Shown here in pieces: positions 1 through 64,000 of a DNA stretch of 64,000 nt. This DNA is from Synergistaceae bacterium. Lineage in GTDB: Bacteria; Synergistota; Synergistia; Synergistales; Aminobacteriaceae. Both the position numbers and the translations under genes were made by a program. The stretch spans positions 1-64,000 of the forward strand of contig JAFSWZ010000025.1 of assembly GCA_017450125.1 (NCBI GenBank). The letters run 5' to 3'. The notes beneath the pieces are model-generated. The model searched no databases and was not told the origin of the DNA. It was given only the letters and a program-made list of their open reading frames with translations. Position 1 is the stretch's first letter. Each line of letters begins with the position of its first letter.

Positions 1-453
1 ATCATCGTCGTCGTCGTCATCGTCGTCCCGATTCGTGCTGCTCTCTTCCGCCGCCCTCATCAGGGCAGTAACCCCGTCTTCGTTCTGCGCGTCAACGTCC
101 GCTCCTGCGGCAATGATGAGGCTGACCACGTCGGGGTGCTCGAAGTTCTCTTCCGCCGCAATCATCAGGGCGGTAACCTCGTCTTCATCCGTTGCGTCTA
201 CATCAGCTCCCGCCTCGATGAACATGCGCACAGTCTTTGCGTCCGCGTATTCGGCGATGAGCATCAGCGGAGTTTTCCCCTCGCTGTCCTTAGCGTTGAT
301 GTCCGCACCGTTCTCGAGAAACTTGTTGAGCATCTTTGCCGTGATTTGAACCTTCTCATTGCGCGCGGCTCTGAGGAGGTCTGACGAAGCATCAGCAAAC
401 GCGCACGACACTGCCGCAAGCAGGAGAACAACCGCAACAACTGCCTTCTTCAT
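1..453 (-). CDS. Exported ankyrin-repeat protein (C-terminus cut by window start)
   Basis: The reading frame is open from an ATG at 453 to base 1, so the 3' end lies outside the window. The first 20 or so residues form a signal peptide (MKKAVVAVVLLLAAVSCAFA), so the protein is exported. At least three ankyrin-type repeats follow, recognisable by the recurring pattern G-A-D-[IV]-[ND]-A...G.TALM.AAE. Ankyrin repeats bind proteins; no partner is visible here. The last visible residues are an uninterrupted run of Asp encoded by alternating GAC and GAT codons. An SD-like GGAG lies 8-11 bases before the start. It is downstream of ptb on the same strand but behind a likely terminator, so it is probably transcribed separately. 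Confidence 0.85.
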   Translation of the reverse strand, partial: MKKAVVAVVLLLAAVSCAFADASSDLLRAARNEKVQITAKMLNKFLENGADINAKDSEGKTPLMLIAEYADAKTVRMFIEAGADVDATDEDEVTALMIAAEENFEHPDVVSLIIAAGADVDAQNEDGVTALMRAAEESSTNRDDDDDDDDD

Positions 454-465
454 GAATTATCACTC

Positions 466-500
466 CTTAACAAAGAAGCGGAGGAAGAACGTTCCCCCGC
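466..500 (-). terminator. Intrinsic terminator after ptb
   Basis: On the minus strand GCGGGGGAA (500-492) pairs with TTCCTCCGC (486-478) around a 5-base loop, giving nine pairs with one G-U. The T-rich stretch TTCTTTGTTA follows. It lies 25 bases past the ptb stop and before the ankyrin gene. Confidence 0.65.
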
Positions 501-524
501 CCGAAATTCTGTGTTCCGAGAAAC

Positions 525-1460
525 TTACTTGCTCTGATGATGTGCAAGCATTACCGCACCGGCGATTGAGAGGAGCTTTGCGCGCGGTGAGTCTGCACGG
601 CTGGTGAGGACTACGGGTGCTGCTGCGCCGATGATGAGTCCTGCGGTCTCGCTGCCCTTCGCGAAGAAGCTGATGGACTTTGCCAGAGCGTTGCCGACCT
701 CGATCTGCGGGACAAAGAGAACGTCTGCGTGTCCTGCAACGGGGGACTTGATGTGCTTGATGCGCGCGGCTTCCTCGTCGATTGCGTTGTCGAGGGCGAG
801 AGGCCCGTCAACGACGCAGTTCTTTATCTGTCCGCGAGCGTTCATCTGGACGAGTGCTGTCGCGTCGAGGGTGCAGGGCATGTCGGGATTGACCATCTCA
901 ACGGCGGCTAGGCACGCAACCTTAGGGCACTCAACGCCCAGCGAACGTGCGAAGTTCACGGTGTTCTGCACGATGTCAGCCTTCATCTTGAGGTCAGGAT
1001 ACATGTTGAATGCGCCGTCAGCGATGAAGAGTACGCGGTCATAGCCCGGCACTGAGTGAAAGTAGCAGTGTGAGATTGCTCTCTTGCCGACGCGGAGGCC
1101 GACTTCCTTGTTGAGCATTCCGCGAAGGAAATTGTCAGTGTGGAGCTGACCCTTCATGTAGATGTCTGCGCGCTTGGACGACACTTCGGTTACGGCGACG
1201 ATGCCGCAGGCTGCCTCGTTCATCTCGGGGATGATGTGGTAGCTGGACTCGCTGGCTCCTGCTTCGGCGATGCAGGCCTTGACCTTCTCGGGGTTGCCGA
1301 CGAGCGTTGCCTCGACGAGACCCATCTTGCGGGCTTCCTCGATTGCGGAGATGAGCCCCGCGTCCTCAGCCATAGCGACGGAAATGCGCTTGCGGCCTTT
1401 CTCTGCACAGAGCTTGGTGGCTTCCTCGATTAACTGCGACAGTGAACGAATCTGTTCCAT
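525..1460 (-). CDS. ptb: Phosphate butyryltransferase (phosphate acetyl/butyryltransferase family)
   Basis: The 311-residue product has the usual length of Ptb and belongs to the phosphate acyltransferase family that exchanges CoA and phosphate on short acyl groups (butyryl-CoA + Pi to butyryl phosphate + CoA). The C-terminal GLIIGAAAPVVLTSRADS stretch is the typical conserved end of this family. It has a strong SD (AGGAGGT, 9 bases before the ATG). No butyrate kinase gene is next to it in the window, so the acyl-phosphate-using partner must be elsewhere. The upstream gene encodes a class IV aminotransferase; together they fit amino-acid fermentation through branched or straight acyl-CoA, though that is inference. 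The acyl specificity (acetyl, butyryl, isobutyryl) cannot be read from the sequence. Confidence 0.85.
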   Translation of the reverse strand: MEQIRSLSQLIEEATKLCAEKGRKRISVAMAEDAGLISAIEEARKMGLVEATLVGNPEKVKACIAEAGASESSYHIIPEMNEAACGIVAVTEVSSKRADIYMKGQLHTDNFLRGMLNKEVGLRVGKRAISHCYFHSVPGYDRVLFIADGAFNMYPDLKMKADIVQNTVNFARSLGVECPKVACLAAVEMVNPDMPCTLDATALVQMNARGQIKNCVVDGPLALDNAIDEEAARIKHIKSPVAGHADVLFVPQIEVGNALAKSISFFAKGSETAGLIIGAAAPVVLTSRADSPRAKLLSIAGAVMLAHHQSK

Positions 1461-1491
1461 GAAAATATTACCTCCTGTGAATATATTGCGG

Positions 1492-1516
1492 CTTCAGGAT
1501 TGCTGCAACCCTGAAG
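1492..1516 (-). promoter_or_regulatory. Perfect hairpin in the ptb leader
   Basis: CTTCAGGGTTG and CAATCCTGAAG form an 11-pair stem (one G-U) with a 3-base CAG loop between the aminotransferase stop and the ptb SD. No T-run follows in the minus direction, so it is not a standard terminator. It may be an mRNA processing or stability element, or an attenuating hairpin. Confidence 0.5.
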
Positions 1517-1546
1517 GTGTTACTCTGTATGCCAGCAGAATGCTGC

Positions 1547-2371
1547 TTACTCTAACCACTTCTCCATATATTTCTTGTAGAGCTCATAGAGCTTCTGCGT
1601 AACCTTGCCGGGCTTGCCGTCAGCTATAGTGATGCCTCCGATCTTCGCGACACCGACAATCAGCTTCATGCTCCCCGTGATGAACGCCTCCGACGCGCCG
1701 GTCAGCTCCGACCACAGAGGGCATCTCTCCTCGACTACGTAGCCTTCCTGCCTCGCGAGCTCAATCGTGGCAGCCCTCGTTGTGCCCTTCAGGACGCGGC
1801 TAAGCGGCGCGGTGATTATCTTGTCCCCGCAGATCAGGAAGAAGTTGCTGTGCCCGCATTCGGTTATCTCTCCGCCGGGACAGTAAAGTATGTCGTAGGC
1901 TTCTTTGGGCATCTTGTACGTCGCACGGTAATTCACGCTCTTGACTTCCGGGTTGTCGCGGCCGAACGAAACAGGCTCGAGGATAACTCCGCGCTTTCTT
2001 GCCTCCTCAGAGAGCAGCCCGACCTCGTCGAAGATAACGAAGAATCTCGGCTCAGGGAAGCAGCCCTTCTCCACGTCGAAGTCGTCTCCGCCTGTCAGGA
2101 ACGTACGTACCCTAACGTCCTTGCCGCACTTGGCGATGCCTTCGCGGACAATGTTCTTCATGAACTCAACGTCAGGGATGTTCTCTATGCCGGAACTCTT
2201 CGCGCTCGCTATGAACCTCTCCATGTGAGGAGTCAGCATCAAGGATTTTCCCCCGAACGACGCAAACGCCTCGAAGACTCCTACTCCGCGCTGTATTATC
2301 AGGTCTGAGAGAGGCAGGCACGCTTCCTCAGGCTTCACAAACTTTCCGCCAACGTAACATAACAGCATCAC
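1547..2371 (-). CDS. Class IV aminotransferase (branched-chain or D-amino acid type)
   Basis: The 274-residue protein is a fold-type IV PLP enzyme. The PLP lysine is K144 in the EVKSVNY motif, and the conserved block GGEITECGHSNFF (about 172-184), followed by ITAPLSRVLKGTTR, is the cofactor-phosphate and substrate-loop region shared by IlvE, D-alanine aminotransferase and aminodeoxychorismate lyase. The exact substrate cannot be decided between branched-chain amino acids and D-amino acids; the length is nearer the D-aminotransferase/PabC group than classical IlvE. It starts 2 bases after the lptD stop on the same strand, so it is likely the distal gene of the lpt transcript, which is an odd pairing. 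Confidence 0.8.
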   Translation of the reverse strand: MMLLCYVGGKFVKPEEACLPLSDLIIQRGVGVFEAFASFGGKSLMLTPHMERFIASAKSSGIENIPDVEFMKNIVREGIAKCGKDVRVRTFLTGGDDFDVEKGCFPEPRFFVIFDEVGLLSEEARKRGVILEPVSFGRDNPEVKSVNYRATYKMPKEAYDILYCPGGEITECGHSNFFLICGDKIITAPLSRVLKGTTRAATIELARQEGYVVEERCPLWSELTGASEAFITGSMKLIVGVAKIGGITIADGKPGKVTQKLYELYKKYMEKWLE

Positions 2372-2373
2372 TT

Positions 2374-4098
2374 CTAGAATAACCTCGCTTCTTTCTCGTC
2401 TTCAGGGACATCACTTGGCCGGTCGAACGGATCAACTTCCAGCCTCTGGCCGAACGATGCCTGACGGTTGGGAAATGCCTTGATGCCCAGCGAAAGCCCG
2501 ATGTGGTCATCTCCGCCGGAAGTCCTGTCGTCCTTGTAGTGCAAGTCCCATATCATGCAGTCCGTCTCCCACTGAAGACTGTAGATAACTTCGTCAATCA
2601 TGCTTTCATCCAAATCATAACTTCCCCTGAACGCCGCAAAGACTTCACGGCCAAGCGGAAACCTCACCTTCTGATGAACACGCTCTCTCTTGCGGTACTG
2701 ATCCCAATGCATGGGACTTTCTCCCCAAGTGTATTGACGTTCATAACCTGTTCCTAATTGGAATGCCCCTATTTTATAACGCAATCCCGTAAAACTCCTC
2801 AGCATTTCGTGGTCAGAATCATTGCGGTCATAAAACCACGCCACGCCCTCAGAGTTCACGAAAAATTCTCCCCAGTCAAGGCCGTATTCCGCGTAGTTCC
2901 TGAAGCCCAAGCCGTAACGTGTTGTGTTCACGCCGTCGGGCTCTCCGCGAACGGTCTCCTTGAAGCTGCCGTAGGACGCGAAGATTCTCATCCACGAGTA
3001 CACCGAGCTCTTGAACCACGGTGCCCACACCACGAGTTCCGGCCTTCGGTCAAGCCTGCCCTTGAACTCGTTGAGGCTGTCCTTCTGGTCAGAGATGTAT
3101 TCGTTGTGGCTCCAGTTTATGCGGGCGTTCCAGCCTTTGTGCGAGTATATCAGGGAAGCGTACGGCCTCCATACTCTGTCGTCCCACTCCTCGTCCCAAG
3201 AATGTTCTACTCCGGCCAAGATCGAGAAGTCCTCGTTAAGCTCCTGCTCGACCTCAAGCATGAACTCGAAGGCAGCCTTCTCCGCGTAAGAGATCCCTAT
3301 TGATGCTGCGCCGGTCTGCCAGCCGAGAGTGGTAGTTATTCCGCCGCTCGTGCCTTTGCTGTCGCTGTGCTGAAGGTAGGGCATGAAGGAATACTGCAAC
3401 GCTCTGCGCTTGAGCTGGACGACGTAATCAAGAGGCGACGTGAACAGGTAAGTATTGCCGAGATAGACGCGCGGTTTCTTGGCCGTAACGCTTCTGCCGG
3501 GAATGAAGGATACTACTTTGGACTCGAGCCTGTAGTGAGGGTGCTCGAGTGCGCAGGTAGTGAGTGCGACATTGCGCCACTGCAGGAGGTAGTCTTCAGG
3601 TCCTCCCTTGACGAGCCCGCGGGACTGAGCGAGTTCCCACGGCATCACGTCTATTTCGCTGCCGTAAACGTAGAGGACTCCTCCGTTCTCTCCGGCGGCA
3701 ATGCGGGTGATCGCGCCGGTTAATATCCCTTCGCGGCTGTTGAGGTCATACTCCAGCTGGTCGCCCCGCAGACTGCGCGAGCCTTTCGTCAGGACAATCT
3801 GGCTTCCTGGCATCGGCATCGCGTGAACTTTCTGCGTGTCAGCGTCGTAATCTATGCGCTCGGCCATTATCGTCGTGTCCTGATAGGTCAGAACGGCGTT
3901 GCCCTGTGCTGTGGCCTGGCCGGTCTCGTCGTTGAACGAAACTCTGTCGGCGTTGAGGGTAACTTGTTCGGGCGGAGAGGCTTGCTCTTCCGAAGGTATG
4001 TCTGTGTAATAGTCCTCAAAGTCAGCGGCATGGACTCCCGCAGGCTGCAGGCAGAAAATCAGTAGTAATACTATTAACGTTCTAAGGGTCTTACCCAT
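2374..4098 (-). CDS. lptD: LPS-assembly outer membrane protein LptD
   Basis: The product (574 residues) has a cleavable signal peptide (first 24 residues), a periplasmic LptA-like/OstA jellyroll (about 45-150: repeated patterns such as VTLNADRVSFNDETGQATAQ and AERIDYDADTQKVHA), and then a long region of aromatic, alternating strands typical of a beta-barrel. LptD inserts lipopolysaccharide into the outer leaflet with LptE. It is shorter than E. coli LptD (784 residues), as is common outside Proteobacteria. The gene overlaps the end of lptC by 25 bases, which suggests translational coupling. It shows directly that the organism is diderm with an LPS-type outer membrane. Confidence 0.85.
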   Translation of the reverse strand: MGKTLRTLIVLLLIFCLQPAGVHAADFEDYYTDIPSEEQASPPEQVTLNADRVSFNDETGQATAQGNAVLTYQDTTIMAERIDYDADTQKVHAMPMPGSQIVLTKGSRSLRGDQLEYDLNSREGILTGAITRIAAGENGGVLYVYGSEIDVMPWELAQSRGLVKGGPEDYLLQWRNVALTTCALEHPHYRLESKVVSFIPGRSVTAKKPRVYLGNTYLFTSPLDYVVQLKRRALQYSFMPYLQHSDSKGTSGGITTTLGWQTGAASIGISYAEKAAFEFMLEVEQELNEDFSILAGVEHSWDEEWDDRVWRPYASLIYSHKGWNARINWSHNEYISDQKDSLNEFKGRLDRRPELVVWAPWFKSSVYSWMRIFASYGSFKETVRGEPDGVNTTRYGLGFRNYAEYGLDWGEFFVNSEGVAWFYDRNDSDHEMLRSFTGLRYKIGAFQLGTGYERQYTWGESPMHWDQYRKRERVHQKVRFPLGREVFAAFRGSYDLDESMIDEVIYSLQWETDCMIWDLHYKDDRTSGGDDHIGLSLGIKAFPNRQASFGQRLEVDPFDRPSDVPEDEKEARLF

Positions 4099-4631
4099 TG
4101 AATTACGCCTCCCTGCTCTAATAATATCACGCCGCTTTTGTCTATGCTTGCGATTGGTGTGCGCAGCAAAAATTCATCATCGTAGAGCGTGAGGCCTTCA
4201 GGAAACACGAGTGAGTTCTCGGACTCCTGCCACGTTAATTGCCTGCTCTCTAGGTTGAGGGTTCGGTTGTTATTTTGCAGCGTGCCCAAGAGGCTCGAGA
4301 TGCTCGCGGCCTTGAGGTCATGTGAGTAGATGCCTTCACGCCCGAAGAAGTACCATTCGCCTTTGTCGCCGGAGATGTGCCGCCTGATGTCGAGCGAGCG
4401 GAGGTGAACTGTGTCGCCTTCCCTGTCGAGGTAAGGGACTTTGACGCTCCAGATGTCGCCGGAGATCTCACGGGACATTCGGATGTTCTCCATGACGAGG
4501 CCGGGCATGTTGAGGAGGCTGTCGCGGAGAAGGTCAACGTCGAGCTGCATATCACGCATTGCGTAGCGGACGAGCACGACGAGCCCGAAGAAGAGCGCGC
4601 ACATTATGATTCTTGGGCGTGAGAGCTTCAT
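4074..4631 (-). CDS. lptC: LPS export protein LptC
   Basis: The 185-residue protein begins with one membrane-spanning helix (about residues 8-24, IIMCALFFGLVVLVRYA) followed by a periplasmic region of short beta strands (for example SLDIRRHISGDKGEWYFFGREG), the architecture of LptC/DUF1239. LptC anchors the periplasmic LPS bridge to the LptBFG transporter. The direct overlap with lptD supports the assignment, since primary conservation in LptC is low. lptA and lptB are not in the window. It starts 9 bases downstream of the RelE-type toxin gene, so the toxin-antitoxin module may share its transcript. Confidence 0.75.
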   Translation of the reverse strand: MKLSRPRIIMCALFFGLVVLVRYAMRDMQLDVDLLRDSLLNMPGLVMENIRMSREISGDIWSVKVPYLDREGDTVHLRSLDIRRHISGDKGEWYFFGREGIYSHDLKAASISSLLGTLQNNNRTLNLESRQLTWQESENSLVFPEGLTLYDDEFLLRTPIASIDKSGVILLEQGGVIQWVRPLER

Positions 4632-4640
4632 GGGAGAAAG

Positions 4641-4895
4641 CTATTTCTTGTACACGTCTCCGCGCGATTCCAGCGTGTGCACTGCAAAGATTCTTTCATC
4701 GCGGCATACATCCATAATCAAACGCCAGCCCCCGACTCTGAGGCGGTACCCATCACGTCCCTTGAGAGGCTTTATGTCAAGAGTTTCGGGCTTCTCTGCT
4801 AAATCGCGAATCGCCTGCTTGATGCGCTCTTTGTCTGGGTTAGGTATGCGTTCCAGCCTATTCTTTACGGACTTCTTCAGTGCCACTTTCCACAT
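4641..4895 (-). CDS. RelE/ParE-family toxin
   Basis: An 84-residue basic protein with the RelE/ParE pattern: N-terminal helices rich in Lys/Arg (VKNRLERIPNPDKERIKQAI), the LKG..GYRLRVGGWRLIMDV strand core, and the terminal ESRGDVYKK. RelE-type toxins cut ribosome-bound mRNA, and ParE relatives inhibit gyrase; this one looks closer to RelE/YoeB-like interferases, but that is inference. The acidic antitoxin gene lies 9 bases upstream. The pair is embedded directly before lptC. Confidence 0.8.
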   Translation of the reverse strand: MWKVALKKSVKNRLERIPNPDKERIKQAIRDLAEKPETLDIKPLKGRDGYRLRVGGWRLIMDVCRDERIFAVHTLESRGDVYKK

Positions 4896-4904
4896 AGCTA
4901 TAAC

Positions 4905-5165
4905 CTACAGCCCTTTCATGAACTCATCAAGCGTAAGATATTCACCGTTCGTGAACTCTCTGCGCCCTTCCTCAAGCTGAGCTTCTTCCTCCTCAGTCAG
5001 CGGAGCATCAGCCCAGTCGTCGTCATCCTCTTCAAGAGACCAGCGCAAATACTTGGCATAGTCCGCCAGCTTCGCAAGTTCTTCATCACCCAGCAAAGAC
5101 AGTTCCGCATCTAGTGCCAGATTCCCCGTCCAAATTTCCTTCTTCTCTGCTGCTGCTACAGTCAT
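4905..5165 (-). CDS. Antitoxin of the RelE-type module
   Basis: An 86-residue, strongly acidic protein with a run of five acidic residues around 51-55 (EEDDDDW). It has the expected size, charge and position (immediately upstream of the toxin, same strand) for the cognate antitoxin. The C-terminal EFTNGEYLTLDEFMKGL resembles the toxin-wrapping tail seen in RelB/Phd-type partners. The SD GAGGAGG is 8 bases ahead of the start. The N-terminal DNA-binding fold is not one I can name confidently. Confidence 0.7.
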   Translation of the reverse strand: MTVAAAEKKEIWTGNLALDAELSLLGDEELAKLADYAKYLRWSLEEDDDDWADAPLTEEEEAQLEEGRREFTNGEYLTLDEFMKGL

Positions 5166-5188
5166 GATTTATTCCTCCTCATAAATTT

Positions 5189-6292
5189 CTACCACACTAC
5201 GCGCCAAGATGACCCCTCGCGCGTTACCCCCAGCGTCCGCGTCAGCACCTGCTTGAACACCAGCGTCTTGCGCGTCGTGATGACCTTCGCCCTCTCCTCG
5301 CCGATCCAGTCAATCCGGTAATCACTCTTCAGCCCCTGCCTCAGCGCGGAATCCTTCGCGACTTCCTTCGCAAAGTTCTCGCGCGAAATGTTCCGCTTCG
5401 ACGCGTCGGACAGCATCGCGTACATTTCGTCCGCCCTGTTGTCTGCCCACAGGCTCAGGAACTTCCTCAGCACGCTTTCCCTGCTTACGTACGAACTGTC
5501 CACGTTTGCCGGCCTCGCCTGAGGAACTGGAGGTGTCTGCACCGCTGCCAGAGCGTCCTTGCTGTGAATCATCCTCACGAACTCCGCGATGTCCTTGCTG
5601 TCGTCCTGGAAGATCTGCGGTATCGGCTTCTGAGGAACAACAGGCGGCGGCGGAGTTACGGGCTTCTTCTTGGCCGGAACGACGGGAGCTTTCTTCACCT
5701 GCTTCTTAGGCGGAAGGGTAACGACGACGACATCATCCGCTTTCTTGGCCGGAGCTGGAGCTTCAGGAGGCGCGAACGAAAACAGCCGCTCCTCGCTGTC
5801 CATGCCCCGCAGTGCTATAACGTAGTCCTTGCTACCCTGCTTCGGGAAGAACACCAGCCCCTGAACCACCCCGCCGGAAGGATTATCCAGACTGTTGTCG
5901 TAACGTGAGGGCTTTACGCGTTCGCCGGTTGCGGCCAAGAGAGAGACATTATCCTTGACGGGCGACAAGTTCACCGGCCTCGCACCGAAAGAGTACACGC
6001 TCACCAAGAACGTCTCTGACTTGTCCAGCTGAAGCTCCGAAACGAAGTTCCTGCGGTAACGCTCGCGTTCTGCGTCGCTCATTCCCGTTCTGGCGGCCTC
6101 AGCTTCTGCCCACACACCGGCAATCTCCTCAGGGTAATGCACCACCCACACAAAGCAGTCCTGCCCCCAGTGCACCGCAGTATTGCGCTCGAGAAGCCGT
6201 ATCGTCTCGCCGGAAGGAGACGCGTCCGCATAAAAACAGCCCGCCCCGACAATCATCAGGGCGAGCAGTAAAACTTTCAGCTTAGTTGACAT
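5189..6292 (-). CDS. Exported protein with Pro/Lys linker and NTF2-like C-terminal domain, function unknown
   Basis: The 367-residue protein has a signal peptide with a possible but poor lipobox (VGAGC, Cys at about 19). Residues 25-175 form an uncharacterised globular region, 176-225 a linker rich in Pro, Lys and Val (PPKKQVKKAPVVPAKKKP), and about 265-367 a region resembling NTF2/SnoaL-like domains (VLRKFLSLWADNRADEMYAM, then beta strands). The start overlaps the end of the upstream secreted protein gene by 11 bases and has no good SD of its own, so it is probably translationally coupled. I do not recognise a named family for the N-terminal part. Confidence 0.6.
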   Translation of the reverse strand: MSTKLKVLLLALMIVGAGCFYADASPSGETIRLLERNTAVHWGQDCFVWVVHYPEEIAGVWAEAEAARTGMSDAERERYRRNFVSELQLDKSETFLVSVYSFGARPVNLSPVKDNVSLLAATGERVKPSRYDNSLDNPSGGVVQGLVFFPKQGSKDYVIALRGMDSEERLFSFAPPEAPAPAKKADDVVVVTLPPKKQVKKAPVVPAKKKPVTPPPPVVPQKPIPQIFQDDSKDIAEFVRMIHSKDALAAVQTPPVPQARPANVDSSYVSRESVLRKFLSLWADNRADEMYAMLSDASKRNISRENFAKEVAKDSALRQGLKSDYRIDWIGEERAKVITTRKTLVFKQVLTRTLGVTREGSSWRVVW

Positions 6293-7454
6293 TCTGTTCA
6301 GGAGGAAGCTCGAAGTCCCCGCCTGTGCTCACCGTCCCGGAGTTCGTCGGTGCTCCGTACTGCCCCCTGTTGAACACATCGCCCTTGATTATCGTGTCCC
6401 TGTTCGGGTCGTAGGTATCCTGTTGCTGTGATGAGGTCTGCACCTCTGGAGCTGTCAGCGTCGGAGCTGTCGTCTGTAGGCTTATCGGTATGGGATAACC
6501 CGACACGACCATGTCGCCCGAAGTCTGCACGAACGTTACCGAGCCCACAGGAATCTTTATCGAGTTCCCGCGAATGAACGCACCGCTCACCAGCCCGACC
6601 GGCCCGAGAAGCACTGCCCCCGCGAGACTGACTGCACCTGCTCCGACGATTGCACCTTCGCCGCGCGCTCCTGCTTTGCGTGCGTCCTTGATCGCCTTCT
6701 GCGCGGCATCACCCACAACTACTGCCGGCCTCTGCGGACCGAGCGGCTTGAGTTCGTTGAACGACAGCCTGACTTCGCCGGGTATCCCGAACATTCTCGG
6801 ACGTTTGACCTCACGGACTTCCGTCATCAATAACGACCCTGCAGGTGCTACAAGATTTTGATTGACGATTAAATCATCAGTAAGCTCGAGCCTCACGAAG
6901 TCTCCGGCCTTCGACGTTGCCGGGCTGAGTTCGTCCATGAAGCGGAACTTCATCGTTGTGTTGCTGGGCAGGATTACGGGCTGTGAGGTTACAGGATCCA
7001 TCACCAGCGTCGCAAGAAGGCTCTCTACCCTCATCACAATGGGATTTCCTGAACGCGACGAACCCGTCAGGTTGGTCTCGAGGTCATCAAGCCTCCGCAC
7101 TGCCGGTTCTGAGGCGCGAATCTTCTTGTCCACAACCCATTCTGCTACTCCGAGCTTGAACATCATCGAAGGCTGTTCCTCTGTGCCTATGTCGAGGAAG
7201 TTGAGGATTGCCGCATGACGTTCCGCTATCGTGCCGGGAAGGCTTCTGCCGAACAAGTCTCCCTCAACTTTCGCGAGCCTGTCGATAAGTCCTCCTTGTG
7301 CAACGTAGCCGTAAATTATCTTCTCTATCTGTTCCATCATCTGATTCGACGAACCGCCGTTCAAATCAGGGTCAGGCACAGCCTCCGAAGCAAAACATGC
7401 TGACGATACCAACGCCAGCACAACCGCAACAACGCAAATCTTCACAGCCTTCAT
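6282..7454 (-). CDS. Exported protein with LFG-type repeats, function unknown
   Basis: The 390-residue protein has a signal peptide (first 22 residues). Residues about 60-150 contain two related segments, RLAKVEGDLFGRSLPG and RLDDLETNLTGSSRSG, each followed by an Arg-rich helix; such R-x-x-x-[LV]-E...G...G units recur in exported proteins of unknown role. Residues about 165-240 form a beta-rich region (APAGSLLMTEVREVKRP), followed by a Gly/Ala-rich hydrophobic stretch (about 265-295) that could insert in a membrane, and a low-complexity Gln/Thr/Asn-rich tail. It is preceded by an AAAGGAGG SD inside the pyrG end and overlaps the next gene. Confidence 0.6.
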   Translation of the reverse strand: MKAVKICVVAVVLALVSSACFASEAVPDPDLNGGSSNQMMEQIEKIIYGYVAQGGLIDRLAKVEGDLFGRSLPGTIAERHAAILNFLDIGTEEQPSMMFKLGVAEWVVDKKIRASEPAVRRLDDLETNLTGSSRSGNPIVMRVESLLATLVMDPVTSQPVILPSNTTMKFRFMDELSPATSKAGDFVRLELTDDLIVNQNLVAPAGSLLMTEVREVKRPRMFGIPGEVRLSFNELKPLGPQRPAVVVGDAAQKAIKDARKAGARGEGAIVGAGAVSLAGAVLLGPVGLVSGAFIRGNSIKIPVGSVTFVQTSGDMVVSGYPIPISLQTTAPTLTAPEVQTSSQQQDTYDPNRDTIIKGDVFNRGQYGAPTNSGTVSTGGDFELPPEQNVN

Positions 7455-7462
7455 GAATTGTC

Positions 7463-10655
<3,193 letters not shown>

Positions 10656-10764
10656 ACCAATATTCCTCCCGACAGTGCCGCGCAATTATCAAGACACGCA
10701 TAATTTACGACATGTGAAATTTTTGTTCCCCTATGAAATTGTAATTATCAACTGGATGGTAAGC

Positions 10765-10773
10765 ATTATAGCA
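10765..10773 (-). promoter_or_regulatory. Extended -10 promoter for the M23 peptidase-pyrG transcript
   Basis: The minus strand carries TGCTATAAT (TG motif plus consensus -10) about 110 bases before the peptidase start. No strong -35 is visible. A second TGCTATAAT lies at 10838-10846, at the end of the siroheme gene. The rest of the 180-base gap shows nothing else clear. Confidence 0.55.
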
Positions 10774-10838
10774 TATAAGCAGATACAGCAAAATACTTAC
10801 ACCCAGTGTGCATATTGTAGACTTATGATTGCGGGTAA

Positions 10839-11339
10839 TTATAGCACAGGGCTTTTCGCCTCCCTGACCCATGAATCCCAGACCTTGCGCAGTTTGTCGG
10901 AGAGCCTTCTAGTGAGAGATGCGGAAATTCCTGCGGTGCAGACTGAAACAGCGGCGTAATCGTGGCTGATGAGGGATGGGAAGAAGAAGTCGCATTCAGT
11001 CTTGTTGTCGCAGACGTTGACGGGGATTGCGAGCGCGTGTGCAACGGAGCAGATGAGGGCGTTGGTTTCGCGGCTGTTTGTGGCGGCGACGGCGAGGACG
11101 AAATCTGCGGTGAGGTCTTCGGGCAGGAAGGGACGTGTGATTCTGCGGGCGGCTTCCGGAAAGGCGGGCGAGAACACCGGGCTTACGGCGGTGATTAGTG
11201 CTCCGCAGCGAAGGAGGGTGTCAGCACGGCGCGAGGCAACGCGTCCTCCTCCGGCGATGAAGACATGTTTTCCCTGCAGGTCAATCATCATCGGGAAGTA
11301 GGGATGACGTGCTATATTATCTGTGAGTGTGTTGTCCAT
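10839..11339 (-). CDS. Precorrin-2 dehydrogenase / sirohydrochlorin ferrochelatase-like protein
   Basis: The 166-residue protein matches the N-terminal CysG/Met8 domain: after MIDLQGKHV it has the NAD-binding FIAGGGRVASRRADTLL, and later SRETNALICSVA and INVCDNKTECDFFFPSLI-like blocks (here PVNVCDNKTECDFFFPS). This family oxidises precorrin-2 and may insert iron to make siroheme. It is shorter than Met8/YlnF (about 150-270), lacking part of the C-terminal helical domain. The ATG at 11339 has no SD; an alternative start is the Met at 11291. It diverges from the next gene with only 28 bases between starts. No other tetrapyrrole genes are nearby. Confidence 0.78.
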   Translation of the reverse strand: MDNTLTDNIARHPYFPMMIDLQGKHVFIAGGGRVASRRADTLLRCGALITAVSPVFSPAFPEAARRITRPFLPEDLTADFVLAVAATNSRETNALICSVAHALAIPVNVCDNKTECDFFFPSLISHDYAAVSVCTAGISASLTRRLSDKLRKVWDSWVREAKSPVL

Positions 11340-11367
11340 GCGAATATTTTAACAGGTGGTGCATGAG

Positions 11368-11718
11368 ATGAAGAGACTTTGCAGGTTAGCGGCGATGATG
11401 GTTGTTGTGCTGGTCTTGGCCGGAGGAGCTGAGGCGGTTATCCGGGACGGGGCAGTTCGTGGCAGAAAGGGATTGTCGTTCGGGAGCATAGCCTACAGTT
11501 TCGACACGTTGAGCGTAACGATAAGGAACAAGAATCCCCACAACGTGAATTTTGGGGGAAGCATGCTGTTTCTGGACAAGAACTACAGGGTGATAGCGCG
11601 TGCGGAGCTGAGGAAGGCGGGTATACGCCGCAGGGGATCGCGGAGATACCGGGCGTTCTTCAGTCATGGGAGCGGGAATGAGGCGCAGGCGGCGAAGTAC
11701 CTTGAGTGGGAGTTCTGA
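11368..11718 (+). CDS. Small exported protein, function unknown
   Basis: The 116-residue protein has a signal peptide (MKRLCRLAAMMVVVLVLAGG then EA) and a beta-rich, basic mature part with the pattern FDTLSVTIRNKNPHNVNFGG, which looks like a small immunoglobulin-like fold (compare FxxH/LEA-14-type exported domains), although I cannot name a family. I chose the ATG at 11368 because AGGTGG lies 8 bases upstream; a GTG at 11356 would sit inside that SD. It is followed 4 bases later by another exported protein gene. Confidence 0.65.
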   Translation: MKRLCRLAAMMVVVLVLAGGAEAVIRDGAVRGRKGLSFGSIAYSFDTLSVTIRNKNPHNVNFGGSMLFLDKNYRVIARAELRKAGIRRRGSRRYRAFFSHGSGNEAQAAKYLEWEF

Positions 11719-11722
11719 GAAC

Positions 11723-12256
11723 ATGAAGAAGATGCTGTGTGCACTGCTGCTCGTTGTCTGCACTGTCAGCGAAGCTCTTGCTGCCTCCAACAGCGCGGAT
11801 GCCTTCATGTCCCTGACCTTCGGCTTGACCTTCGCCCGCGTCCAGAAGCGCATGGAGGACAGCGGAGCAGCCGTCCTCACTCCCCGCAAAGAATCCCTAA
11901 CGATGGACGGAATGTTCGAGGGTTACCCGGCAATGTTCATCTTCGGCTTCCACAAAAAGAAGATTCTGAAGTCTAAAGCCGTCTACATCATGAGCATGGG
12001 AGACGCAGAGGCTGACCGCAGGTTCTACGAGGCCGTGCAGAAAGCCTACAACGCTTACTACGGCTCAGGCAAGGAGACCCCGACCGCCAACACCAGAGTC
12101 GGCGGAAAGATTATGCTCCGCAACGTCTGGACACCCGACCGCTACACGACAATAACCCTCACGTACAACCCCGAACTGTCGAAGCGTTTTGCGGGCACGT
12201 CGCTGAACAGCCGATTCCTACAGCTCATCTGCAAGTATGACAAGTGGGATGACTAG
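11723..12256 (+). CDS. Exported protein, function unknown
   Basis: The 177-residue protein starts with a clear signal peptide (MKKMLCALLLVVCTVSEALA). The mature part begins SNSADAFMSLTFGLTFARVQKRME, resembling exported proteins that open with a G-[LV]-[TS]-x-x-x-[VA] helix-strand unit, and continues as an alpha/beta domain ending in a Cys-containing strand. No catalytic motif is visible. An in-frame extension upstream to 11666 exists but would remove the signal peptide from the N-terminus, so it was rejected. It forms a two-gene unit with the preceding gene. Confidence 0.62.
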   Translation: MKKMLCALLLVVCTVSEALAASNSADAFMSLTFGLTFARVQKRMEDSGAAVLTPRKESLTMDGMFEGYPAMFIFGFHKKKILKSKAVYIMSMGDAEADRRFYEAVQKAYNAYYGSGKETPTANTRVGGKIMLRNVWTPDRYTTITLTYNPELSKRFAGTSLNSRFLQLICKYDKWDD

Positions 12257-12260
12257 GACA

Positions 12261-12285
12261 ACCCCCCAAAAGATTCTTGGGGGGT
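12261..12285. terminator. Bidirectional hairpin between convergent genes
   Basis: ACCCCCCAA and TTGGGGGGT form a 9-pair GC-rich stem with a 7-base loop, placed between the stop at 12256 (plus) and the thrB stop at 12291 (minus). There is no T-tract on either side, so its strength as a terminator is uncertain. Confidence 0.5.
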
Positions 12286-12290
12286 ATTGC

Positions 12291-13208
12291 TCATAGTACT
12301 ACAGTTCCTGAGGGCGAGCAGTTCAGCACAAAGAAGTGCGATGCGGCTCCTCCGTCGGTGAAAATTCTGCACATCGCCTCAGAGAGTTTTCCCGCAGGCC
12401 CGTGAACTATCGCGATCATCGTCGGCCCTGAACCAGACAGAGCATTAGCCACGCAGTCGGGGTGGTTGGTTATCTCGCTGAAGAACTTTTCGCCCGTACT
12501 GCCGGGAAAGAGCTTCGCCCTGTGAGGCTGATGAAGCCTGTCCTCCATTCCGACGCGCAGCAAGTCCCACCGTCCCATTGCCCACGCCGCACACAAGATA
12601 CTTGCATGGCTCACGTTGAACACCGCATCACGGAAAGGCACGCTCTCAGGAAGAATCCTTCTCGCGTCCTCCGTGTGAACCTCGAAGTCAGGCACAGCCG
12701 CAATAACGTTCAAATCATCGGGCAACGCCGGAAGCCTCACGTAACGCAAAGACTCTCCGTCCCAGCAGGACACGGTCATTCCGCCGATACAGCAGGGCAC
12801 GACGTTGTCAGGGTGTCCCTCAATCTTGGTCATGACGCGGAGAAGTTCTGCCTCCTCGTGCTTCTTGCCGCCGAGAAAGTCAGCGATAATTACCCCCGCG
12901 ACAACAGCAGTCGACGAACTCCCGAGCCCGCGATTGAGAGGAACGGCGTTACAGCACTCGAACGCGAAACCCTGCGGCTCAATTCCCCATTCATCACAAG
13001 CCTTGAGGTAGCTTGTTACGATCATGTTCTTCTTTGCGTCCTTGAGCTCGTCAACTCCTTCGCCGGAAATCTCGCAGGTGTATTCGCCTTGAGGAAGAAG
13101 CTCGCTGACCGTGAAGATGTTGTAGAGGCTGAGAGCCATTCCAAGAGTGTCGAAGCCCGAGCCCAGATTCGCGGTTGTTGCGGGAACTTTCAGGGAGATT
13201 AGCGGCAT
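12291..13208 (-). CDS. thrB: Homoserine kinase
   Basis: A 305-residue GHMP-family kinase. The N-terminus VPATTANLGSGFDTLG and the ATP-binding PLNRGLGSSSTAVVAG (about residues 89-104) are diagnostic, as is the C-terminal NALSGSGPTMIAI. It phosphorylates homoserine, giving the substrate of ThrC. The gene overlaps the end of thrC by 10 bases, so the two enzymes of the last steps of threonine synthesis are coupled. Homoserine dehydrogenase is not in the window. Confidence 0.95.
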   Translation of the reverse strand: MPLISLKVPATTANLGSGFDTLGMALSLYNIFTVSELLPQGEYTCEISGEGVDELKDAKKNMIVTSYLKACDEWGIEPQGFAFECCNAVPLNRGLGSSSTAVVAGVIIADFLGGKKHEEAELLRVMTKIEGHPDNVVPCCIGGMTVSCWDGESLRYVRLPALPDDLNVIAAVPDFEVHTEDARRILPESVPFRDAVFNVSHASILCAAWAMGRWDLLRVGMEDRLHQPHRAKLFPGSTGEKFFSEITNHPDCVANALSGSGPTMIAIVHGPAGKLSEAMCRIFTDGGAASHFFVLNCSPSGTVVL

Positions 13209-14242
13209 TCGAGCACCCTCATTAAGTCGTCAAGGGTATCGTTAATCTCTATGGGACGGCCGACCTGGCTCATGGCTGTGTCAGGGTCTTTAAGGCCGTT
13301 GCCCGTGAGAATCATTGTTACGGTGATGCCTTCGGGAAGTCTGCCCTCAGCCTTCAGCTTCATCAAGCCTGCGAGCGGTGCACATGATGCGGGTTCGGCG
13401 AAAACTCCGCCTTCTGCGGCCAAGACCCTCTGTGCCTCGAGAATTTGCTCGTCTGTTACGGCGTTGAACTCTCCGCCCGACTCGCTGACTGCCGCGCGTG
13501 CAAGGTGGGCACTTACGGGGTTGCCGATGCGGATTGCTGTCGCGACGGTCTCGGGGTTGGGACAGGGCTTGTTGTACACGAGTGGAGCTGCACCATCGGC
13601 CTGAAAGCCCATCATTCGCGGAAGGGAAGAGATTTTGCCGAGCTTCTTGTACTCGTTATAGCCCGCCCAATACGCTGAGATGTTGCCTGCGTTTCCGACG
13701 GGGATTGCGTGCCAGTCGGGAGCTTTGCCGAGAACGTCGCAGATCTCCCACGCGCCTGATCTCTGGCCTATTAGACGGTAAGGGTTGACGCTGTTGACCA
13801 TTGCACAGCCGGTCTTCTCTGCTCCTTCGCGGGCAAGTTCCAGTGCACGGTCAAAGTTGCCCTTCACCGCGATAACTTTCGCGCCGTACATTAATGCTTG
13901 AGCGAGCTTGCCGAGAGCTACCTTCCCCGCAGGGAGAAGCACGAAGCACGGGATGCCCTGACTTGCCGCGTAGGCTGCTGCGCTGGCTGAAGTGTTGCCG
14001 GTTGACGCACAGATTACCGCACGCTTGCCGTCCTCGAGGGCTTTGGCGACTGCGAGGACCATTCCGCGATCCTTGAACGAGCCCGACGGGTTGCAGCCCT
14101 CGAACTTGCCGTAAAGGTTAATCCCGAGACGTTTGCTTACGCGCGGAAGAGGAATCAGAGGTGTCATTCCTTCTTCAAGGTTTACGTCCGGTGTCTTGTC
14201 GGTGATGGGGAGAAGCTCCCTGTAATGCTTAAGTACTCCCAT
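13199..14242 (-). CDS. thrC: Threonine synthase
   Basis: A 347-residue PLP enzyme (fold type II) converting O-phosphohomoserine to threonine. The PLP lysine is K57 in NPSGSFKDRGM, the phosphate-binding loop is in VGNAGNISAYW, and CASTGNTSASAAAYA is the conserved substrate region. I use the ATG at 14242 because AGGAGG lies 11 bases upstream and the resulting N-terminus, MGVLKHYRELLPITDKTP, aligns with Bacillus-type ThrC. An upstream ATG at 14278 would include the SD in the coding region. It diverges from tctC with a 65-base gap. Confidence 0.95.
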   Translation of the reverse strand: MGVLKHYRELLPITDKTPDVNLEEGMTPLIPLPRVSKRLGINLYGKFEGCNPSGSFKDRGMVLAVAKALEDGKRAVICASTGNTSASAAAYAASQGIPCFVLLPAGKVALGKLAQALMYGAKVIAVKGNFDRALELAREGAEKTGCAMVNSVNPYRLIGQRSGAWEICDVLGKAPDWHAIPVGNAGNISAYWAGYNEYKKLGKISSLPRMMGFQADGAAPLVYNKPCPNPETVATAIRIGNPVSAHLARAAVSESGGEFNAVTDEQILEAQRVLAAEGGVFAEPASCAPLAGLMKLKAEGRLPEGITVTMILTGNGLKDPDTAMSQVGRPIEINDTLDDLMRVLECR

Positions 14243-14261
14243 TAATGTTTGTACCTCCTGT

Positions 14262-14270
14262 TGATATAAT
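14262..14270 (+). promoter_or_regulatory. Extended -10 promoter for the tct operon
   Basis: TGATATAAT (TG motif plus consensus -10) lies 38 bases before the tctC ATG in the 65-base divergent gap. It is close to the thrC SD, so thrC and tctC initiation regions overlap. No convincing -35. Confidence 0.5.
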
Positions 14271-14307
14271 TTCGTCATCCAATATTTTATTACGAGGTGA
14301 TTTACTC

Positions 14308-15246
14308 ATGAAGAGATTTATTCTCGCACTGCTGGTTGTCGCCCTTGCTGTGTCGTGTGCCTATGCGTGGGCTCCCAAGAAGAACGTTACCGTTATCGTC
14401 GCCTACAAGGCCGGAAGCGGCACGGACAACACCGCACGCGTCCTCTCGAAGTTCGCGACAAACACCGTAGGCCGCACCCTCGTCATCCAGAACCTCGAGG
14501 GCGGCTCAGGCTCAATCGGCTGGACTTCCCTCTCAATGGCACGTCCCGACGGACACACGATCGGCTTCGTCAACCTTCCTACACTGTGCTCAAACATCGT
14601 CGAACAGCTCGGAGACTACAAGATTGACGACTTCGTGCCCATCTGCAACCACGTCAACGAGACTTCCCTTGTAATGGTCGCCAAGAACTCGCCCTTCAAC
14701 ACACTCGGCGAGCTCGTTGCGTTCGCGAAGGAGAATCCCGGCAAGCTCAAGGCCTCGACCAACGGCATGAAGGCCAGCAACCACATCGGAGCTGAACTCT
14801 TGGCCAAGTCTGCGGGCTTCCAGTACATGGCGATACCTTACGGCGGAACGGCTGACCAGCTTTTAGCGTTGCGTCAGGGCGAGGTGGACTTCTCCGTCGC
14901 GAAAGAAGCAGACATCGCCGCAATGATGAGCGAGGTGAAGGTTCTCGGAGTGTTCGCGGAAAACAGAATGCCGTCGTTCCAGGATGTTCCGACGCTAGGG
15001 GAGCTCGGGTACTACGGCAAGTGGTACGGAAGCGCGAGGGCTATCGTGGCACCGAAGGGTACACCGGCGGACGTGATTGCGTTCTACGAGGAAGCGTTCA
15101 AGAAGGCGATGGAAGACCCCGAGTACATCGCGGCGGCGGAGAAGGCAGGAGTTACGACGCTGTACATGAATGCTGAGGACACCGGCAAGATGATTCAGCA
15201 GCAGTACGAGTTCTGCACCGACGAAGTGGCGAAGCTCTGGGAGTAA
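14308..15246 (+). CDS. tctC: Tripartite tricarboxylate transporter substrate-binding protein
   Basis: The 312-residue protein has a signal peptide (to about residue 20) and the Bug/TctC family layout: VTVIVAYKAGSGTDNTAR near the N-terminus, LEGGSGSIGW, the ARPDGHTIGF block, and the PYGGTADQLLALRQGEVDF segment that shapes the carboxylate-binding cleft. It captures tri- or dicarboxylates in the periplasm for TctAB. I start at 14308, where GAGGTGA lies 7 bases upstream; the longer frame lacks a signal peptide at its N-terminus. The downstream tctB starts 4 bases after the stop. Confidence 0.93.
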   Translation: MKRFILALLVVALAVSCAYAWAPKKNVTVIVAYKAGSGTDNTARVLSKFATNTVGRTLVIQNLEGGSGSIGWTSLSMARPDGHTIGFVNLPTLCSNIVEQLGDYKIDDFVPICNHVNETSLVMVAKNSPFNTLGELVAFAKENPGKLKASTNGMKASNHIGAELLAKSAGFQYMAIPYGGTADQLLALRQGEVDFSVAKEADIAAMMSEVKVLGVFAENRMPSFQDVPTLGELGYYGKWYGSARAIVAPKGTPADVIAFYEEAFKKAMEDPEYIAAAEKAGVTTLYMNAEDTGKMIQQQYEFCTDEVAKLWE

Positions 15247-15250
15247 CGTC

Positions 15251-15703
15251 ATGAAAAAAACCGACATCGGAGTCTGTCTCGCCATGTACGGGGTGTGCGC
15301 GTTCTTCCTGTACATGACGCTTCAGCTCCCGAAGGCCGCACAGATTTACCCCTCGTGCGTTATTGCCCTCCTCGCAGGGCTGACTACCCTTCACGTCGTC
15401 AACATGATTCGCGGCGCAATCCGTGAAGGTGTAACCAGCGGGCTCGAGGACTTCAAGGATTTTCTCCCGTCGCAGTTTTTTGTGCTGTTGGCTGTAATCA
15501 TTATTTATCTGCTTATCATGCCATACATCGGCTTTTTCCCGGCAAGTATACTTATGATGACAGTTCAACTCCTGTTCCTGCGCGTAAAGCTGTGGCAGAT
15601 AGTCCTCGCAGAAATCGCTATCTTCGTGCTGGTCTACTGCGCGTTCACGCTGTTCCTCGAGGTCCGGCTTCCTGAAGGCACGCTCTGGGAGGTGTGGGAA
15701 TGA
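15251..15703 (+). CDS. tctB: Tripartite tricarboxylate transporter small membrane subunit
   Basis: A 150-residue hydrophobic protein with about four membrane helices (around residues 9-24, 31-47, 76-92 and 112-136), the size and layout of TctB. It pairs with TctA as the small membrane subunit. Its stop overlaps the tctA start (ATGA), and it follows tctC by 4 bases. The sequence is weakly conserved, so context carries much of the assignment. Confidence 0.85.
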   Translation: MKKTDIGVCLAMYGVCAFFLYMTLQLPKAAQIYPSCVIALLAGLTTLHVVNMIRGAIREGVTSGLEDFKDFLPSQFFVLLAVIIIYLLIMPYIGFFPASILMMTVQLLFLRVKLWQIVLAEIAIFVLVYCAFTLFLEVRLPEGTLWEVWE

Positions 15704-17199
15704 CTGAGACATTATCCCTGATGGGGCTCGGCTTCATCAATGCACTCTACCCCGTCAACCTCCTCGCAATGACCGCAGGCGTAACCATCGGCATCATTAT
15801 CGGCTGTCTGCCCGGACTGTCGGCGGCTATGGGTGTCGCGCTGCTTCTGCCCATGACGTTCTCGATGGAAGCATCAACGGGAATGATTATGCTCGGCGCG
15901 ATATACTGCGGGGCAATTTTCGGCGGCTCAATCTCGGCGATTCTGATTCACACGCCCGGAACTCCCGCAAGTGCCGCAACAGCGATTGAGGGCTACCAGA
16001 TGACCCTGAAGGGGCAGGCCGGGAAAGCACTCGGCACGGCATGTATCGCGTCGTTCTTCGGAGGGTTGCTGTCGTGCATATCGCTGTACTTCTTCGCGCC
16101 TCTGCTCGGAAAGTTAGCGATGGCTTTCGGTTCGCCGGAATACTTCTGGCTGTCGATTTTCGGCCTCACGATTATTGCCGGAGTGTCGTCAAAGTCTATG
16201 GTCAAGGGACTGATGAGCGGTGCGCTCGGCCTTCTGCTCTCCACAATCGGAATGGACCCCATGCAGGGAGTCAAACGCTTCATGTTCGGGCAGGCTTCGC
16301 TGTACGAGGGGATAAACGTTACGTGCGCGTTAATCGGTCTGTTCTCGATGAGCCAAGCACTTACGCTAGCTGAGGCCAAGATTCGGCAGAGAGCCCGTGC
16401 CGCGAAGTTCAACGACAGGATGATACTCACGAAGGACGAGCTGAAGGAGATTGCTCCGACTATCGGGCGTTCGTGGATAATCGGCAACCTCGTGGGCATT
16501 CTGCCCGGAGCAGGAGCGTCAATCGCGTGCTTCATGGGCTACAACACAGCGCGTCAGTTCTCGAAGCACAAGGAGCTGTTCGGGCACGGAAGCTATGAGG
16601 GAGTAGCGGGTTCTGAGGCTGCGAACAACGCAGTAACGGGCGGCTCGCTCATCCCGATGCTGACGCTGGGCATTCCCGGCGAGAGCGTTACTGCTGTCCT
16701 CATGGGAGGCCTGATAATTCAGGGACTGACTCCCGGACCGAATCTCTTTGTCGGCGAGACGGCCAAGATGACTTACACGTTCTTTGCTGGGTTCGTGCTG
16801 ATTCAGTTCTTCATGCTGGGTATCGGCCTTCTCGGATGCAGGGGCTTCGCGCACATTGCACGTCTCTCTGACGCAATACTCATCCCGTCAGTAACAATCT
16901 TGTGTGTCGTGGGGTCATTTGCGATTCATCAGAATTATGTTGACGTGGTGATAATGCTCATCTTTGGCATTATAGGCTGGCTCGCACGGAAATTCGGCCT
17001 CAATAACGCGGCTATAGTCCTCGCGCTTATACTCGGACCTATAGGCGAAAAAGGGTTACGGCGTTCACTTCTGCTTTCGGGCGGAGATCCGCGAATACTC
17101 TTCTCCACGCCGGTGTGCTGGGTACTGATTGCGTTGTGCGTGCTGGGAATCCTGTCGCCTATCCTCATGGACAGGATGGCACCCAAAGAGGACGAATGA
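15700..17199 (+). CDS. tctA: Tripartite tricarboxylate transporter large permease
   Basis: A 499-residue membrane protein with 11-12 helices. Two inverted family motifs are present: GIIIGCLPGLSAAMGVALLLP near the N-terminus (about 31) and GNLVGILPGAGASIACFMGY (about 270), together with IHTPGTPASAATAIEG and LGIPGESVTAVLMGG. It uses the ion gradient to import the carboxylate delivered by TctC. The ATG at 15700 overlaps the tctB stop. It is followed by two secondary carboxylate transporters, making this a carboxylate uptake region. Confidence 0.95.
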   Translation: MTETLSLMGLGFINALYPVNLLAMTAGVTIGIIIGCLPGLSAAMGVALLLPMTFSMEASTGMIMLGAIYCGAIFGGSISAILIHTPGTPASAATAIEGYQMTLKGQAGKALGTACIASFFGGLLSCISLYFFAPLLGKLAMAFGSPEYFWLSIFGLTIIAGVSSKSMVKGLMSGALGLLLSTIGMDPMQGVKRFMFGQASLYEGINVTCALIGLFSMSQALTLAEAKIRQRARAAKFNDRMILTKDELKEIAPTIGRSWIIGNLVGILPGAGASIACFMGYNTARQFSKHKELFGHGSYEGVAGSEAANNAVTGGSLIPMLTLGIPGESVTAVLMGGLIIQGLTPGPNLFVGETAKMTYTFFAGFVLIQFFMLGIGLLGCRGFAHIARLSDAILIPSVTILCVVGSFAIHQNYVDVVIMLIFGIIGWLARKFGLNNAAIVLALILGPIGEKGLRRSLLLSGGDPRILFSTPVCWVLIALCVLGILSPILMDRMAPKEDE

Positions 17200-17227
17200 A
17201 CAATAACCTAAAGGAGTGAAAATCGTT

Positions 17228-18478
17228 ATGACTCACATTATGTACAGAACCGGCAGGATGCCCCTTCTCCTCAAAATCGCAATCGGCTTCTTTCTGGGAA
17301 TAATCTTCGGCTTCATCGCCGCACCAATGCTCCCAACTTCCCCTGTCCTCAAGGACACCGTTATGCCGTTCCTTGACCTCATCGGGAGAATCTTCCTGCG
17401 CCTCCTGACCATGCTCATTGTGCCGCTGGTCTTCTCGTCGCTTGTAGCTGGTGCCGCAAGTGTCGGTGATGCCCGCAAGCTCGGGCGCATCGGCATCAAG
17501 ACGATAATCCTCTACCTCATCACTACAGCGGTCGCCATCGTTCTCGGACTGTTAATCGGAAACCTCATCCAGCCCGGTACAGGCATGAACATTCCCGCGA
17601 ACCTCACTCAGAGCGTCAGGGAAGCAAAGCCCGTCTATGATGTAATACTCGACATCTTCCCGAGCAACCCCGTAGCCTCGATGGTCAATGCCAACATGCT
17701 GCAGATTATCGTGTTCGCGCTGTTCGTCGGAGTTGCGTGCGTCCTCGCTGGTGAGAAAGGGCTCAAAGTTGCGGCGTTCTTCGAGAACTTTGCGGAGGTA
17801 ATGTACTCGGTTACTCATATGGTCATGAGCACTGCACCTTACGGCGTTTTTGCCCTCATCGCCACGACTGCCGCAAGATTCGGAATGGCTCTGCTCGCTC
17901 CGTTCGTGAAGGTAATCTCCGCCGTGTACATCGGGTGCATCGTTCATGCTGTCGTAGTCTACTCGCTGCTGATCATTCTGGGCTGCCACAGGTCGCCGCT
18001 CTGGTACTTCAGGGGAATACGCGAGGCGGCAATTACTGCCTTCGTTACGCGCTCGAGCTCGGGAACTCTGCCCGTAACTCTCTCTAACGTCCGCAACAAT
18101 CTCGGCGTGTCTGAGGGTATCAGCTCGTTCGTCCTGCCTCTCGGAGCAACTATTAACATGGATGGTACGGCACTCTATCAGGGCGTGTGCGCGCTGTTCG
18201 TGGCTCAGGCCTTCAACGTTCCGATGACGCTTGCGATGCAGATAAACATAGTGGTAACTGCTACGCTGGCTTCCGTCGGTACGGCAGGAGTTCCGGGCGC
18301 GGGGTTAATCATGCTCACGATGGTTCTTACTAGCGTCGGGCTTCCCGTCGAAGGAATCGCTCTCTTGGCCGGAATTGACGTTGTGCTCGATGCCGCGCGT
18401 ACGTGCCTTAACGTCGTGGGTGATACCGCAGTCTGTGCGACCGTCGCCGTAACCGAAGGAGAAACCCTCAAAGACTGA
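17228..18478 (+). CDS. Dicarboxylate/amino acid:cation symporter (DAACS), copy 1
   Basis: A 416-residue glutamate-transporter-fold protein. It has the HP1 serine motif (RSSSGTLPV), the TM7 motif ATINMDGTALYQ, HP2 (AGVPGAGLIML), and the TM8 substrate motif GIDVVLDAARTCLNVVGD. In GltPh terms it keeps the Asp that holds the substrate amino group (D394; the D of DAART), the Arg for the side-chain carboxylate (R397) and Asn 401, so an acidic amino acid such as glutamate or aspartate is the likely substrate. I choose the ATG at 17228 with AAAGGAG upstream. The next gene is a close paralogue. Confidence 0.92.
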   Translation: MTHIMYRTGRMPLLLKIAIGFFLGIIFGFIAAPMLPTSPVLKDTVMPFLDLIGRIFLRLLTMLIVPLVFSSLVAGAASVGDARKLGRIGIKTIILYLITTAVAIVLGLLIGNLIQPGTGMNIPANLTQSVREAKPVYDVILDIFPSNPVASMVNANMLQIIVFALFVGVACVLAGEKGLKVAAFFENFAEVMYSVTHMVMSTAPYGVFALIATTAARFGMALLAPFVKVISAVYIGCIVHAVVVYSLLIILGCHRSPLWYFRGIREAAITAFVTRSSSGTLPVTLSNVRNNLGVSEGISSFVLPLGATINMDGTALYQGVCALFVAQAFNVPMTLAMQINIVVTATLASVGTAGVPGAGLIMLTMVLTSVGLPVEGIALLAGIDVVLDAARTCLNVVGDTAVCATVAVTEGETLKD

Positions 18479-18479
18479 C

Positions 18480-19772
18480 ATGGAGACGATAACCTACAGA
18501 ACCGCCGGAACTTCCATGCTCATAAAGATAGCTGTTGGTTTCTTTCTGGGAATACTCTTCGGCTTTCTGGCTGCGCCGCTTCTTCATGATACTCCGCTGC
18601 TCAGCAATCACATCATGCCCTTCCTCGACCTGAGCGGGCAGATTTTCCTGCGTCTGCTGACTATGGTTATTGTCCCTCTGGTGTTCTCGTCCCTTATCGC
18701 CAGCATAGCCATCATCGGCGACACAAAGAAGCTCGGCCGAATCGGTGCAAAGACTGTCGCGCTGTTTCTGGTTACGACGTTCATTGCTGTATTCGTCGGT
18801 ATTGTGTGCGCAAACCTCTTCAAGCCCGGCTCGAGCATAGATATTCCTCCGGGACTGCACAGCTATTCCGCCTCACCGAAGCCGATAAGGGACGTAATAC
18901 TAGACATATTCCCTGTGAACCCGATAGCCGCGATGGTGAATGCTGACATGCTGCAGATAATAGTGTTCGCACTTTTCTGCGGGATAGCTTGCCTGTTCGC
19001 AGGAGAGACCGGCAAAAGAATAGCTGTCTTCTTCGGGAGAATGTCGGAGCTGATGGAGGCACTCACCAGCATAGTGATGTGGTTTGCGCCGTACGGAGTC
19101 TTTGCGCTGATGGCGACGACTGCTGCGGATTTCGGGCTGTCTCTGGTAAAACCCTTCGCTAAGATAATTGCCGCAGTGTACGTCGGCTGTGCGGTTCATG
19201 CCCTTGCTGTGTACTCGCTGATGATTGCAGGGTTCTGCAGGAAGTCTCCTTCGTGGTTCTTCAAGGGAGTGCGCGAAGCGGCAATAACGGCGTTCGTAAC
19301 GCGTTCAAGTGCCGTAACCCTGCCCGTAACAATGGAGAATGTCCGCCACAATCTGGGCGTGTCGAAGGAGATAAGTTCGTTCGTGCTTCCTCTGGGTGCA
19401 ACCATCAACATGGACGGTACGGCAATCTATCAGGTAGTCTGCGCGCTGTTCGTCGCTAGGGCGTTCAACATCCCGATGACGTTCAGCCTCTACGTGAGCA
19501 TTATTGTCGCCGCGACTCTCGCATCAATCGGTGCGGCCGGTGTTCCCGGAGCAGGACTCGTGATGCTCGCAATGGTGCTGACCAGTTCGGGGCTTCCTGT
19601 CGAGGGAGTCGGGCTCGTCGCAGGAATTGATGTAGTGCTGAGTTCCGCGAGGACGTTCTTGAACGTTATGGGTGATGCGGCTGTGTGTGCTGTAGTGGCT
19701 TCCAGCGAGGGAGAGGATTTGACGCAAGATAAACAGAGTGGTAGAATGCCCGCTGTGAACTACGGGGCGTAG
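18480..19772 (+). CDS. Dicarboxylate/amino acid:cation symporter (DAACS), copy 2
   Basis: A 430-residue paralogue of the preceding protein, similar over its full length, starting 1 base after its stop with no SD of its own, so translation is probably coupled. The TM7 motif ATINMDGTAIYQ is intact, but TM8 reads GIDVVLSSARTFLNVMGD: the substrate amino-group Asp is Ser, as in DctA-type C4-dicarboxylate carriers, which suggests succinate/malate/fumarate rather than amino acids. The C-terminus is about 15 residues longer than copy 1, and its last codons (N-Y-G-A-stop) run into the tRNA-Pro acceptor stem. Confidence 0.92.
   Translation: METITYRTAGTSMLIKIAVGFFLGILFGFLAAPLLHDTPLLSNHIMPFLDLSGQIFLRLLTMVIVPLVFSSLIASIAIIGDTKKLGRIGAKTVALFLVTTFIAVFVGIVCANLFKPGSSIDIPPGLHSYSASPKPIRDVILDIFPVNPIAAMVNADMLQIIVFALFCGIACLFAGETGKRIAVFFGRMSELMEALTSIVMWFAPYGVFALMATTAADFGLSLVKPFAKIIAAVYVGCAVHALAVYSLMIAGFCRKSPSWFFKGVREAAITAFVTRSSAVTLPVTMENVRHNLGVSKEISSFVLPLGATINMDGTAIYQVVCALFVARAFNIPMTFSLYVSIIVAATLASIGAAGVPGAGLVMLAMVLTSSGLPVEGVGLVAGIDVVLSSARTFLNVMGDAAVCAVVASSEGEDLTQDKQSGRMPAVNYGA
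19719..19747 (+). promoter_or_regulatory. Promoter of tRNA-Pro, inside the end of the symporter gene
   Basis: TTGACG and TAGAAT are separated by exactly 17 bases and end 15 bases before the mature tRNA. This is the best sigma70-type promoter in the window and lies wholly within the coding end of DAACS copy 2. Confidence 0.7.
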
Positions 19773-19841
19773 CGCAGTCTGGCTTAGCGCGCATGGTTCG
19801 GGTCCATGAGGCCGGAGGTTCGAATCCTCTCGCCCCGACCA
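19763..19841 (+). tRNA. tRNA-Pro (CGG)
   Basis: A complete cloverleaf: acceptor CGGGGCG/CGCCCCG, D-stem GCGC/GCGC, anticodon stem CATGG/CCATG with loop TTCGGGT (anticodon CGG), T-arm GGAGG-TTCGAAT-CCTCT, discriminator A and an encoded CCA. The first 10 bases overlap the 3' end of DAACS copy 2, including its TAG stop. It has its own promoter and is followed by an intrinsic terminator. Confidence 0.95.
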
Positions 19842-19858
19842 ATTACAGAGAATAACAG

Positions 19859-19890
19859 AGCCGGAGGGAATAACATCCTTCCGGCTTTTT
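19859..19890 (+). terminator. Intrinsic terminator after tRNA-Pro
   Basis: AGCCGGAGGGA pairs with TCCTTCCGGCT (11 pairs, one G-U) around a 7-base loop and is followed by TTTTT. It begins 18 bases after the tRNA. Confidence 0.85.
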
Positions 19891-19897
19891 CTGTGTG

Positions 19898-20692
19898 CTA
19901 TTGCTTTGCACCGATAAGCATTACTTTATTCCACCCGAAGTACGGCGTTGACGTGATTACGCCTTCGGGAACGTCAGGCTGTACGTCATAGCCCTCAAAG
20001 ACCTGAAACCAGAACACGACATCAGCACGGCCGGACTTCAGCGCAGGAGCACGCGAGCCCGTCTCGACCGTTATGGTCTTGATGTTCGCGTGAAGACGGC
20101 GGCCGATCTCCGCGAGAATTGCTGTGTTGAAGCCAGCAGGTTCTCCGTCTGCACCGACGTAGTCCAGCGGAGGCATGTCGCCCGTAAGAGCTACGGTTAT
20201 GGTCTCTGCGTCGCCGAACTCCTCGAACTTCACCGCAGGAGGGTTCTGGGCGGCCGGGCCGGAAATGTAGTCGCGCGCAAGTATCCCTATCTTCCCTTCT
20301 GCCTCCATGTCCTGCACTGCCTTGCTGAAACGTGCGCACAGCTCCGATTTCTCCTCGAGAAAGCCGAACGCAAGAGCAACAGGCATCTTCAACAGCAAGA
20401 ACCCCCGCAAAGTCAGAGCCGGATTGTTCCTTAGCATGTACTCGCCGACGAACTCAGGAGCAGACATTGCCGCGATTTCTCCCCTGCTCAAGGCTAACTG
20501 CATCTGTGCAAGAGAGCCGTAATACTTCACAGAACGTTCTGACGCAGAGAGCCCTGCATCAAGAACGTACGCGGACAGCGGCATTATCTCAGGACCGCCG
20601 CCCACGCTGCTGTAGAGAGTTCCGACGACTTCCGCCGACGCGCCGGACGCAAGCACGCCCAGCATGACAATAACCGCAAAAACTTTCTTCAT
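19898..20692 (-). CDS. Periplasmic binding protein of the family 3 type with apparently swapped lobes
   Basis: The 264-residue protein has a signal peptide (MKKVFAVIVMLGVLASGASA). The hallmark N-lobe segment of amino-acid binding proteins (GDMPPLDYVGADGEPAGFN, then LAEIGRRL and LKSGRADVV) sits at about 169-227, after a region that looks like the second lobe (VKYYGSLAQMQLALSRGEI, then a helix followed by EGKIGILARDYI). In ordinary members the order is reversed, so this looks circularly permuted, or a tandem pair truncated at both ends. It probably binds a polar amino acid or similar. No ABC permease or ATPase gene is adjacent; hflC lies 14 bases upstream. Confidence 0.72.
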   Translation of the reverse strand: MKKVFAVIVMLGVLASGASAEVVGTLYSSVGGGPEIMPLSAYVLDAGLSASERSVKYYGSLAQMQLALSRGEIAAMSAPEFVGEYMLRNNPALTLRGFLLLKMPVALAFGFLEEKSELCARFSKAVQDMEAEGKIGILARDYISGPAAQNPPAVKFEEFGDAETITVALTGDMPPLDYVGADGEPAGFNTAILAEIGRRLHANIKTITVETGSRAPALKSGRADVVFWFQVFEGYDVQPDVPEGVITSTPYFGWNKVMLIGAKQ

Positions 20693-20706
20693 GAATAACT
20701 CCTCCT

Positions 20707-21582
20707 TTATTGTCCGTAAATTATACGGCCGATTTCCGAGTTCTTGTCCAGTATTATAATCTTCTCGCCCTTGCCGGTTAATGACTTCTTCAGGGCATCG
20801 AGCGAACGCAGGAAGTTGTAGAACTCCGCCTTCTCTGGAGTGTTGTACGCCGTCTGCAGAATCCTCATGTACTCGGCTTCTCCTTCAGCGATGATAACAT
20901 CTGCGCTCTGTTCCGCCTCAGCGAGCTTTACCGCCGCTTCCCTGTCCGTGCGGTTGCGTATCTTCTGCGCCTCAGAGCTCCCTTCCGCCGTGAACGATGC
21001 TGCGATGTTCTGACGCTCGGAAATCATGCGCTCGTACACTGCCGCTTTGTTGTCGTTGGGCAGGTCAAGTGCCTTAATCTCCGTCTGAACGATTGCGATG
21101 CCGTACATGCCTATATCGGAGTTCGAGTCCTCCGCAATCTTCGTCGAGAGCTTTCCGCCCCGAGCCTCTATAACTTCATCCTGAGTCATCGACGAAATTA
21201 CGTTCTTGATTGCGTTGTACACCGCAGCTTCAATGCGTTCGCGCGCACGGGCTTCTATGGCGTTGAGGGTCTGTATGTACTTCACGGGGTCTGTTACCCG
21301 CCACGTAACATAGTTATCTGCAATCATGGACTTCTTGTCCTTAGTAATCACTCCGCTTCTGGGTATGTCGTACAGGTGGAGCTTCTTCGAGATTTTCCGC
21401 ACTGTGTTCACGCCAGGAATCATGAACTTTATTCCCGGAGTCCCGCTCACAGATACTATCTTGCCGAACTTGAACAGTGCCGCGTACTCGTTCGGCCCGA
21501 CAATGTAACAGCAGAACATCACAGCCAGCGCAACAACTGCCGCAACAACAGCAAGCCCTATTTTCACGATTAATCCTCTCAT
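20707..21582 (-). CDS. hflC: HflC, SPFH-domain modulator of FtsH protease
   Basis: A 291-residue protein with one N-terminal membrane helix (IGLAVVAAVVALAVMFCCYI), then an SPFH/band 7 domain (VGPNEYAALFKFGKIVS... WRVTDPVKYIQT) and a C-terminal helical coiled region with EAQKIRNRTDREAA, AEAEQSADVIIAEGEAEYM, the classic HflC repeats. HflC forms a periplasmic cage with HflK that regulates the membrane AAA protease FtsH. It lies 12 bases downstream of hflK on the same strand. Confidence 0.92.
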   Translation of the reverse strand: MRGLIVKIGLAVVAAVVALAVMFCCYIVGPNEYAALFKFGKIVSVSGTPGIKFMIPGVNTVRKISKKLHLYDIPRSGVITKDKKSMIADNYVTWRVTDPVKYIQTLNAIEARARERIEAAVYNAIKNVISSMTQDEVIEARGGKLSTKIAEDSNSDIGMYGIAIVQTEIKALDLPNDNKAAVYERMISERQNIAASFTAEGSSEAQKIRNRTDREAAVKLAEAEQSADVIIAEGEAEYMRILQTAYNTPEKAEFYNFLRSLDALKKSLTGKGEKIIILDKNSEIGRIIYGQ

Positions 21583-21594
21583 GTCCGTACCTCC

Positions 21595-22494
21595 CTAAAA
21601 CTTGTCGACAGGAAGCAGCTTCTGTGATTCCCCGTCGGTGATTATCACTTTGGCTTCCGGCAGAACCGCCTCTAAAGCCTCGTAGAACAGCCTCTGCTTC
21701 GTGATTAACGGATAAGCCTTGTATTCCTCGTACATGTTCGTGAAGCGCGCCGTCTGTCCCTTAGCTTCTGCGATGCGGGCAGTCTTAACGGCTTCGGCCT
21801 TCTGTATGACCTGGTCAGCTTTTGCCTCTGCGGCCGGCAGCTGTTCGGACTGGTATTTCTTGGCCGAGTTAATCATTGTCTCGCGCGCCTGACGTGCCGT
21901 CTCAACTTCCTTGAACGCCTGAATGATTTTGTCTGTCGGAGGCTCGGCATCCTGTACGGTCAGGTTCACGCACTGAAGGCCGATACCGCTCGCACTGAGC
22001 ATTTCGGTGAGCTTCTCGCGCACGGAAGTCTGAATCTCGCTCTTGGCCGTAGTTATGACCTCATCGACCGGGTAATCTGCTACGGTGCTCCGAATGCACG
22101 CAAGAAGCATGTTGCGGAGGATGTTCTCCGGCGTGTCGGAGTTGTAGAGGTACGCGACAGGGTCAGAGACTTTGTACTCAAGGTAGAAGTCTATGTTCAC
22201 GAAGTTGAAATCTGACGTTATCATGATGCTTTCATCCTCGCGCTGGGTGCTCCGTCCTTTGCTGTCGGTGCTGTAGCCTATTCCCGTTCCGTGAGTCGTC
22301 ATGTCCACGATGTGAACCCTCTGGATGAACGGCAGCTTGAAGTAGAGTCCCGCCGTGTCGGTGCGTACGATGTTCCCGAACATTGTGATTACTGCCTGTT
22401 CCTGCTCGCCGACAGTGTAGAAGCCGTCAAAGGCTGTCAGTGCGATTGCGGCTATAACTACAACAATCGGTACAAGAAATTTCTCCTGCCTCAT
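21595..22494 (-). CDS. hflK: HflK, SPFH-domain modulator of FtsH protease
   Basis: A 299-residue SPFH protein with an N-terminal membrane helix (VPIVVVIAAIALTAFDGFY), the YTVGEQEQAVITMFG band 7 opening, and the helical C-terminal half (AYKQ-like repeats AEAKADQVIQKAEAVKTARI). It lacks the long Gly-rich N-terminal extension of E. coli HflK, as usual outside Proteobacteria. It is the first gene of hflK-hflC-binding protein and diverges from the DUF362 gene. Confidence 0.9.
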   Translation of the reverse strand: MRQEKFLVPIVVVIAAIALTAFDGFYTVGEQEQAVITMFGNIVRTDTAGLYFKLPFIQRVHIVDMTTHGTGIGYSTDSKGRSTQREDESIMITSDFNFVNIDFYLEYKVSDPVAYLYNSDTPENILRNMLLACIRSTVADYPVDEVITTAKSEIQTSVREKLTEMLSASGIGLQCVNLTVQDAEPPTDKIIQAFKEVETARQARETMINSAKKYQSEQLPAAEAKADQVIQKAEAVKTARIAEAKGQTARFTNMYEEYKAYPLITKQRLFYEALEAVLPEAKVIITDGESQKLLPVDKF

Positions 22495-22558
22495 AAATAA
22501 CCCTCCTGTACTAAAATTTTGTGCACAAAGAAATATATCATGAGGGGAGCAAGTTTTT

Positions 22559-23629
22559 ATGAGCCATATCTATAACATTTACGGCACGAACTCTCACACA
22601 ATGACCCTGCAACTCCTCGAGGCCTCCGACGCAGTGAAGCTCGTACCTTCCGGCGGGAGCGTTGCGCTGAAACCGAATCTTGTCGTTGCTGGAGACCCTG
22701 ACAACGGGGCAACCACACACGCGGGAGTTCTGTCGGGGTGCATCGAGTATTTCCGCGAGCACGGAGTCCGGGACATCAGCATCATCGAAGGGAGCTGGGT
22801 AGGAGACAACACACAGCGCGCGATGAAGGCTGCAGGTTATGACGAAGTCTGCAGGAAGTACGACGTTCCGTTCTACGACCTTAAGCACGACAAGACGCGT
22901 GCAGTCTCTACAGAAATCGGGAACATTGATGTGTGCGTCCGTGCACTCGATGCCGGGCTTCTGGTGAATCTTCCCGTGCTCAAGGGACACTGCCAGACAG
23001 TAATGACCTGCGCCCTCAAGAACCTCAAGGGCTGCCTTCCCGACAAGGAGAAGAGACGCTTTCACGCAATAGGGCTCACACGGCCGATAGCTGCTCTTGG
23101 TGCGGCACTGAAGACGGGGCTAATCATCGTGGACAGCATCTGCGGAGACCTGAACTTTGAGGAGGGCGGAGACCCCGTGCACACAAACAGGATGTATCTC
23201 GGCACTGACCTAGTACAGATTGACGCATACGGGGCAGGACTTATGGGGCTGGAGCTCGACAGAGTGCCCTACATACTGATTGCGGAGAAGTGGGGGGCGG
23301 GCAGCACAGCCATAAGTGAGGGCGACATCATCACGCTCAACGCCCCCGTAAACGCAGGGAGCTACCCGAAACCGTCAAGGAGAGTTGCGAGCCTCACGAA
23401 GAACGTTCATGAGGACTCGGCGTGCTCTGCGTGCTATGCTGCTCTGGTGAGGGCACTGCACGTCAACTCAGCGGGCATGAGCAGAAGCATCTGCATCGGG
23501 CAGGGCTGGAAGGGCAAGAAGCTGCCGGAAGGTTCGCTCGGTGTCGGGAATTGCTGTGCTGGAGCTGGTGTGTGCGTAAAGGGCTGTCCTCCGAGCGCGA
23601 AAGACATTGCTGACAAGTTTGGTGCGTAA
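22559..23629 (+). CDS. DUF362 domain protein
   Basis: A 356-residue cytoplasmic protein. It matches DUF362: ALKPNLVVAGDP near the N-terminus, LVNLPVLKGHCQTVMTCALKNLKG (read in two parts: LPVLKGH and CALKNLKGCLP) in the middle, and a C-terminal Cys-rich tail (ACSACYA at about 280 and NCCAGAGVCVKGCPP near the end). The tail could bind an iron-sulfur cluster or metal, but the spacing is not a standard ferredoxin. The biochemical function of the family is not settled. It has a GAGGGGAG SD. A second, secreted DUF362 protein lies at 52379-53305. Confidence 0.8.
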   Translation: MSHIYNIYGTNSHTMTLQLLEASDAVKLVPSGGSVALKPNLVVAGDPDNGATTHAGVLSGCIEYFREHGVRDISIIEGSWVGDNTQRAMKAAGYDEVCRKYDVPFYDLKHDKTRAVSTEIGNIDVCVRALDAGLLVNLPVLKGHCQTVMTCALKNLKGCLPDKEKRRFHAIGLTRPIAALGAALKTGLIIVDSICGDLNFEEGGDPVHTNRMYLGTDLVQIDAYGAGLMGLELDRVPYILIAEKWGAGSTAISEGDIITLNAPVNAGSYPKPSRRVASLTKNVHEDSACSACYAALVRALHVNSAGMSRSICIGQGWKGKKLPEGSLGVGNCCAGAGVCVKGCPPSAKDIADKFGA

Positions 23630-23762
23630 ACAAATTTGGTTTTTCACTGAAGCTGCGCTAAAATACTCAAATACTATTTTTGATGCAGGCTTGACCCCAT
23701 CCATGCTGGGGATGCAGAAGAGTTGTCCTGTGTCATCGAAACCAGTATCCTTCCCCCTTATC

Positions 23763-23791
23763 GCCCGGTGTCCGACGCAAAGATACCGGGC
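23763..23791. terminator. Hairpin between convergent DUF362 and nfeD genes
   Basis: GCCCGGTGTC pairs with GATACCGGGC (10 pairs, one G-U) around a 9-base loop; the plus-strand 3' flank AATTATTATTCT is only moderately T-rich. The preceding 130 bases after the DUF362 stop show no gene. Confidence 0.55.
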
Positions 23792-23806
23792 AATTATTAT
23801 TCTCTC

Positions 23807-25066
23807 TCACTCCCGCGAAACTATGAGCGTCATTCCGTCGAGAGATTTCACGACTCCGTACGTGCCTTGAAGAAGTCGGCCTTCCTCTGTCCGTGCACTC
23901 CATATCTCGCCGCGACACTTCACCTGTCCTGCAGCGTCCGAGCTTATGTTTGTGAGGATTTCCGCGCGTTCGCCTATCATTCCGGGCTTGCCGGTTGTTA
24001 CTCTCCTGCGCAGTCCCTTGACGACAAGATACGCCGCTAACCCGAAACATATCCCCAGAGCTACAGCTATGCCCACAATGAACGTCATCGAGATCTGCAG
24101 CAGTTCTCCGCCCGGTGCTCTGAACAGGAACACTCCGCCGAGACAGAACACAGGAAGCCCCAGCAGTGAGAGAAGTCCGCCTGTTCCTGCGTAGAGATCT
24201 ATAGCCATGAGGATTATTCCTGCGAGAATGAGGACAATTCCCGCCCAGTTGAAGGGAAGCATCTTCAGGCCGATTGCTCCGAGCAGAAGCATAACTCCTC
24301 CTGTTGTGCCGAGAATGAATCCGCCGGGAGTTATGACCTCGAAGAAGATAGCCATGATTCCGCCGGAAAGAAGCATGTACGCGATTTCAGGGCTGGACAC
24401 GAACTGTATAACCCTCTCGCTGAACGACATACTGACCCGCGCAACAACAACGTCATCATCAATCGATATGCCGCGTCTTCCGCGCACTGCCTTGATGAGG
24501 CTGTTCACGTCTCCGGCGATGAGGTCTATTGCTTTGGCTCTAAGGGCTTCGGTTGCGGTGAGGGAGATGCTCTCCTCAATCATCCTTTCCGTGATTTCCT
24601 GATTGCGCCCGCGAAGCTGTACGACACTGCGCATCTGTGCTTTGAGGTCGTTCATGACCTTGCTGGTCATCGTGTCGCCGTCAATGTCCTTTCCGCCCGC
24701 CGTAACGGGGTGAGCCGCGCCGATGTTCGTGCCGGGGGACATTGCCGCGATGTGCGCCGCCTGAACGATGAACGCTCCTGCGCTGGCCGCACGTCCGCCC
24801 GGTGGAACCCAGACCGCTACGGGGACTCGTGAAGCAAGAATCGCCTGAACGATTCCGCGCATTGCCTCGACGAGTCCGCCGGGTGTGTCGAGCTCGAAAA
24901 CTATCAGCGAGGAAGACGATGCTTCTGCGTCAGCTATCACGTCTTTGACGTACTCCTCCATCTGTACGCCGACTGTCCCGCGCAGGGGTGCGAGGGTTAC
25001 GGTGCTTCGGGCGTGTGCACAGCCGCACAGCAATAACAGCATAATAACTGCAAGTATCTTTCTCAT
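23807..25066 (-). CDS. NfeD-family membrane serine protease (long, ClpP-like form)
   Basis: A 419-residue protein with a signal peptide, an N-terminal ClpP-like protease domain, four or so membrane helices (about 225-345) and a C-terminal NfeD OB-fold domain (KPGMIGERAEILTNI onwards). The catalytic Ser lies in GRAASAGAFIV (about 92-102) and the Lys dyad partner is likely the Lys of MNDLKAQMRSV. Family members cleave stomatin-like proteins and usually neighbour an SPFH gene; here HflKC are about 1.3 kb away beyond DUF362. It overlaps the der stop by 1 base (TAATG). Confidence 0.88.
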   Translation of the reverse strand: MRKILAVIMLLLLCGCAHARSTVTLAPLRGTVGVQMEEYVKDVIADAEASSSSLIVFELDTPGGLVEAMRGIVQAILASRVPVAVWVPPGGRAASAGAFIVQAAHIAAMSPGTNIGAAHPVTAGGKDIDGDTMTSKVMNDLKAQMRSVVQLRGRNQEITERMIEESISLTATEALRAKAIDLIAGDVNSLIKAVRGRRGISIDDDVVVARVSMSFSERVIQFVSSPEIAYMLLSGGIMAIFFEVITPGGFILGTTGGVMLLLGAIGLKMLPFNWAGIVLILAGIILMAIDLYAGTGGLLSLLGLPVFCLGGVFLFRAPGGELLQISMTFIVGIAVALGICFGLAAYLVVKGLRRRVTTGKPGMIGERAEILTNISSDAAGQVKCRGEIWSARTEEGRLLQGTYGVVKSLDGMTLIVSRE

Positions 25067-26385
25067 TATTCCTTCTCCTTTCCGCGCCAGAATGTCCGAA
25101 TAGGTGTCCCGGTGAAATCTTCCAGCTCCCTCAGCTTGTTCTTGACGTGATTCTCAAAGCCCGTGTTCACGAGTTCCGGGCTGTTCACAAAGAAGATGAA
25201 CGTCGGCGGCTCACTCTCTGCCTGCGAACAGTAATACACTTTCAGCGCGCGTCCCTTCCTGTCGCTGGGCAGACGGTCAAACGCCAGAACATCCCTCATC
25301 AGCCGGTTGAGCTGGTTCGTCGGGATTCGCTTCTGACGGTTCGCGTAAACTGTCCGAACTGTATCGAGTATCTTGCCTACCCCGCGTCTGTTCATCGCAG
25401 AGGCAAATATCACCGGCGCATAGCTCAAGAACGGCATCTCGTCGCGGATCTTCTTCATGAGCTTCCCTGCAGTGTCCTCGCCGCTCATCAAGTCCCACTT
25501 GTTCAGTACAATCACGATGCCCTTGCCCTTCTCGACGATTAGCGAGGCCGTGCGTTTGTCTTGGTCAGTGCAGGGTTCGCGCGCGTCCATCAGCAGAAGC
25601 GCAACGTCCGACCTGTCCACTGCCCCCAATGTCCGAACGAACGAGTAATACTCGAGGTCGCCGTCGAACTTGGCCCGCCGCCTAAGCCCCGCAGTGTCGA
25701 TTATCCTGAAAGCCTGGCCGTCCACAGTTATTGCCGTGTCAACAGGGTCGCGCGTCGTTCCGGCAACAGGGCTCACCAGCGAACGTTCAGCCCCCGTTAT
25801 CCTGTTCAGGAGTGAGGACTTGCCCACATTGGGCTTGCCAGCAATCACCAGTCTGATTTCGTCAGCGGATTCGGAACTTTCACCCTCAATGTCGGGCGGC
25901 AAAAGCTCCGTTAGTGCGTCGAGGAGGTCATCAAGCCCCCTCTTGTGCAGTGCGCTCACCGAAAAAACGTTCTCGAAGCCCAGAGAGTACGCGTCGTTCA
26001 TCATGATGTCATGCTTGGGGTCATCGAGCTTGTTCACGGCAACAACTACAGGCTTGTTCCCCTTGCGCAGGAATGAAGCTATCTCCTCGTCCGAGCTCGT
26101 CAGGCCTTCGCGTCCGTCAACGAGAAAGATTACCGCGTCGCACTCCTCCACCGCCGCCTGAACATGCGCGCGTATCCCCGAACTGAACGCCGTATCTGTC
26201 CCGAAGATTCCGCCCGTGTCGATGACGTAGAACTTCCTGCCCCTGTGCTCCGCCTCGCCGTAAAGCCTGTCCCGCGTAACTCCGGGCATGTCGTCGACGA
26301 TCGCATTACGTGTCCCGGTCAGACGGTTGAAGAGCGAGGACTTGCCGACGTTAGGACGGCCGACTATAGCTATTATCGTGCTCAT
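25066..26385 (-). CDS. der: Ribosome-assembly GTPase Der (EngA)
   Basis: A 439-residue protein with two tandem Era-like GTPase domains, each with a P-loop ([16 protein letters not shown] near residue 8 and [16 protein letters not shown] near 183), DTGG/DTAG G3 motifs, NKLD and NKWD G4 motifs, and a C-terminal KH-like domain. It is essential for 50S subunit assembly. Length is standard. The start overlaps the end of the upstream asparaginase-like gene (TAATG) and the stop overlaps nfeD, so the three are one operon. Confidence 0.97.
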
Positions 26386-27374
26386 TAACTGTTCATGTAG
26401 GCGGAGAGCTCTTCGCCCTTCAGGCCTGAAGCAATACCGACTGCCAGACGTATACGCGCCTGATAAGGTGAGAGAAGCCCCGCGCCTATTAACCCCATCT
26501 CCAGAAGCTGGGACGCACTGCCCTCGTAGGTTTCCGTCGCCTGCACGAAGCCGTCAGGGTAACGCGACGACAGCACCACAGGAATCCCGGCTCTCACGAG
26601 CTTTCGCAGCAACGGAACCCACGTGCTCGGGACATCTCCGTCGCCGAGACCCGACACTATGAGGCCATCGAGTTCCTCAAAGCGTTTGTCCATCAGAGCA
26701 CGGAGGACTACATCACCGTCCCCGAGTGCCGCACTGAGTATCGGGATGTTCCGTGCAACAGGAGCGGAGAGCTTCTGCACCTTTCTGTGTCTGGGGAAAC
26801 GCAGAGATATATAGTCGCCGCTCGGCTGTGAGAAGACTCCCAACGGAGACTCCGGGAACGCAAGAAGCCCTGCCCTGTTGAAATTCGAGATTCTCAGGAC
26901 ATCCGCAGGTGCGTAGATTGCGTCCTGAATGCAGATGAGTGCTCCCTTGCCCGTGCACGCTCCGGAAAGTGCCGCACGTACTGACTGCGTCAGGCGGGTC
27001 GCTGTCTCGCTGTTCTGGCTTCCGGCGTTGAAGATTGAGCCGGTGAAGATTACGGGAGGGTTGAGCTCCCACACAAGGTCAGCAAAGTACGACAGCTCTG
27101 CAAGTGCCTGAATCGCGCAGGTGATTACGACTCCTCTTGCTCCTTCGTCGTGTATGAAGCCGCTCGCCATGCTGATAATGTCTGCACACATCCTCAGCGT
27201 GTAGTTCGAGGGGGGCTGAGTGCTCCATTTCTGGAAGACTACGTGGCTCTTCACGTCCTCAGGAAGCAGCGCGAACAGTTCTTCGTCGGAAAGTTCCGGG
27301 TTCTCGTGCTCCTCGTGCCTCTGTACGATTCTTCCTCCGGCCAAGAGCACAACTATCTTATCTCTGTTCTCCAT
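26385..27374 (-). CDS. Asparaginase-fold protein lacking the catalytic residues (probable pseudoenzyme)
   Basis: The 329-residue protein follows the type I/II L-asparaginase fold: [10 protein letters not shown] at the N-terminus, [14 protein letters not shown] (family: KPVVFTGAMRPA), and [12 protein letters not shown] and [10 protein letters not shown] in the C-terminal domain. But by alignment to E. coli AnsB the four catalytic residues are changed: T12 to R15, T89 to I88, D90 to Q89 (the HGTDT motif reads CAIQA), and K162 to R161. It is therefore unlikely to hydrolyse asparagine and may bind a ligand or regulate. The ORF is intact, so it is not decay by frameshift. It is upstream of der and downstream of the LUD gene. 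Confidence 0.78.
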
Positions 27375-27397
27375 AAACTCTGATACACCTCTCTAGT

Positions 27398-28054
27398 CTA
27401 GTAACCTAAATCCTCGCCAACTAATATGACGTGATACCTTCTGCCTTTCACTGCCTGTTCAAGGATGAGAATTGCCCTGCACATTCCGTACTCGTTCCCG
27501 GCCTGTGAGCACATTACGCATTTCCCGGCCTTAGTGCAGGCTGTGGGTTCGTTCTGGCGGATAGCGTTGGGGATTGTGGCGGAACGTGCGCGCGCTAGTC
27601 CGTCCTCAAGCGAGAAAGCCAGCTTGTTCATGCCGATAACGAACAGAACGAAGCCGTTGTTCTCTCCGCCCCACGCCATGCCTGCGACTCTGTTGCCCGT
27701 GCCGTCAATGTTGATGATGATGCCGTCCCGCGTGAGTGCGTTTGCGCTAGTCAGGAACACGTCTGAACTGTTCTCGCGGTCTCTTGCTGCCCTGCGTTCC
27801 TCTGCGCTCATCGGCCCCCAGTGCTGGTGTATGGTGTTGCCGCGCGCCTTCAGTGCGTCGAGTGCACCGATCGCCCTCACCGTAACCGTGCCGGGAATCC
27901 CTACGCTCGCACCCTCAGGCACAAGCTCAAGGACTCTCTTCAGTGCGTCCTCAGCCGTAGGAACATACTCTGCCTCGAAGCCTCTGCGTTCGAGTGCCTT
28001 GACCACTGCTCCGCCGACAATCTCATTTGCCTTGACTACGTTTTCATTCGCCAT
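27398..28054 (-). CDS. LUD-domain protein (LutC/DUF162 family)
   Basis: A 218-residue LUD (lactate utilisation) domain protein: the SVGIPGTVTVRAIG segment, the DVFLTSANALTRDGIIINID strand-turn block, and VIGMNKLAFSLEDGLARAR are typical. Members of the LutABC complex oxidise lactate; single-gene relatives like this have no settled role. A Cys-rich stretch near 173-193 (CTKAGKCVMCSQAG then a further Cys) may bind a metal or iron-sulfur cluster. It lies 6 bases downstream of the TPR gene and no LutA/LutB partner is nearby. Confidence 0.82.
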   Translation of the reverse strand: MANENVVKANEIVGGAVVKALERRGFEAEYVPTAEDALKRVLELVPEGASVGIPGTVTVRAIGALDALKARGNTIHQHWGPMSAEERRAARDRENSSDVFLTSANALTRDGIIINIDGTGNRVAGMAWGGENNGFVLFVIGMNKLAFSLEDGLARARSATIPNAIRQNEPTACTKAGKCVMCSQAGNEYGMCRAILILEQAVKGRRYHVILVGEDLGY

Positions 28055-28060
28055 AATGTT

Positions 28061-29452
28061 TTACTCTCCCTTCAAGAATGTCATTTCCACTTCAATAGCG
28101 GGAACTCTCCCGAACTTTTTGCGAGCCTCGTCAAGCATCCTCTTTGCGTCGAAGAACATTCCCTTTGCGCGGTAACTTGCCGCAAGCCCGATGTACGGCC
28201 GAATGTCATTCTCTCGTATCGCGTGTGCCTTGTGGAAGTTAACGAGAGCACGGCTGTACATTCCGATGTTGAAGGCGTGGTTGGCTTCGGACATCGCCTC
28301 ATCGAACGTCATCGGCCTCACCGCAGGAAGCGTTACCCTCTGAGTTTCTTCAGGCTGTGGAGGCTGTGGCTCGTCATCGTGAGGTGTGTTTCCGGGAATA
28401 AGCCTGTCTACCTCCGCACGCGCCTCGTCTCTGTGCTCAGTGTCTCCTTCGGGGAGCGAGGCAGTGTACTCGTTCCACGCGGCTATGGCTGTCTGTGTCA
28501 TTCCGGCCTTCTCCGCGCTCCTCGCCAGCCCCGTCAAGAACGTCAGGATGTGCGGGTAACGTCTCGCGCCTCTCTGGTAGAGCTGGGCGGCTTCGTTGTA
28601 CTTGCCCTCAGAGTAGAGAGCAGCTGCCCGGGCGTTCAGGCCTTCGGGTGTCTCTCGCTTGATGAACCACAGGCCGAAAAACGCGAACCCCAGCGTCATA
28701 AGCAGCACTCCGCAGAAAATCAACGCTTTCTGCAGGTACGGGTGAGCCGGAGTGTTCTCCGCGTCCTGCTCGCGGGCTAGTGCGGCTCTCTCCTTTCGGC
28801 TCTGAAGCGTCGCCTGAAGTCTTTGCGTGAAGTTCGCGCCGTGTTTCGGGACGGGAATATACGCGTCGCCCTGAAGGCTCGGGTTCTCGATGTAGCCTTT
28901 GTCCTCGTCGTCCTCATCGGAGCTTATGTCCGTCCACATCTCCTGCGGCGGCTCGTTGAGGTCGATGTTGAGGCTCGAGGCTTCGTGCCATGCCTGATTC
29001 AGAATCGACGAATGCTGCTCGGCATCAAGCGGCTCAGAACCTCCCTGCCAGCTGTCGGATTCCTGCTCTTCCTGCTCGGCGGGAACAGGCTCGCTCTCCG
29101 GGACTTCTTCGGGCTCTTGAGGAAGAGCTTCGGGTTCTGGGAGGGGTTCTGCGCTGCCGGGTTCTTCCTGAGGAGTCAGCCAAGAGTCAAAGAGTACTTC
29201 ATCTTCAGTCTCTTCTTCCGGCTCGCTGACAGTCTGCCACGCATCATTGAGGGCAGTGATCCGCTCCTGAGGGGCTTCGGGCTCTGGGACAGGTGGCGGT
29301 GCTTCGGGTTCTTCCTGAGGTTCGGGGGGAGTTTCCGGCTCAGGCATCGGAAGCTGAGGCTGTGCAGGCAAAACAGGAGCAAGAAGCAAGCCCCCATGTC
29401 CTGCCTCGTCAGTATGTTCTGAGTTAAGCCAGTCGAATAAATCCTGAGTCAA
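28061..29452 (-). CDS. Single-pass membrane TPR protein with acidic Pro/Glu-rich N-terminus
   Basis: The 463-residue protein starts with a ~200-residue acidic, Pro/Glu-rich region (low complexity), containing a short motif twice (ALNDAWQTVSE near 65 and ILNQAWHEASS near 149). A membrane helix follows at about 237-260, then a C-terminal region with tetratricopeptide repeats (NARAAALYSEGKYNEAAQLY and ANHAFNIGMYSRALVNFHKA). The N-terminus would be cytoplasmic. TPR regions scaffold protein complexes; no specific partner is evident. It diverges from fliW, with 128 bases between starts. Confidence 0.72.
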   Translation of the reverse strand: MTQDLFDWLNSEHTDEAGHGGLLLAPVLPAQPQLPMPEPETPPEPQEEPEAPPPVPEPEAPQERITALNDAWQTVSEPEEETEDEVLFDSWLTPQEEPGSAEPLPEPEALPQEPEEVPESEPVPAEQEEQESDSWQGGSEPLDAEQHSSILNQAWHEASSLNIDLNEPPQEMWTDISSDEDDEDKGYIENPSLQGDAYIPVPKHGANFTQRLQATLQSRKERAALAREQDAENTPAHPYLQKALIFCGVLLMTLGFAFFGLWFIKRETPEGLNARAAALYSEGKYNEAAQLYQRGARRYPHILTFLTGLARSAEKAGMTQTAIAAWNEYTASLPEGDTEHRDEARAEVDRLIPGNTPHDDEPQPPQPEETQRVTLPAVRPMTFDEAMSEANHAFNIGMYSRALVNFHKAHAIRENDIRPYIGLAASYRAKGMFFDAKRMLDEARKKFGRVPAIEVEMTFLKGE

Positions 29453-29537
29453 AATCTTTTCCGCCTTGTGAGAAATAACAGGTCAGTTTAACAAGTATTC
29501 GAAAAGTTAGCAACGTTGCCGGTTTCATCTCCCTTAC

Positions 29538-29546
29538 TGCTATAAT
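29538..29546 (+). promoter_or_regulatory. Extended -10 promoter for fliW-csrA-pur
   Basis: TGCTATAAT lies about 35 bases before the fliW ATG; a weak TTGCCG is 19 bases upstream. It shares TG-C-TATAAT with the promoter at 10765. Confidence 0.6.
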
Positions 29547-29580
29547 GTGCAAAAATCTCCAAAGGATATGTGATAAATCA

Positions 29581-30060
29581 ATGTCTGTCATGACCGTTAA
29601 TACCTTGCGGTTCGGCACCGTCTCTTACGATGATGACGACCTGCTGTTCTTCCCTCGCGGCATTCCTGCTTTCGAGGACAGTCATAAATGGATACTCGCA
29701 GGCAGTGAAGACAGCGCGATACGCTGGCTGCAGAACATCGAGGACGGAAACCTAGCCCTCCCCGTAACTTCTCCCGACGCAGTACGCCCTGACTACAACG
29801 CCAAGATTCCCGACGACGAACTGAAGCTCATCGGCACAGAGAACTTCTCCGAGCTCGCGTTCCTCATCGTCTTGACCGTCCCCGAAGGTGCGCCCTGGAA
29901 CATGACCGCCAACCTCCGTGCTCCGATTCTGATTAACCTTAGGACACACAAGGCAGTGCAGGTGATTGCGCTCAATGAGGAGTACCCGATAAAGCACCTG
30001 ATTTTTCCCGACGATGTCCGCGAGAAGATGAAGGCTCGTGCGAAGGGAGGCGCAGAATAA
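29581..30060 (+). CDS. fliW: Flagellar assembly factor FliW
   Basis: A 159-residue protein of the FliW family (typical length about 150): LRFGTVSYDDDDLLFFPRGI, GIPAFEDSHKWIL and ANLRAPILINLRTHKAVQVI are conserved blocks. FliW binds and antagonises CsrA and is released by free flagellin, coupling flagellin translation to assembly. I start at 29581, because the longer frame from 29545 begins inside the promoter. AAAGGAT precedes it by 13 bases. The csrA start overlaps the fliW stop by one base. Confidence 0.93.
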   Translation: MSVMTVNTLRFGTVSYDDDDLLFFPRGIPAFEDSHKWILAGSEDSAIRWLQNIEDGNLALPVTSPDAVRPDYNAKIPDDELKLIGTENFSELAFLIVLTVPEGAPWNMTANLRAPILINLRTHKAVQVIALNEEYPIKHLIFPDDVREKMKARAKGGAE

Positions 30061-30338
30061 TGCTTGTGCTGAGCAGACGCGTCAACGAAAGCATACAGAT
30101 CGGAACTGACATCGAAGTGATGGTGATAGACGTGCGCGGAGACATTGTGCGTCTCGGGATAACAGCTCCGCAGTCCACGCAGATATGGCGCAAAGAACTC
30201 TGGGACGTTATCGTCAAGGAGAACCGCACGGCCGCTTCTGCCCCGAACGTCTCGGAGATAGGTTCTGCGCAGAATCTTCCCTTGTCGACGTTCTCGAAGC
30301 TCTCGAAGATACCCACAGTGAAGGTGAACAAGAAGTGA
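30060..30338 (+). CDS. csrA: Carbon storage regulator CsrA, with a long C-terminal extension
   Basis: Residues 1-58 are canonical CsrA (MLVLSRRVNESIQIGTDI, then VRLGITAP and the RNA-contacting Arg in the IWRKEL segment). The family is usually 60-75 residues; this one has 92, with a Ser/Pro/Lys-rich tail of about 34 residues that could add an interaction surface. It binds GGA-containing leader RNAs and blocks translation. Partner fliW is directly upstream, and purE starts 2 bases after the stop. Confidence 0.92.
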   Translation: MLVLSRRVNESIQIGTDIEVMVIDVRGDIVRLGITAPQSTQIWRKELWDVIVKENRTAASAPNVSEIGSAQNLPLSTFSKLSKIPTVKVNKK

Positions 30339-30340
30339 GC

Positions 30341-30832
30341 ATGAAGACAGCAATAATACTCGGCTCGGACTCAGACCTTCCAATAGCAGAAAAGGCTGTG
30401 GAGGTGCTGAGGAAGCTCAATCTGCCTTTCACCGTTCACGTTATCAGCGCGCACAGAACGCCGGAAGCCGCACGAACCTTCGCGAAGAACGCCAAAGCCG
30501 ACGGTTACGGTGTAATCATCGCGGTTGCAGGGATGGCGGCGCACTTGGCCGGAGTAATCGCCTCGTACACGCGTCTTCCCGTAATCGGAGTCCCGGCAGC
30601 TTCGGGAGGACTCGGCGGGATTGACGCTCTGCTCTCGACTGCGCAGATGCCTTCGGGCGTACCTGTGGCGACTGTTGCGGTGAACGGCGGGGCAAATGCC
30701 GCGTGGCTGGCAGCAAGAATGCTCGCTCTCAGTGATGCTGAACTCTCAGCGAAACTTGACGCGGAAGCTGACGCAATGGCTTCAAGCGTAGAGAGGAAGA
30801 ACGATGACATCAACCACAAGTACACTCTATAA
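30341..30832 (+). CDS. purE: N5-carboxyaminoimidazole ribonucleotide mutase (class I PurE)
   Basis: A 163-residue Pur[13 protein letters not shown] (residues 8-19), VISAHRTPE (37-45) and the [13 protein letters not shown] C-terminus are diagnostic. It interconverts N5-CAIR and CAIR. The start is the ATG at 30341; a longer in-frame extension to 30185 runs antisense to nothing but overlaps csrA and is not real. No purK is in the window. The last 29 bases overlap purM. Confidence 0.93.
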
Positions 30833-31790
30833 GTCCGCCGGAGTTGACGTTCAGGCGGGCTACGACGCAGTGAAGCTCATGAAGGCTCACGTTGAACGCA
30901 CGCGCATTCCCGGAGTGCTCGGAGGTCTCGGGGGTTTCGGCGGAATGTTCGAGCTCCCGGACGGCACAATACTCGTTAGCGGGACTGACGGCGTGGGCAC
31001 GAAGCTCAAGATTGCGTTCTCCCTGAACACACATAACACCGTAGGCATCGACTGCGTAGCTATGTGCGCAAACGATGTTCTGTGCGTCGGTGCGCGGCCT
31101 CTGTTCTTCCTAGATTATGTTGCCGTCGGCAAGAACATTCCCGAACGTGTAGCCTCAATCGTTGAGGGAGTCGCAGAAGGATGCGTGAGGGCGGGCTGTG
31201 CGCTTATCGGAGGAGAGACCGCAGAGATGCCAGGCTTCTACCCTGAGGACGAGTACGACATTGCGGGTTTCTGTGTCGGGAGCGTGAAGAAGGACGAGAT
31301 GCTTGACCCGTCGAACGTCAAAGAGGGCGATTCGCTTGTCGCTCTGCCGTCGTCGGGAGTGCACTCAAACGGTTTCTCGCTCGTGCGGAAGATTTTTGCT
31401 GACGTGAATCAGTACATCCCTGAACTTGGCCGGACGCTCGGAGAGGAACTTCTCACACCTACAAGAATCTACGTTAAGGATGTCCTGCCTGTTCTGCCGT
31501 TCGTGAAGTCAATTGCGCACATTACCGGCGGAGGCTTCTACGAGAATATTCCGCGCTGCCTGCCGGAAGGACTTTGCGCGAAGATAGATCGTGCGACGGT
31601 GAAGACACCGCCCATCTTTGACGTGATTATGCACGAGGGGAAGATTGCTCTTGACGAGATGTATCACGTCTTCAACATGGGCGTTGGAATGGTTATCGTT
31701 ACGGCCAAGCCCGACGAGATAACAAGAGCGATAGATGGCGCGTATGTCATCGGCGAGACAGCTAGAGGAGAAGGGATAAAGTTATGCTGA
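30804..31790 (+). CDS. purM: Phosphoribosylformylglycinamidine cyclo-ligase
   Basis: A 328-residue AIR synthetase: [19 protein letters not shown] at the start, [14 protein letters not shown] and [10 protein letters not shown] motifs of the PurM/ThiL/SelD family, plus [13 protein letters not shown] near the C-terminus. It uses ATP to cyclise FGAM to AIR. The start lies within purE (29-base overlap), preceded by GAGAGGAAG, and the stop overlaps purN by 7 bases, so translation is coupled. Confidence 0.97.
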
Positions 31791-32992
31791 AGATAGCAGT
31801 GTTAGTGTCTGGTGGCGGAACGAACCTTCAGGCACTTATTGACGCACAGAACAACGGGACATTAACCAGCGGACGCATAGTGCAGGTAATCTCCTCGAGG
31901 AGTGATGCATACGCGTTGGAACGCGCAAAGAAGGCGGGCATACCCTGCGCAGTCTGCAGCAGCGAGGCAGAGACGTTGAGGGCTCTCAAGGATTGCGGGG
32001 CAGAACTGGGAGTGCTGGCGGGGTACATGAAGATTCTCTCTCCTGAGTTTCTGCGTGAATGTGCAATCCCGATAATGAACGTTCACCCGTCGCTTATCCC
32101 GTCGTTCTGCGGCAAAGGTTTTTACGGGCTCAAGGTTCATGAAGCTGTGCTGAAGTCCGGCGTTAAGGTTACGGGTGCTACTGTGCACATGGTGAACGAG
32201 ATTCCCGACGGCGGAGAGATCGTCGCACAGAAGGCGGTAGATGTGTTGGAGGGTGATACGCCGGAGACGCTTCAACGCCGTGTGATGGAGAATGCTGAAT
32301 GGGTGATACTTCCGCGAGCCGTCGAAGCAGTCAGCCGCAAACTCTCACGCAAAGTGTTTGCCAGCTCTATGCGTTATCCTGGAAGAGGGATAATCACGGG
32401 CTGTACTCCGTCGGGAAAACCTATGCTCGCATATTTCATCATGGGCAGGAGCGCAGGGAGCAGAGCCAGAGTGTTCGTGCCTTCAGGTGATGACCTGTTA
32501 ATCAGAATGACAGGTGATGTCTCGGACACGTCATTAATCCTCTATGCGCCGGTTCGCACTCTCGGCGACACGATAATAGTTACGAACGGAGACCAGACCG
32601 ACACGATACGCGACGCGCTACAGAACGGCGGTACGTTCGAGGGGGCATTACGTACGCGGGAATACGAGCCCGACGCACCGCACTACACCCCTCGTATCAG
32701 CGCGATAATCACGCCGGAAGGTTACAGGCAGAGCATCCTGAAACGTTCGGGACGTTACTTCTTCGAGTACGCGTTCACGCCGGGCAAGGGGCATCTGATT
32801 CACACGTATGATCATGACGTAGCGCGTGATGCTGTCCTGCCGTCATTCACGGGTGAACCGAGAGAGGTAGAGATTCCTGACGACATGGAGAGTTTTGCTG
32901 TGTCGCTGTGGAATGAGCTTGATTCGGACAACAAGGTATCGCTGTACGTAAGGAGCGGAGATTTCCGCAGAGTGTTCAACAAGGGGGAATAG
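31784..32992 (+). CDS. purN: PurN-PurO fusion: GAR transformylase plus archaeal-type IMP cyclohydrolase
   Basis: One 402-residue polypeptide joins two purine enzymes. Residues 1-~185 are Pur[16 protein letters not shown] at the N-terminus, catalytic N99 and H101 in [10 protein letters not shown] and D142 in PDGGEIV. Residues ~195-402 match PurO/IMP_cyclohyd ([54 protein letters not shown]), an enzyme first described in archaea that closes the IMP ring from FAICAR and is unrelated to the PurH cyclohydrolase domain. The next gene encodes only the transformylase half of PurH, so this fusion fills the gap. It overlaps purM and is 2 bases before the next gene. Confidence 0.9.
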
Positions 32993-32994
32993 AG

Positions 32995-34119
32995 ATGCAG
33001 GAATGCAGACTGAAATACGGGTGCAATCCCGACCAGAAGGCCGCAAGAATATTCATGAGGGATGATTCACCTTTGCCGCTAGAGATACTGAACGGCAGGC
33101 CGGGCTACATAAACTTTCTTGACGCGCTGAACTCGTGGCAGCTGGTGAGGGAGCTGAAGAGAGTTACGGGGCTTCCGGGCGCGGCATCGTTCAAGCATGT
33201 TTCACCGGCAGGGGCAGCACTCGGCCTGAAGCTGACTGACGAGGAGCGCAGGATGTTCTTCGTTGATGACTCTCTGCCCGTGAACGACTCGCCGATTGCG
33301 TGTGCATATGTCCGTGCGAGAGGAACTGACAGGCTTTCATCCTTCGGGGACTGGATAGCCCTTAGTGATGAGTGCGACGAAGTTACAGCCCTATACATTC
33401 AGCACGAGGTCTCCGACGGAATAATAGCACCGTCATACAGCCCTGAAGCGTTGGAGATTCTGAGGGGCAAGCGTAAAGGGGGCTACGCGGTCGTGAAGAT
33501 TGATGCGGACTACGAGCCTCCCGCAGAAGAGACACGCGACGTGTTCGGGATAACGTTTGAGCAGACGAGAAGCACTGCGCCGGTGATTGAGCCTGATGCT
33601 TTCAGCAGCCCAGTAACTTCACGCAAGGACATTCCCGAAGAGGCACGGCGTGATTTGCTGCTCGCTCTGGTTACGCTGAAATATACGCAGTCTAACTCCG
33701 TGTGCGTAACTTTCGGCGGGCAGACGCTTGGAGTCGGTGCGGGCCAGCAGTCGAGGATAGCTTGTGTAAGATTGGCATGTGAGAAGGCGGAGAGAAGGCT
33801 TCTCCGTGCTCACCCTGCGATTCTTCCTCACGAGTTCCCCGCAACGATGGGACGGCCTGAGCGCGACAACGCAATTGACGAACTCACGCGCACCCTTCCC
33901 GACGGCGACAGGGCAGAGTTCCTCGCGAAGGTTCACGGTGTATCGCTGGGGAGTGATGCATTCTTCCCGTTCCCTGACAACATAGAACGTGCGGCCAAGA
34001 GCGGCGTGAATTACATTGCCCAGCCCGGCGGCTCAATCCGTGATGACCTTGTGATAAAGGCGTGTGATGAACTCGGCATCGCAATGGTAATGACGGGTCA
34101 TCGTCTGTTCCATCATTGA
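32995..34119 (+). CDS. purH: Stand-alone AICAR transformylase (C-terminal PurH domain only)
   Basis: The 374-residue protein is the AICAR formyltransferase domain: MQECRLKYGCNPDQKAARIF, the catalytic Lys-His in AASFKHVSPAGAALG, TLKYTQSNSV, and the C-terminal SGVNYIAQPGGSIRDD and MVMTGHRLFHH. The usual N-terminal cyclohydrolase (MGS-like) domain is absent. It formylates AICAR to FAICAR, which PurO in the upstream fusion cyclises to IMP. Its TGA overlaps the TTG start of the next gene. Confidence 0.95.
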   Translation: MQECRLKYGCNPDQKAARIFMRDDSPLPLEILNGRPGYINFLDALNSWQLVRELKRVTGLPGAASFKHVSPAGAALGLKLTDEERRMFFVDDSLPVNDSPIACAYVRARGTDRLSSFGDWIALSDECDEVTALYIQHEVSDGIIAPSYSPEALEILRGKRKGGYAVVKIDADYEPPAEETRDVFGITFEQTRSTAPVIEPDAFSSPVTSRKDIPEEARRDLLLALVTLKYTQSNSVCVTFGGQTLGVGAGQQSRIACVRLACEKAERRLLRAHPAILPHEFPATMGRPERDNAIDELTRTLPDGDRAEFLAKVHGVSLGSDAFFPFPDNIERAAKSGVNYIAQPGGSIRDDLVIKACDELGIAMVMTGHRLFHH

Positions 34120-34964
34120 TAAGGCTGCTGCTTGCCGGAGGTCTGGGAAACCAGATGTTCCAGTACGCGTTTGCGCGGTCTCTGGCTCTTCGTGCGAACA
34201 CAGGCTTGAAGATTTCGCGGAGGTTTCTGCGCAATGACGGTTTCGGGCGGAGTTACTCGCTTCATCATCTTTCTCTGCCCGAAGATTTCACGATGACGAA
34301 ACGCGAAGAGAGAGCAGCACACGCATTGATGTACGTCTCGCGGAAGCTGGGGCTGAAGAACGGCTGTATTTACGACAAGAGGTTTGACGCGGTGAGGTCA
34401 GACTGTTTCGGCAGGGATAATCTGACGCTTCAAGGGTACTTCCAGAGCGCGGGGAACTTTGCGGGTTACGAGGAGACAATCAGGCAGGAGATGAAGGTCT
34501 CAACGCCTCCTTCTAGTGAGAACGCGGAGATGATTCGTGAGCTTGCAGGGTGTGAGAGCGTGTGCGTACATGTGCGGCGCGGGGATTATCTGGGCTTGAA
34601 GTTCGGCTCTGTGTGCGGGTACGAATATTATGCGACTGCAATGAAGTACATCGCTGAGCGCGTGAAGTCTCCAGTGTTCTACATGTTCTCGAACACCCAC
34701 GAAGATATTTGCTGGCTGAAGGAGAACTGGGAGTTTCCGGGCTTCAGCGTGAAGTATGTTGACCTGAATAATCCTGATTACGAGGAGCTCCGGCTGATGT
34801 ATTCCTGCAGGCATTTCGTGATTGCGAACTCGTCGCTGAGCTGGTGGGGAAGCTATCTCTCCGGCAGCGCAGGGATAGTGTGTGCGCCGTCAAGATGGGT
34901 TGACGACAGGCCAATAACAGAGACGAATATCTGTCTGTCTGAATGGACAATAATTGACGCTTGA
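34116..34964 (+). CDS. Glycosyltransferase family 11 (alpha-1,2-fucosyltransferase-like)
   Basis: A 282-residue GT11 protein: GGLGNQMFQYAFARSLALR near the N-terminus, the GDP-fucose-binding VHVRRGDY and FVIANSSLSWWGSYLSG near the C-terminus are the family signature. It transfers fucose (by family precedent) onto a surface glycan. It begins with TTG at 34116, overlapping the purH stop (TTGA). A glycan gene in the middle of a purine operon is out of context. No fucose-synthesis genes are in the window. Confidence 0.87.
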   Translation: MIRLLLAGGLGNQMFQYAFARSLALRANTGLKISRRFLRNDGFGRSYSLHHLSLPEDFTMTKREERAAHALMYVSRKLGLKNGCIYDKRFDAVRSDCFGRDNLTLQGYFQSAGNFAGYEETIRQEMKVSTPPSSENAEMIRELAGCESVCVHVRRGDYLGLKFGSVCGYEYYATAMKYIAERVKSPVFYMFSNTHEDICWLKENWEFPGFSVKYVDLNNPDYEELRLMYSCRHFVIANSSLSWWGSYLSGSAGIVCAPSRWVDDRPITETNICLSEWTIIDA

Positions 34965-34979
34965 AAGGAGAAATAAATT

Positions 34980-35615
34980 ATGAACAGCACAGTAACTTTT
35001 GAGGCTAATCCTGCACTCAAAACCAGAATCGATTTTGCGTGCAAAGTTTTAGGACTTGATGTCTCAGAAATAATCTCTGAGGCATTCAACGCATATTTCC
35101 GCAAACTCATAACGGAAGAGAAGATACCCCTCGATCTTTTAGTGATCTCCCAAAGCCAAGATAAACCCGAAACAGAATACACATTTGCGAAACCCGAGCT
35201 GAGAACTTGCAAGCTGACATCAGCAGAACTATCAACTTTGGGTAAAGCTCACCTCAAGAATTACCAGCAAGCTTCACAGGGAAACCCCAAAGCCCAGAAC
35301 GTCATGGGCACATACTACGAGAGCGGCAACGGCCTCGAGAAAGATTATGACAAGGCAATTTACTGGTACACTCTCGCGGCCGAGCAGGGCAACCCGAATG
35401 CGCAGTATCATTTAGCAGTCCTCTACAATAAGGTTAAAGATAACCCCTTGACAGCCTATTACTGGTTCGAAGTTGCAAGGATGTGCGGGTTCAACATTAC
35501 AGCACTGCATAAAGATTACATGTTGAGAATAGCTGAGAGGCTTTCTGCGCGTCAGCTTGAGACTGCTCAGCGTGAAGCAGAACGTAAATTTTCAGAGATA
35601 CAGAAACATCAATAA
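34980..35615 (+). CDS. RelB-like N-terminus fused to Sel1 repeats
   Basis: The 211-residue protein opens with a ribbon-helix-helix-like segment (STVTFEANPALKTRIDFACK, then LGLDVSEIISEAFNAYFRK) that resembles the RelB/DinJ antitoxin family. From about 88 it has Sel1-type TPR repeats (AQNVMGTYYESGNGLEKDYD, AIYWYTLAAEQGNPNAQYHL and a divergent third unit). No toxin gene is adjacent. The codon and base composition is noticeably more AT-rich than the flanking purine genes, which hints at acquisition. It lies between the fucosyltransferase and purD with good SD sites on both sides. Confidence 0.7.
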   Translation: MNSTVTFEANPALKTRIDFACKVLGLDVSEIISEAFNAYFRKLITEEKIPLDLLVISQSQDKPETEYTFAKPELRTCKLTSAELSTLGKAHLKNYQQASQGNPKAQNVMGTYYESGNGLEKDYDKAIYWYTLAAEQGNPNAQYHLAVLYNKVKDNPLTAYYWFEVARMCGFNITALHKDYMLRIAERLSARQLETAQREAERKFSEIQKHQ

Positions 35616-35630
35616 CTAGGAGTTGATTGT

Positions 35631-36887
35631 ATGAACGTAATGATAATCGGCGGAGGCGGACGCGAACACGCCATCGCCCGCAGTATCGCCAGCAACCCCC
35701 ACATCACAAAACTCTACGCCCTTCCCGGCAACGGCGGCATCTCCGAGCTCGCTGAATGCGTGAACATCGGAGCAGAGGACATCGCCGGAATAATCACCTT
35801 CGCCCGTGAACACGCAATAGATTTTGCGGTCGTTGCCCCTGATGACCCGTTAGCTATGGGCTGTGTCGACAGGCTCGAAGAAATCGGCGTGAGGTGTTTC
35901 GGTCCGACCCAGAAGGCCGCCATAATCGAGAGCAGCAAGATTTTCGCCAAAAAACTCATGACGAAGTACGGCATCCCCACAGCTCCCTACAAGATTTTCA
36001 CGGAGATAGATGATGCTCTGTCGTACTGCGCGCTTCATGATTACCCCATCGTGATTAAGGCAGACGGACTCGCGAAGGGAAAGGGTGTTACGGTCGCGGA
36101 GAACTTCAAGCAGGCTCGTGAAGCCGTAATCTCGTGCATGAGGGATAAGGCTTTCGGCGCGAGCGGAGAACGCATCCTCATTGAGGAGTGCCTCAGAGGC
36201 CCGGAAGTTACCGTGCTGGCCTTCACCGACGGCAAAACTATAATCCCCATGCTCTCGTCAATGGATCACAAACGCGCTTACGACGGCAACAAAGGCCCCA
36301 ACACCGGCGGAATGGGAGTAGTTGCCCCGAACTTCTACTACACTCCAGAAATCGCTGACGAGTGCATGAAGACAATCTTTCTCCCCACAATCAACGCCAT
36401 GAACGCAGAAGGCCGAACCTTCAAGGGCTGTCTGTACTTCGGGCTTATGCTCACTAAGGACGGCCCGAAAGTCATCGAGTACAACTGCCGCTTTGGCGAC
36501 CCTGAGGCTGAAGCAGTCCTGCCCCTCCTCGCAACCGACCTCTTCAGCATCATGCTGGCTGTACGTGAAGAGAGGCTGAGCGAAATTCCCGTGAAGTTCA
36601 TTGACGGAGCATCGTGCTGTGTGGTTCTCGCATCAGGGGGGTATCCGGGCAAGTATCTTACCGGCCACGAGATAAATTTTGGCGAGGCTGAGGAAGTTCC
36701 GGGCGTTGAGGTCTTTCACGCGGGCACAAAGAAGGAAGGCGGAAAGTTCTTCACGTCAGGGGGACGGGTTCTCGCGGTTACCGCAGTCGGAACGAACGCG
36801 CAGGAAGCCCGCGAACGTGCTTATGACGCTGTGAAGTGCATAAACTTCGAGGGAGCACGTTACAGGACAGACATAGGAGCTTGCTGA
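35631..36887 (+). CDS. purD: Phosphoribosylamine-glycine ligase
   Basis: A 418-residue ATP-grasp enzyme: [16 protein letters not shown] at the start, [19 protein letters not shown] (ATP lid), [10 protein letters not shown] and [15 protein letters not shown] are diagnostic GARS motifs. It joins phosphoribosylamine and glycine. It ends the purE-M-NO-H cluster; purF, purK, purC and purB are absent, and purL is 4.4 kb further downstream, after the trp operon. Confidence 0.97.
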
Positions 36888-36926
36888 CAATCTCTCAAAA
36901 GTGATTGCTAAATCTCCCCAAACACT

Positions 36927-36935
36927 TGCTATTAT
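36927..36935 (+). promoter_or_regulatory. Extended -10 promoter for trpDCFBA
   Basis: TGCTATTAT lies 22 bases before the trpD ATG, with TTGCTA 19 bases upstream of the -10. It is in the only gap (70 bases) between purD and trpD. No leader peptide or attenuator is visible. Confidence 0.5.
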
Positions 36936-36957
36936 CGGTGTGAAGGGAGATGTTCTC

Positions 36958-37977
36958 ATGATTAAGGAAGCAATAGTCAAGCTCGTCAACAAAGGCGACC
37001 TGACTTACGATGAAGCATATACAGTGATGAACGAGATAATGTCCGGCCAGACTTCACCGACTCAGAACGCGGCCTTTCTCGCGGCAATGTCCACCAAGAG
37101 CGCGCGTGCAGAGACCACCGACGAGATAGCGGGCTGTGCCGCCGCAATGCGCGAACACGCACAGAAAGTAGAGCCGGGCTTTGAGGTGTTCGAGATTGTA
37201 GGGACAGGCGGGGACAACGCACACAGCTTCAACATCTCGACGACATCGGCACTCGTAGCGGCATCGGGTGGTGTTAAGGTGGCCAAGCACGGCAACCGCG
37301 CGGCATCCTCTCTGTGCGGAACTGCTGACTGTCTCGAGGCGTTGGGCGTGAACCTCGACCAGCCACCCGCAAAAGCCGTCGAACTCCTCAAGACTGCGGG
37401 AATATGCTTCTTCTTTGCGCAGAAGTACCACGCATCAATGAAGTATGTCGGAGCAATCCGCAAAGAACTCGGCTTCCGTACAGTCTTCAACATTCTCGGC
37501 CCGCTCACTAACCCCGCTTCTCCGTCAATGCAGCTTCTCGGTGTCTATGATGAATACCTCGTGAACCCGCTGGCTCAAGTTCTCGTCTCGCTCGGTGTAA
37601 AGCGCGGAATGGTAGTTTACGGACAGGACAAGCTCGATGAAATCTCCGCGAGTTCACCCACAACAATCTGTGAGATTCGCGACGGCTGGTTCAAGTCGTA
37701 CGTAATCAGGCCTGAAGATTTCGGCCTCAAGACCTGCGACAAGTCCGAGCTTACCGGCGGGACTCCCGCAGAGAACGCAGAAACCGTGCGCGCAATCCTC
37801 AAAGGTGCGAAGGGTGCGAAGCGCGACGCAGTACTGATGAACGCCGGAGCATCTCTGTACATTGCCGGGAAGGCCGCGAGCATGAAGGCAGGTATAATTC
37901 TTGCACGTGAACTCATCGACAGCGGAAAGGCATCTGAAACTTTGAGGGTGTTCATCGACGAGAGCAACAAGGCATGA
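36958..37977 (+). CDS. trpD: Anthranilate phosphoribosyltransferase
   Basis: A 339-residue enzyme: the PRPP-binding [41 protein letters not shown] and [10 protein letters not shown] are conserved. It attaches phosphoribose to anthranilate. The start at 36958 has AAGGGAG 8 bases upstream; the longer frame from 36901 contains the promoter. It is a stand-alone TrpD with no fused glutaminase domain. Confidence 0.96.
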
Positions 37978-38756
37978 GTATCCTCGACACGCTCGCCGAA
38001 CACGCCCGTGAACGCGTGAGGCTCTCTAAGCAGAAATTACCCCTTGAGGTTCTGCGTGAACATGCGGAGGCACTCCCGAAAGATGGTTTCACGTTCGAGG
38101 ATGCGTTACGGAGAGAAGGGCTGTCGTTCATCTGCGAGTGCAAGAAGGCTTCACCGTCAAAAGGACTCATCGCGGAAGATTTCCCCTATCTTCAGATTGC
38201 CCGCGAATACGAGGACGCAGGGGCTGATGCAATCTCCGTTCTGACTGAGCCGGATTACTTTCTTGGCCGGAACGAGTACCTTCAGGAGATAGCGGAGGCT
38301 GTGAAGATTCCGTGCCTGCGCAAAGATTTCACGGTTGACGAGTACATGATTTACGAGGCAAAGACTCTCGGGGCTTCTGCTGTCCTGCTGATTGTCTCTC
38401 TGCTCGATGATGAGACATTGAAACGTTACATCACAATCTGCGACGCGCTGCAGATGTCCGCACTCGTTGAGGCACACGATGAAAGCGAGGTACATTCAGC
38501 CCTGAACGCAGGAGCGCGCATTATCGGTGTGAACAACCGAAACCTTAAGGATTTCACCGTAGACACAGGCAACGCTTCAAGGTTGAGGAGGCTGATTCCC
38601 CGTGATGTAGTCTTTGTGTCGGAAAGCGGCGTAAAGGACGCAGAGGACATTGCACGTGTACGCGGGGCTGGAGCTGACGCTGTGCTTATCGGAGAAGCGT
38701 TGATGCGTGCACCAGACAAGCGCGCGAAACTTGCGGAGCTCAGAGGGACATTATGA
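37974..38756 (+). CDS. trpC: Indole-3-glycerol phosphate synthase
   Basis: A 260-residue TIM barrel: [27 protein letters not shown] and [13 protein letters not shown] carry the conserved catalytic and phosphate-binding residues. It converts CdRP to indole-3-glycerol phosphate. The ATG overlaps the trpD stop (ATGA). Confidence 0.96.
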
Positions 38757-39334
38757 CGCGTATAAAGCTGTGCGGTCTCACGCGCGAAGAGGACGTACAC
38801 GCGGCAAATGAGCTTATGCCCGACTATATAGGCTTCGTCTTCTGGGAGAACAGCAGGCGTTACGTTTCGCCTTCACGAGCGGAAGCCTTGAGGAGGATTC
38901 TTGCCGGAGGGATTAAGGCTGTCGGTGTGTTCGTTGACGCAGAGCCGGAATACATCGCCAGCCTCTCGGGCATAATCGACATCGTACAGCTTCACGGCCA
39001 AGAGACCGACGAATACATTGCGCGTCTTCGAGCTCTAACACCTCTTCCAATCATCAAGGCCTTCAAGTTCAGCGAGGTACGGGACACAGCGGCGGATTAC
39101 GTTATGATAGACACCGGCAAAGGAACAGGCAGAGCCTTCGACTGGTCTGCGGTGAACATAACGCGCCCGTACTTTCTCGCCGGAGGCCTCAACCCCGAGA
39201 ACGTCAGGACAGCAATACGTACGCTTCACCCTTTCGCGGTTGATGTTAGCTCGGGCATCGAGACGGACGGCGTGAAGGACAGCGCAAAGATGAGTGCATT
39301 TGTCGGAGCAGTGAGACAGGAGGACGGACAATGA
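38753..39334 (+). CDS. trpF: Phosphoribosylanthranilate isomerase
   Basis: A 193-residue TIM barrel: [11 protein letters not shown] (catalytic Cys near the N-terminus), [21 protein letters not shown] and [11 protein letters not shown] with VDVSSGIE. It isomerises phosphoribosylanthranilate. Starts in ATGA overlap with trpC and ends the same way at trpB. Confidence 0.95.
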
Positions 39335-40521
39335 CGAACAATGCGGGACGTTTCGGCATTCACGGGGGGCAGTACATCCCGGAAACATTAATGAATGCCG
39401 TGATAGAACTTGAACGCGCCTACAACCGCTTCAAGAACGACGAGGAATTTACGCGCGAGCTTGCAGATCTTTTCAGCGACTACGCAGGACGGCCTTCGAG
39501 GCTGTATTACGCAAAACGCATGACTGAGGACTTGGGCGGAGCGAAAATCTACCTTAAGCGCGAAGACCTCAACCACACAGGCGCGCACAAAATCAATAAC
39601 GTTTTGGGTCAGGCACTCTTGGCCAAGAAGATGGGCAAGACTAGACTTATTGCCGAGACGGGAGCTGGCCAGCACGGAGTCGCTACAGCAACAGCCGCCG
39701 CGCTGATGGGTATGCAGTGCGTTGTGTTCATGGGAATTGAGGACACAGAACGGCAGGCACTCAACGTCTACAAGATGCGCCTTCTTGGTGCTGAGGTTGT
39801 CCCAGTTAAGACGGGAACAGGTACTCTCAAGGATGCAGTCTCCGAAGCGTTCAGGGAGTGGACATCGAGGATTGACGACACTCATTACTGCTTGGGCTCG
39901 GTTATGGGCCCACATCCTTTCCCGACGATCGTAAGAGATTTTCAGGCCGTAATCTCCCGCGAGATACGCGCACAGATTCTTGCACGTGAAGGGAAGTTGC
40001 CTGATGCGGTAATCGCCTGCGTAGGCGGAGGCTCTAACGCTATGGGAAGCTTCTGGCACTTCATAGGTGATAAATCTGTTCGGCTAATCGGCTGTGAGGC
40101 GGCAGGAAGAGGAGTTGACACCTTCGAGACTGCGGCAACAATTGCGAGTGGACGGCTCGGAATCTTTCACGGCATGAAGAGCTATTTCTGTCAGGACGAG
40201 AACGGGCAGATTGCGCCGGTGTACTCAATCTCTGCGGGGCTGGACTATCCCGGCATAGGGCCAGAACACGCCCACCTTCACGACACGGGACGCGCTGAGT
40301 ACGTGCCTGTTACGGATGAAGAGGCAGTAAACGCGTTCGAGTACCTTTCGCGCACAGAAGGAATAATTCCCGCGATTGAGTCGGCTCACGCGGTATCACA
40401 CGCAATGAAGATTGCCCCGTCAATGAGCCGGGACAGCATCATAGTAATAACTATCTCGGGCAGGGGCGACAAGGACTGCGCGGCAATCGCACGATACAGG
40501 GGGCAGAACATCAATGACTAG
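39331..40521 (+). CDS. trpB: Tryptophan synthase beta chain
   Basis: A 396-residue PLP enzyme: [10 protein letters not shown], the PLP lysine K87 in [28 protein letters not shown], and the phosphate loop [10 protein letters not shown]. It condenses indole with serine. This is the standard TrpB1 type that pairs with TrpA. It overlaps trpA by 8 bases. Confidence 0.97.
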
Positions 40522-41284
40522 CATTCGTGAAGCATTCACACACGGAAAAGCGTTTATCCCGTTCATCACCTGCGGAGACCCCGACACGGAAACAACGCTT
40601 GCTGTTGTGCGTGAGGCAGTGAAAAGGGGCGCGGACATCGTGGAGCTAGGTATACCATTCTCTGACCCGACGGCAGAAGGCCCGGTGATTCAGGGTGCGA
40701 ACCTCCGTGCGCTGAAGGGCGGAATAACTACGGACAAAGTTTTTGCGATGGTCAAGGAACTGCGCAAAGATGTTGATGTGCCGCTGGTGTTCATGACTTA
40801 TGCAAACGTTGTGTTCTCGTACGGCACAGATAAATTTCTTGGCCGGTGCGAGGAAGTAGGAATTAACGGGCTGATACTGCCTGATGTTCCGTTCGAGGAG
40901 AAGGAGGAGTTTGCTCCCGTCTGCCGTTCGCACAACGTCGCGCTGATCTCGATGGTTGCTCCTACGTCAGAGGACAGAATAGCCATGATTGCGCGCGAGG
41001 CTGAAGGATTCCTGTACGTTGTCTCAAGTCTTGGGGTTACGGGAACGCGCACCGAGATAACTACTGACCTCGCATCGATAGTCGGAGCAGTTAGGAGGAA
41101 CTCAGACGTTCCGTGCGCAATCGGCTTCGGCATCTCAACACCAGAACAGGCACGCAGAATGTCAGAGATTGCTGACGGCGTGATAGTCGGCTCTGCAATC
41201 ATCAAGCTCTTGGCCAAGTACGGGAAAGATGCTCCGTCCTTTGTCGGAGAATACGTGCATTCAATGAAGGAAGCCATACGGTGA
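40514..41284 (+). CDS. trpA: Tryptophan synthase alpha chain
   Basis: A 256-residue TIM barrel: [17 protein letters not shown] holds the catalytic Glu (E44, equivalent to E49), while the position of Salmonella D60 is Glu (E55), a variant I believe occurs in other bacteria. [16 protein letters not shown] and [10 protein letters not shown] complete the signature. It releases indole from indoleglycerol phosphate. It ends the operon. Confidence 0.96.
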
Positions 41285-41286
41285 AT

Positions 41287-41321
41287 TATAATAGCCTCCG
41301 TAAATCATAGTTGCGGAGGTT
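41287..41321 (+). promoter_or_regulatory. purL promoter -10 and RBS-sequestering hairpin
   Basis: TATAAT at 41287-41292 follows the trpA stop. Immediately after, AGCCTCCG (41293-41300) can pair with CGGAGGTT (41314-41321) in an 8-pair stem that buries the purL SD GGAGG. If transcription starts a few bases into the stem, part of it would be lost, so the regulatory reading is tentative. Confidence 0.45.
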
Positions 41322-41327
41322 AATAAC

Positions 41328-44300
41328 TTGGTTCACAGACTTTACACAACACGCAAAGACACACACAACCCCGAATCACAATCACTTCTTCAGGAGCTCC
41401 GGGCATCCGGCCTTGAGGACATAAGAATCTACAGCCGCTACGACGTTGAAGGCCTCACAGACGGACAGCTCAGCGAGTGCAGGTATTCAGTTTTCGCCGA
41501 ACCATTCACTGACATCCTCGCCGAAACATTGCCGGACGGTGCGGACTACGTTCTCGCGGTGGAATATCTGCCCGGACAGTACGACCAGCGCGCCGATGCC
41601 GCAGAACAATGCGCTATGCTCCTTCTGGGTTTCCGGCCGGTCATACGCACGGCGAAAGTCTACCTGTGCTGGGGAAAATCTCTCGACACTGAGGCACTGC
41701 GCAAATTCTTCATCAATCCCGTCGAAGCCAGAGAGGCACAGCTTGAGGAGTACGATTCGCTTGAGATGGAATATTCGCGGCCTGATGACGTGAAGACCGT
41801 CGAGGATTATTCGTCGCTGAAAAATTTAGCGATGAGCCAGGAAGACCTGGAGTGCATCAAGAGATACTTTGCAGCACTAGGCAGGCAGCCTACGCGGACG
41901 GAAATCAAGGTGCTCGATACATACTGGTCTGACCATTGCAGGCACACGACGTTTTCGACGCACATTGACGGCGCGAAGATTGATGATGAGCGCGTGAAGA
42001 CAGCCTTTGAGCAGTACCTCTCAATCCGTGAGGAGCTCAGCCGTTCCGGCAAGCCCATAACGTTAATGGACATTGCCACTATAGGCGCAAGATACCTCGC
42101 CCCCGCAGACCTCGTAATCTCTGAAGAGAACAACGCCTGCACGGTACGGATTGACGTTAACGGCGAGAAATGGTTATTGCTGTTCAAGAACGAGACTCAC
42201 AACCACCCGACGGAGATTGAGCCTTTCGGAGGGGCGGCAACGTGCATCGGCGGAGCGATAAGAGATCCGCTGTCGGGGCGAGCGTACGTCTATCAGGCAA
42301 TGCGTATCACTGGAGCTTCTGACCCTTCACAGCCCGCAATTCCCGGAAAACTTCCACAGCGAACAATCATCACGAAGGCGGCGGCGGGCTACAGCTCTTA
42401 CGGCAACCAGATAGGGCTTCCTACGGGGCTTGTTGATGAAATATATCATCCCGGTTACACGGCCAAGAGAATGGAGATAGGCGCGGTCATTGCGGCAGTC
42501 CCAGAAGCAAACGTCCGGCGCGAAACTCCGAAGGCCGGAGACGTTGTGCTTTTGCTCGGAGGACGGACGGGCAGGGACGGCATAGGAGGGGCAACGGGCT
42601 CGAGCGTCTCGCACACATCGAAATCTCTCGACACTTGCGGCGCAGAAGTCCAGAAAGGCAACGCTCCCGAAGAACGCAAACTGCAGAGGCTGTTCCGTAA
42701 CCCCGAATTTTCGCGGCTCATCAAGAAGTGCAACGACTTCGGAGCAGGAGGGGTTAGCGTTGCAGTCGGTGAACTTGCTGACGGGCTGGATATTGACCTT
42801 GACGCTGTGCCGCTGAAGTACGCGGGGCTTGACGGGACGGAAATTGCGGTGAGCGAGTCTCAGGAACGGATGGCAGTTGTGGTTGAGGCTGGGGATGCCG
42901 GACGCATCAAGGAGCTCGCAGGCAGTGAGGACGTACAGGCGACGGTTATTGCCCGCGTGAACGACTCAGGGAGAATGCGAATGACCTGGCGCGGAAAAGA
43001 GATCGTGAACATCTCGCGCGAGTTCATCAGCAGCAACGGAGCACCAAGAAGCACATCAGTAACCGTTCCTGCTCCATCCCCCTTAACTGCTAACCCCTTC
43101 TCCCTGTCCTCTCTTAACGTGTGCTCGCATCGCGGCCTCGCGGAACGTTTCGACTCCACCGTCGGAGCTCACACGGTCTTGATGCCTTTCGGCGGAAAGT
43201 ACCAGAAGACTCCCGCTCAGGTCATGGCGGCCAAGATTCCGCTGATGAATGGTGAGACTGACACATGCTCGCTGATGTCGTGGGGGTTCGACCCGTACAT
43301 CTCGGAGGCCTCGCCGTTCGACGGAGCGTATCTCGCCGTAACAGAATCACTGTGCAAGATCATCGCAGGGGGCGGCAATCTCTCTCAGTGCTGGCTGACG
43401 CTTCAGGAGTATTTCGGCAAGCCGGAGAATGACCCGCAGAGGTGGGGGCTTCCGTTCGCGGCACTGCTCGGAGCACTGAAGGCACAGTTGGACTTCGGAG
43501 TTGCGGCGGTCGGCGGAAAAGACTCAATGAGCGGTTCATTCATGACGAACGAGGGCAAGAACCTCGATGTTCCTCCGACACTGGTATCTTTCGCGGTGTC
43601 GGTGTGTAAGGAGCACAGCATACTATCTCCCGAGTTCAAGCAGTCAGGCTCGCGCGTTGTGCTGCTTTCGCCGGAATACGACAGCAGAGGCCTTCCCTTA
43701 CCTGCTTCACTCATGAAGATATTTGCGACAGTTGAGAGGCTGAACGCTGAAGGGAAGGTGCTTGCGTGTGCCACGCCCACAGCAGGCGGGGTCAAGGCTC
43801 AGGTGTTCAGGATGTGCATCGGCAACGGTCTGGGCTTCGAGTTCACGGGTGATGTCCCTGACGACGAACGCAGGGGAAGATTCATCCTCGAGCTCTCTGA
43901 CGCTGAAGGACTCCCTGAACTTGGCCGGGTTGTGGCTGAGGGCGGGAGCTTCAACCTCTCGGAGTGTGAAAAAATCTACGATGCTCCGTTCTCGGGAATC
44001 TTCCCGGTTGAAGCTGAAGTTCACGCGAATATTCCTGCCGTTGAGGTTAAGCCCGCCGGTGAACGCGCAACGTATCAGCTTCCTCCTGTGCCGTCGCCGG
44101 TGTTCCTCGTGCCCGTGTTCAACGGGACTAACTGCGAGTACGAGACAGCCCGCGCAATCGAACGGTGCGGAGGACGTGCAGAAATTTTCGTGGTGAAGTC
44201 CCTCACTCCCGAGCTGATGAAGGAATCAGCATCACGTTTCGCTACAGCCCTGAACAACGCACAAGCCTTAGTTCTGCCCGGCGGTTTCTCGAGCGGCGAC

Positions 44301-44897
44301 GAACCCGACGGAAGCGGCAAGTTCATCGCGATATTCCTTCGCAGCCCGGTTGTGCGCGAGAGCCTTGAAGCCCTCCTCAACGACAGGGGCGGGTTGGTCT
44401 GCGGAATCTGCAACGGATTTCAGGCACTCGTCAAGACCGGCCTCCTGCCTTACGGACGAATCTGCGAACCCGAAGAACTCCCCTCAACCCTCACCTTCAA
44501 CGCAATCGGACGGCATCAGTCCCGCATAATACGTTCACGCGTTGTCTCGAACAGTTCCGTGTGGATGAGCAGGTACAGCGTCGGCGAGGTGTACTCAATG
44601 CCCATCTCTCACGGCGAGGGACGCTTTGTGTGCAGTGAGGAGCTTTTCACGGAACTCATGAGGAACGGGCAGATTGCCGGGCAGTACGTTGACCTTGAGG
44701 GCAGGCCGTCAATGAGGACGTGCGACAACCCGTCGGGGTCGAGTTACGCTGTTGAGTGCCTGACTTCGCCGGACGGGCGTATACTCGGGAGGATGGGGCA
44801 CGCAGAACGTGTCGGCTCTGGGCTGTACAAGAATGTTCCGGGCAAGTATGACCTGAGATTCTTCGAGGGAGCGTGCAGATACTTCATGAAGCAGTAA
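41328..44897 (+). CDS. purL: Phosphoribosylformylglycinamidine synthase, large single-chain form
   Basis: A 1189-residue single-chain PurL: an N-terminal PurS-like region, SDHCRHTTF and NETHNHPTEIEPFGGAATC (about 200-310), two PurM-like halves, and a C-terminal class I glutaminase with the nucleophile in VCGICNGFQALVKTG and the His/Glu of PISHGEGRF. It makes FGAM from FGAR, ATP and glutamine. The start is TTG at 41328 with GCGGAGG 8 bases before it. The stop is 15 bases before the first NTPase gene, whose SD begins at the purL stop. Confidence 0.96.
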   Translation: MVHRLYTTRKDTHNPESQSLLQELRASGLEDIRIYSRYDVEGLTDGQLSECRYSVFAEPFTDILAETLPDGADYVLAVEYLPGQYDQRADAAEQCAMLLLGFRPVIRTAKVYLCWGKSLDTEALRKFFINPVEAREAQLEEYDSLEMEYSRPDDVKTVEDYSSLKNLAMSQEDLECIKRYFAALGRQPTRTEIKVLDTYWSDHCRHTTFSTHIDGAKIDDERVKTAFEQYLSIREELSRSGKPITLMDIATIGARYLAPADLVISEENNACTVRIDVNGEKWLLLFKNETHNHPTEIEPFGGAATCIGGAIRDPLSGRAYVYQAMRITGASDPSQPAIPGKLPQRTIITKAAAGYSSYGNQIGLPTGLVDEIYHPGYTAKRMEIGAVIAAVPEANVRRETPKAGDVVLLLGGRTGRDGIGGATGSSVSHTSKSLDTCGAEVQKGNAPEERKLQRLFRNPEFSRLIKKCNDFGAGGVSVAVGELADGLDIDLDAVPLKYAGLDGTEIAVSESQERMAVVVEAGDAGRIKELAGSEDVQATVIARVNDSGRMRMTWRGKEIVNISREFISSNGAPRSTSVTVPAPSPLTANPFSLSSLNVCSHRGLAERFDSTVGAHTVLMPFGGKYQKTPAQVMAAKIPLMNGETDTCSLMSWGFDPYISEASPFDGAYLAVTESLCKIIAGGGNLSQCWLTLQEYFGKPENDPQRWGLPFAALLGALKAQLDFGVAAVGGKDSMSGSFMTNEGKNLDVPPTLVSFAVSVCKEHSILSPEFKQSGSRVVLLSPEYDSRGLPLPASLMKIFATVERLNAEGKVLACATPTAGGVKAQVFRMCIGNGLGFEFTGDVPDDERRGRFILELSDAEGLPELGRVVAEGGSFNLSECEKIYDAPFSGIFPVEAEVHANIPAVEVKPAGERATYQLPPVPSPVFLVPVFNGTNCEYETARAIERCGGRAEIFVVKSLTPELMKESASRFATALNNAQALVLPGGFSSGDEPDGSGKFIAIFLRSPVVRESLEALLNDRGGLVCGICNGFQALVKTGLLPYGRICEPEELPSTLTFNAIGRHQSRIIRSRVVSNSSVWMSRYSVGEVYSMPISHGEGRFVCSEELFTELMRNGQIAGQYVDLEGRPSMRTCDNPSGSSYAVECLTSPDGRILGRMGHAERVGSGLYKNVPGKYDLRFFEGACRYFMKQ

Positions 44898-44912
44898 AGG
44901 AGGTGTTGTTGT

Positions 44913-47900
44913 ATGGAACGACAAGTTATCGAGATGTATGCAGGAAGAAGCGTAGTAGTCTACCTCAAACCTGATTACGAGAAGATACAGGGAGTTCTTG
45001 AGCTCGGCAAGGGCGACTCAATCATAGTTGGCGGCGAGGCAGTAATCTTCGAGATGGTAGCAAGAGTAAAGCTCGTTGATGGTGATGCCGCGCCTTCTGT
45101 CCCAGAAGAGACTTCGGCTGTGTTTCTCGGCGAACTGGAAGAATGTTTCGGCAGGATGAAGGCTCTTCCTGAAGAAGAAGTATTCTCAGACGCTTACTTC
45201 AAAAAAGCCCGGCCCAAGACATTCGGTGCGCAGTCCGAGACGGATAAGCTCATGAACAAGTACAAGTCCGCCGTGAGAAACCACGAAGACGCTCCTAACT
45301 CAAAGCGCATGGCAGAGATAATCCGTGATGCACAGCTTTTGTGGGAGGAAGACAGGGCAGATGCTTTCGCCGGAAAGTTCTGGGCGTTCATGCTGTACCT
45401 TGCAGGCAAGAAGGAAGAGAGCGCGGATGTCTGCATGGAGGTGATGGATTTCGGCACGGCAATGGCTGTCTATCCTTCCCTGAAAGTCGCGGAAAATGCG
45501 GTGCGTGAGGCCGCCTATCAGTCGATGACACCGCGAATCTTTGCGTTTGTTGCCGGGCTTGACGCTAAACATCTAGTGCCGGTGTTGCAGAGCCTCTTCG
45601 AGAGTGTGATAGCGAACGCTCACGCAGAGATAGACGCGGACTACCGCAGGGAGTGTTTCACTCACATTGCGGCAATTTCGTGGAAAGTGCTGAATTTTTC
45701 CGGCTGGCAGGACAAGAAGGAGCTGTTGTCCGAAAGAAATATCACCTCCCTTAAAACCTGGCTCGATGCTCTGCCGGAAGCTGTCCGCAAAACAGAGCCA
45801 ACCCCCGCAGAACCGCATGTCAGCGCACATTCCGGCGCAGAGGAGAAACTTGACGCAAAGGAAGAGGCCGTCGGCCAAGACACAGTGTTTGAGGGCGAAA
45901 TAGTCTGGTTTAACCGGGACAGTATTTACGGGCACATTCACAGCCCTGCGGCAGGCAGGTGCATCGAGTTTTCCGAGACACTGAACAGGGACGACATCTT
46001 CTTTCACCTCTACCAGACGAGCGACACTGAGCTTCGCAGAATCCTCCTTCTGAACACTCAGGAAGTCGCAGGCCTCAAGGTAACGTTCCGTCTCGGCATA
46101 AAGGATGACGGCAGAATCTCCGCCTATGACGTGAAGGCCTCATGCCCGCTCCCTGAAGCTAAGCCTGTTCCCGACGGCATGGAGGAGGACGGAAAGATAG
46201 AGTCTTTCGACAAAGTGAAGATGGCCGGCAGGATAATTTCTTCGTCGGACGGCAGCAAGTACGGCTTCGAGGTTTCTGGTGTCGCTGATCCTCTCCTGTA
46301 TGTTTTTCTGGTCTATGACCCAAAAGTGGGCGGGCATCCCGTGAAGTTTGTCAGGACATTCGTCAAGAACGGGCAGGTTCAGGCTGAGGACATCGTTTCT
46401 GCCGCCGCTGGTTTCCCCGACGAGAAGCTGAGCAATTGGGAGCGCGCCGGTGTCTTGGATAAAGCACGCAAGCTCGTGGAAGATTCACCTCACGATGCCG
46501 CCGACAGGTCAGCAAAGGAAGGCATGAGGATAGACAGAGTCGTACACGTCAGACACATAGCACTTGACCCCTACGACCCTGAAACCGCAAAGAAATCCCC
46601 GCCCGCCGCAGGACCTGTGTTTGTTCCGCCGCCGCCGCCGCCTGAGGATTACTACCTTGCCGCGAAGGAAGCAGCTGACCGCAAGAATTTCGATGAAGCC
46701 GAACAGCTCTACATCAAGGCAGTCAGCAGGGGAGACAGCCGGGAACTTGCCGCCGGAGAACTGCTCGGGCTCTACAGGGAACGAAGTTTGTTCGGCAAGG
46801 CACGGGACTTCCTCGAGAGGTACGGCGATATTTTTCCCGACGAACGGAGGCGCAGTTTCTGGATTCAGTACTACGAAGCGAGCGGCGAAGGCTACGGGGA
46901 ACTTCTGCGGCTATATGACGAATCTGCTGCTGCTTACGGTGATGACAAGCTGGACACAAAACTTGCCTTCATCATCAAGAAAGCCCGCCTGCAATACAGG
47001 AACAGCGATTTTCAGGCGGCACTTGCTGCATGCGACGAAGGCTTGAGCCTCACACCGAACAGCGGCTACCAGAATCTGCAGGCCAGCTTGAAGAAGATCA
47101 AGGCACTCTCGCTCCGTGCACTTGGCCGGAACGAAGAAGCTGCTTCCCTTGCCCGCGAACTCCGGCGGATACCGACCTTCAGGGCTGACACCGACCTCAT
47201 GGCCATTCTTGGTACGCAGAAGCCGGACGAGGAAGCCGCCGTCAATAGTTTCACGCTCCTTCCAGCGTTCCTTCAGGACAAGATACGCTACATCTCGATT
47301 GACGAGAAACTTCACACAGAGTTTGTTACTGAGGCGGGCTACAAGAAAGGGCACTACGATTCGCGCGGAAACTTGATCGATGTCAGGACGGAGTACCGTT
47401 CGCTTGTCGCAGGGAGCAAACCTGACGACGCAAACCCAGCCAAAGCCGAGAGATGTTTTGCCATTGCGCGGTATGTGTACAAGTTTCTTGCCTGCGCAGA
47501 TTCTAGAGAGACGAGCAGTTATCCCGAACTCAGCGAGGAGATTATTACCGCCAACGCCTACAAGGGTCTTGAGCACATGCTCTATCATCAGCTCGAACAG
47601 AAACATTACGACAGTGCACGGTATTACTGTCTTCTTATGCTCAAGCGTCCCGGCAGCGAGAAAGCTGAAGACTGGATGCGGATATTCATATGCTCGTACT
47701 TCGACAGCGGGCTCGTCTGGGATCGCAAAAGGGACAAGTGGACAGCTGAGGATCTGCGCGCGCTCTCGAGAAGCAGCCTTAAGGACAGCGTTGACTTCGA
47801 TGAATTTTTCGGAGGGCTGCTTTCCGTAGCGGCTTCAGGGGGAAGCTCCATCACTGACCAGGTGCTGAGCATCCTGCTGTACCACCCTTACCCTGAATAT

Positions 47901-49964
47901 TCCGGCGAACTCTTGAGGAAGCTGGGTCTCGACGCTAACTCTACTTACGAGGAAGTCCTTGAACGTTTCACCAGCGAACTTGCTCTCTTCAAGGACAGGC
48001 AGCAGAACTTCGCCAAAGCTATTGCCTCAGCTGGTACGGGCGACATAATGCAGTCCTCATCCATCAGCAAGACGGAAAGCTGTATCGACGGGCACAGGTA
48101 CATTTACGGCAAGGACAAGGCCTACGCTTCCGCCCTGCGGAACATACTTGCCCAGCTCAAGAGGTATGTTGAGCTCGATGATTTCGACAGCCGTATCTAC
48201 GTGCTGGATCAGGTCATAAATGCGGCGGGAAGCAGCATAAGCCAGATAGTACAGCAGCCCACGAGATGCAGCTACGAGTGCTTCTTGCCCGTCCTGAATA
48301 ACATTCTGCGCCGTGCAGTCTCCGAGAAGTCGCAGCAGTACGCAATTCCGCCGGAGCTGTCGTGCCTTGTCGCCGAGTGCATAAGGCAGGATCGTAGAGT
48401 TACGGCAGTCATTGAGGTCAAGAACAGCCTTGCCCGACAGAAGGCAATGAATGTCCGCGCGGAAGTTACCGGCCTTCCTGTTGGGGTAGTGTGCCGCAAA
48501 ACTGACATCGATTCCGTTATTTCCGGCGGGGCAAGATCCGAGTGTATACTGAGCATCGAGCTCCCCGAGAACTACGAGGACACGAGCATAGAGTTTCAGC
48601 TCAGGATTTTGTACCAGTACTACAGCATGATGCCTTCATCGGAGGACGGTCTCCCCGTGCAGGCGGCTCAGGGCGAATACAGGCCTTCCCTGCCGCCTTT
48701 GACGCTGAATTACAGGGAGAACTTCACGGAGATACCCAACCCGTTCTCGCATTACAGCAACGGGCACGGGGTTGATGACCCTGACATGGTGTTCGGGCGT
48801 GATGATGACATTGCCGGCATAATGAACAGGCTGTGCTCCGACGGCAAGCTGACGCGCGGCAGGTCAATAGCTCTTTACGGGCAGAAGCGCAGCGGCAAAA
48901 CTACGCTGCTTTATCAGATACGCAGGCGCATAGAGGAGGAGTTTGCTGGCCGTACGCTCTCTGTGGATCTGGGCAGTGTCGGGTCATACGGCTGGGAAGG
49001 CGGCTTCAACAGGGGCATGATGCACCAGATAGTGCGCGGGATACAGGACGATCTCGACTACGACGATGAGCTGTACGATGCTGCCTGCAGGCGCGGAATA
49101 ACTTTCCCTGACAACATCCTGTACGACGAGAATTACTCTGATGTCTTCAACGCCTTCATGAAGGAGTTTACCAGCTTCTTGGAGGAAGAGAGGCCGGGCT
49201 GCAGTATCGTGATATTCCTTGACGAGTTCACGTACTATTACAGCTACATCAAGGAAGGCAAGGTAGATGCCGCTTCGCTGGATTTCTGGAAGGCAATGTG
49301 CGAAGTGTACAAAGTGATACTCGTGATAGTCGGCCAAGACAGCATGACACAGCTAAAGCAGATGAGCCCTTGCGCCAATGCTCTTGCGGCGACAGAACTC
49401 TACCCTGTGCGCTACCTCAAGCCGGAACATTCGGAGCGTCTGATCCGCAAGCCGCTCGAGAAGGTACATGCTGGCGTAAAGATTGACGACGAAGCAGTCG
49501 AGAGACTTTTCCGGCTGACGTACGGAAGCGCGTACCTGCTCATGATACTGTGTTCCTGCATGGTAGATTACCTCAACGCGAACCTACTCTCCTCAGTGAG
49601 CCCCCAGATTGTCGACAAGGTAGCTGACGAGGCTTTCAGGACGGGCAGAATATCGCGCCAGCACTTCCAGCCCATGTACAATGACTCGCTGGGCGGGAAC
49701 GACCTTGACCACCTCGAAGCCCACGACAGGGAGAACTTGAGGCTTCTTGCGGCTGTTGCGTCGTCGGCGGGAGGGGATCATGAGGCATCGGTGTCGGACT
49801 TCTCCGGCCTGCTGGAGGACTGGGACGCGAAGAAGACCGACGAGATGCTGCAGGCTCTCGTGGACAGGGAGGTTCTGTGCTTCAAGGACGGCAGATACCG
49901 CATTTACGTTGGACTTTTGGAGGAATGGCTGAAGCATTATTATCAGGGAGGCGTATCGCTTTGA
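44913..49964 (+). CDS. Large RNA-binding-like, TPR and STAND/AAA NTPase protein
   Basis: The 1683-residue protein has, in order: a small Sm-like barrel candidate (about 5-55, GRSVVVYLKPDYEKIQGVLE); a helical region; a cold-shock-like domain (about 325-405: GEIVWFNRDSIYGHI, DDIFFHLYQ, AGLKVTFRLG) and a second degenerate one (about 420-490); a poly-Pro linker (571-576); TPR-like helices (about 578-760); a long helical region; a beta-sandwich (about 1165-1240); the NPFSHYSNG and FGRDDDI entry of STAND/archaeal-type ATPases with Walker A GQKRSGKT (1323-1330) and Walker B IVIFLDEF (1432-1439); and a C-terminal winged-helix-like end. It has a strong SD right at the purL stop. Domain names are by eye; the NTPase is sure, the others probable. 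Confidence 0.8.
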   Translation: MERQVIEMYAGRSVVVYLKPDYEKIQGVLELGKGDSIIVGGEAVIFEMVARVKLVDGDAAPSVPEETSAVFLGELEECFGRMKALPEEEVFSDAYFKKARPKTFGAQSETDKLMNKYKSAVRNHEDAPNSKRMAEIIRDAQLLWEEDRADAFAGKFWAFMLYLAGKKEESADVCMEVMDFGTAMAVYPSLKVAENAVREAAYQSMTPRIFAFVAGLDAKHLVPVLQSLFESVIANAHAEIDADYRRECFTHIAAISWKVLNFSGWQDKKELLSERNITSLKTWLDALPEAVRKTEPTPAEPHVSAHSGAEEKLDAKEEAVGQDTVFEGEIVWFNRDSIYGHIHSPAAGRCIEFSETLNRDDIFFHLYQTSDTELRRILLLNTQEVAGLKVTFRLGIKDDGRISAYDVKASCPLPEAKPVPDGMEEDGKIESFDKVKMAGRIISSSDGSKYGFEVSGVADPLLYVFLVYDPKVGGHPVKFVRTFVKNGQVQAEDIVSAAAGFPDEKLSNWERAGVLDKARKLVEDSPHDAADRSAKEGMRIDRVVHVRHIALDPYDPETAKKSPPAAGPVFVPPPPPPEDYYLAAKEAADRKNFDEAEQLYIKAVSRGDSRELAAGELLGLYRERSLFGKARDFLERYGDIFPDERRRSFWIQYYEASGEGYGELLRLYDESAAAYGDDKLDTKLAFIIKKARLQYRNSDFQAALAACDEGLSLTPNSGYQNLQASLKKIKALSLRALGRNEEAASLARELRRIPTFRADTDLMAILGTQKPDEEAAVNSFTLLPAFLQDKIRYISIDEKLHTEFVTEAGYKKGHYDSRGNLIDVRTEYRSLVAGSKPDDANPAKAERCFAIARYVYKFLACADSRETSSYPELSEEIITANAYKGLEHMLYHQLEQKHYDSARYYCLLMLKRPGSEKAEDWMRIFICSYFDSGLVWDRKRDKWTAEDLRALSRSSLKDSVDFDEFFGGLLSVAASGGSSITDQVLSILLYHPYPEYSGELLRKLGLDANSTYEEVLERFTSELALFKDRQQNFAKAIASAGTGDIMQSSSISKTESCIDGHRYIYGKDKAYASALRNILAQLKRYVELDDFDSRIYVLDQVINAAGSSISQIVQQPTRCSYECFLPVLNNILRRAVSEKSQQYAIPPELSCLVAECIRQDRRVTAVIEVKNSLARQKAMNVRAEVTGLPVGVVCRKTDIDSVISGGARSECILSIELPENYEDTSIEFQLRILYQYYSMMPSSEDGLPVQAAQGEYRPSLPPLTLNYRENFTEIPNPFSHYSNGHGVDDPDMVFGRDDDIAGIMNRLCSDGKLTRGRSIALYGQKRSGKTTLLYQIRRRIEEEFAGRTLSVDLGSVGSYGWEGGFNRGMMHQIVRGIQDDLDYDDELYDAACRRGITFPDNILYDENYSDVFNAFMKEFTSFLEEERPGCSIVIFLDEFTYYYSYIKEGKVDAASLDFWKAMCEVYKVILVIVGQDSMTQLKQMSPCANALAATELYPVRYLKPEHSERLIRKPLEKVHAGVKIDDEAVERLFRLTYGSAYLLMILCSCMVDYLNANLLSSVSPQIVDKVADEAFRTGRISRQHFQPMYNDSLGGNDLDHLEAHDRENLRLLAAVASSAGGDHEASVSDFSGLLEDWDAKKTDEMLQALVDREVLCFKDGRYRIYVGLLEEWLKHYYQGGVSL

Positions 49965-51448
49965 GCAGAGTTTTCGCAACTGGGACGCTGGCTTCCGGCT
50001 CGCAGATAATAGGACGCACGGAGCTTATCGACAGGATCGCAAAGTATCTGTACGACGACGGAAAGAATGTATCGCTTGTTGGTTTGCCGGGCTCGGGAAA
50101 AACATCATCGGCCTGCGAGGCACTGAACAGAATCGCGAAGAGGAAGGACTTTGACGGCAGGCACACACTGCTTCTCAAGACCAGCCTTGGGCTTTATGAG
50201 TCGTTCGAGGAGTACTGGAAGGGATGCGTGCTCGAGCTTTATGACATGGCTTCTGAAAGCGGCATCATCCACCATATTCTCGACAGGGAGCGTGATATCT
50301 TTGCGTCGGCATCTTCACTGCCCTACGGCGAGGTCAAGGCACACACTGAAACGTTCCTGAAGTGCCTGAAGAAGCTCGGCGTGAGGACAATAATATTTGT
50401 TGACGAGTTTGACGCGGCCGTAAAGCTCTTCGGCGGTGCCAGGCATTACTACGAGTTCTTCAGGGAGGCCGGTAGCGGAGAAAGGTTCAGCATACGCTTC
50501 CTGATAACCTCGCGCCTGCAGATCAAACGTATAGAGACGAACGCTTACGGCAATTCCACGCTCTGGGCAATCTTCGATGAAATAGGAGTGCACGAGTTCT
50601 CTGACGCAGAAATGGAGGATTACTATACTCTCCTTGAGGAATACGTCGTGCCTCTGACTGTCGAGGCGAGACAGAGAATCTACCAGACAGCGGGGCGTTT
50701 TCCTGCGCTCCTGAGCCTCATAGGCGACAGAATCGTGGACATGAGAGAACAAGGAACTGTGCCGGATGTCGAGAAAGTGATTGAGCAGGAGAGGGACGGG
50801 ATACTGAGAATCTTCAGCAGAGTGTTCAAGTGCCTGTGCGATGACAAAAGCGCGGCTCTGGTGATTCAGGCGGCGGTCGGACCTCGCTACAAGATAACTC
50901 CTGCGGAGATACAGACGCTGTCGGAGTATATGGGGTATATTTTCCACGAAGCAAAAGGCTTCTGGACGATAATTTCTCCCGAGTTCCTGAATTACCTCAG
51001 GTGTCAGAAGCTGAATGTCCCGATATGGCCTCAGCTCTCCGAAGCACAGGCTGCCCTAGTGAGGCTTGTCCGCGAGAAGCTGACTGAACATTTCGGCGTG
51101 GACAGGCACAACCTCGACGATGTCCTGATAGCGAAGAAACTTATTCCCGCCACAAAAATAGATCAGTACATCAGCGACCGGGACAACAACAGGAAGAAGT
51201 ACGGCGTGGAGTCTGACCTTCTGGATGTGCTGCCGATCGAGGGGCTTGCGAATATTATCAGCCAGTACTGGCCGGGAATTTTCTCGGAGTACTTCAAGGG
51301 CAAAGATTACGAGGGATACTGGAGACCCCGCTTCCTTGAGCTTGCCCGCGCGCGTAATCCTGTAGCCCACGCTCACCCGGACTACCTGACGGACGAGGAC
51401 ATCGCGAGGGTCAACGCGATATGCATTGAGATCATGGAGTGCCTGTAA
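49961..51448 (+). CDS. NTPase with C-terminal HEPN-like domain
   Basis: The 495-residue protein starts at TTG 49961, overlapping the stop of the previous gene (TTGA) with GGGAGG 9 bases before. It has an N-terminal GRTELIDRIAKYL entry, Walker A GLPGSGKT (41-48), Walker B TIIFVDEFD (143-151) and a sensor-like FLITSRLQIKR, i.e. an archaeal-ATPase/STAND-type module. The last ~130 residues are helical and end with RNPVAHAHPDYL, an R465-x4-H470 motif typical of HEPN ribonucleases or of catalytically dead HEPN adaptors (Swt1-type). Immediate overlap indicates the two NTPases work together. No other defence gene is adjacent, and the pair ends the transcript. Confidence 0.82.
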   Translation: MSRVFATGTLASGSQIIGRTELIDRIAKYLYDDGKNVSLVGLPGSGKTSSACEALNRIAKRKDFDGRHTLLLKTSLGLYESFEEYWKGCVLELYDMASESGIIHHILDRERDIFASASSLPYGEVKAHTETFLKCLKKLGVRTIIFVDEFDAAVKLFGGARHYYEFFREAGSGERFSIRFLITSRLQIKRIETNAYGNSTLWAIFDEIGVHEFSDAEMEDYYTLLEEYVVPLTVEARQRIYQTAGRFPALLSLIGDRIVDMREQGTVPDVEKVIEQERDGILRIFSRVFKCLCDDKSAALVIQAAVGPRYKITPAEIQTLSEYMGYIFHEAKGFWTIISPEFLNYLRCQKLNVPIWPQLSEAQAALVRLVREKLTEHFGVDRHNLDDVLIAKKLIPATKIDQYISDRDNNRKKYGVESDLLDVLPIEGLANIISQYWPGIFSEYFKGKDYEGYWRPRFLELARARNPVAHAHPDYLTDEDIARVNAICIEIMECL

Positions 51449-51456
51449 GCAGGACA

Positions 51457-51484
51457 GCTCCCGGCTTTTCAGGAGACCGGGAGC
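51457..51484. terminator. Hairpin between convergent NTPase and permease genes
   Basis: GCTCCCGG pairs with CCGGGAGC (8 GC-rich pairs, 12-base loop). The permease stop codon lies in the loop. There is no T-tract on either side, so termination is uncertain. Confidence 0.4.
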
Positions 51485-52386
51485 ATAATCTCTACGGCGA
51501 GGCCGTTCAGCAGCGAGTACGCAATCACGAACGCCAGATACCCTGCAAACTTCCAGCCAGCAAGAACGATCTTCAGCGCGCCTAAGTTCGTTATCTTCGT
51601 TGCCGGGCCGGTAATCATGAACGCAGACGCGCTTGCCATGCTCATGCCGTCAGCCAGCCACTGAATCAGCAGGGGTATTGTCCCGCCTCCGCAAGCGTAC
51701 AGGGGCACGCCGATTGTCGCCGCCATCAAGACCCCGAAGCCGTTTCTCCGTCCGAACAGACGGGCAAAGCTCTCTGCCGGAACATAACGCATGAACAGCG
51801 CAGTCAGCACTATTCCGAGCAGGAAATAGCCTCCAGTAGCACGGACATTCCGCCCGAAGTTCTTGATGTAGCGGATGAAGATGTTGGGGTCTGTGTCGCG
51901 GTTATGCGTCTCCCAGAAGCCGGAGAACGTGAAGAAGTCTCTGTGCGTGATTCTGTTGTAGAGGTGAACGGCAAGACCGGCCGCTATTCCGCAGACGAAG
52001 CACGACGCAACGCGCACAATCAACGCAGTCCGGCCAAGTGCAGTGCTGTAGATGATGAGCTGGGGATTGAGGAGGACTGATGCCATCATGAACGACGCTA
52101 ACCAGTCCTCACGCATTCCCTTTTCCCTGAAAGATGCGGCTATCGGAATCGTTCCGTACATGCACAGCGGCGACGCAATCCCCAGCACGCACGCCGGAAC
52201 AATCCCGAACAGGCTCAGCTTCTTCCCGTTCATCGACGCGAAGAGTGAGTGAATCTTCTCCTTGCCGAAGACTGAGATGAACGAGCCTATAGCCATTCCC
52301 GCCAGCCAGTAAGCGTAAATCTGCTCAAGCTGAACGGTGAAGTAGTACCAGAGATAAATAAACTCTCTGCGAAGAATGCTAGTCAA
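51469..52386 (-). CDS. ArsP/DUF318-family permease
   Basis: A 305-residue membrane protein with about eight helices. The paired motifs ASPLCMYGTIPIAASFREKG and GVPLYACGGGTIPLLIQWL (each with a Cys in C-[MG]-x-G), the ASFMMASVLLNPQLI segment and the ITGPATKITNLGALKI segment match ArsP_1 (DUF318/YraQ-like) permeases. Relatives export trivalent organoarsenicals; other substrates are possible. It overlaps the end of the secreted DUF362 gene by 8 bases, suggesting a functional pair. Confidence 0.82.
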   Translation of the reverse strand: MTSILRREFIYLWYYFTVQLEQIYAYWLAGMAIGSFISVFGKEKIHSLFASMNGKKLSLFGIVPACVLGIASPLCMYGTIPIAASFREKGMREDWLASFMMASVLLNPQLIIYSTALGRTALIVRVASCFVCGIAAGLAVHLYNRITHRDFFTFSGFWETHNRDTDPNIFIRYIKNFGRNVRATGGYFLLGIVLTALFMRYVPAESFARLFGRRNGFGVLMAATIGVPLYACGGGTIPLLIQWLADGMSMASASAFMITGPATKITNLGALKIVLAGWKFAGYLAFVIAYSLLNGLAVEIMLPVS

Positions 52387-53305
52387 CGCTCACAAAGTCA
52401 TACTCTCTGCTTCCGAGCCCGATTTCTGCGGCGTGCTCGACTGTGTGAATGCCATGACGTGATTCCATGCGCTTGATGAGGGATGAGCCGTCGGGGGCTT
52501 TGTACACCAAATCTACACATGCCTGATCAAGAGCGACCGGGTCAAGCGAGCCGAGTATTCCGATGTCGTGCATGTCTGGGGCTGAGGGGTTTCCGTCGCA
52601 GTCGCAGTCAACGGACAGGTGATTCATGACGCTGATGTACATGATGCGCTTTCCGCCGCCGAGAGAGTCGGACACTGCCTTTGCCGCTTCGGCCATTGAC
52701 TCGAGGAAGTCATCCTGCTTGTCGTACCATATAGAGCCGCTGTCCTTAGTGCCCGCCGTGTGAATGATGACTTTGCCGCGCGGTGAAGCAATACCGATGG
52801 AGATGTTCTTCAGCGCGCCGCCGAAGCCGCCCATTGCGTGCCCCTTGAAGTGCGTCAGAACCAGCACAAAGTCATAGTTCTTGAAGTGCGAGCCTACAAC
52901 GTCTTCTTTCAGGTGCTTTCCGCCTGTTACCGGCAGGGACACTTCACCTTCTTCGTCCATGATGTCGACGTTTGCGATCGCGTTGAAGCCGTGATCCTCG
53001 ATGACCTGGCGGTGAAGGGCTGTAGCTGACCTTGAGCCACCGTAGGCGGTGTTGCACTCGACGATTGTGCCGTTGACGCGCTTGACGAGCTCGCCGATGA
53101 GTGCCGGTGAGAGGTAGTGAGTATTTCCGGCCTCTCCGGTGCTGAGCTTGACGGCGACTTTGCCTTCGGGTGTGCGGCCTAGATGCTCGTAGATCGCCAT
53201 CAGTCCGGCGGGCGAGATGTCCTTAGTGAAGTACACTGCAGGAGCGGCGAAGGATGAGCCCGCCAGTGCGAGCACCAGCAAGAACGCTAACGAAAATTTC
53301 TTCAT
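52379..53305 (-). CDS. Secreted DUF362 protein
   Basis: The 308-residue protein starts at ATG 53305 with GGAAGGAG 8 bases before; a longer frame to 53350 lacks an SD. It has a signal peptide (MKKFSLAFLLVLALAGSSFA) and a DUF362 core (VAVKLSTGEAGNTHYLSP, VLTHFKGHAMGGFGGALKN, LDPVALDQACVDLVY). Some relatives are iron-sulfur or metal-binding proteins, but this one shows only two clustered Cys (CDCDG), so it may bind a metal or substrate outside the cytoplasm and feed the downstream permease. It shares the family with the cytoplasmic protein at 22559. Confidence 0.8.
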   Translation of the reverse strand: MKKFSLAFLLVLALAGSSFAAPAVYFTKDISPAGLMAIYEHLGRTPEGKVAVKLSTGEAGNTHYLSPALIGELVKRVNGTIVECNTAYGGSRSATALHRQVIEDHGFNAIANVDIMDEEGEVSLPVTGGKHLKEDVVGSHFKNYDFVLVLTHFKGHAMGGFGGALKNISIGIASPRGKVIIHTAGTKDSGSIWYDKQDDFLESMAEAAKAVSDSLGGGKRIMYISVMNHLSVDCDCDGNPSAPDMHDIGILGSLDPVALDQACVDLVYKAPDGSSLIKRMESRHGIHTVEHAAEIGLGSREYDFVSVD

Positions 53306-53406
53306 GAGAATTTCTCCTTCCGTGAAATGGATGGCCGGAAAATAACTCATGAACTGTGCTTTAGCTCAATAGGTAAATCGCACTGAATCTTCCTTGTCGG
53401 CTTTGG

Positions 53407-54252
53407 CTACCGCACCTCAATAACTCCCCTGCCGCCGGAAATGTAAAGCGTGCTCCCCACAACCATATTGCCCATGTCGCTCGCCATAAGCAGCGCGTAT
53501 TCAGCCACCTCTTCCGGCATCACAAGTCTCTTCGCCGGGTTGTCCCAAGAATAGATGCTCTCACCTTCCTGCCAGTTCTGCATGTCTGTCGCACAAGGCC
53601 CGGGAGCTATCGCGTTGACGATTATTCCATGAGGGAGGAGAACTTTCGCTAGCCCGGAGGTTATTGCCCGTACCCCCCACTTCGACAGCCTGTACGGAGA
53701 GAAGGCGGGTTCGAGCTCCGCCTGCGATGATATGTTCAGGATGTGCCCGCGTATGCCGTTCTCTATCATATACTTCGCGGCGGCCTGGCACATGAAATAT
53801 ACTCCCTTAAGGTTGATGTTCATGGTGCTGTCGTAGCCTTCTTCCGTGAGTTCAAGAAAGTCATTCAGCGAGGGGTTGTACACTCCAGCAGAGTTGACGA
53901 GAATGTCGATCCTGTTCCCTTCGGCTAGGCTCACTGCTTCAGCGAACTTGGCCTGCATCGACTTTACATCCAGCATGTTAATCACAATCGACTTACAAGA
54001 GCCCCCCCCCCCATTACGTAATTTACGCAGGCACTTCGACAGCTTCTCCTCGTTCGTACCGGCAATAATCACGCCTGCGCCGCTGTTCATGAACGCTTCA
54101 GCTATCGCCATCCCGATTCCTCCGCTCCCGCCCGTAATGAGAGCCGTCCTGCCCTCGAGCAGAGAACTCCTGCTAACGGGTTTCACTATCGGTATCAGCT
54201 TCTCCTCCTTAAAGAGAGTGATTGCCCTCTTAATCATTCTTGTTATGCTCAT
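53407..54252 (-). CDS. Short-chain dehydrogenase/reductase with an internal 11-G tract
   Basis: A 281-residue SDR: the cofactor motif TGGSGGIG (about 41-48), NSAGVYN (NNAG-like), catalytic Ser in ISSQAELE and YRLSK (Tyr-x-x-x-Lys). The substrate is unknown; the N-terminal ~30-residue extension is unusual. Between the cofactor motif and the Asp of NMLDV the coding strand has eleven consecutive G (codons G-G-G-G), a slippage-prone tract in a poorly conserved turn; a one-base change would truncate the protein. The start overlaps the sbcC stop, so it is the last gene of sbcD-sbcC-SDR. Confidence 0.85.
   Translation of the reverse strand: MSITRMIKRAITLFKEEKLIPIVKPVSRSSLLEGRTALITGGSGGIGMAIAEAFMNSGAGVIIAGTNEEKLSKCLRKLRNGGGGSCKSIVINMLDVKSMQAKFAEAVSLAEGNRIDILVNSAGVYNPSLNDFLELTEEGYDSTMNINLKGVYFMCQAAAKYMIENGIRGHILNISSQAELEPAFSPYRLSKWGVRAITSGLAKVLLPHGIIVNAIAPGPCATDMQNWQEGESIYSWDNPAKRLVMPEEVAEYALLMASDMGNMVVGSTLYISGGRGVIEVR
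54002..54012. repeat. Homopolymer of 11 C (11 G in the coding strand)
   Basis: Eleven consecutive C on the plus strand, inside the SDR gene, flanked by AT-rich sequence. Tracts of this length are typical contingency loci for phase variation and are also prone to sequencing error. Confidence 0.95.
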
Positions 54253-56660
54253 CTTGATACACCCGGCCCTTCCAGAATACTTACTCCTTCGTTCTTCGGG
54301 ATAACGTTTATCTGTGCGGCTATCCTCTCCCGCAATGCCGCAACGTGCGAGATTATCCCTATCATCCGTCCTTCGCGCCGAACCTCAGCCAGCGCGTCAA
54401 GTGCTGTGTTCAGTGTGTCTTCGTCCAGAGAACCGAACCCCTCGTCCAAGAACAGCGAATCCACCCGTGCCTTGCTCCCGGAAATCTGCGACAGTCCCAG
54501 CGCAAGCGCGAGGCTCACGATGAAGCGTTCACCGCCGGAAAGATTCTCTGTCGGGCGAATCTCACCTGCCTGCTCGCGGTCTATCACGCTAAGTTCAAGT
54601 TTATCGTTGTCAGGCGTTGGCCTCAGTGAATAGCGGCCGTTCATCCTGCGCAGGTATTCATTGGCGTTGTTGATGACGAGGTCAAGAGTTATCTTCTGTG
54701 CATAGATGCGGAACTTGTCTCCGTTGGCAGAGCCTATGTGCCCGCTCAATGCCGCCCAGCGTTCCGAACGGACCTTCTGCGCCTCGCACTCGCGTGAAAG
54801 CTCCTCAGCTCTGGCCTTCTGTCTTCTCAGAGTGTCCAGCTTCTGCGACAGTGCCGAAATCTCCCCGCTGAGAGTGATGATTTCCTCCTCCTGCTTCCTG
54901 AACAACGCCTCCGTCTCGTCAATCGTGCCCGTCAACGGCAGAGAGGCTTTGAGGCTCTCAAGTTCCGCCGTGATTCTCGCTGCCTCTGCGTTCTTGCCGT
55001 CGAGGCTGGCTTTCGTTGAGGCTGTCAGTGCCTGAAGAGTGCTTATGCTGCTGCGTGAGGCTTGAAGCTGATCCTCGAGCCTGAGAACACTGGCTGCCCA
55101 CTCTTGCGCCCGTCCGATAATCTCTCTTGTGCTGGACGCGCCCCTTATCCCTAGCGGACGGATTGCTTCGCAGACGGCTTCCCGTGAATCAGAAACTGTC
55201 TTCGTCTTGGCCGCAAGGTCTTCGCTGCATGATGTCAGGGCTTGTGCTGCCGCCTGCTCTATGCCGTACGCTGTTGTCCAGCTGTTCTTTGCTGCTTCAA
55301 GAACGTCTGCTGCTGTCCTGCGTTCTGCTTCCAGCCTCTTGTAGTCCTCTTCGAGCTTCTGCGTCTGCCTGAAGAGTGCCTCAGCTTCTGCGCGGGCTTC
55401 TGTTCCGTGAATGAGGCCGGGATGTACCACAGACCCGCACACGGGGCAAGGTTCGCCGTCCTTCAGCAAGGCCTGCGTCTCCGCGAGAACGGCCGCTCTG
55501 GTTCGTGCCCTCATGCCTTCTATTGCGTCATAGGCTTCTTTGAGGCGGCGTTCTGCCTCGTCAAAGATTGCCCGTGCCCTCTTGCCCTCTGCTACTTTAT
55601 GCGCTGTTGCTGCTCGCGCCTTCTGTAAGGCATCATCGGCACGCTTCACTGTTTCTTCGCTGATGAGCTTGTCGCGTTCTGCCTGCTCGTACCTGCTCAC
55701 TGCATCACGAATCCCTGCGAGCACAACATCAGCACTGTCGGTGATACCTCCCTTTAGGCGCGACAGTTCCTCCTCAACAGCAGGCACAGAGTCCATCAGG
55801 CGCGAGAGTGTCTCTTCATTCTGCGAAACGCTGTCCTGAAGCCTTCCGCACTCAGCGCGGCATCTCTCAAGGTCTGTAGTCATGCGTCCTATCTCCCGCA
55901 GAAGGTCTCTCTCTGACTCTGTCTTCCTGTGCTCAGCTTTTATGCGTTCAAGCAATGCTGATTTCGCCTCAAGCTCCGGGACAAGAATTTCCTCCGGCTT
56001 CTCCCCGAAAGTTGACCTCACTGCCTCAAGCTCGGTGTTCTTGTCCCTGAGTGCCTGAGCTTCGTCCTTGCTGCGGTCATAGACCAGACGAGATATTGTG
56101 CTGTAGATTTCCGTGCCGGTTATCAGCTCGAGAACTTTTGCGCGTCCGTTCTTGTCCGACGTAAGGAACACGTCAAAGTTCCCCTGTTCGAGCATCATCG
56201 CCCTCGTGAACCTCATGAAGTCCATTCCCGTAATCTCCGCAACTTTCTTGACTGTGTCATCATGACCCGACGTGATGGGGATTCCTTCCGCCTTGCCGGG
56301 TTCGTAGTGCTCGAGCGTATGTTCGGGAGTCTGGAGATTGCCGCTGCTCTTGAAGCCGCTTCTGTGCTGTCCCCACTTGCACGTAAAGACTCCTTCGGCC
56401 GCACTGAACGTTACATGAGCAAAACAGTCGCCTGTCCCTCTGGACATTATTTCGTTGGTGCTTGCGCTGATGCTGCCCAGTCTGGGAGTTTTGCCGTACA
56501 ACGCGAGGCATACCGCATCAAAGATAGTTGTCTTGCCCGCGCCGGTCCGGCCGGTAACAGCAAACAGTCCGTTCATGCAGTAAGCCTTATCCCGCAGGTC
56601 TATGCGCCATTCCCCGCGCAGAGAGTTGAGGTTCTTAAGGGCTATGGATAGTATCTTCAC
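54249..56660 (-). CDS. sbcC: Exonuclease subunit SbcC
   Basis: An 803-residue SMC/Rad50-like ATPase: Walker A TGRTGAGKTTIFDAV (about 36), long coiled coils flanking a zinc-hook CPVCG (about 408), the LSGGERFIVSLALAL signature and Walker B VDSLFLDEGFGSLDE near the C-terminus. With SbcD it cleaves hairpins and processes DNA ends. It is shorter than E. coli SbcC (1048), mainly in the coiled coils. It overlaps sbcD by 4 bases. Confidence 0.95.
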   Translation of the reverse strand: MKILSIALKNLNSLRGEWRIDLRDKAYCMNGLFAVTGRTGAGKTTIFDAVCLALYGKTPRLGSISASTNEIMSRGTGDCFAHVTFSAAEGVFTCKWGQHRSGFKSSGNLQTPEHTLEHYEPGKAEGIPITSGHDDTVKKVAEITGMDFMRFTRAMMLEQGNFDVFLTSDKNGRAKVLELITGTEIYSTISRLVYDRSKDEAQALRDKNTELEAVRSTFGEKPEEILVPELEAKSALLERIKAEHRKTESERDLLREIGRMTTDLERCRAECGRLQDSVSQNEETLSRLMDSVPAVEEELSRLKGGITDSADVVLAGIRDAVSRYEQAERDKLISEETVKRADDALQKARAATAHKVAEGKRARAIFDEAERRLKEAYDAIEGMRARTRAAVLAETQALLKDGEPCPVCGSVVHPGLIHGTEARAEAEALFRQTQKLEEDYKRLEAERRTAADVLEAAKNSWTTAYGIEQAAAQALTSCSEDLAAKTKTVSDSREAVCEAIRPLGIRGASSTREIIGRAQEWAASVLRLEDQLQASRSSISTLQALTASTKASLDGKNAEAARITAELESLKASLPLTGTIDETEALFRKQEEEIITLSGEISALSQKLDTLRRQKARAEELSRECEAQKVRSERWAALSGHIGSANGDKFRIYAQKITLDLVINNANEYLRRMNGRYSLRPTPDNDKLELSVIDREQAGEIRPTENLSGGERFIVSLALALGLSQISGSKARVDSLFLDEGFGSLDEDTLNTALDALAEVRREGRMIGIISHVAALRERIAAQINVIPKNEGVSILEGPGVSR

Positions 56661-57877
56661 TTGCTTGACACCTCCGCTTCGGCCATGAGCAGTATCTCCC
56701 TGTACATTATCCTGAACTCCTCTCTCTCGTCCGGCGCAATTACCTTGCTGTCCATCAGGAGCTCGAACATTTTTTCCGGCTCAATGTCATCAAGCCTCCT
56801 GCCGCTGAACTCACCGCCTCCTGTGTGTTCCGGCAGCTTTGCCTCGTCGTGAACACCGAGAACTTCAAGCAACGTATAACGTCCGGCACAGTCCATAACG
56901 CGCTCCTGAAGGTTTGAGGCTGCTTCCGTGCCTGTGTAACTCACATCAAGCCACACAGATTTATTCATGCTGCCCAAAGCGTCAATCTTGGCCGCGAGCT
57001 CGTGCATCGTCTTCCCCTCTACATGCTTGAGCATCTGGAACACAGGGACGGGAATTTCCCTCACCTCCGCGAGGTTTTCCCCCTCGAGCTCAACAATGCT
57101 CACCGACTTAGCACCCTCTGCCTCGCCGAACGTCATAGGGATCGGCGATCCGCTGTAGCGTATGTTCTTCCTCCCCACAGCCTGCGGAGAGTGAAGGTGT
57201 CCCAGCGCGGTATAGCTCACCCATTCAGGGAAAATGTCAGTGCCGAGCTTAACTGCCGTACCGACATACAGCGAACGTTCTCCGCCGTCCTGCATGGTTA
57301 CTCCCTTTTCCAGAAACATATGTCCCATCGCCACAACCGGCACTCCGTAATCTTTCGCCGCCCCGAAGACCTCCGCGTAATGCGACATTATACCGGCTCT
57401 GAGTGCGCGCTCTATCTCGCTGAAGTTTTCTGTGCTCCGCGCTGTTCTGACATCACGGTCTCTCAGATACGGCACAGCACACACAACAAGTTCAGGCTGT
57501 CTGTCGCTGCCGCATAGGGTGATTACTTCGTCGGCCGGGTTCTCTCTGGCCTGTCCTATCACGTGAATGTCATTCAGTGCAAGTATCTTTGCTGGAGCGT
57601 CGAGAAATGCAGGTGAGTCATGGTTGCCGGAAATTATCACGATGTGCCGGCAGGAGGATTTTGCGGCCGTGCTCAGGAAGGAGTAGTACATGTCCTGAGA
57701 CTGTATGCTTGGAGTCGTGTTGTCGAAGATGTCTCCTGCAACAAGAAGGGTATCAGGTTTCTCGCGTTCTATCGTCTTCTCCAGCCATTCGAAGAACTCC
57801 CTGAACTCGCGGGTACGGTCATGATCCTTGAGTCTTCGTCCTATGTGCCAGTCTGACGTGTGAAGGATTCTGTGCAT
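56657..57877 (-). CDS. sbcD: Exonuclease subunit SbcD
   Basis: A 406-residue Mre11-like metallophosphoesterase: HTSDWHIGRRL, VAGDIFDN, ISGNHDSPAF and GHMFLEKG/LGHLHSPQA hold the metal ligands. It provides the nuclease activity of SbcCD. It diverges from the TSUP gene over an 84-base gap with no clear site other than AT-rich sequence. Confidence 0.95.
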   Translation of the reverse strand: MHRILHTSDWHIGRRLKDHDRTREFREFFEWLEKTIEREKPDTLLVAGDIFDNTTPSIQSQDMYYSFLSTAAKSSCRHIVIISGNHDSPAFLDAPAKILALNDIHVIGQARENPADEVITLCGSDRQPELVVCAVPYLRDRDVRTARSTENFSEIERALRAGIMSHYAEVFGAAKDYGVPVVAMGHMFLEKGVTMQDGGERSLYVGTAVKLGTDIFPEWVSYTALGHLHSPQAVGRKNIRYSGSPIPMTFGEAEGAKSVSIVELEGENLAEVREIPVPVFQMLKHVEGKTMHELAAKIDALGSMNKSVWLDVSYTGTEAASNLQERVMDCAGRYTLLEVLGVHDEAKLPEHTGGGEFSGRRLDDIEPEKMFELLMDSKVIAPDEREEFRIMYREILLMAEAEVSSK

Positions 57878-57961
57878 CTGTCAACCACCTGTACAAATTA
57901 TGATGAATGTTGTAATTTTCTCGCAGATACACAAAATTCTAGCATATGAGGTGATTCTTAA

Positions 57962-58732
57962 TTGGATTGGCAACTCTCACAGCTGCTCATTATCTGCCCT
58001 CTCATCTTCATCGGCGGAGTCATTGACGCTATCGGCGGAGGAGGAGGGTTAATCACTCTTCCTGCGTTTCTGATTGCGGGCTTCCCCGTACACATCGCGA
58101 TAGGTACTAACAAGGTCAGCTCCGCAATGGGAACATCAATAGCCTTCACGAAGTTCATGCGGGACGGCTACATGCCCTTCAAGCTCTCTGTTCTCGGGAT
58201 AATATGTGCGTTAATCGGCTCGTCGCTCGGTGCACGGACTGCCCTGCTCATCGACGAGTCAATTCTGCGCATGATGATGGTCGTTATCCTCCCGGTAACA
58301 GCGTGGTACGTCTTCAGGAGTCAGGACTTGCTGAAGGAGGAAGGCTCTCACAGCGACAGCATAACGCGCCGGACGTACATTGTCTGCGCGCTGGTCGGGC
58401 TGGGGCTGGGGTTCTACGACGGCTTCTACGGGCCGGGAGCGGGAACGTTCATGCTTCTTCTGATGGCCGGTGCGGCACGGCTGAGCGTTCAGAAGGCCAA
58501 CGGTGTAACCAAAGCAATAAACTTCGCGACGAACATTGCAGCTATTGCCGTCTACTTCACGGGCGGGAAAGTCATTCTGCCTCTTGGGATAATTGTCGGG
58601 TGCTTCAGCATCGCGGGCAACTACATCGGCGCGAGATTCTTCGAGGAGGGCGGGGCTAAAATCGTGAGGCCTGTTATACTTGTGGTGCTATTATTGTTCT
58701 TTGTGCGGGTGATCTATGACCTGCTATCTTAA
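57962..58732 (+). CDS. TSUP-family (TauE/SafE) permease
   Basis: A 256-residue membrane protein with eight or so helices and the two family repeats (FIGGVIDAIGGGGGLITLPA near 20 and GFYDGFYGPGAGTFMLLL near 143). TSUP members move sulfite, sulfoacetate or other organic anions; the substrate is unknown. It starts at TTG 57962 with GAGGTGA 7 bases upstream. The thermonuclease gene follows after 19 bases. Confidence 0.88.
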   Translation: MDWQLSQLLIICPLIFIGGVIDAIGGGGGLITLPAFLIAGFPVHIAIGTNKVSSAMGTSIAFTKFMRDGYMPFKLSVLGIICALIGSSLGARTALLIDESILRMMMVVILPVTAWYVFRSQDLLKEEGSHSDSITRRTYIVCALVGLGLGFYDGFYGPGAGTFMLLLMAGAARLSVQKANGVTKAINFATNIAAIAVYFTGGKVILPLGIIVGCFSIAGNYIGARFFEEGGAKIVRPVILVVLLLFFVRVIYDLLS

Positions 58733-58751
58733 CCCGAAAGGATTTGATTCT

Positions 58752-59384
58752 ATGCGCAAGTTTTTAGCTGTTATGCTGGTGCTGGTGTTTGCGTCTCTTG
58801 CGTTCGCACATCCCGGCAAGCTCGACAAGAACGGAGGACATTACGACAAGGAAACGGGAGAATACCACTACCACAAAGGCCCCAACGCCCTCGAGTCCCT
58901 CGAGATTCGCCGCAACACTCTCTACAAGGCAAAGATTGAGCGTGTTGTTGACGGAGATACGGCTATTGTGTCGTTCATCTTCGACGACGGAAGCCAGTTC
59001 CTCAAGGAGCGCGTACGTTTCTTGGGTGTCGACACGCCTGAGACCGTTCACCCGAACAAGCCGGTACAGTATTACGGCAAGGAAGCCAGCGACTTCACGA
59101 AGAGCCAGCTGACGAACGCGATAGTGTGGCTTCAGACGGACGTGAGCGCAAAAGACCGCTACGACAGGATGTTAGCGTACGTGTGGCTGAGCGAGCCGAG
59201 CAAAAAAGACCTCGAGGACGAGGACGCGATACGTGCAAAGATGTTCAACGCACGCCTTCTGCTTGAGGGTTATGCCCAGCTGATGACGGTTCAGCCTAAC
59301 TCACGGTACGCGAATCTGTTCGTGCACTTTCAGCGCGAGGCCAGAGAGGGCAAGAAAGGGCTCTGGGGCAAAGACCCGGAGTAA
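58752..59384 (+). CDS. Secreted thermonuclease (SNase-like) with His-rich N-terminus
   Basis: The 210-residue protein has a signal peptide (first ~20 residues), a short HxxGxxDKNGGHYD...YHYH segment (a YHYH-type metal-binding-like motif), and a staphylococcal-nuclease fold: ERVVDGDTAIVSF (Ca-binding Asp), VRFLGVDTPETVHP (catalytic Arg and Glu) and DRYDRMLAYVWL (second Arg). It likely degrades extracellular or periplasmic DNA/RNA for nucleotide scavenging. Start at 58752 with AAAGGAT ahead. Confidence 0.88.
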   Translation: MRKFLAVMLVLVFASLAFAHPGKLDKNGGHYDKETGEYHYHKGPNALESLEIRRNTLYKAKIERVVDGDTAIVSFIFDDGSQFLKERVRFLGVDTPETVHPNKPVQYYGKEASDFTKSQLTNAIVWLQTDVSAKDRYDRMLAYVWLSEPSKKDLEDEDAIRAKMFNARLLLEGYAQLMTVQPNSRYANLFVHFQREAREGKKGLWGKDPE

Positions 59385-59395
59385 GAGACAGGAGC

Positions 59396-59432
59396 TAGGG
59401 GATAGGGGTTAGTCCCTGTTCCCTAACTTTTT
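59396..59432 (+). terminator. Terminator after the thermonuclease gene
   Basis: TAGGGGATAGGGG pairs with TCCCTGTTCCCTA (13 pairs with three G-U) around a TTAG loop, followed by ACTTTTT. It overlaps the stop of the convergent glycosylase gene. Confidence 0.7.
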
Positions 59433-59986
59433 ACAGCACAGAACCTCCAGCACACATCTCTGTACTCTTCCGCGTAATCAATCCCTATTCTCGGCGAGGC
59501 CTCGTACCTCACAGCTTCACCCTCAAGAATATACAGCCTTTCTCCGCACAAGTCTTCCCCGTAAAGTTCGCGCGTAATCCCCATAGCTTCGCATAATCTT
59601 CCCGGCCCGGAACACAGATTCTCCAGCTTCCCGTTCCTGCGGCGTTCCGTCATGACATCTATTCCCTCCAGCGGCTCAAGTGCCCTGACCAGAACGCACT
59701 CAGGCTTACCCGCGATGTTTGCGGTAACGTTGAAGCAGCAATGCATTCCGTAGACGAGGTAGACATACGCATAGCCTCCGTCCCCGAAGACTATTTCCGT
59801 GCGCGTGGTACGTCTGCCGTTGTAGGTGTGGGCAGCCTTGTCCTTTGGGCCTACGTATGCTTCTGTCTCGGTGATTACGCCGGAAGTTATGACCCCTTCC
59901 GCATCATGAACGAGTACTTTTCCCAGAAGGGCAGGTGCGAGCGTCAGGGCATCCATGCGGTAAAAATCTCTATCAAGTTTGTGCAC
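59423..59986 (-). CDS. 3-methyladenine DNA glycosylase (AAG/Mpg family)
   Basis: A 187-residue AAG-type glycosylase: catalytic Glu in ITETEAYVGPKDKAAHTYNG, the YVYLVYGMHCCFNV wedge region and LCSGPGRLCEAMGI are diagnostic. It excises alkylated purines. The start is GTG at 59986 with AGGAGA 8-9 bases before. It stands alone, divergent from the next plus-strand operon. Confidence 0.92.
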   Translation of the reverse strand: MHKLDRDFYRMDALTLAPALLGKVLVHDAEGVITSGVITETEAYVGPKDKAAHTYNGRRTTRTEIVFGDGGYAYVYLVYGMHCCFNVTANIAGKPECVLVRALEPLEGIDVMTERRRNGKLENLCSGPGRLCEAMGITRELYGEDLCGERLYILEGEAVRYEASPRIGIDYAEEYRDVCWRFCAVKS

Positions 59987-60008
59987 GGGTAAATTCTCCT
60001 ATCGTATA

Positions 60009-60038
60009 TTGGGTAAATTTCCCGCAGTGCATTATAAT
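60009..60038 (+). promoter_or_regulatory. Promoter of the 60-64 kb secretion-like cluster
   Basis: TTGGGT and TATAAT separated by 18 bases lie 62 bases before the first ATG. An additional TGCTAAAAT at 60055-60063 is a possible second start. Confidence 0.55.
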
Positions 60039-60100
60039 TTCTTTATCCTGCTTATTGCTAAAATCTTTATCAATCTCAATTTCGTAAAGGAGCTGTATTC

Positions 60101-61522
60101 ATGAGGAAACTTTTTGCGGCTGTACTGATAGCTGTATTTGCCTGCTCTCCTGTGTATGCTGCTGTACGCTCGGAGAGGAGCACATACTTCATTGACGACG
60201 CGCAGGGCCAGGCAGTCATCAAGGACGGCAAGAAACAGGCTGCCCGCGATGAAGCCAGAAAAATGGCGATGCGTGATGCCATCGACAAAGCGATGGATAT
60301 GTTCGCCGGAGAAACTAGCTCTGAGATGAAGAACAAGGTCTTTGCCAGAGCACAGAGTCTCGTCAAGAACTTCAAGATAACCAGCGAGAACGTTGAAGGC
60401 GACACGCTCTACATCACGGCATCATGTTCTGTGGGGGAAAAGGCCTTTGACGGAGTGCTCGGCCCTGAAGTCATCTCCATGCTCGGAAACCCGCGCGTCA
60501 TGGTTATAGTTGACGGGAGCAATGCATCTCTGCTCGAGGAGGAGTTGCTGCGGCTGTTCGAGAAGGCGGGCTACCTTATCGTCGACAAGGATCAGGCGCA
60601 GGCACTCATTGCCCTTGACCCGAAGCAGGCTTTCAGCGACCCCGAAATGGTTGCGGCTGCGGCCAAGACCATCAAGGCAGACATAATCATAGTGGCACGG
60701 GCTTCGTCGAGCGCGGCGCACGCCCAGAGGTTCGGCATACACATGTACAAGCCCAGCGGAAGCGTGCAGGTCAAAGCCGTCCTCACCAAGACAGCCTACC
60801 AGATAAGCTCCACGACAATATCTCGCGGAACTAAGGACTGGCAGGGGAGTTCTTCTGCGGCAGGGATCCTGAGGTCGGGTATCCGTCAGGCGGCAGAGGA
60901 GATAATCTACAAAATAGCCTACAGGATGGCTTCTGCTGGTTCTGCGCTTGGCGGAATTACCGTGAACATCAACCTCGCCAACGCGTCCTTCAAGGACATC
61001 GAGCAGTTCACCGCCTACCTGAAGGAGACAGGACAGGTCTTCGAGAGGTCGTACAGCAAGGAACTGGCAGAACTTGACCTTGTTTCCCCGAAGAATGCCC
61101 GCAACGTCGCATCACTCATCTCCGACTACCAGCTTCCCGGCGGAACAGTTGAGGTTGACGGTCTCACTGCACAGACCGTGAGCGCAAGGGTCAAGCCTCT
61201 AGGGCCGGTAGCCGTACAGCCTGACGTTCCTTCTGTCGTGATCAATGTCTTTGTCGACAACATCAAGAGCGACAAGGAAGTCGAACGTGTCCGCAACGAG
61301 CTGGCAAAACTTGCAGGCACTCTCGGAACAATCACCCTATCCTACAACAATCCTGCTCTGACAATCACGATAACCTACAACGGCAATCCGTCTGATACGC
61401 AGGATGTCAGAGCTGTGGAGAAATCTCTCAAGGAAATGAACATCAGGATAGACAGCACATCGGACAACTCTATACGGGGCTGGAAAGAGCCTGAAGGCAT
61501 CCTCAACCGTGTATGGTGGTAA
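60101..61522 (+). CDS. Exported FlgT/LPP20-like protein, function unknown
   Basis: The 473-residue protein has a signal peptide (cleaved near residue 20) followed by a helix with the [RK]-x-A-x-x-E-A-R-x-x-A-M-x-D-A-I-x-x-A pattern (ARDEARKMAMRDAIDKAMDM) and a beta-strand unit, resembling the N-terminal domain of FlgT and LPP20-type proteins. A TolB/CsgG-like alpha/beta region (MVIVDGSNASLLEEELL... GYLIVDKDQAQALI) and a tandem repeat of an ACT/POTRA-like fold in the C-terminal third (NVFVDNIKSDKEVERVRNEL; ITYNGNPSDTQDVRAVEKSL) follow. It is the first gene of a cluster leading to EssC; family function is not established. Confidence 0.65.
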   Translation: MRKLFAAVLIAVFACSPVYAAVRSERSTYFIDDAQGQAVIKDGKKQAARDEARKMAMRDAIDKAMDMFAGETSSEMKNKVFARAQSLVKNFKITSENVEGDTLYITASCSVGEKAFDGVLGPEVISMLGNPRVMVIVDGSNASLLEEELLRLFEKAGYLIVDKDQAQALIALDPKQAFSDPEMVAAAAKTIKADIIIVARASSSAAHAQRFGIHMYKPSGSVQVKAVLTKTAYQISSTTISRGTKDWQGSSSAAGILRSGIRQAAEEIIYKIAYRMASAGSALGGITVNINLANASFKDIEQFTAYLKETGQVFERSYSKELAELDLVSPKNARNVASLISDYQLPGGTVEVDGLTAQTVSARVKPLGPVAVQPDVPSVVINVFVDNIKSDKEVERVRNELAKLAGTLGTITLSYNNPALTITITYNGNPSDTQDVRAVEKSLKEMNIRIDSTSDNSIRGWKEPEGILNRVWW

Positions 61523-61543
61523 AACTCTAAGGAGGTATCGTTC

Positions 61544-62122
61544 ATGAACAGAAAAGTTGTTGCTCTGGTACTGCTCTTCACCCTCATCTTCACGTGCGGA
61601 GCTGAAGCGGCAAAGAAGAAACGCAAGGCTTCATCACCCGCTCCGGCAGTCTCGCAGGTTCCTGACTCAGTTCTGCCCAAGCGCGGAGACATTGCGGTAG
61701 TTGTAGAGGGCGATGATGACCAGCACGTCAGGATAACGGAGACGAAGATCATCGACTCCCTCATCAATCACGGCTACAGGGTAGTCGACGAGAAGAAGAT
61801 GCGTGCGGCTAGGGCTGCTGCGGTGAAAGCTCAGGCCTACAGGCTCGCGATGCAGGGCAACTACAACGCAATCTTCAAGCTCAACGCAAGCTACAGCGTG
61901 GCGGCAACGGTACTTGCGCGCGTCCAGGCCGGGCAGGCAGTGCAGAACCAGTTCGGGCTGTACACTGGTACTGCGTCGGTGTCGCTGATTGCCGTAACCT
62001 CGCGGGGCACTAAGCTCGGAGGCCGGACATCATCAGCAAAGCAGGTAGGCTACACTGAGTACGAAACATTGATGAACTGCATAGAAGCCGCCGTTGAAGA
62101 CGGAATGCAGCAGATGTATTAA
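61544..62122 (+). CDS. Small exported protein of the same cluster, function unknown
   Basis: The 192-residue protein has a signal peptide, then a basic low-complexity stretch (AAKKKRKASSPAPAVSQ), and a TolB/CsgG-like alpha/beta domain (DIAVVVEGDDDQHVRITETK, IIDSLINHGYRVVDEKKMRA). The pattern of a helix ending in GYRVVD followed by an amphipathic helix resembles the neighbouring proteins, so the three may form one periplasmic or outer-membrane assembly. SD AAGGAGG lies 7 bases before the start. Confidence 0.6.
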   Translation: MNRKVVALVLLFTLIFTCGAEAAKKKRKASSPAPAVSQVPDSVLPKRGDIAVVVEGDDDQHVRITETKIIDSLINHGYRVVDEKKMRAARAAAVKAQAYRLAMQGNYNAIFKLNASYSVAATVLARVQAGQAVQNQFGLYTGTASVSLIAVTSRGTKLGGRTSSAKQVGYTEYETLMNCIEAAVEDGMQQMY

Positions 62123-62137
62123 GGAGGAGGAATAATC

Positions 62138-62746
62138 ATGCGTAAACTTTTGGTGGTACTGCTGGTGCTCGGACTGGCAGGGAGTGCGGCCGCAAAGCCG
62201 AGACTGGCGATTCGCGCCTTCGAGGACAAGACAGAGGACGGCAACGCTCCGGCAGGTGCAGTGATGGACATGATGGTATCGGAGCTGAACAAGACGGGGA
62301 TTTTCTCTCTCATGGAACGCGAGAGGCTCGACTATGTTGCGGAAGAGATAAAGCTCGGACAGTCCGGCCTTATGGATCCGTCAACAGCCCCGAAGGTCGG
62401 CAAGATTAAGGGTGCACAGTACTCAATGACCGGCGCAATCACGGTGTACTACTACAGCAAGAAGGGGAGCGGCTTTGTAGTGCCGATACTGGGCTTCGCA
62501 ACGCAGGCCAAAACCGCCTACGTTATGCTTGACCTCCGCGTAATCGACAACTCAACCGGCGACATCGTCTACGCCGCATCCCAGCTCGGCGAGTCAAAGC
62601 AGGTCGCGAAAGGTGCGGCGGCGGCGTACAAGGGCTTCTTCATCGGCGGCTACAACAGGACGACAGGAGGCATTCTCGCAAGCGCAACCCGCAATGCCGT
62701 CATGAAGCATGTTGACGCGATAAAAGCCGTTTACTGGGAGGAGTAG
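62138..62746 (+). CDS. Exported CsgG-like protein
   Basis: The 202-residue protein has a signal peptide (MRKLLVVLLVLGLAGSAAA) and a CsgG-family core: RLAIRAFEDKTEDGN, a helix then MMVSELNKTGIFSLMERERLD, and TGAITVYYYS followed by LDLRVIDNSTGDIVYAA. CsgG forms an outer-membrane secretion pore for curli subunits; shorter relatives like this one lack a lipobox and may be periplasmic binders. SD GGAGGAGG. The EssC gene starts 10 bases after the stop. Confidence 0.78.
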   Translation: MRKLLVVLLVLGLAGSAAAKPRLAIRAFEDKTEDGNAPAGAVMDMMVSELNKTGIFSLMERERLDYVAEEIKLGQSGLMDPSTAPKVGKIKGAQYSMTGAITVYYYSKKGSGFVVPILGFATQAKTAYVMLDLRVIDNSTGDIVYAASQLGESKQVAKGAAAAYKGFFIGGYNRTTGGILASATRNAVMKHVDAIKAVYWEE

Positions 62747-62756
62747 TAGTTAGGCT

Positions 62757-64000
62757 ATGGATTACCTGGTAGCTATATATACCGGCAGCAAGATTCATAC
62801 CCGCAAGATTGAGCAGGGCAGTACAGTAACGGTCGGCAACTCACGTAGCGACACCATCATCATCGACAAGTACGCGCTCGGCCCGGAATATCTCGTGATG
62901 GCCTGCGATCCGGGAGGGGTGCACATACTCTCGAAGCAGCCCATGAAGTTCGGGAACGAGGAGACCACAAACCGCGTGCTGTCCGCAGGAGAGACTATCT
63001 CCGTTACTGAAAAGATAACTCTTGCTGTCTACCCTGCCAGATGCCCTGTCAGCTTCTCATTGTCCCTCGACAGGTTCAGCGAGCTGCATCTGGGGCGGTC
63101 GTACAACAGCAACGACATAGCTCTTCAGGACAGCGGAGTATCATCGCGCCACGCCGTACTGAAGAAGCATGAAGGCCGCTGGTTCATCACGGACCTTAAG
63201 AGCCACAACGGTACTTTTGTCGGCGGGAATATAGCCATGCCGCACGAGGAAGTTCCGGCGGAGGAAGCAACAATCTTCATCAGCGGCTACACGTTCTACA
63301 TTCAGGGCGACATGATACACTTCCAGAACATTCCCGGCGGGATCGACTTTGCACCGGCGCAGATAAACGCTCTCGTATACACTTCCGAGAAGCAGAAGCC
63401 TTACCCGTTCTTCCAGCGGTCGCCGCGAATACGGGGCAGTGCGGACAAGGCAGAGTTCGAGCTGGCAAGTCCTCCAGCCGTCAGCCAGAAACCCACCGTC
63501 TCGTGGTTCATGCTGCTTCTGCAGCCCGTGATGATGGTAGCAATCATGGGCTTCATAGCCGTCATGATGAAGAATTACAGTATGCTGATGTACTCCGTGC
63601 CCATGTCCTTCATGTCGATTATCATGACGATCCTGAACAACAAGAACAACATGAAGAAGTGGCAGAAGAACAACGGCACTGCTGTGGAGAAGTATTCCGA
63701 GTACCTCGAGCAGACTGAGAGCGAAATCATCTCTTCTGAGGGAGCGTATATCTCTGCACTGTCCGGCGCAAGTCCCGGCTCTCTGGAATGCCTGAGCATT
63801 GCCGAGAGCGTGAGCCGCCGCCTCTGGGAACGTACCGTGAGGGACAGCGACTTCCTCTCTGTGAGGCTGGGCATAGGTTCGGTGCCGTCTAACGTTCACA
63901 TCAAGGTTCCGATGTCTCAGATGTCCGTAGAGGATAACCCGTTCATCGCGCAGGCCGAAGCCATAAGGGACAGACACACGACGCTTGCCGGTGTTCCTGT
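62757..64000 (+). CDS. essC: Type VII secretion ATPase EssC, N-terminal part (cut by window end)
   Basis: I translated this frame by hand: 414 complete codons from ATG 62757 remain open to the window end. Residues 1-95 are a degenerate FHA-like domain; 96-195 a second with the phosphothreonine-binding motifs GRS (113-115), S-S-R-H (129-132) and N-G-T (151-153). Two membrane helices follow (about 250-270 and 275-297), and then the EssC linker with RLWERTVRDSDFLSVRLGIG (about 366-385), which precedes the FtsK-type ATPase domains outside the window. This is the T7SSb motor layout of Firmicutes. The SD is GGGAGGAG. Its three upstream neighbours are exported proteins. Confidence 0.85.
   Translation, partial: MDYLVAIYTGSKIHTRKIEQGSTVTVGNSRSDTIIIDKYALGPEYLVMACDPGGVHILSKQPMKFGNEETTNRVLSAGETISVTEKITLAVYPARCPVSFSLSLDRFSELHLGRSYNSNDIALQDSGVSSRHAVLKKHEGRWFITDLKSHNGTFVGGNIAMPHEEVPAEEATIFISGYTFYIQGDMIHFQNIPGGIDFAPAQINALVYTSEKQKPYPFFQRSPRIRGSADKAEFELASPPAVSQKPTVSWFMLLLQPVMMVAIMGFIAVMMKNYSMLMYSVPMSFMSIIMTILNNKNNMKKWQKNNGTAVEKYSEYLEQTESEIISSEGAYISALSGASPGSLECLSIAESVSRRLWERTVRDSDFLSVRLGIGSVPSNVHIKVPMSQMSVEDNPFIAQAEAIRDRHTTLAGVP

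Follow-up and report, generated by a model that had tools for sequence, protein, structure and literature searches.

HEPN ribonucleases are metal-independent enzymes that generally work as dimers, the R-x4-H site being a composite one, and STAND NTPases assemble when they bind their ligand. Both kinds of domain meet in proteins listed by Anantharaman et al. (2013), in which Swt1-like HEPN domains are fused to STAND-ATPase, TPR and S1 domains (e.g. Npun_F6454, MED222_16016 and Desac_1927) and which are predicted to be defence or stress RNases; the same survey puts the Abi2 and Swt1 HEPN domains in one group (PMC3710099). Combinations of a cold-shock domain (CSD), HEPN and a GTPase occur in the CoCoNuTs (PMC11090510). 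The locus analysed here joins two NTPase modules and a HEPN domain to Hfq-like and cold-shock domains, in two overlapping genes.

The window, by which we mean the whole stretch of 64,000 nucleotides that was analysed, comes from a member of a Synergistaceae genus from herbivore guts and contains the following features, all on the + strand:

44913..49964, +, gene A, a 1683 aa RNA-binding, TPR and NTPase protein (ORF, upstream SD and domain matches)
44913..46607, +, A residues 1-565, the part with homology to the single-gene relatives' N-terminus, with an Hfq/Sm-like barrel, TPR-like helices and two cold-shock/OB domains (alignment and model of relative L061)
46608..47231, +, A residues 566-773, a TPR-like insert not in the single-gene relatives (alignment and weak TPR matches)
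47232..47942, +, A residues 774-1010, a conserved helical middle domain common to the single-gene relatives (alignment)
47943..48752, +, A residues 1011-1280, the stretch ahead of the NTPase (genome search)
48753..49961, +, A residues 1281-1683, a STAND/AAA_16-type NTPase with C-terminal extension (domain matches and Walker motifs)
49945..49951, +, AGGGAGG, the SD-like sequence for gene B, within the 3' end of gene A (sequence inspection)
49961..51448, +, gene B, a 495 aa NTPase-HEPN protein whose TTG start overlaps the stop of A
49961..51028, +, B residues 1-356, an AAA_16-type NTPase (domain matches, structure comparison and Walker motifs)
51029..51445, +, B residues 357-495, a Swt1/Abi2-like HEPN domain with R465-x4-H470 (alignment, model, structure comparison and Pfam)

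Gene A starts 15 nt past purL, behind the SD aaaggagg, and ends in TGA at 49962-49964, sharing TTGA with gene B, whose TTG at 49961 stands nine bases beyond AGGGAGG. Both this SD and the overlapping TTG lie within gene A, which makes coupled translation of the two genes likely. As B occupies the -1 frame relative to A, with an overlap at 49784-49964, we also weighed a -1 frameshift that would join the two products, and rejected it, given that there is no slippery heptamer and that the SD and TTG favour reinitiation. An assembly artefact was likewise rejected, the GC content of all segments (52-58%) matching that of the flanks and the flanks being syntenic with relatives.

The first-pass annotation had read the locus as two overlapping NTPase genes with intact Walker motifs, the second ending in a HEPN-like domain with R-x4-H and the first carrying Sm-like, cold-shock-like and TPR regions, and our analyses bear out each of these points. 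The ORFs are present at its coordinates, and the Walker A and Walker B motifs are GQKRSGKT (1323-1330) and VIFLDE (1433-1438) in gene A, and GLPGSGKT (41-48) and IIFVDE (144-149) in gene B. In Pfam, A matches AAA_16 (2e-7), ATPase_2 (3e-6) and nSTAND1 (2e-5), significantly and near or just under the curated cut-offs, and B matches AAA_16 (7e-6), significantly and just under the cut-off. Both can thus be classed as predicted P-loop NTPases of the STAND/AAA_16 type, STAND or AAA+ in subclass. Searched against 188 Synergistota genomes, the NTPase modules of A (1011-1683) and B (1-356) gave generic P-loop matches and none specific, and for the stretch A 1011-1280 other genomes of the phylum likewise contained nothing specific.

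In the structural model of B the NTPase half is of low confidence, whereas residues 355-495 form a confidently modelled helical domain, with pLDDT mostly 80-96. Foldseek alone returned nothing for this model at E < 0.001, probably owing to the poor modelling of the NTPase half, and comparing sequences with the PDB likewise yielded no significant match to HEPN; VIA-align then placed the eight best aligned solved structures at the HEPN region, and all eight are HEPN RNases. The best of them are AbiF (8vz6, Z 8.2 over 139 residues) and Csm6' (8pe3, Z 7.6), followed by further Csm6 proteins (Z 4.4-6.0), such that ranks after AbiF down to 8 are Csm6 only; these Z values are moderate, and values of this size could, taken alone, arise by chance among helical domains. 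R465 and H470 are invariant in 28 of 28 aligned HEPN domains, down to 25% identity, which argues that the motif is no chance match. When HEPN domains were scanned alone, 15 of 19 matched PF18731 HEPN_Swt1 (best 1.1e-4), the matches seen falling below the gathering score, and the window's own domain scores better with HEPN_RiboL-PSP (6.6e-4) than with PF18731, its HEPN Pfam matches too lying below the curated cut-offs. Considering the uniform structural matches, the invariant R and H and the Swt1-like HEPN matches together, we judge the HEPN assignment secure. A search of the phylum with PF18731 gave ten matches above cut-off, all in other proteins, and many weak ones at about E 0.005 in proteins of about 600 aa, which are likely due to chance.

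The character of the N-terminal part of A was established through its single-gene relatives. Relative L061, modelled using 23 sequences (mean pLDDT 71), has a Sm-like barrel matching Hfq at residues 1-59 (Z about 8), TPR-like helices at 130-249 (Z 8.5, within the range that a common helical arrangement can give) and two cold-shock domains at 348-434 and 451-526 (Z about 9) that match CspA, CspB and UNR, followed by a helical middle and a helical C-terminus. Pfam CSD matches are present in 13 of the 23 relatives, and in the insert of A itself each TPR match taken singly is weak (E about 0.002).

The HEPN region of B is matched in 29 of 43 genomes of the genus, there as the C-terminus of a longer protein that matches gene A in its other parts, and found no match in the other relatives searched. 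In 26 genomes, or species, of the genus (one protein being ended by a contig end and one frameshifted), a single chain of about 1000-1090 aa corresponds to A(1-565), A(774-1010) and B(357-495), in the order Hfq/Sm-like barrel, TPR-like helices, two cold-shock domains, helical domain and HEPN. The frameshifted case, in G041 (L076:5000-5080), is interrupted inside HEPN, leaving 936 aa and a separate 80-aa frame, through sequencing error or decay. The window form differs from these chains, through gain on its own side or loss on theirs, in having A 566-773 as a TPR-like insert and, where the helical domain is followed by HEPN in the relatives, two NTPase modules with the ORF break between them. 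Genes A and B are therefore related to one polypeptide by fusion or fission, which is strong evidence that the two products act together. The first-pass annotation would have taken failure of the two genes to co-occur in other genomes as refuting its reading; taken literally, that co-occurrence is lacking, as the two-gene NTPase form was found in one genome only, but the fusion of the shared parts in 26 relatives answers the question of functional linkage better. The single-gene relatives are without NTPases, which implies that an NTPase gate is dispensable for the family's role there. By median identity, the window form reaches 31% to the relatives in the N part, 44% in the middle and 42% in HEPN, whereas the relatives reach 57, 65 and 65%, respectively, among themselves. 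The window form is thus no slight modification of the relatives' gene: it is an allele that has diverged deeply or evolves fast, or else a replacement that took the same position. The G027 protein is without the middle part, and G018 has two divergent forms. Separately, about eleven genomes of the genus encode free-standing Hfq-like proteins with tandem cold-shock domains and without HEPN (310-496 aa), at sites that vary and are unlinked (examples are L089:5287-6774, L090:5129-6322, L091:4818-5747, L092:6752-7687, L093:2432-3409, L095:4516-5763, L096:6052-7305 and L099:3319-4320); the window's own genome has none.

Set against the Swt1-like fusions (PMC3710099), by that paper's description, the window form shares a Swt1-family HEPN with R-x4-H, a STAND-type NTPase, TPRs and an OB-type RNA-binding domain, but is split into two genes and has two NTPases, an Hfq/Sm-like barrel and tandem cold-shock domains; moreover, most relatives of the window lack any NTPase. 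The earlier view that the domain order is undescribed consequently holds in part: HEPN of this family with STAND-ATPase, TPR and S1 had been reported, whereas the two-gene, two-NTPase form is new to this report and was found once. CoCoNuTs (PMC11090510) resemble the locus in combining an NTPase, CSD/OB RNA-binding parts and HEPN in overlapping genes with RNA as the predicted target, but A has an Hfq-like domain instead of the McrB-type GTPase or McrC, and neither was found in A or B by Pfam, NCBIfam or PADLOC. AbiF/Abi2 (PbAbiF, 8vz6) is the closest structural match of the B HEPN; AbiF, however, uses its own ncRNA, while the intergenic gaps at this locus are 15-20 nt and Rfam gave no match in 41000-54500, an RNA from elsewhere being possible. 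The Csm6 ribonucleases share the HEPN fold and offer a composite dimer RNase as a model of action, but family searches detected no CARF ring-nucleotide sensor domain in A or B. The PADLOC candidate PDC-M34B gave a weak profile match to B (5.7e-5) at the HEPN end only, and PADLOC gave no match for gene A. Our literature search found no paper on PDC-M34 or PDC-M34B, and none joining an Hfq-like domain, a cold-shock domain and HEPN.

In all 26 genomes of the genus that include the upstream flank, the gene comes immediately after purL, on the same strand and mostly at a distance of 11-25 nt, and in many genomes, the window included, it is followed by an ArsP-type permease gene in convergent orientation and by a DUF362 gene. 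The single-gene relatives (L061-L087) nearly always start with TTG behind a good or strong SD, this rare start codon being conserved across the genus. The gene is present in 19 of 30 good genomes, i.e. absent from about a third. The slot is empty in G039 and G023, where purL adjoins the permease; it holds other inserts in G032, G017 and G037, and three LicD-like genes (L130:8240-11009) in G026, the closest relative of the window by purL, which is without the HEPN gene. In G033 a 215-aa protein with Hfq-like barrel and TPRs only (L098:4529-5173) sits between purL and the permease. Beside the permease, G018 has a slot allele (L088:2-3909) whose products are an IetA-like AAA ATPase (PADLOC 2e-28), a protein of 476 aa in which one region is C19orf12-like (glycine-zipper), and a CSD-HEPN protein of 447 aa; since contamination of G018 amounts to 5%, the allele may come from another strain. 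The protein tree of the relatives broadly agrees with the purL tree in its main clades, which points to mostly vertical inheritance; the window protein is the exception, with an end branch of 2.45 versus 0.16 in purL. Searches of plasmids, phages and viral contigs with A, B or the relatives' family yielded nothing informative, and no relative was found there or in another genus. The locus is surrounded by housekeeping genes (purL, sbcCD and others) and lies in no defence island. Elsewhere in the window, the ORFs 60101-61522 (473 aa) and 61544-62122 (192 aa) have no Pfam match at E 1e-4.

Considering the domain content together with the HEPN fold, the invariant R and H, the coupled start and the fusion in relatives, we infer, with somewhat better than balanced confidence, that A and B form one regulated, NTPase-gated HEPN ribonuclease machine. 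B would carry the HEPN endoribonuclease, expected to be a dimer, behind its own NTPase, and A would provide an RNA-binding and TPR platform (Hfq-like barrel and two cold-shock domains) with a second NTPase. A may sense an RNA or protein signal; NTP binding would then drive assembly of A with B, pairing two HEPN domains such that RNA is cut, and through this cleavage the infected or stressed cell might stop growing or die. Whether such a machine serves defence or another stress role is, in our estimate, about even. Defence is plausible in view of the HEPN effector, the NTPase switch, the empty or replaced slot, the divergent alleles and the G018 allele combining the IetA-like AAA protein with CSD-HEPN; the purL linkage, the mostly vertical descent, the housekeeping neighbours and the absence from mobile elements count against it. 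The original interpretation of a defence or stress system thus survives as regards HEPN fold, two NTPases, RNA-binding and TPR parts and functional linkage, while its defence component is weakened by the purL linkage, the mostly vertical inheritance and the lack of a defence island.

The same constancy behind purL, with its short gaps and good SDs, would also suit a lineage-specific factor of RNA turnover or translation control, co-transcribed with purL and answering nucleotide or translation stress, whose HEPN domain trims host RNA with no phage role and whose window form merely gained NTPase control. The agreement with the purL clades, the confinement to chromosomes of one genus and the RNA-chaperone nature of Hfq and CSD domains all speak for such a factor, which we hold to be a real, if minority, possibility; it sits poorly, however, with a gene missing from about a third of good genomes, with empty or replaced slots, with the deeply divergent alleles in G000, G018 and G027, and with the NTPase modules of the window form. 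HEPN toxins are frequent in toxin-antitoxin systems, and the short Hfq-CSD-CSD paralogues in about eleven genomes could be seen as partners, so that a toxin-antitoxin-like pair or family may be envisaged in which a HEPN toxin is restrained by the RNA-binding protein or by these paralogues. We consider this unlikely, given that the putative toxin and the RNA-binding parts are one chain in the relatives, that the paralogues are unlinked and missing from the window's genome, and that the proteins are far larger than usual toxin-antitoxin components. We argue still more firmly against HEPN being a non-catalytic RNA-binding or dimerization domain, as proposed for eukaryotic Swt1: inactive HEPN domains are known within the Swt1 family (PMC3710099), but the R and H are invariant in all 28 sequences, divergent ones included, and this reading appears very improbable.

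Finally, going beyond the gated ribonuclease that we favour, we suggest tentatively, and as a rather doubtful extension, that gut Synergistaceae of this genus may possess an immune locus which is resident and chromosomally fixed behind purL, which recognises RNA by means of its Hfq-like and cold-shock platform, and in which the sensor modules lying between the RNA-binding N-terminus and the HEPN effector are swapped; the window would then show a single-protein RNase turned into a two-subunit, NTPase-gated one. At one chromosomal position in one genus, a single-protein Hfq-CSD-HEPN form can be compared with one made of two genes and equipped with two further domains, the NTPases, which makes the locus a testable case of an RNase effector gaining NTPase control. 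Further, the joining of an Hfq-like barrel and tandem cold-shock domains to a HEPN RNase suggests direct RNA sensing, which has been little studied outside CRISPR and AbiF.
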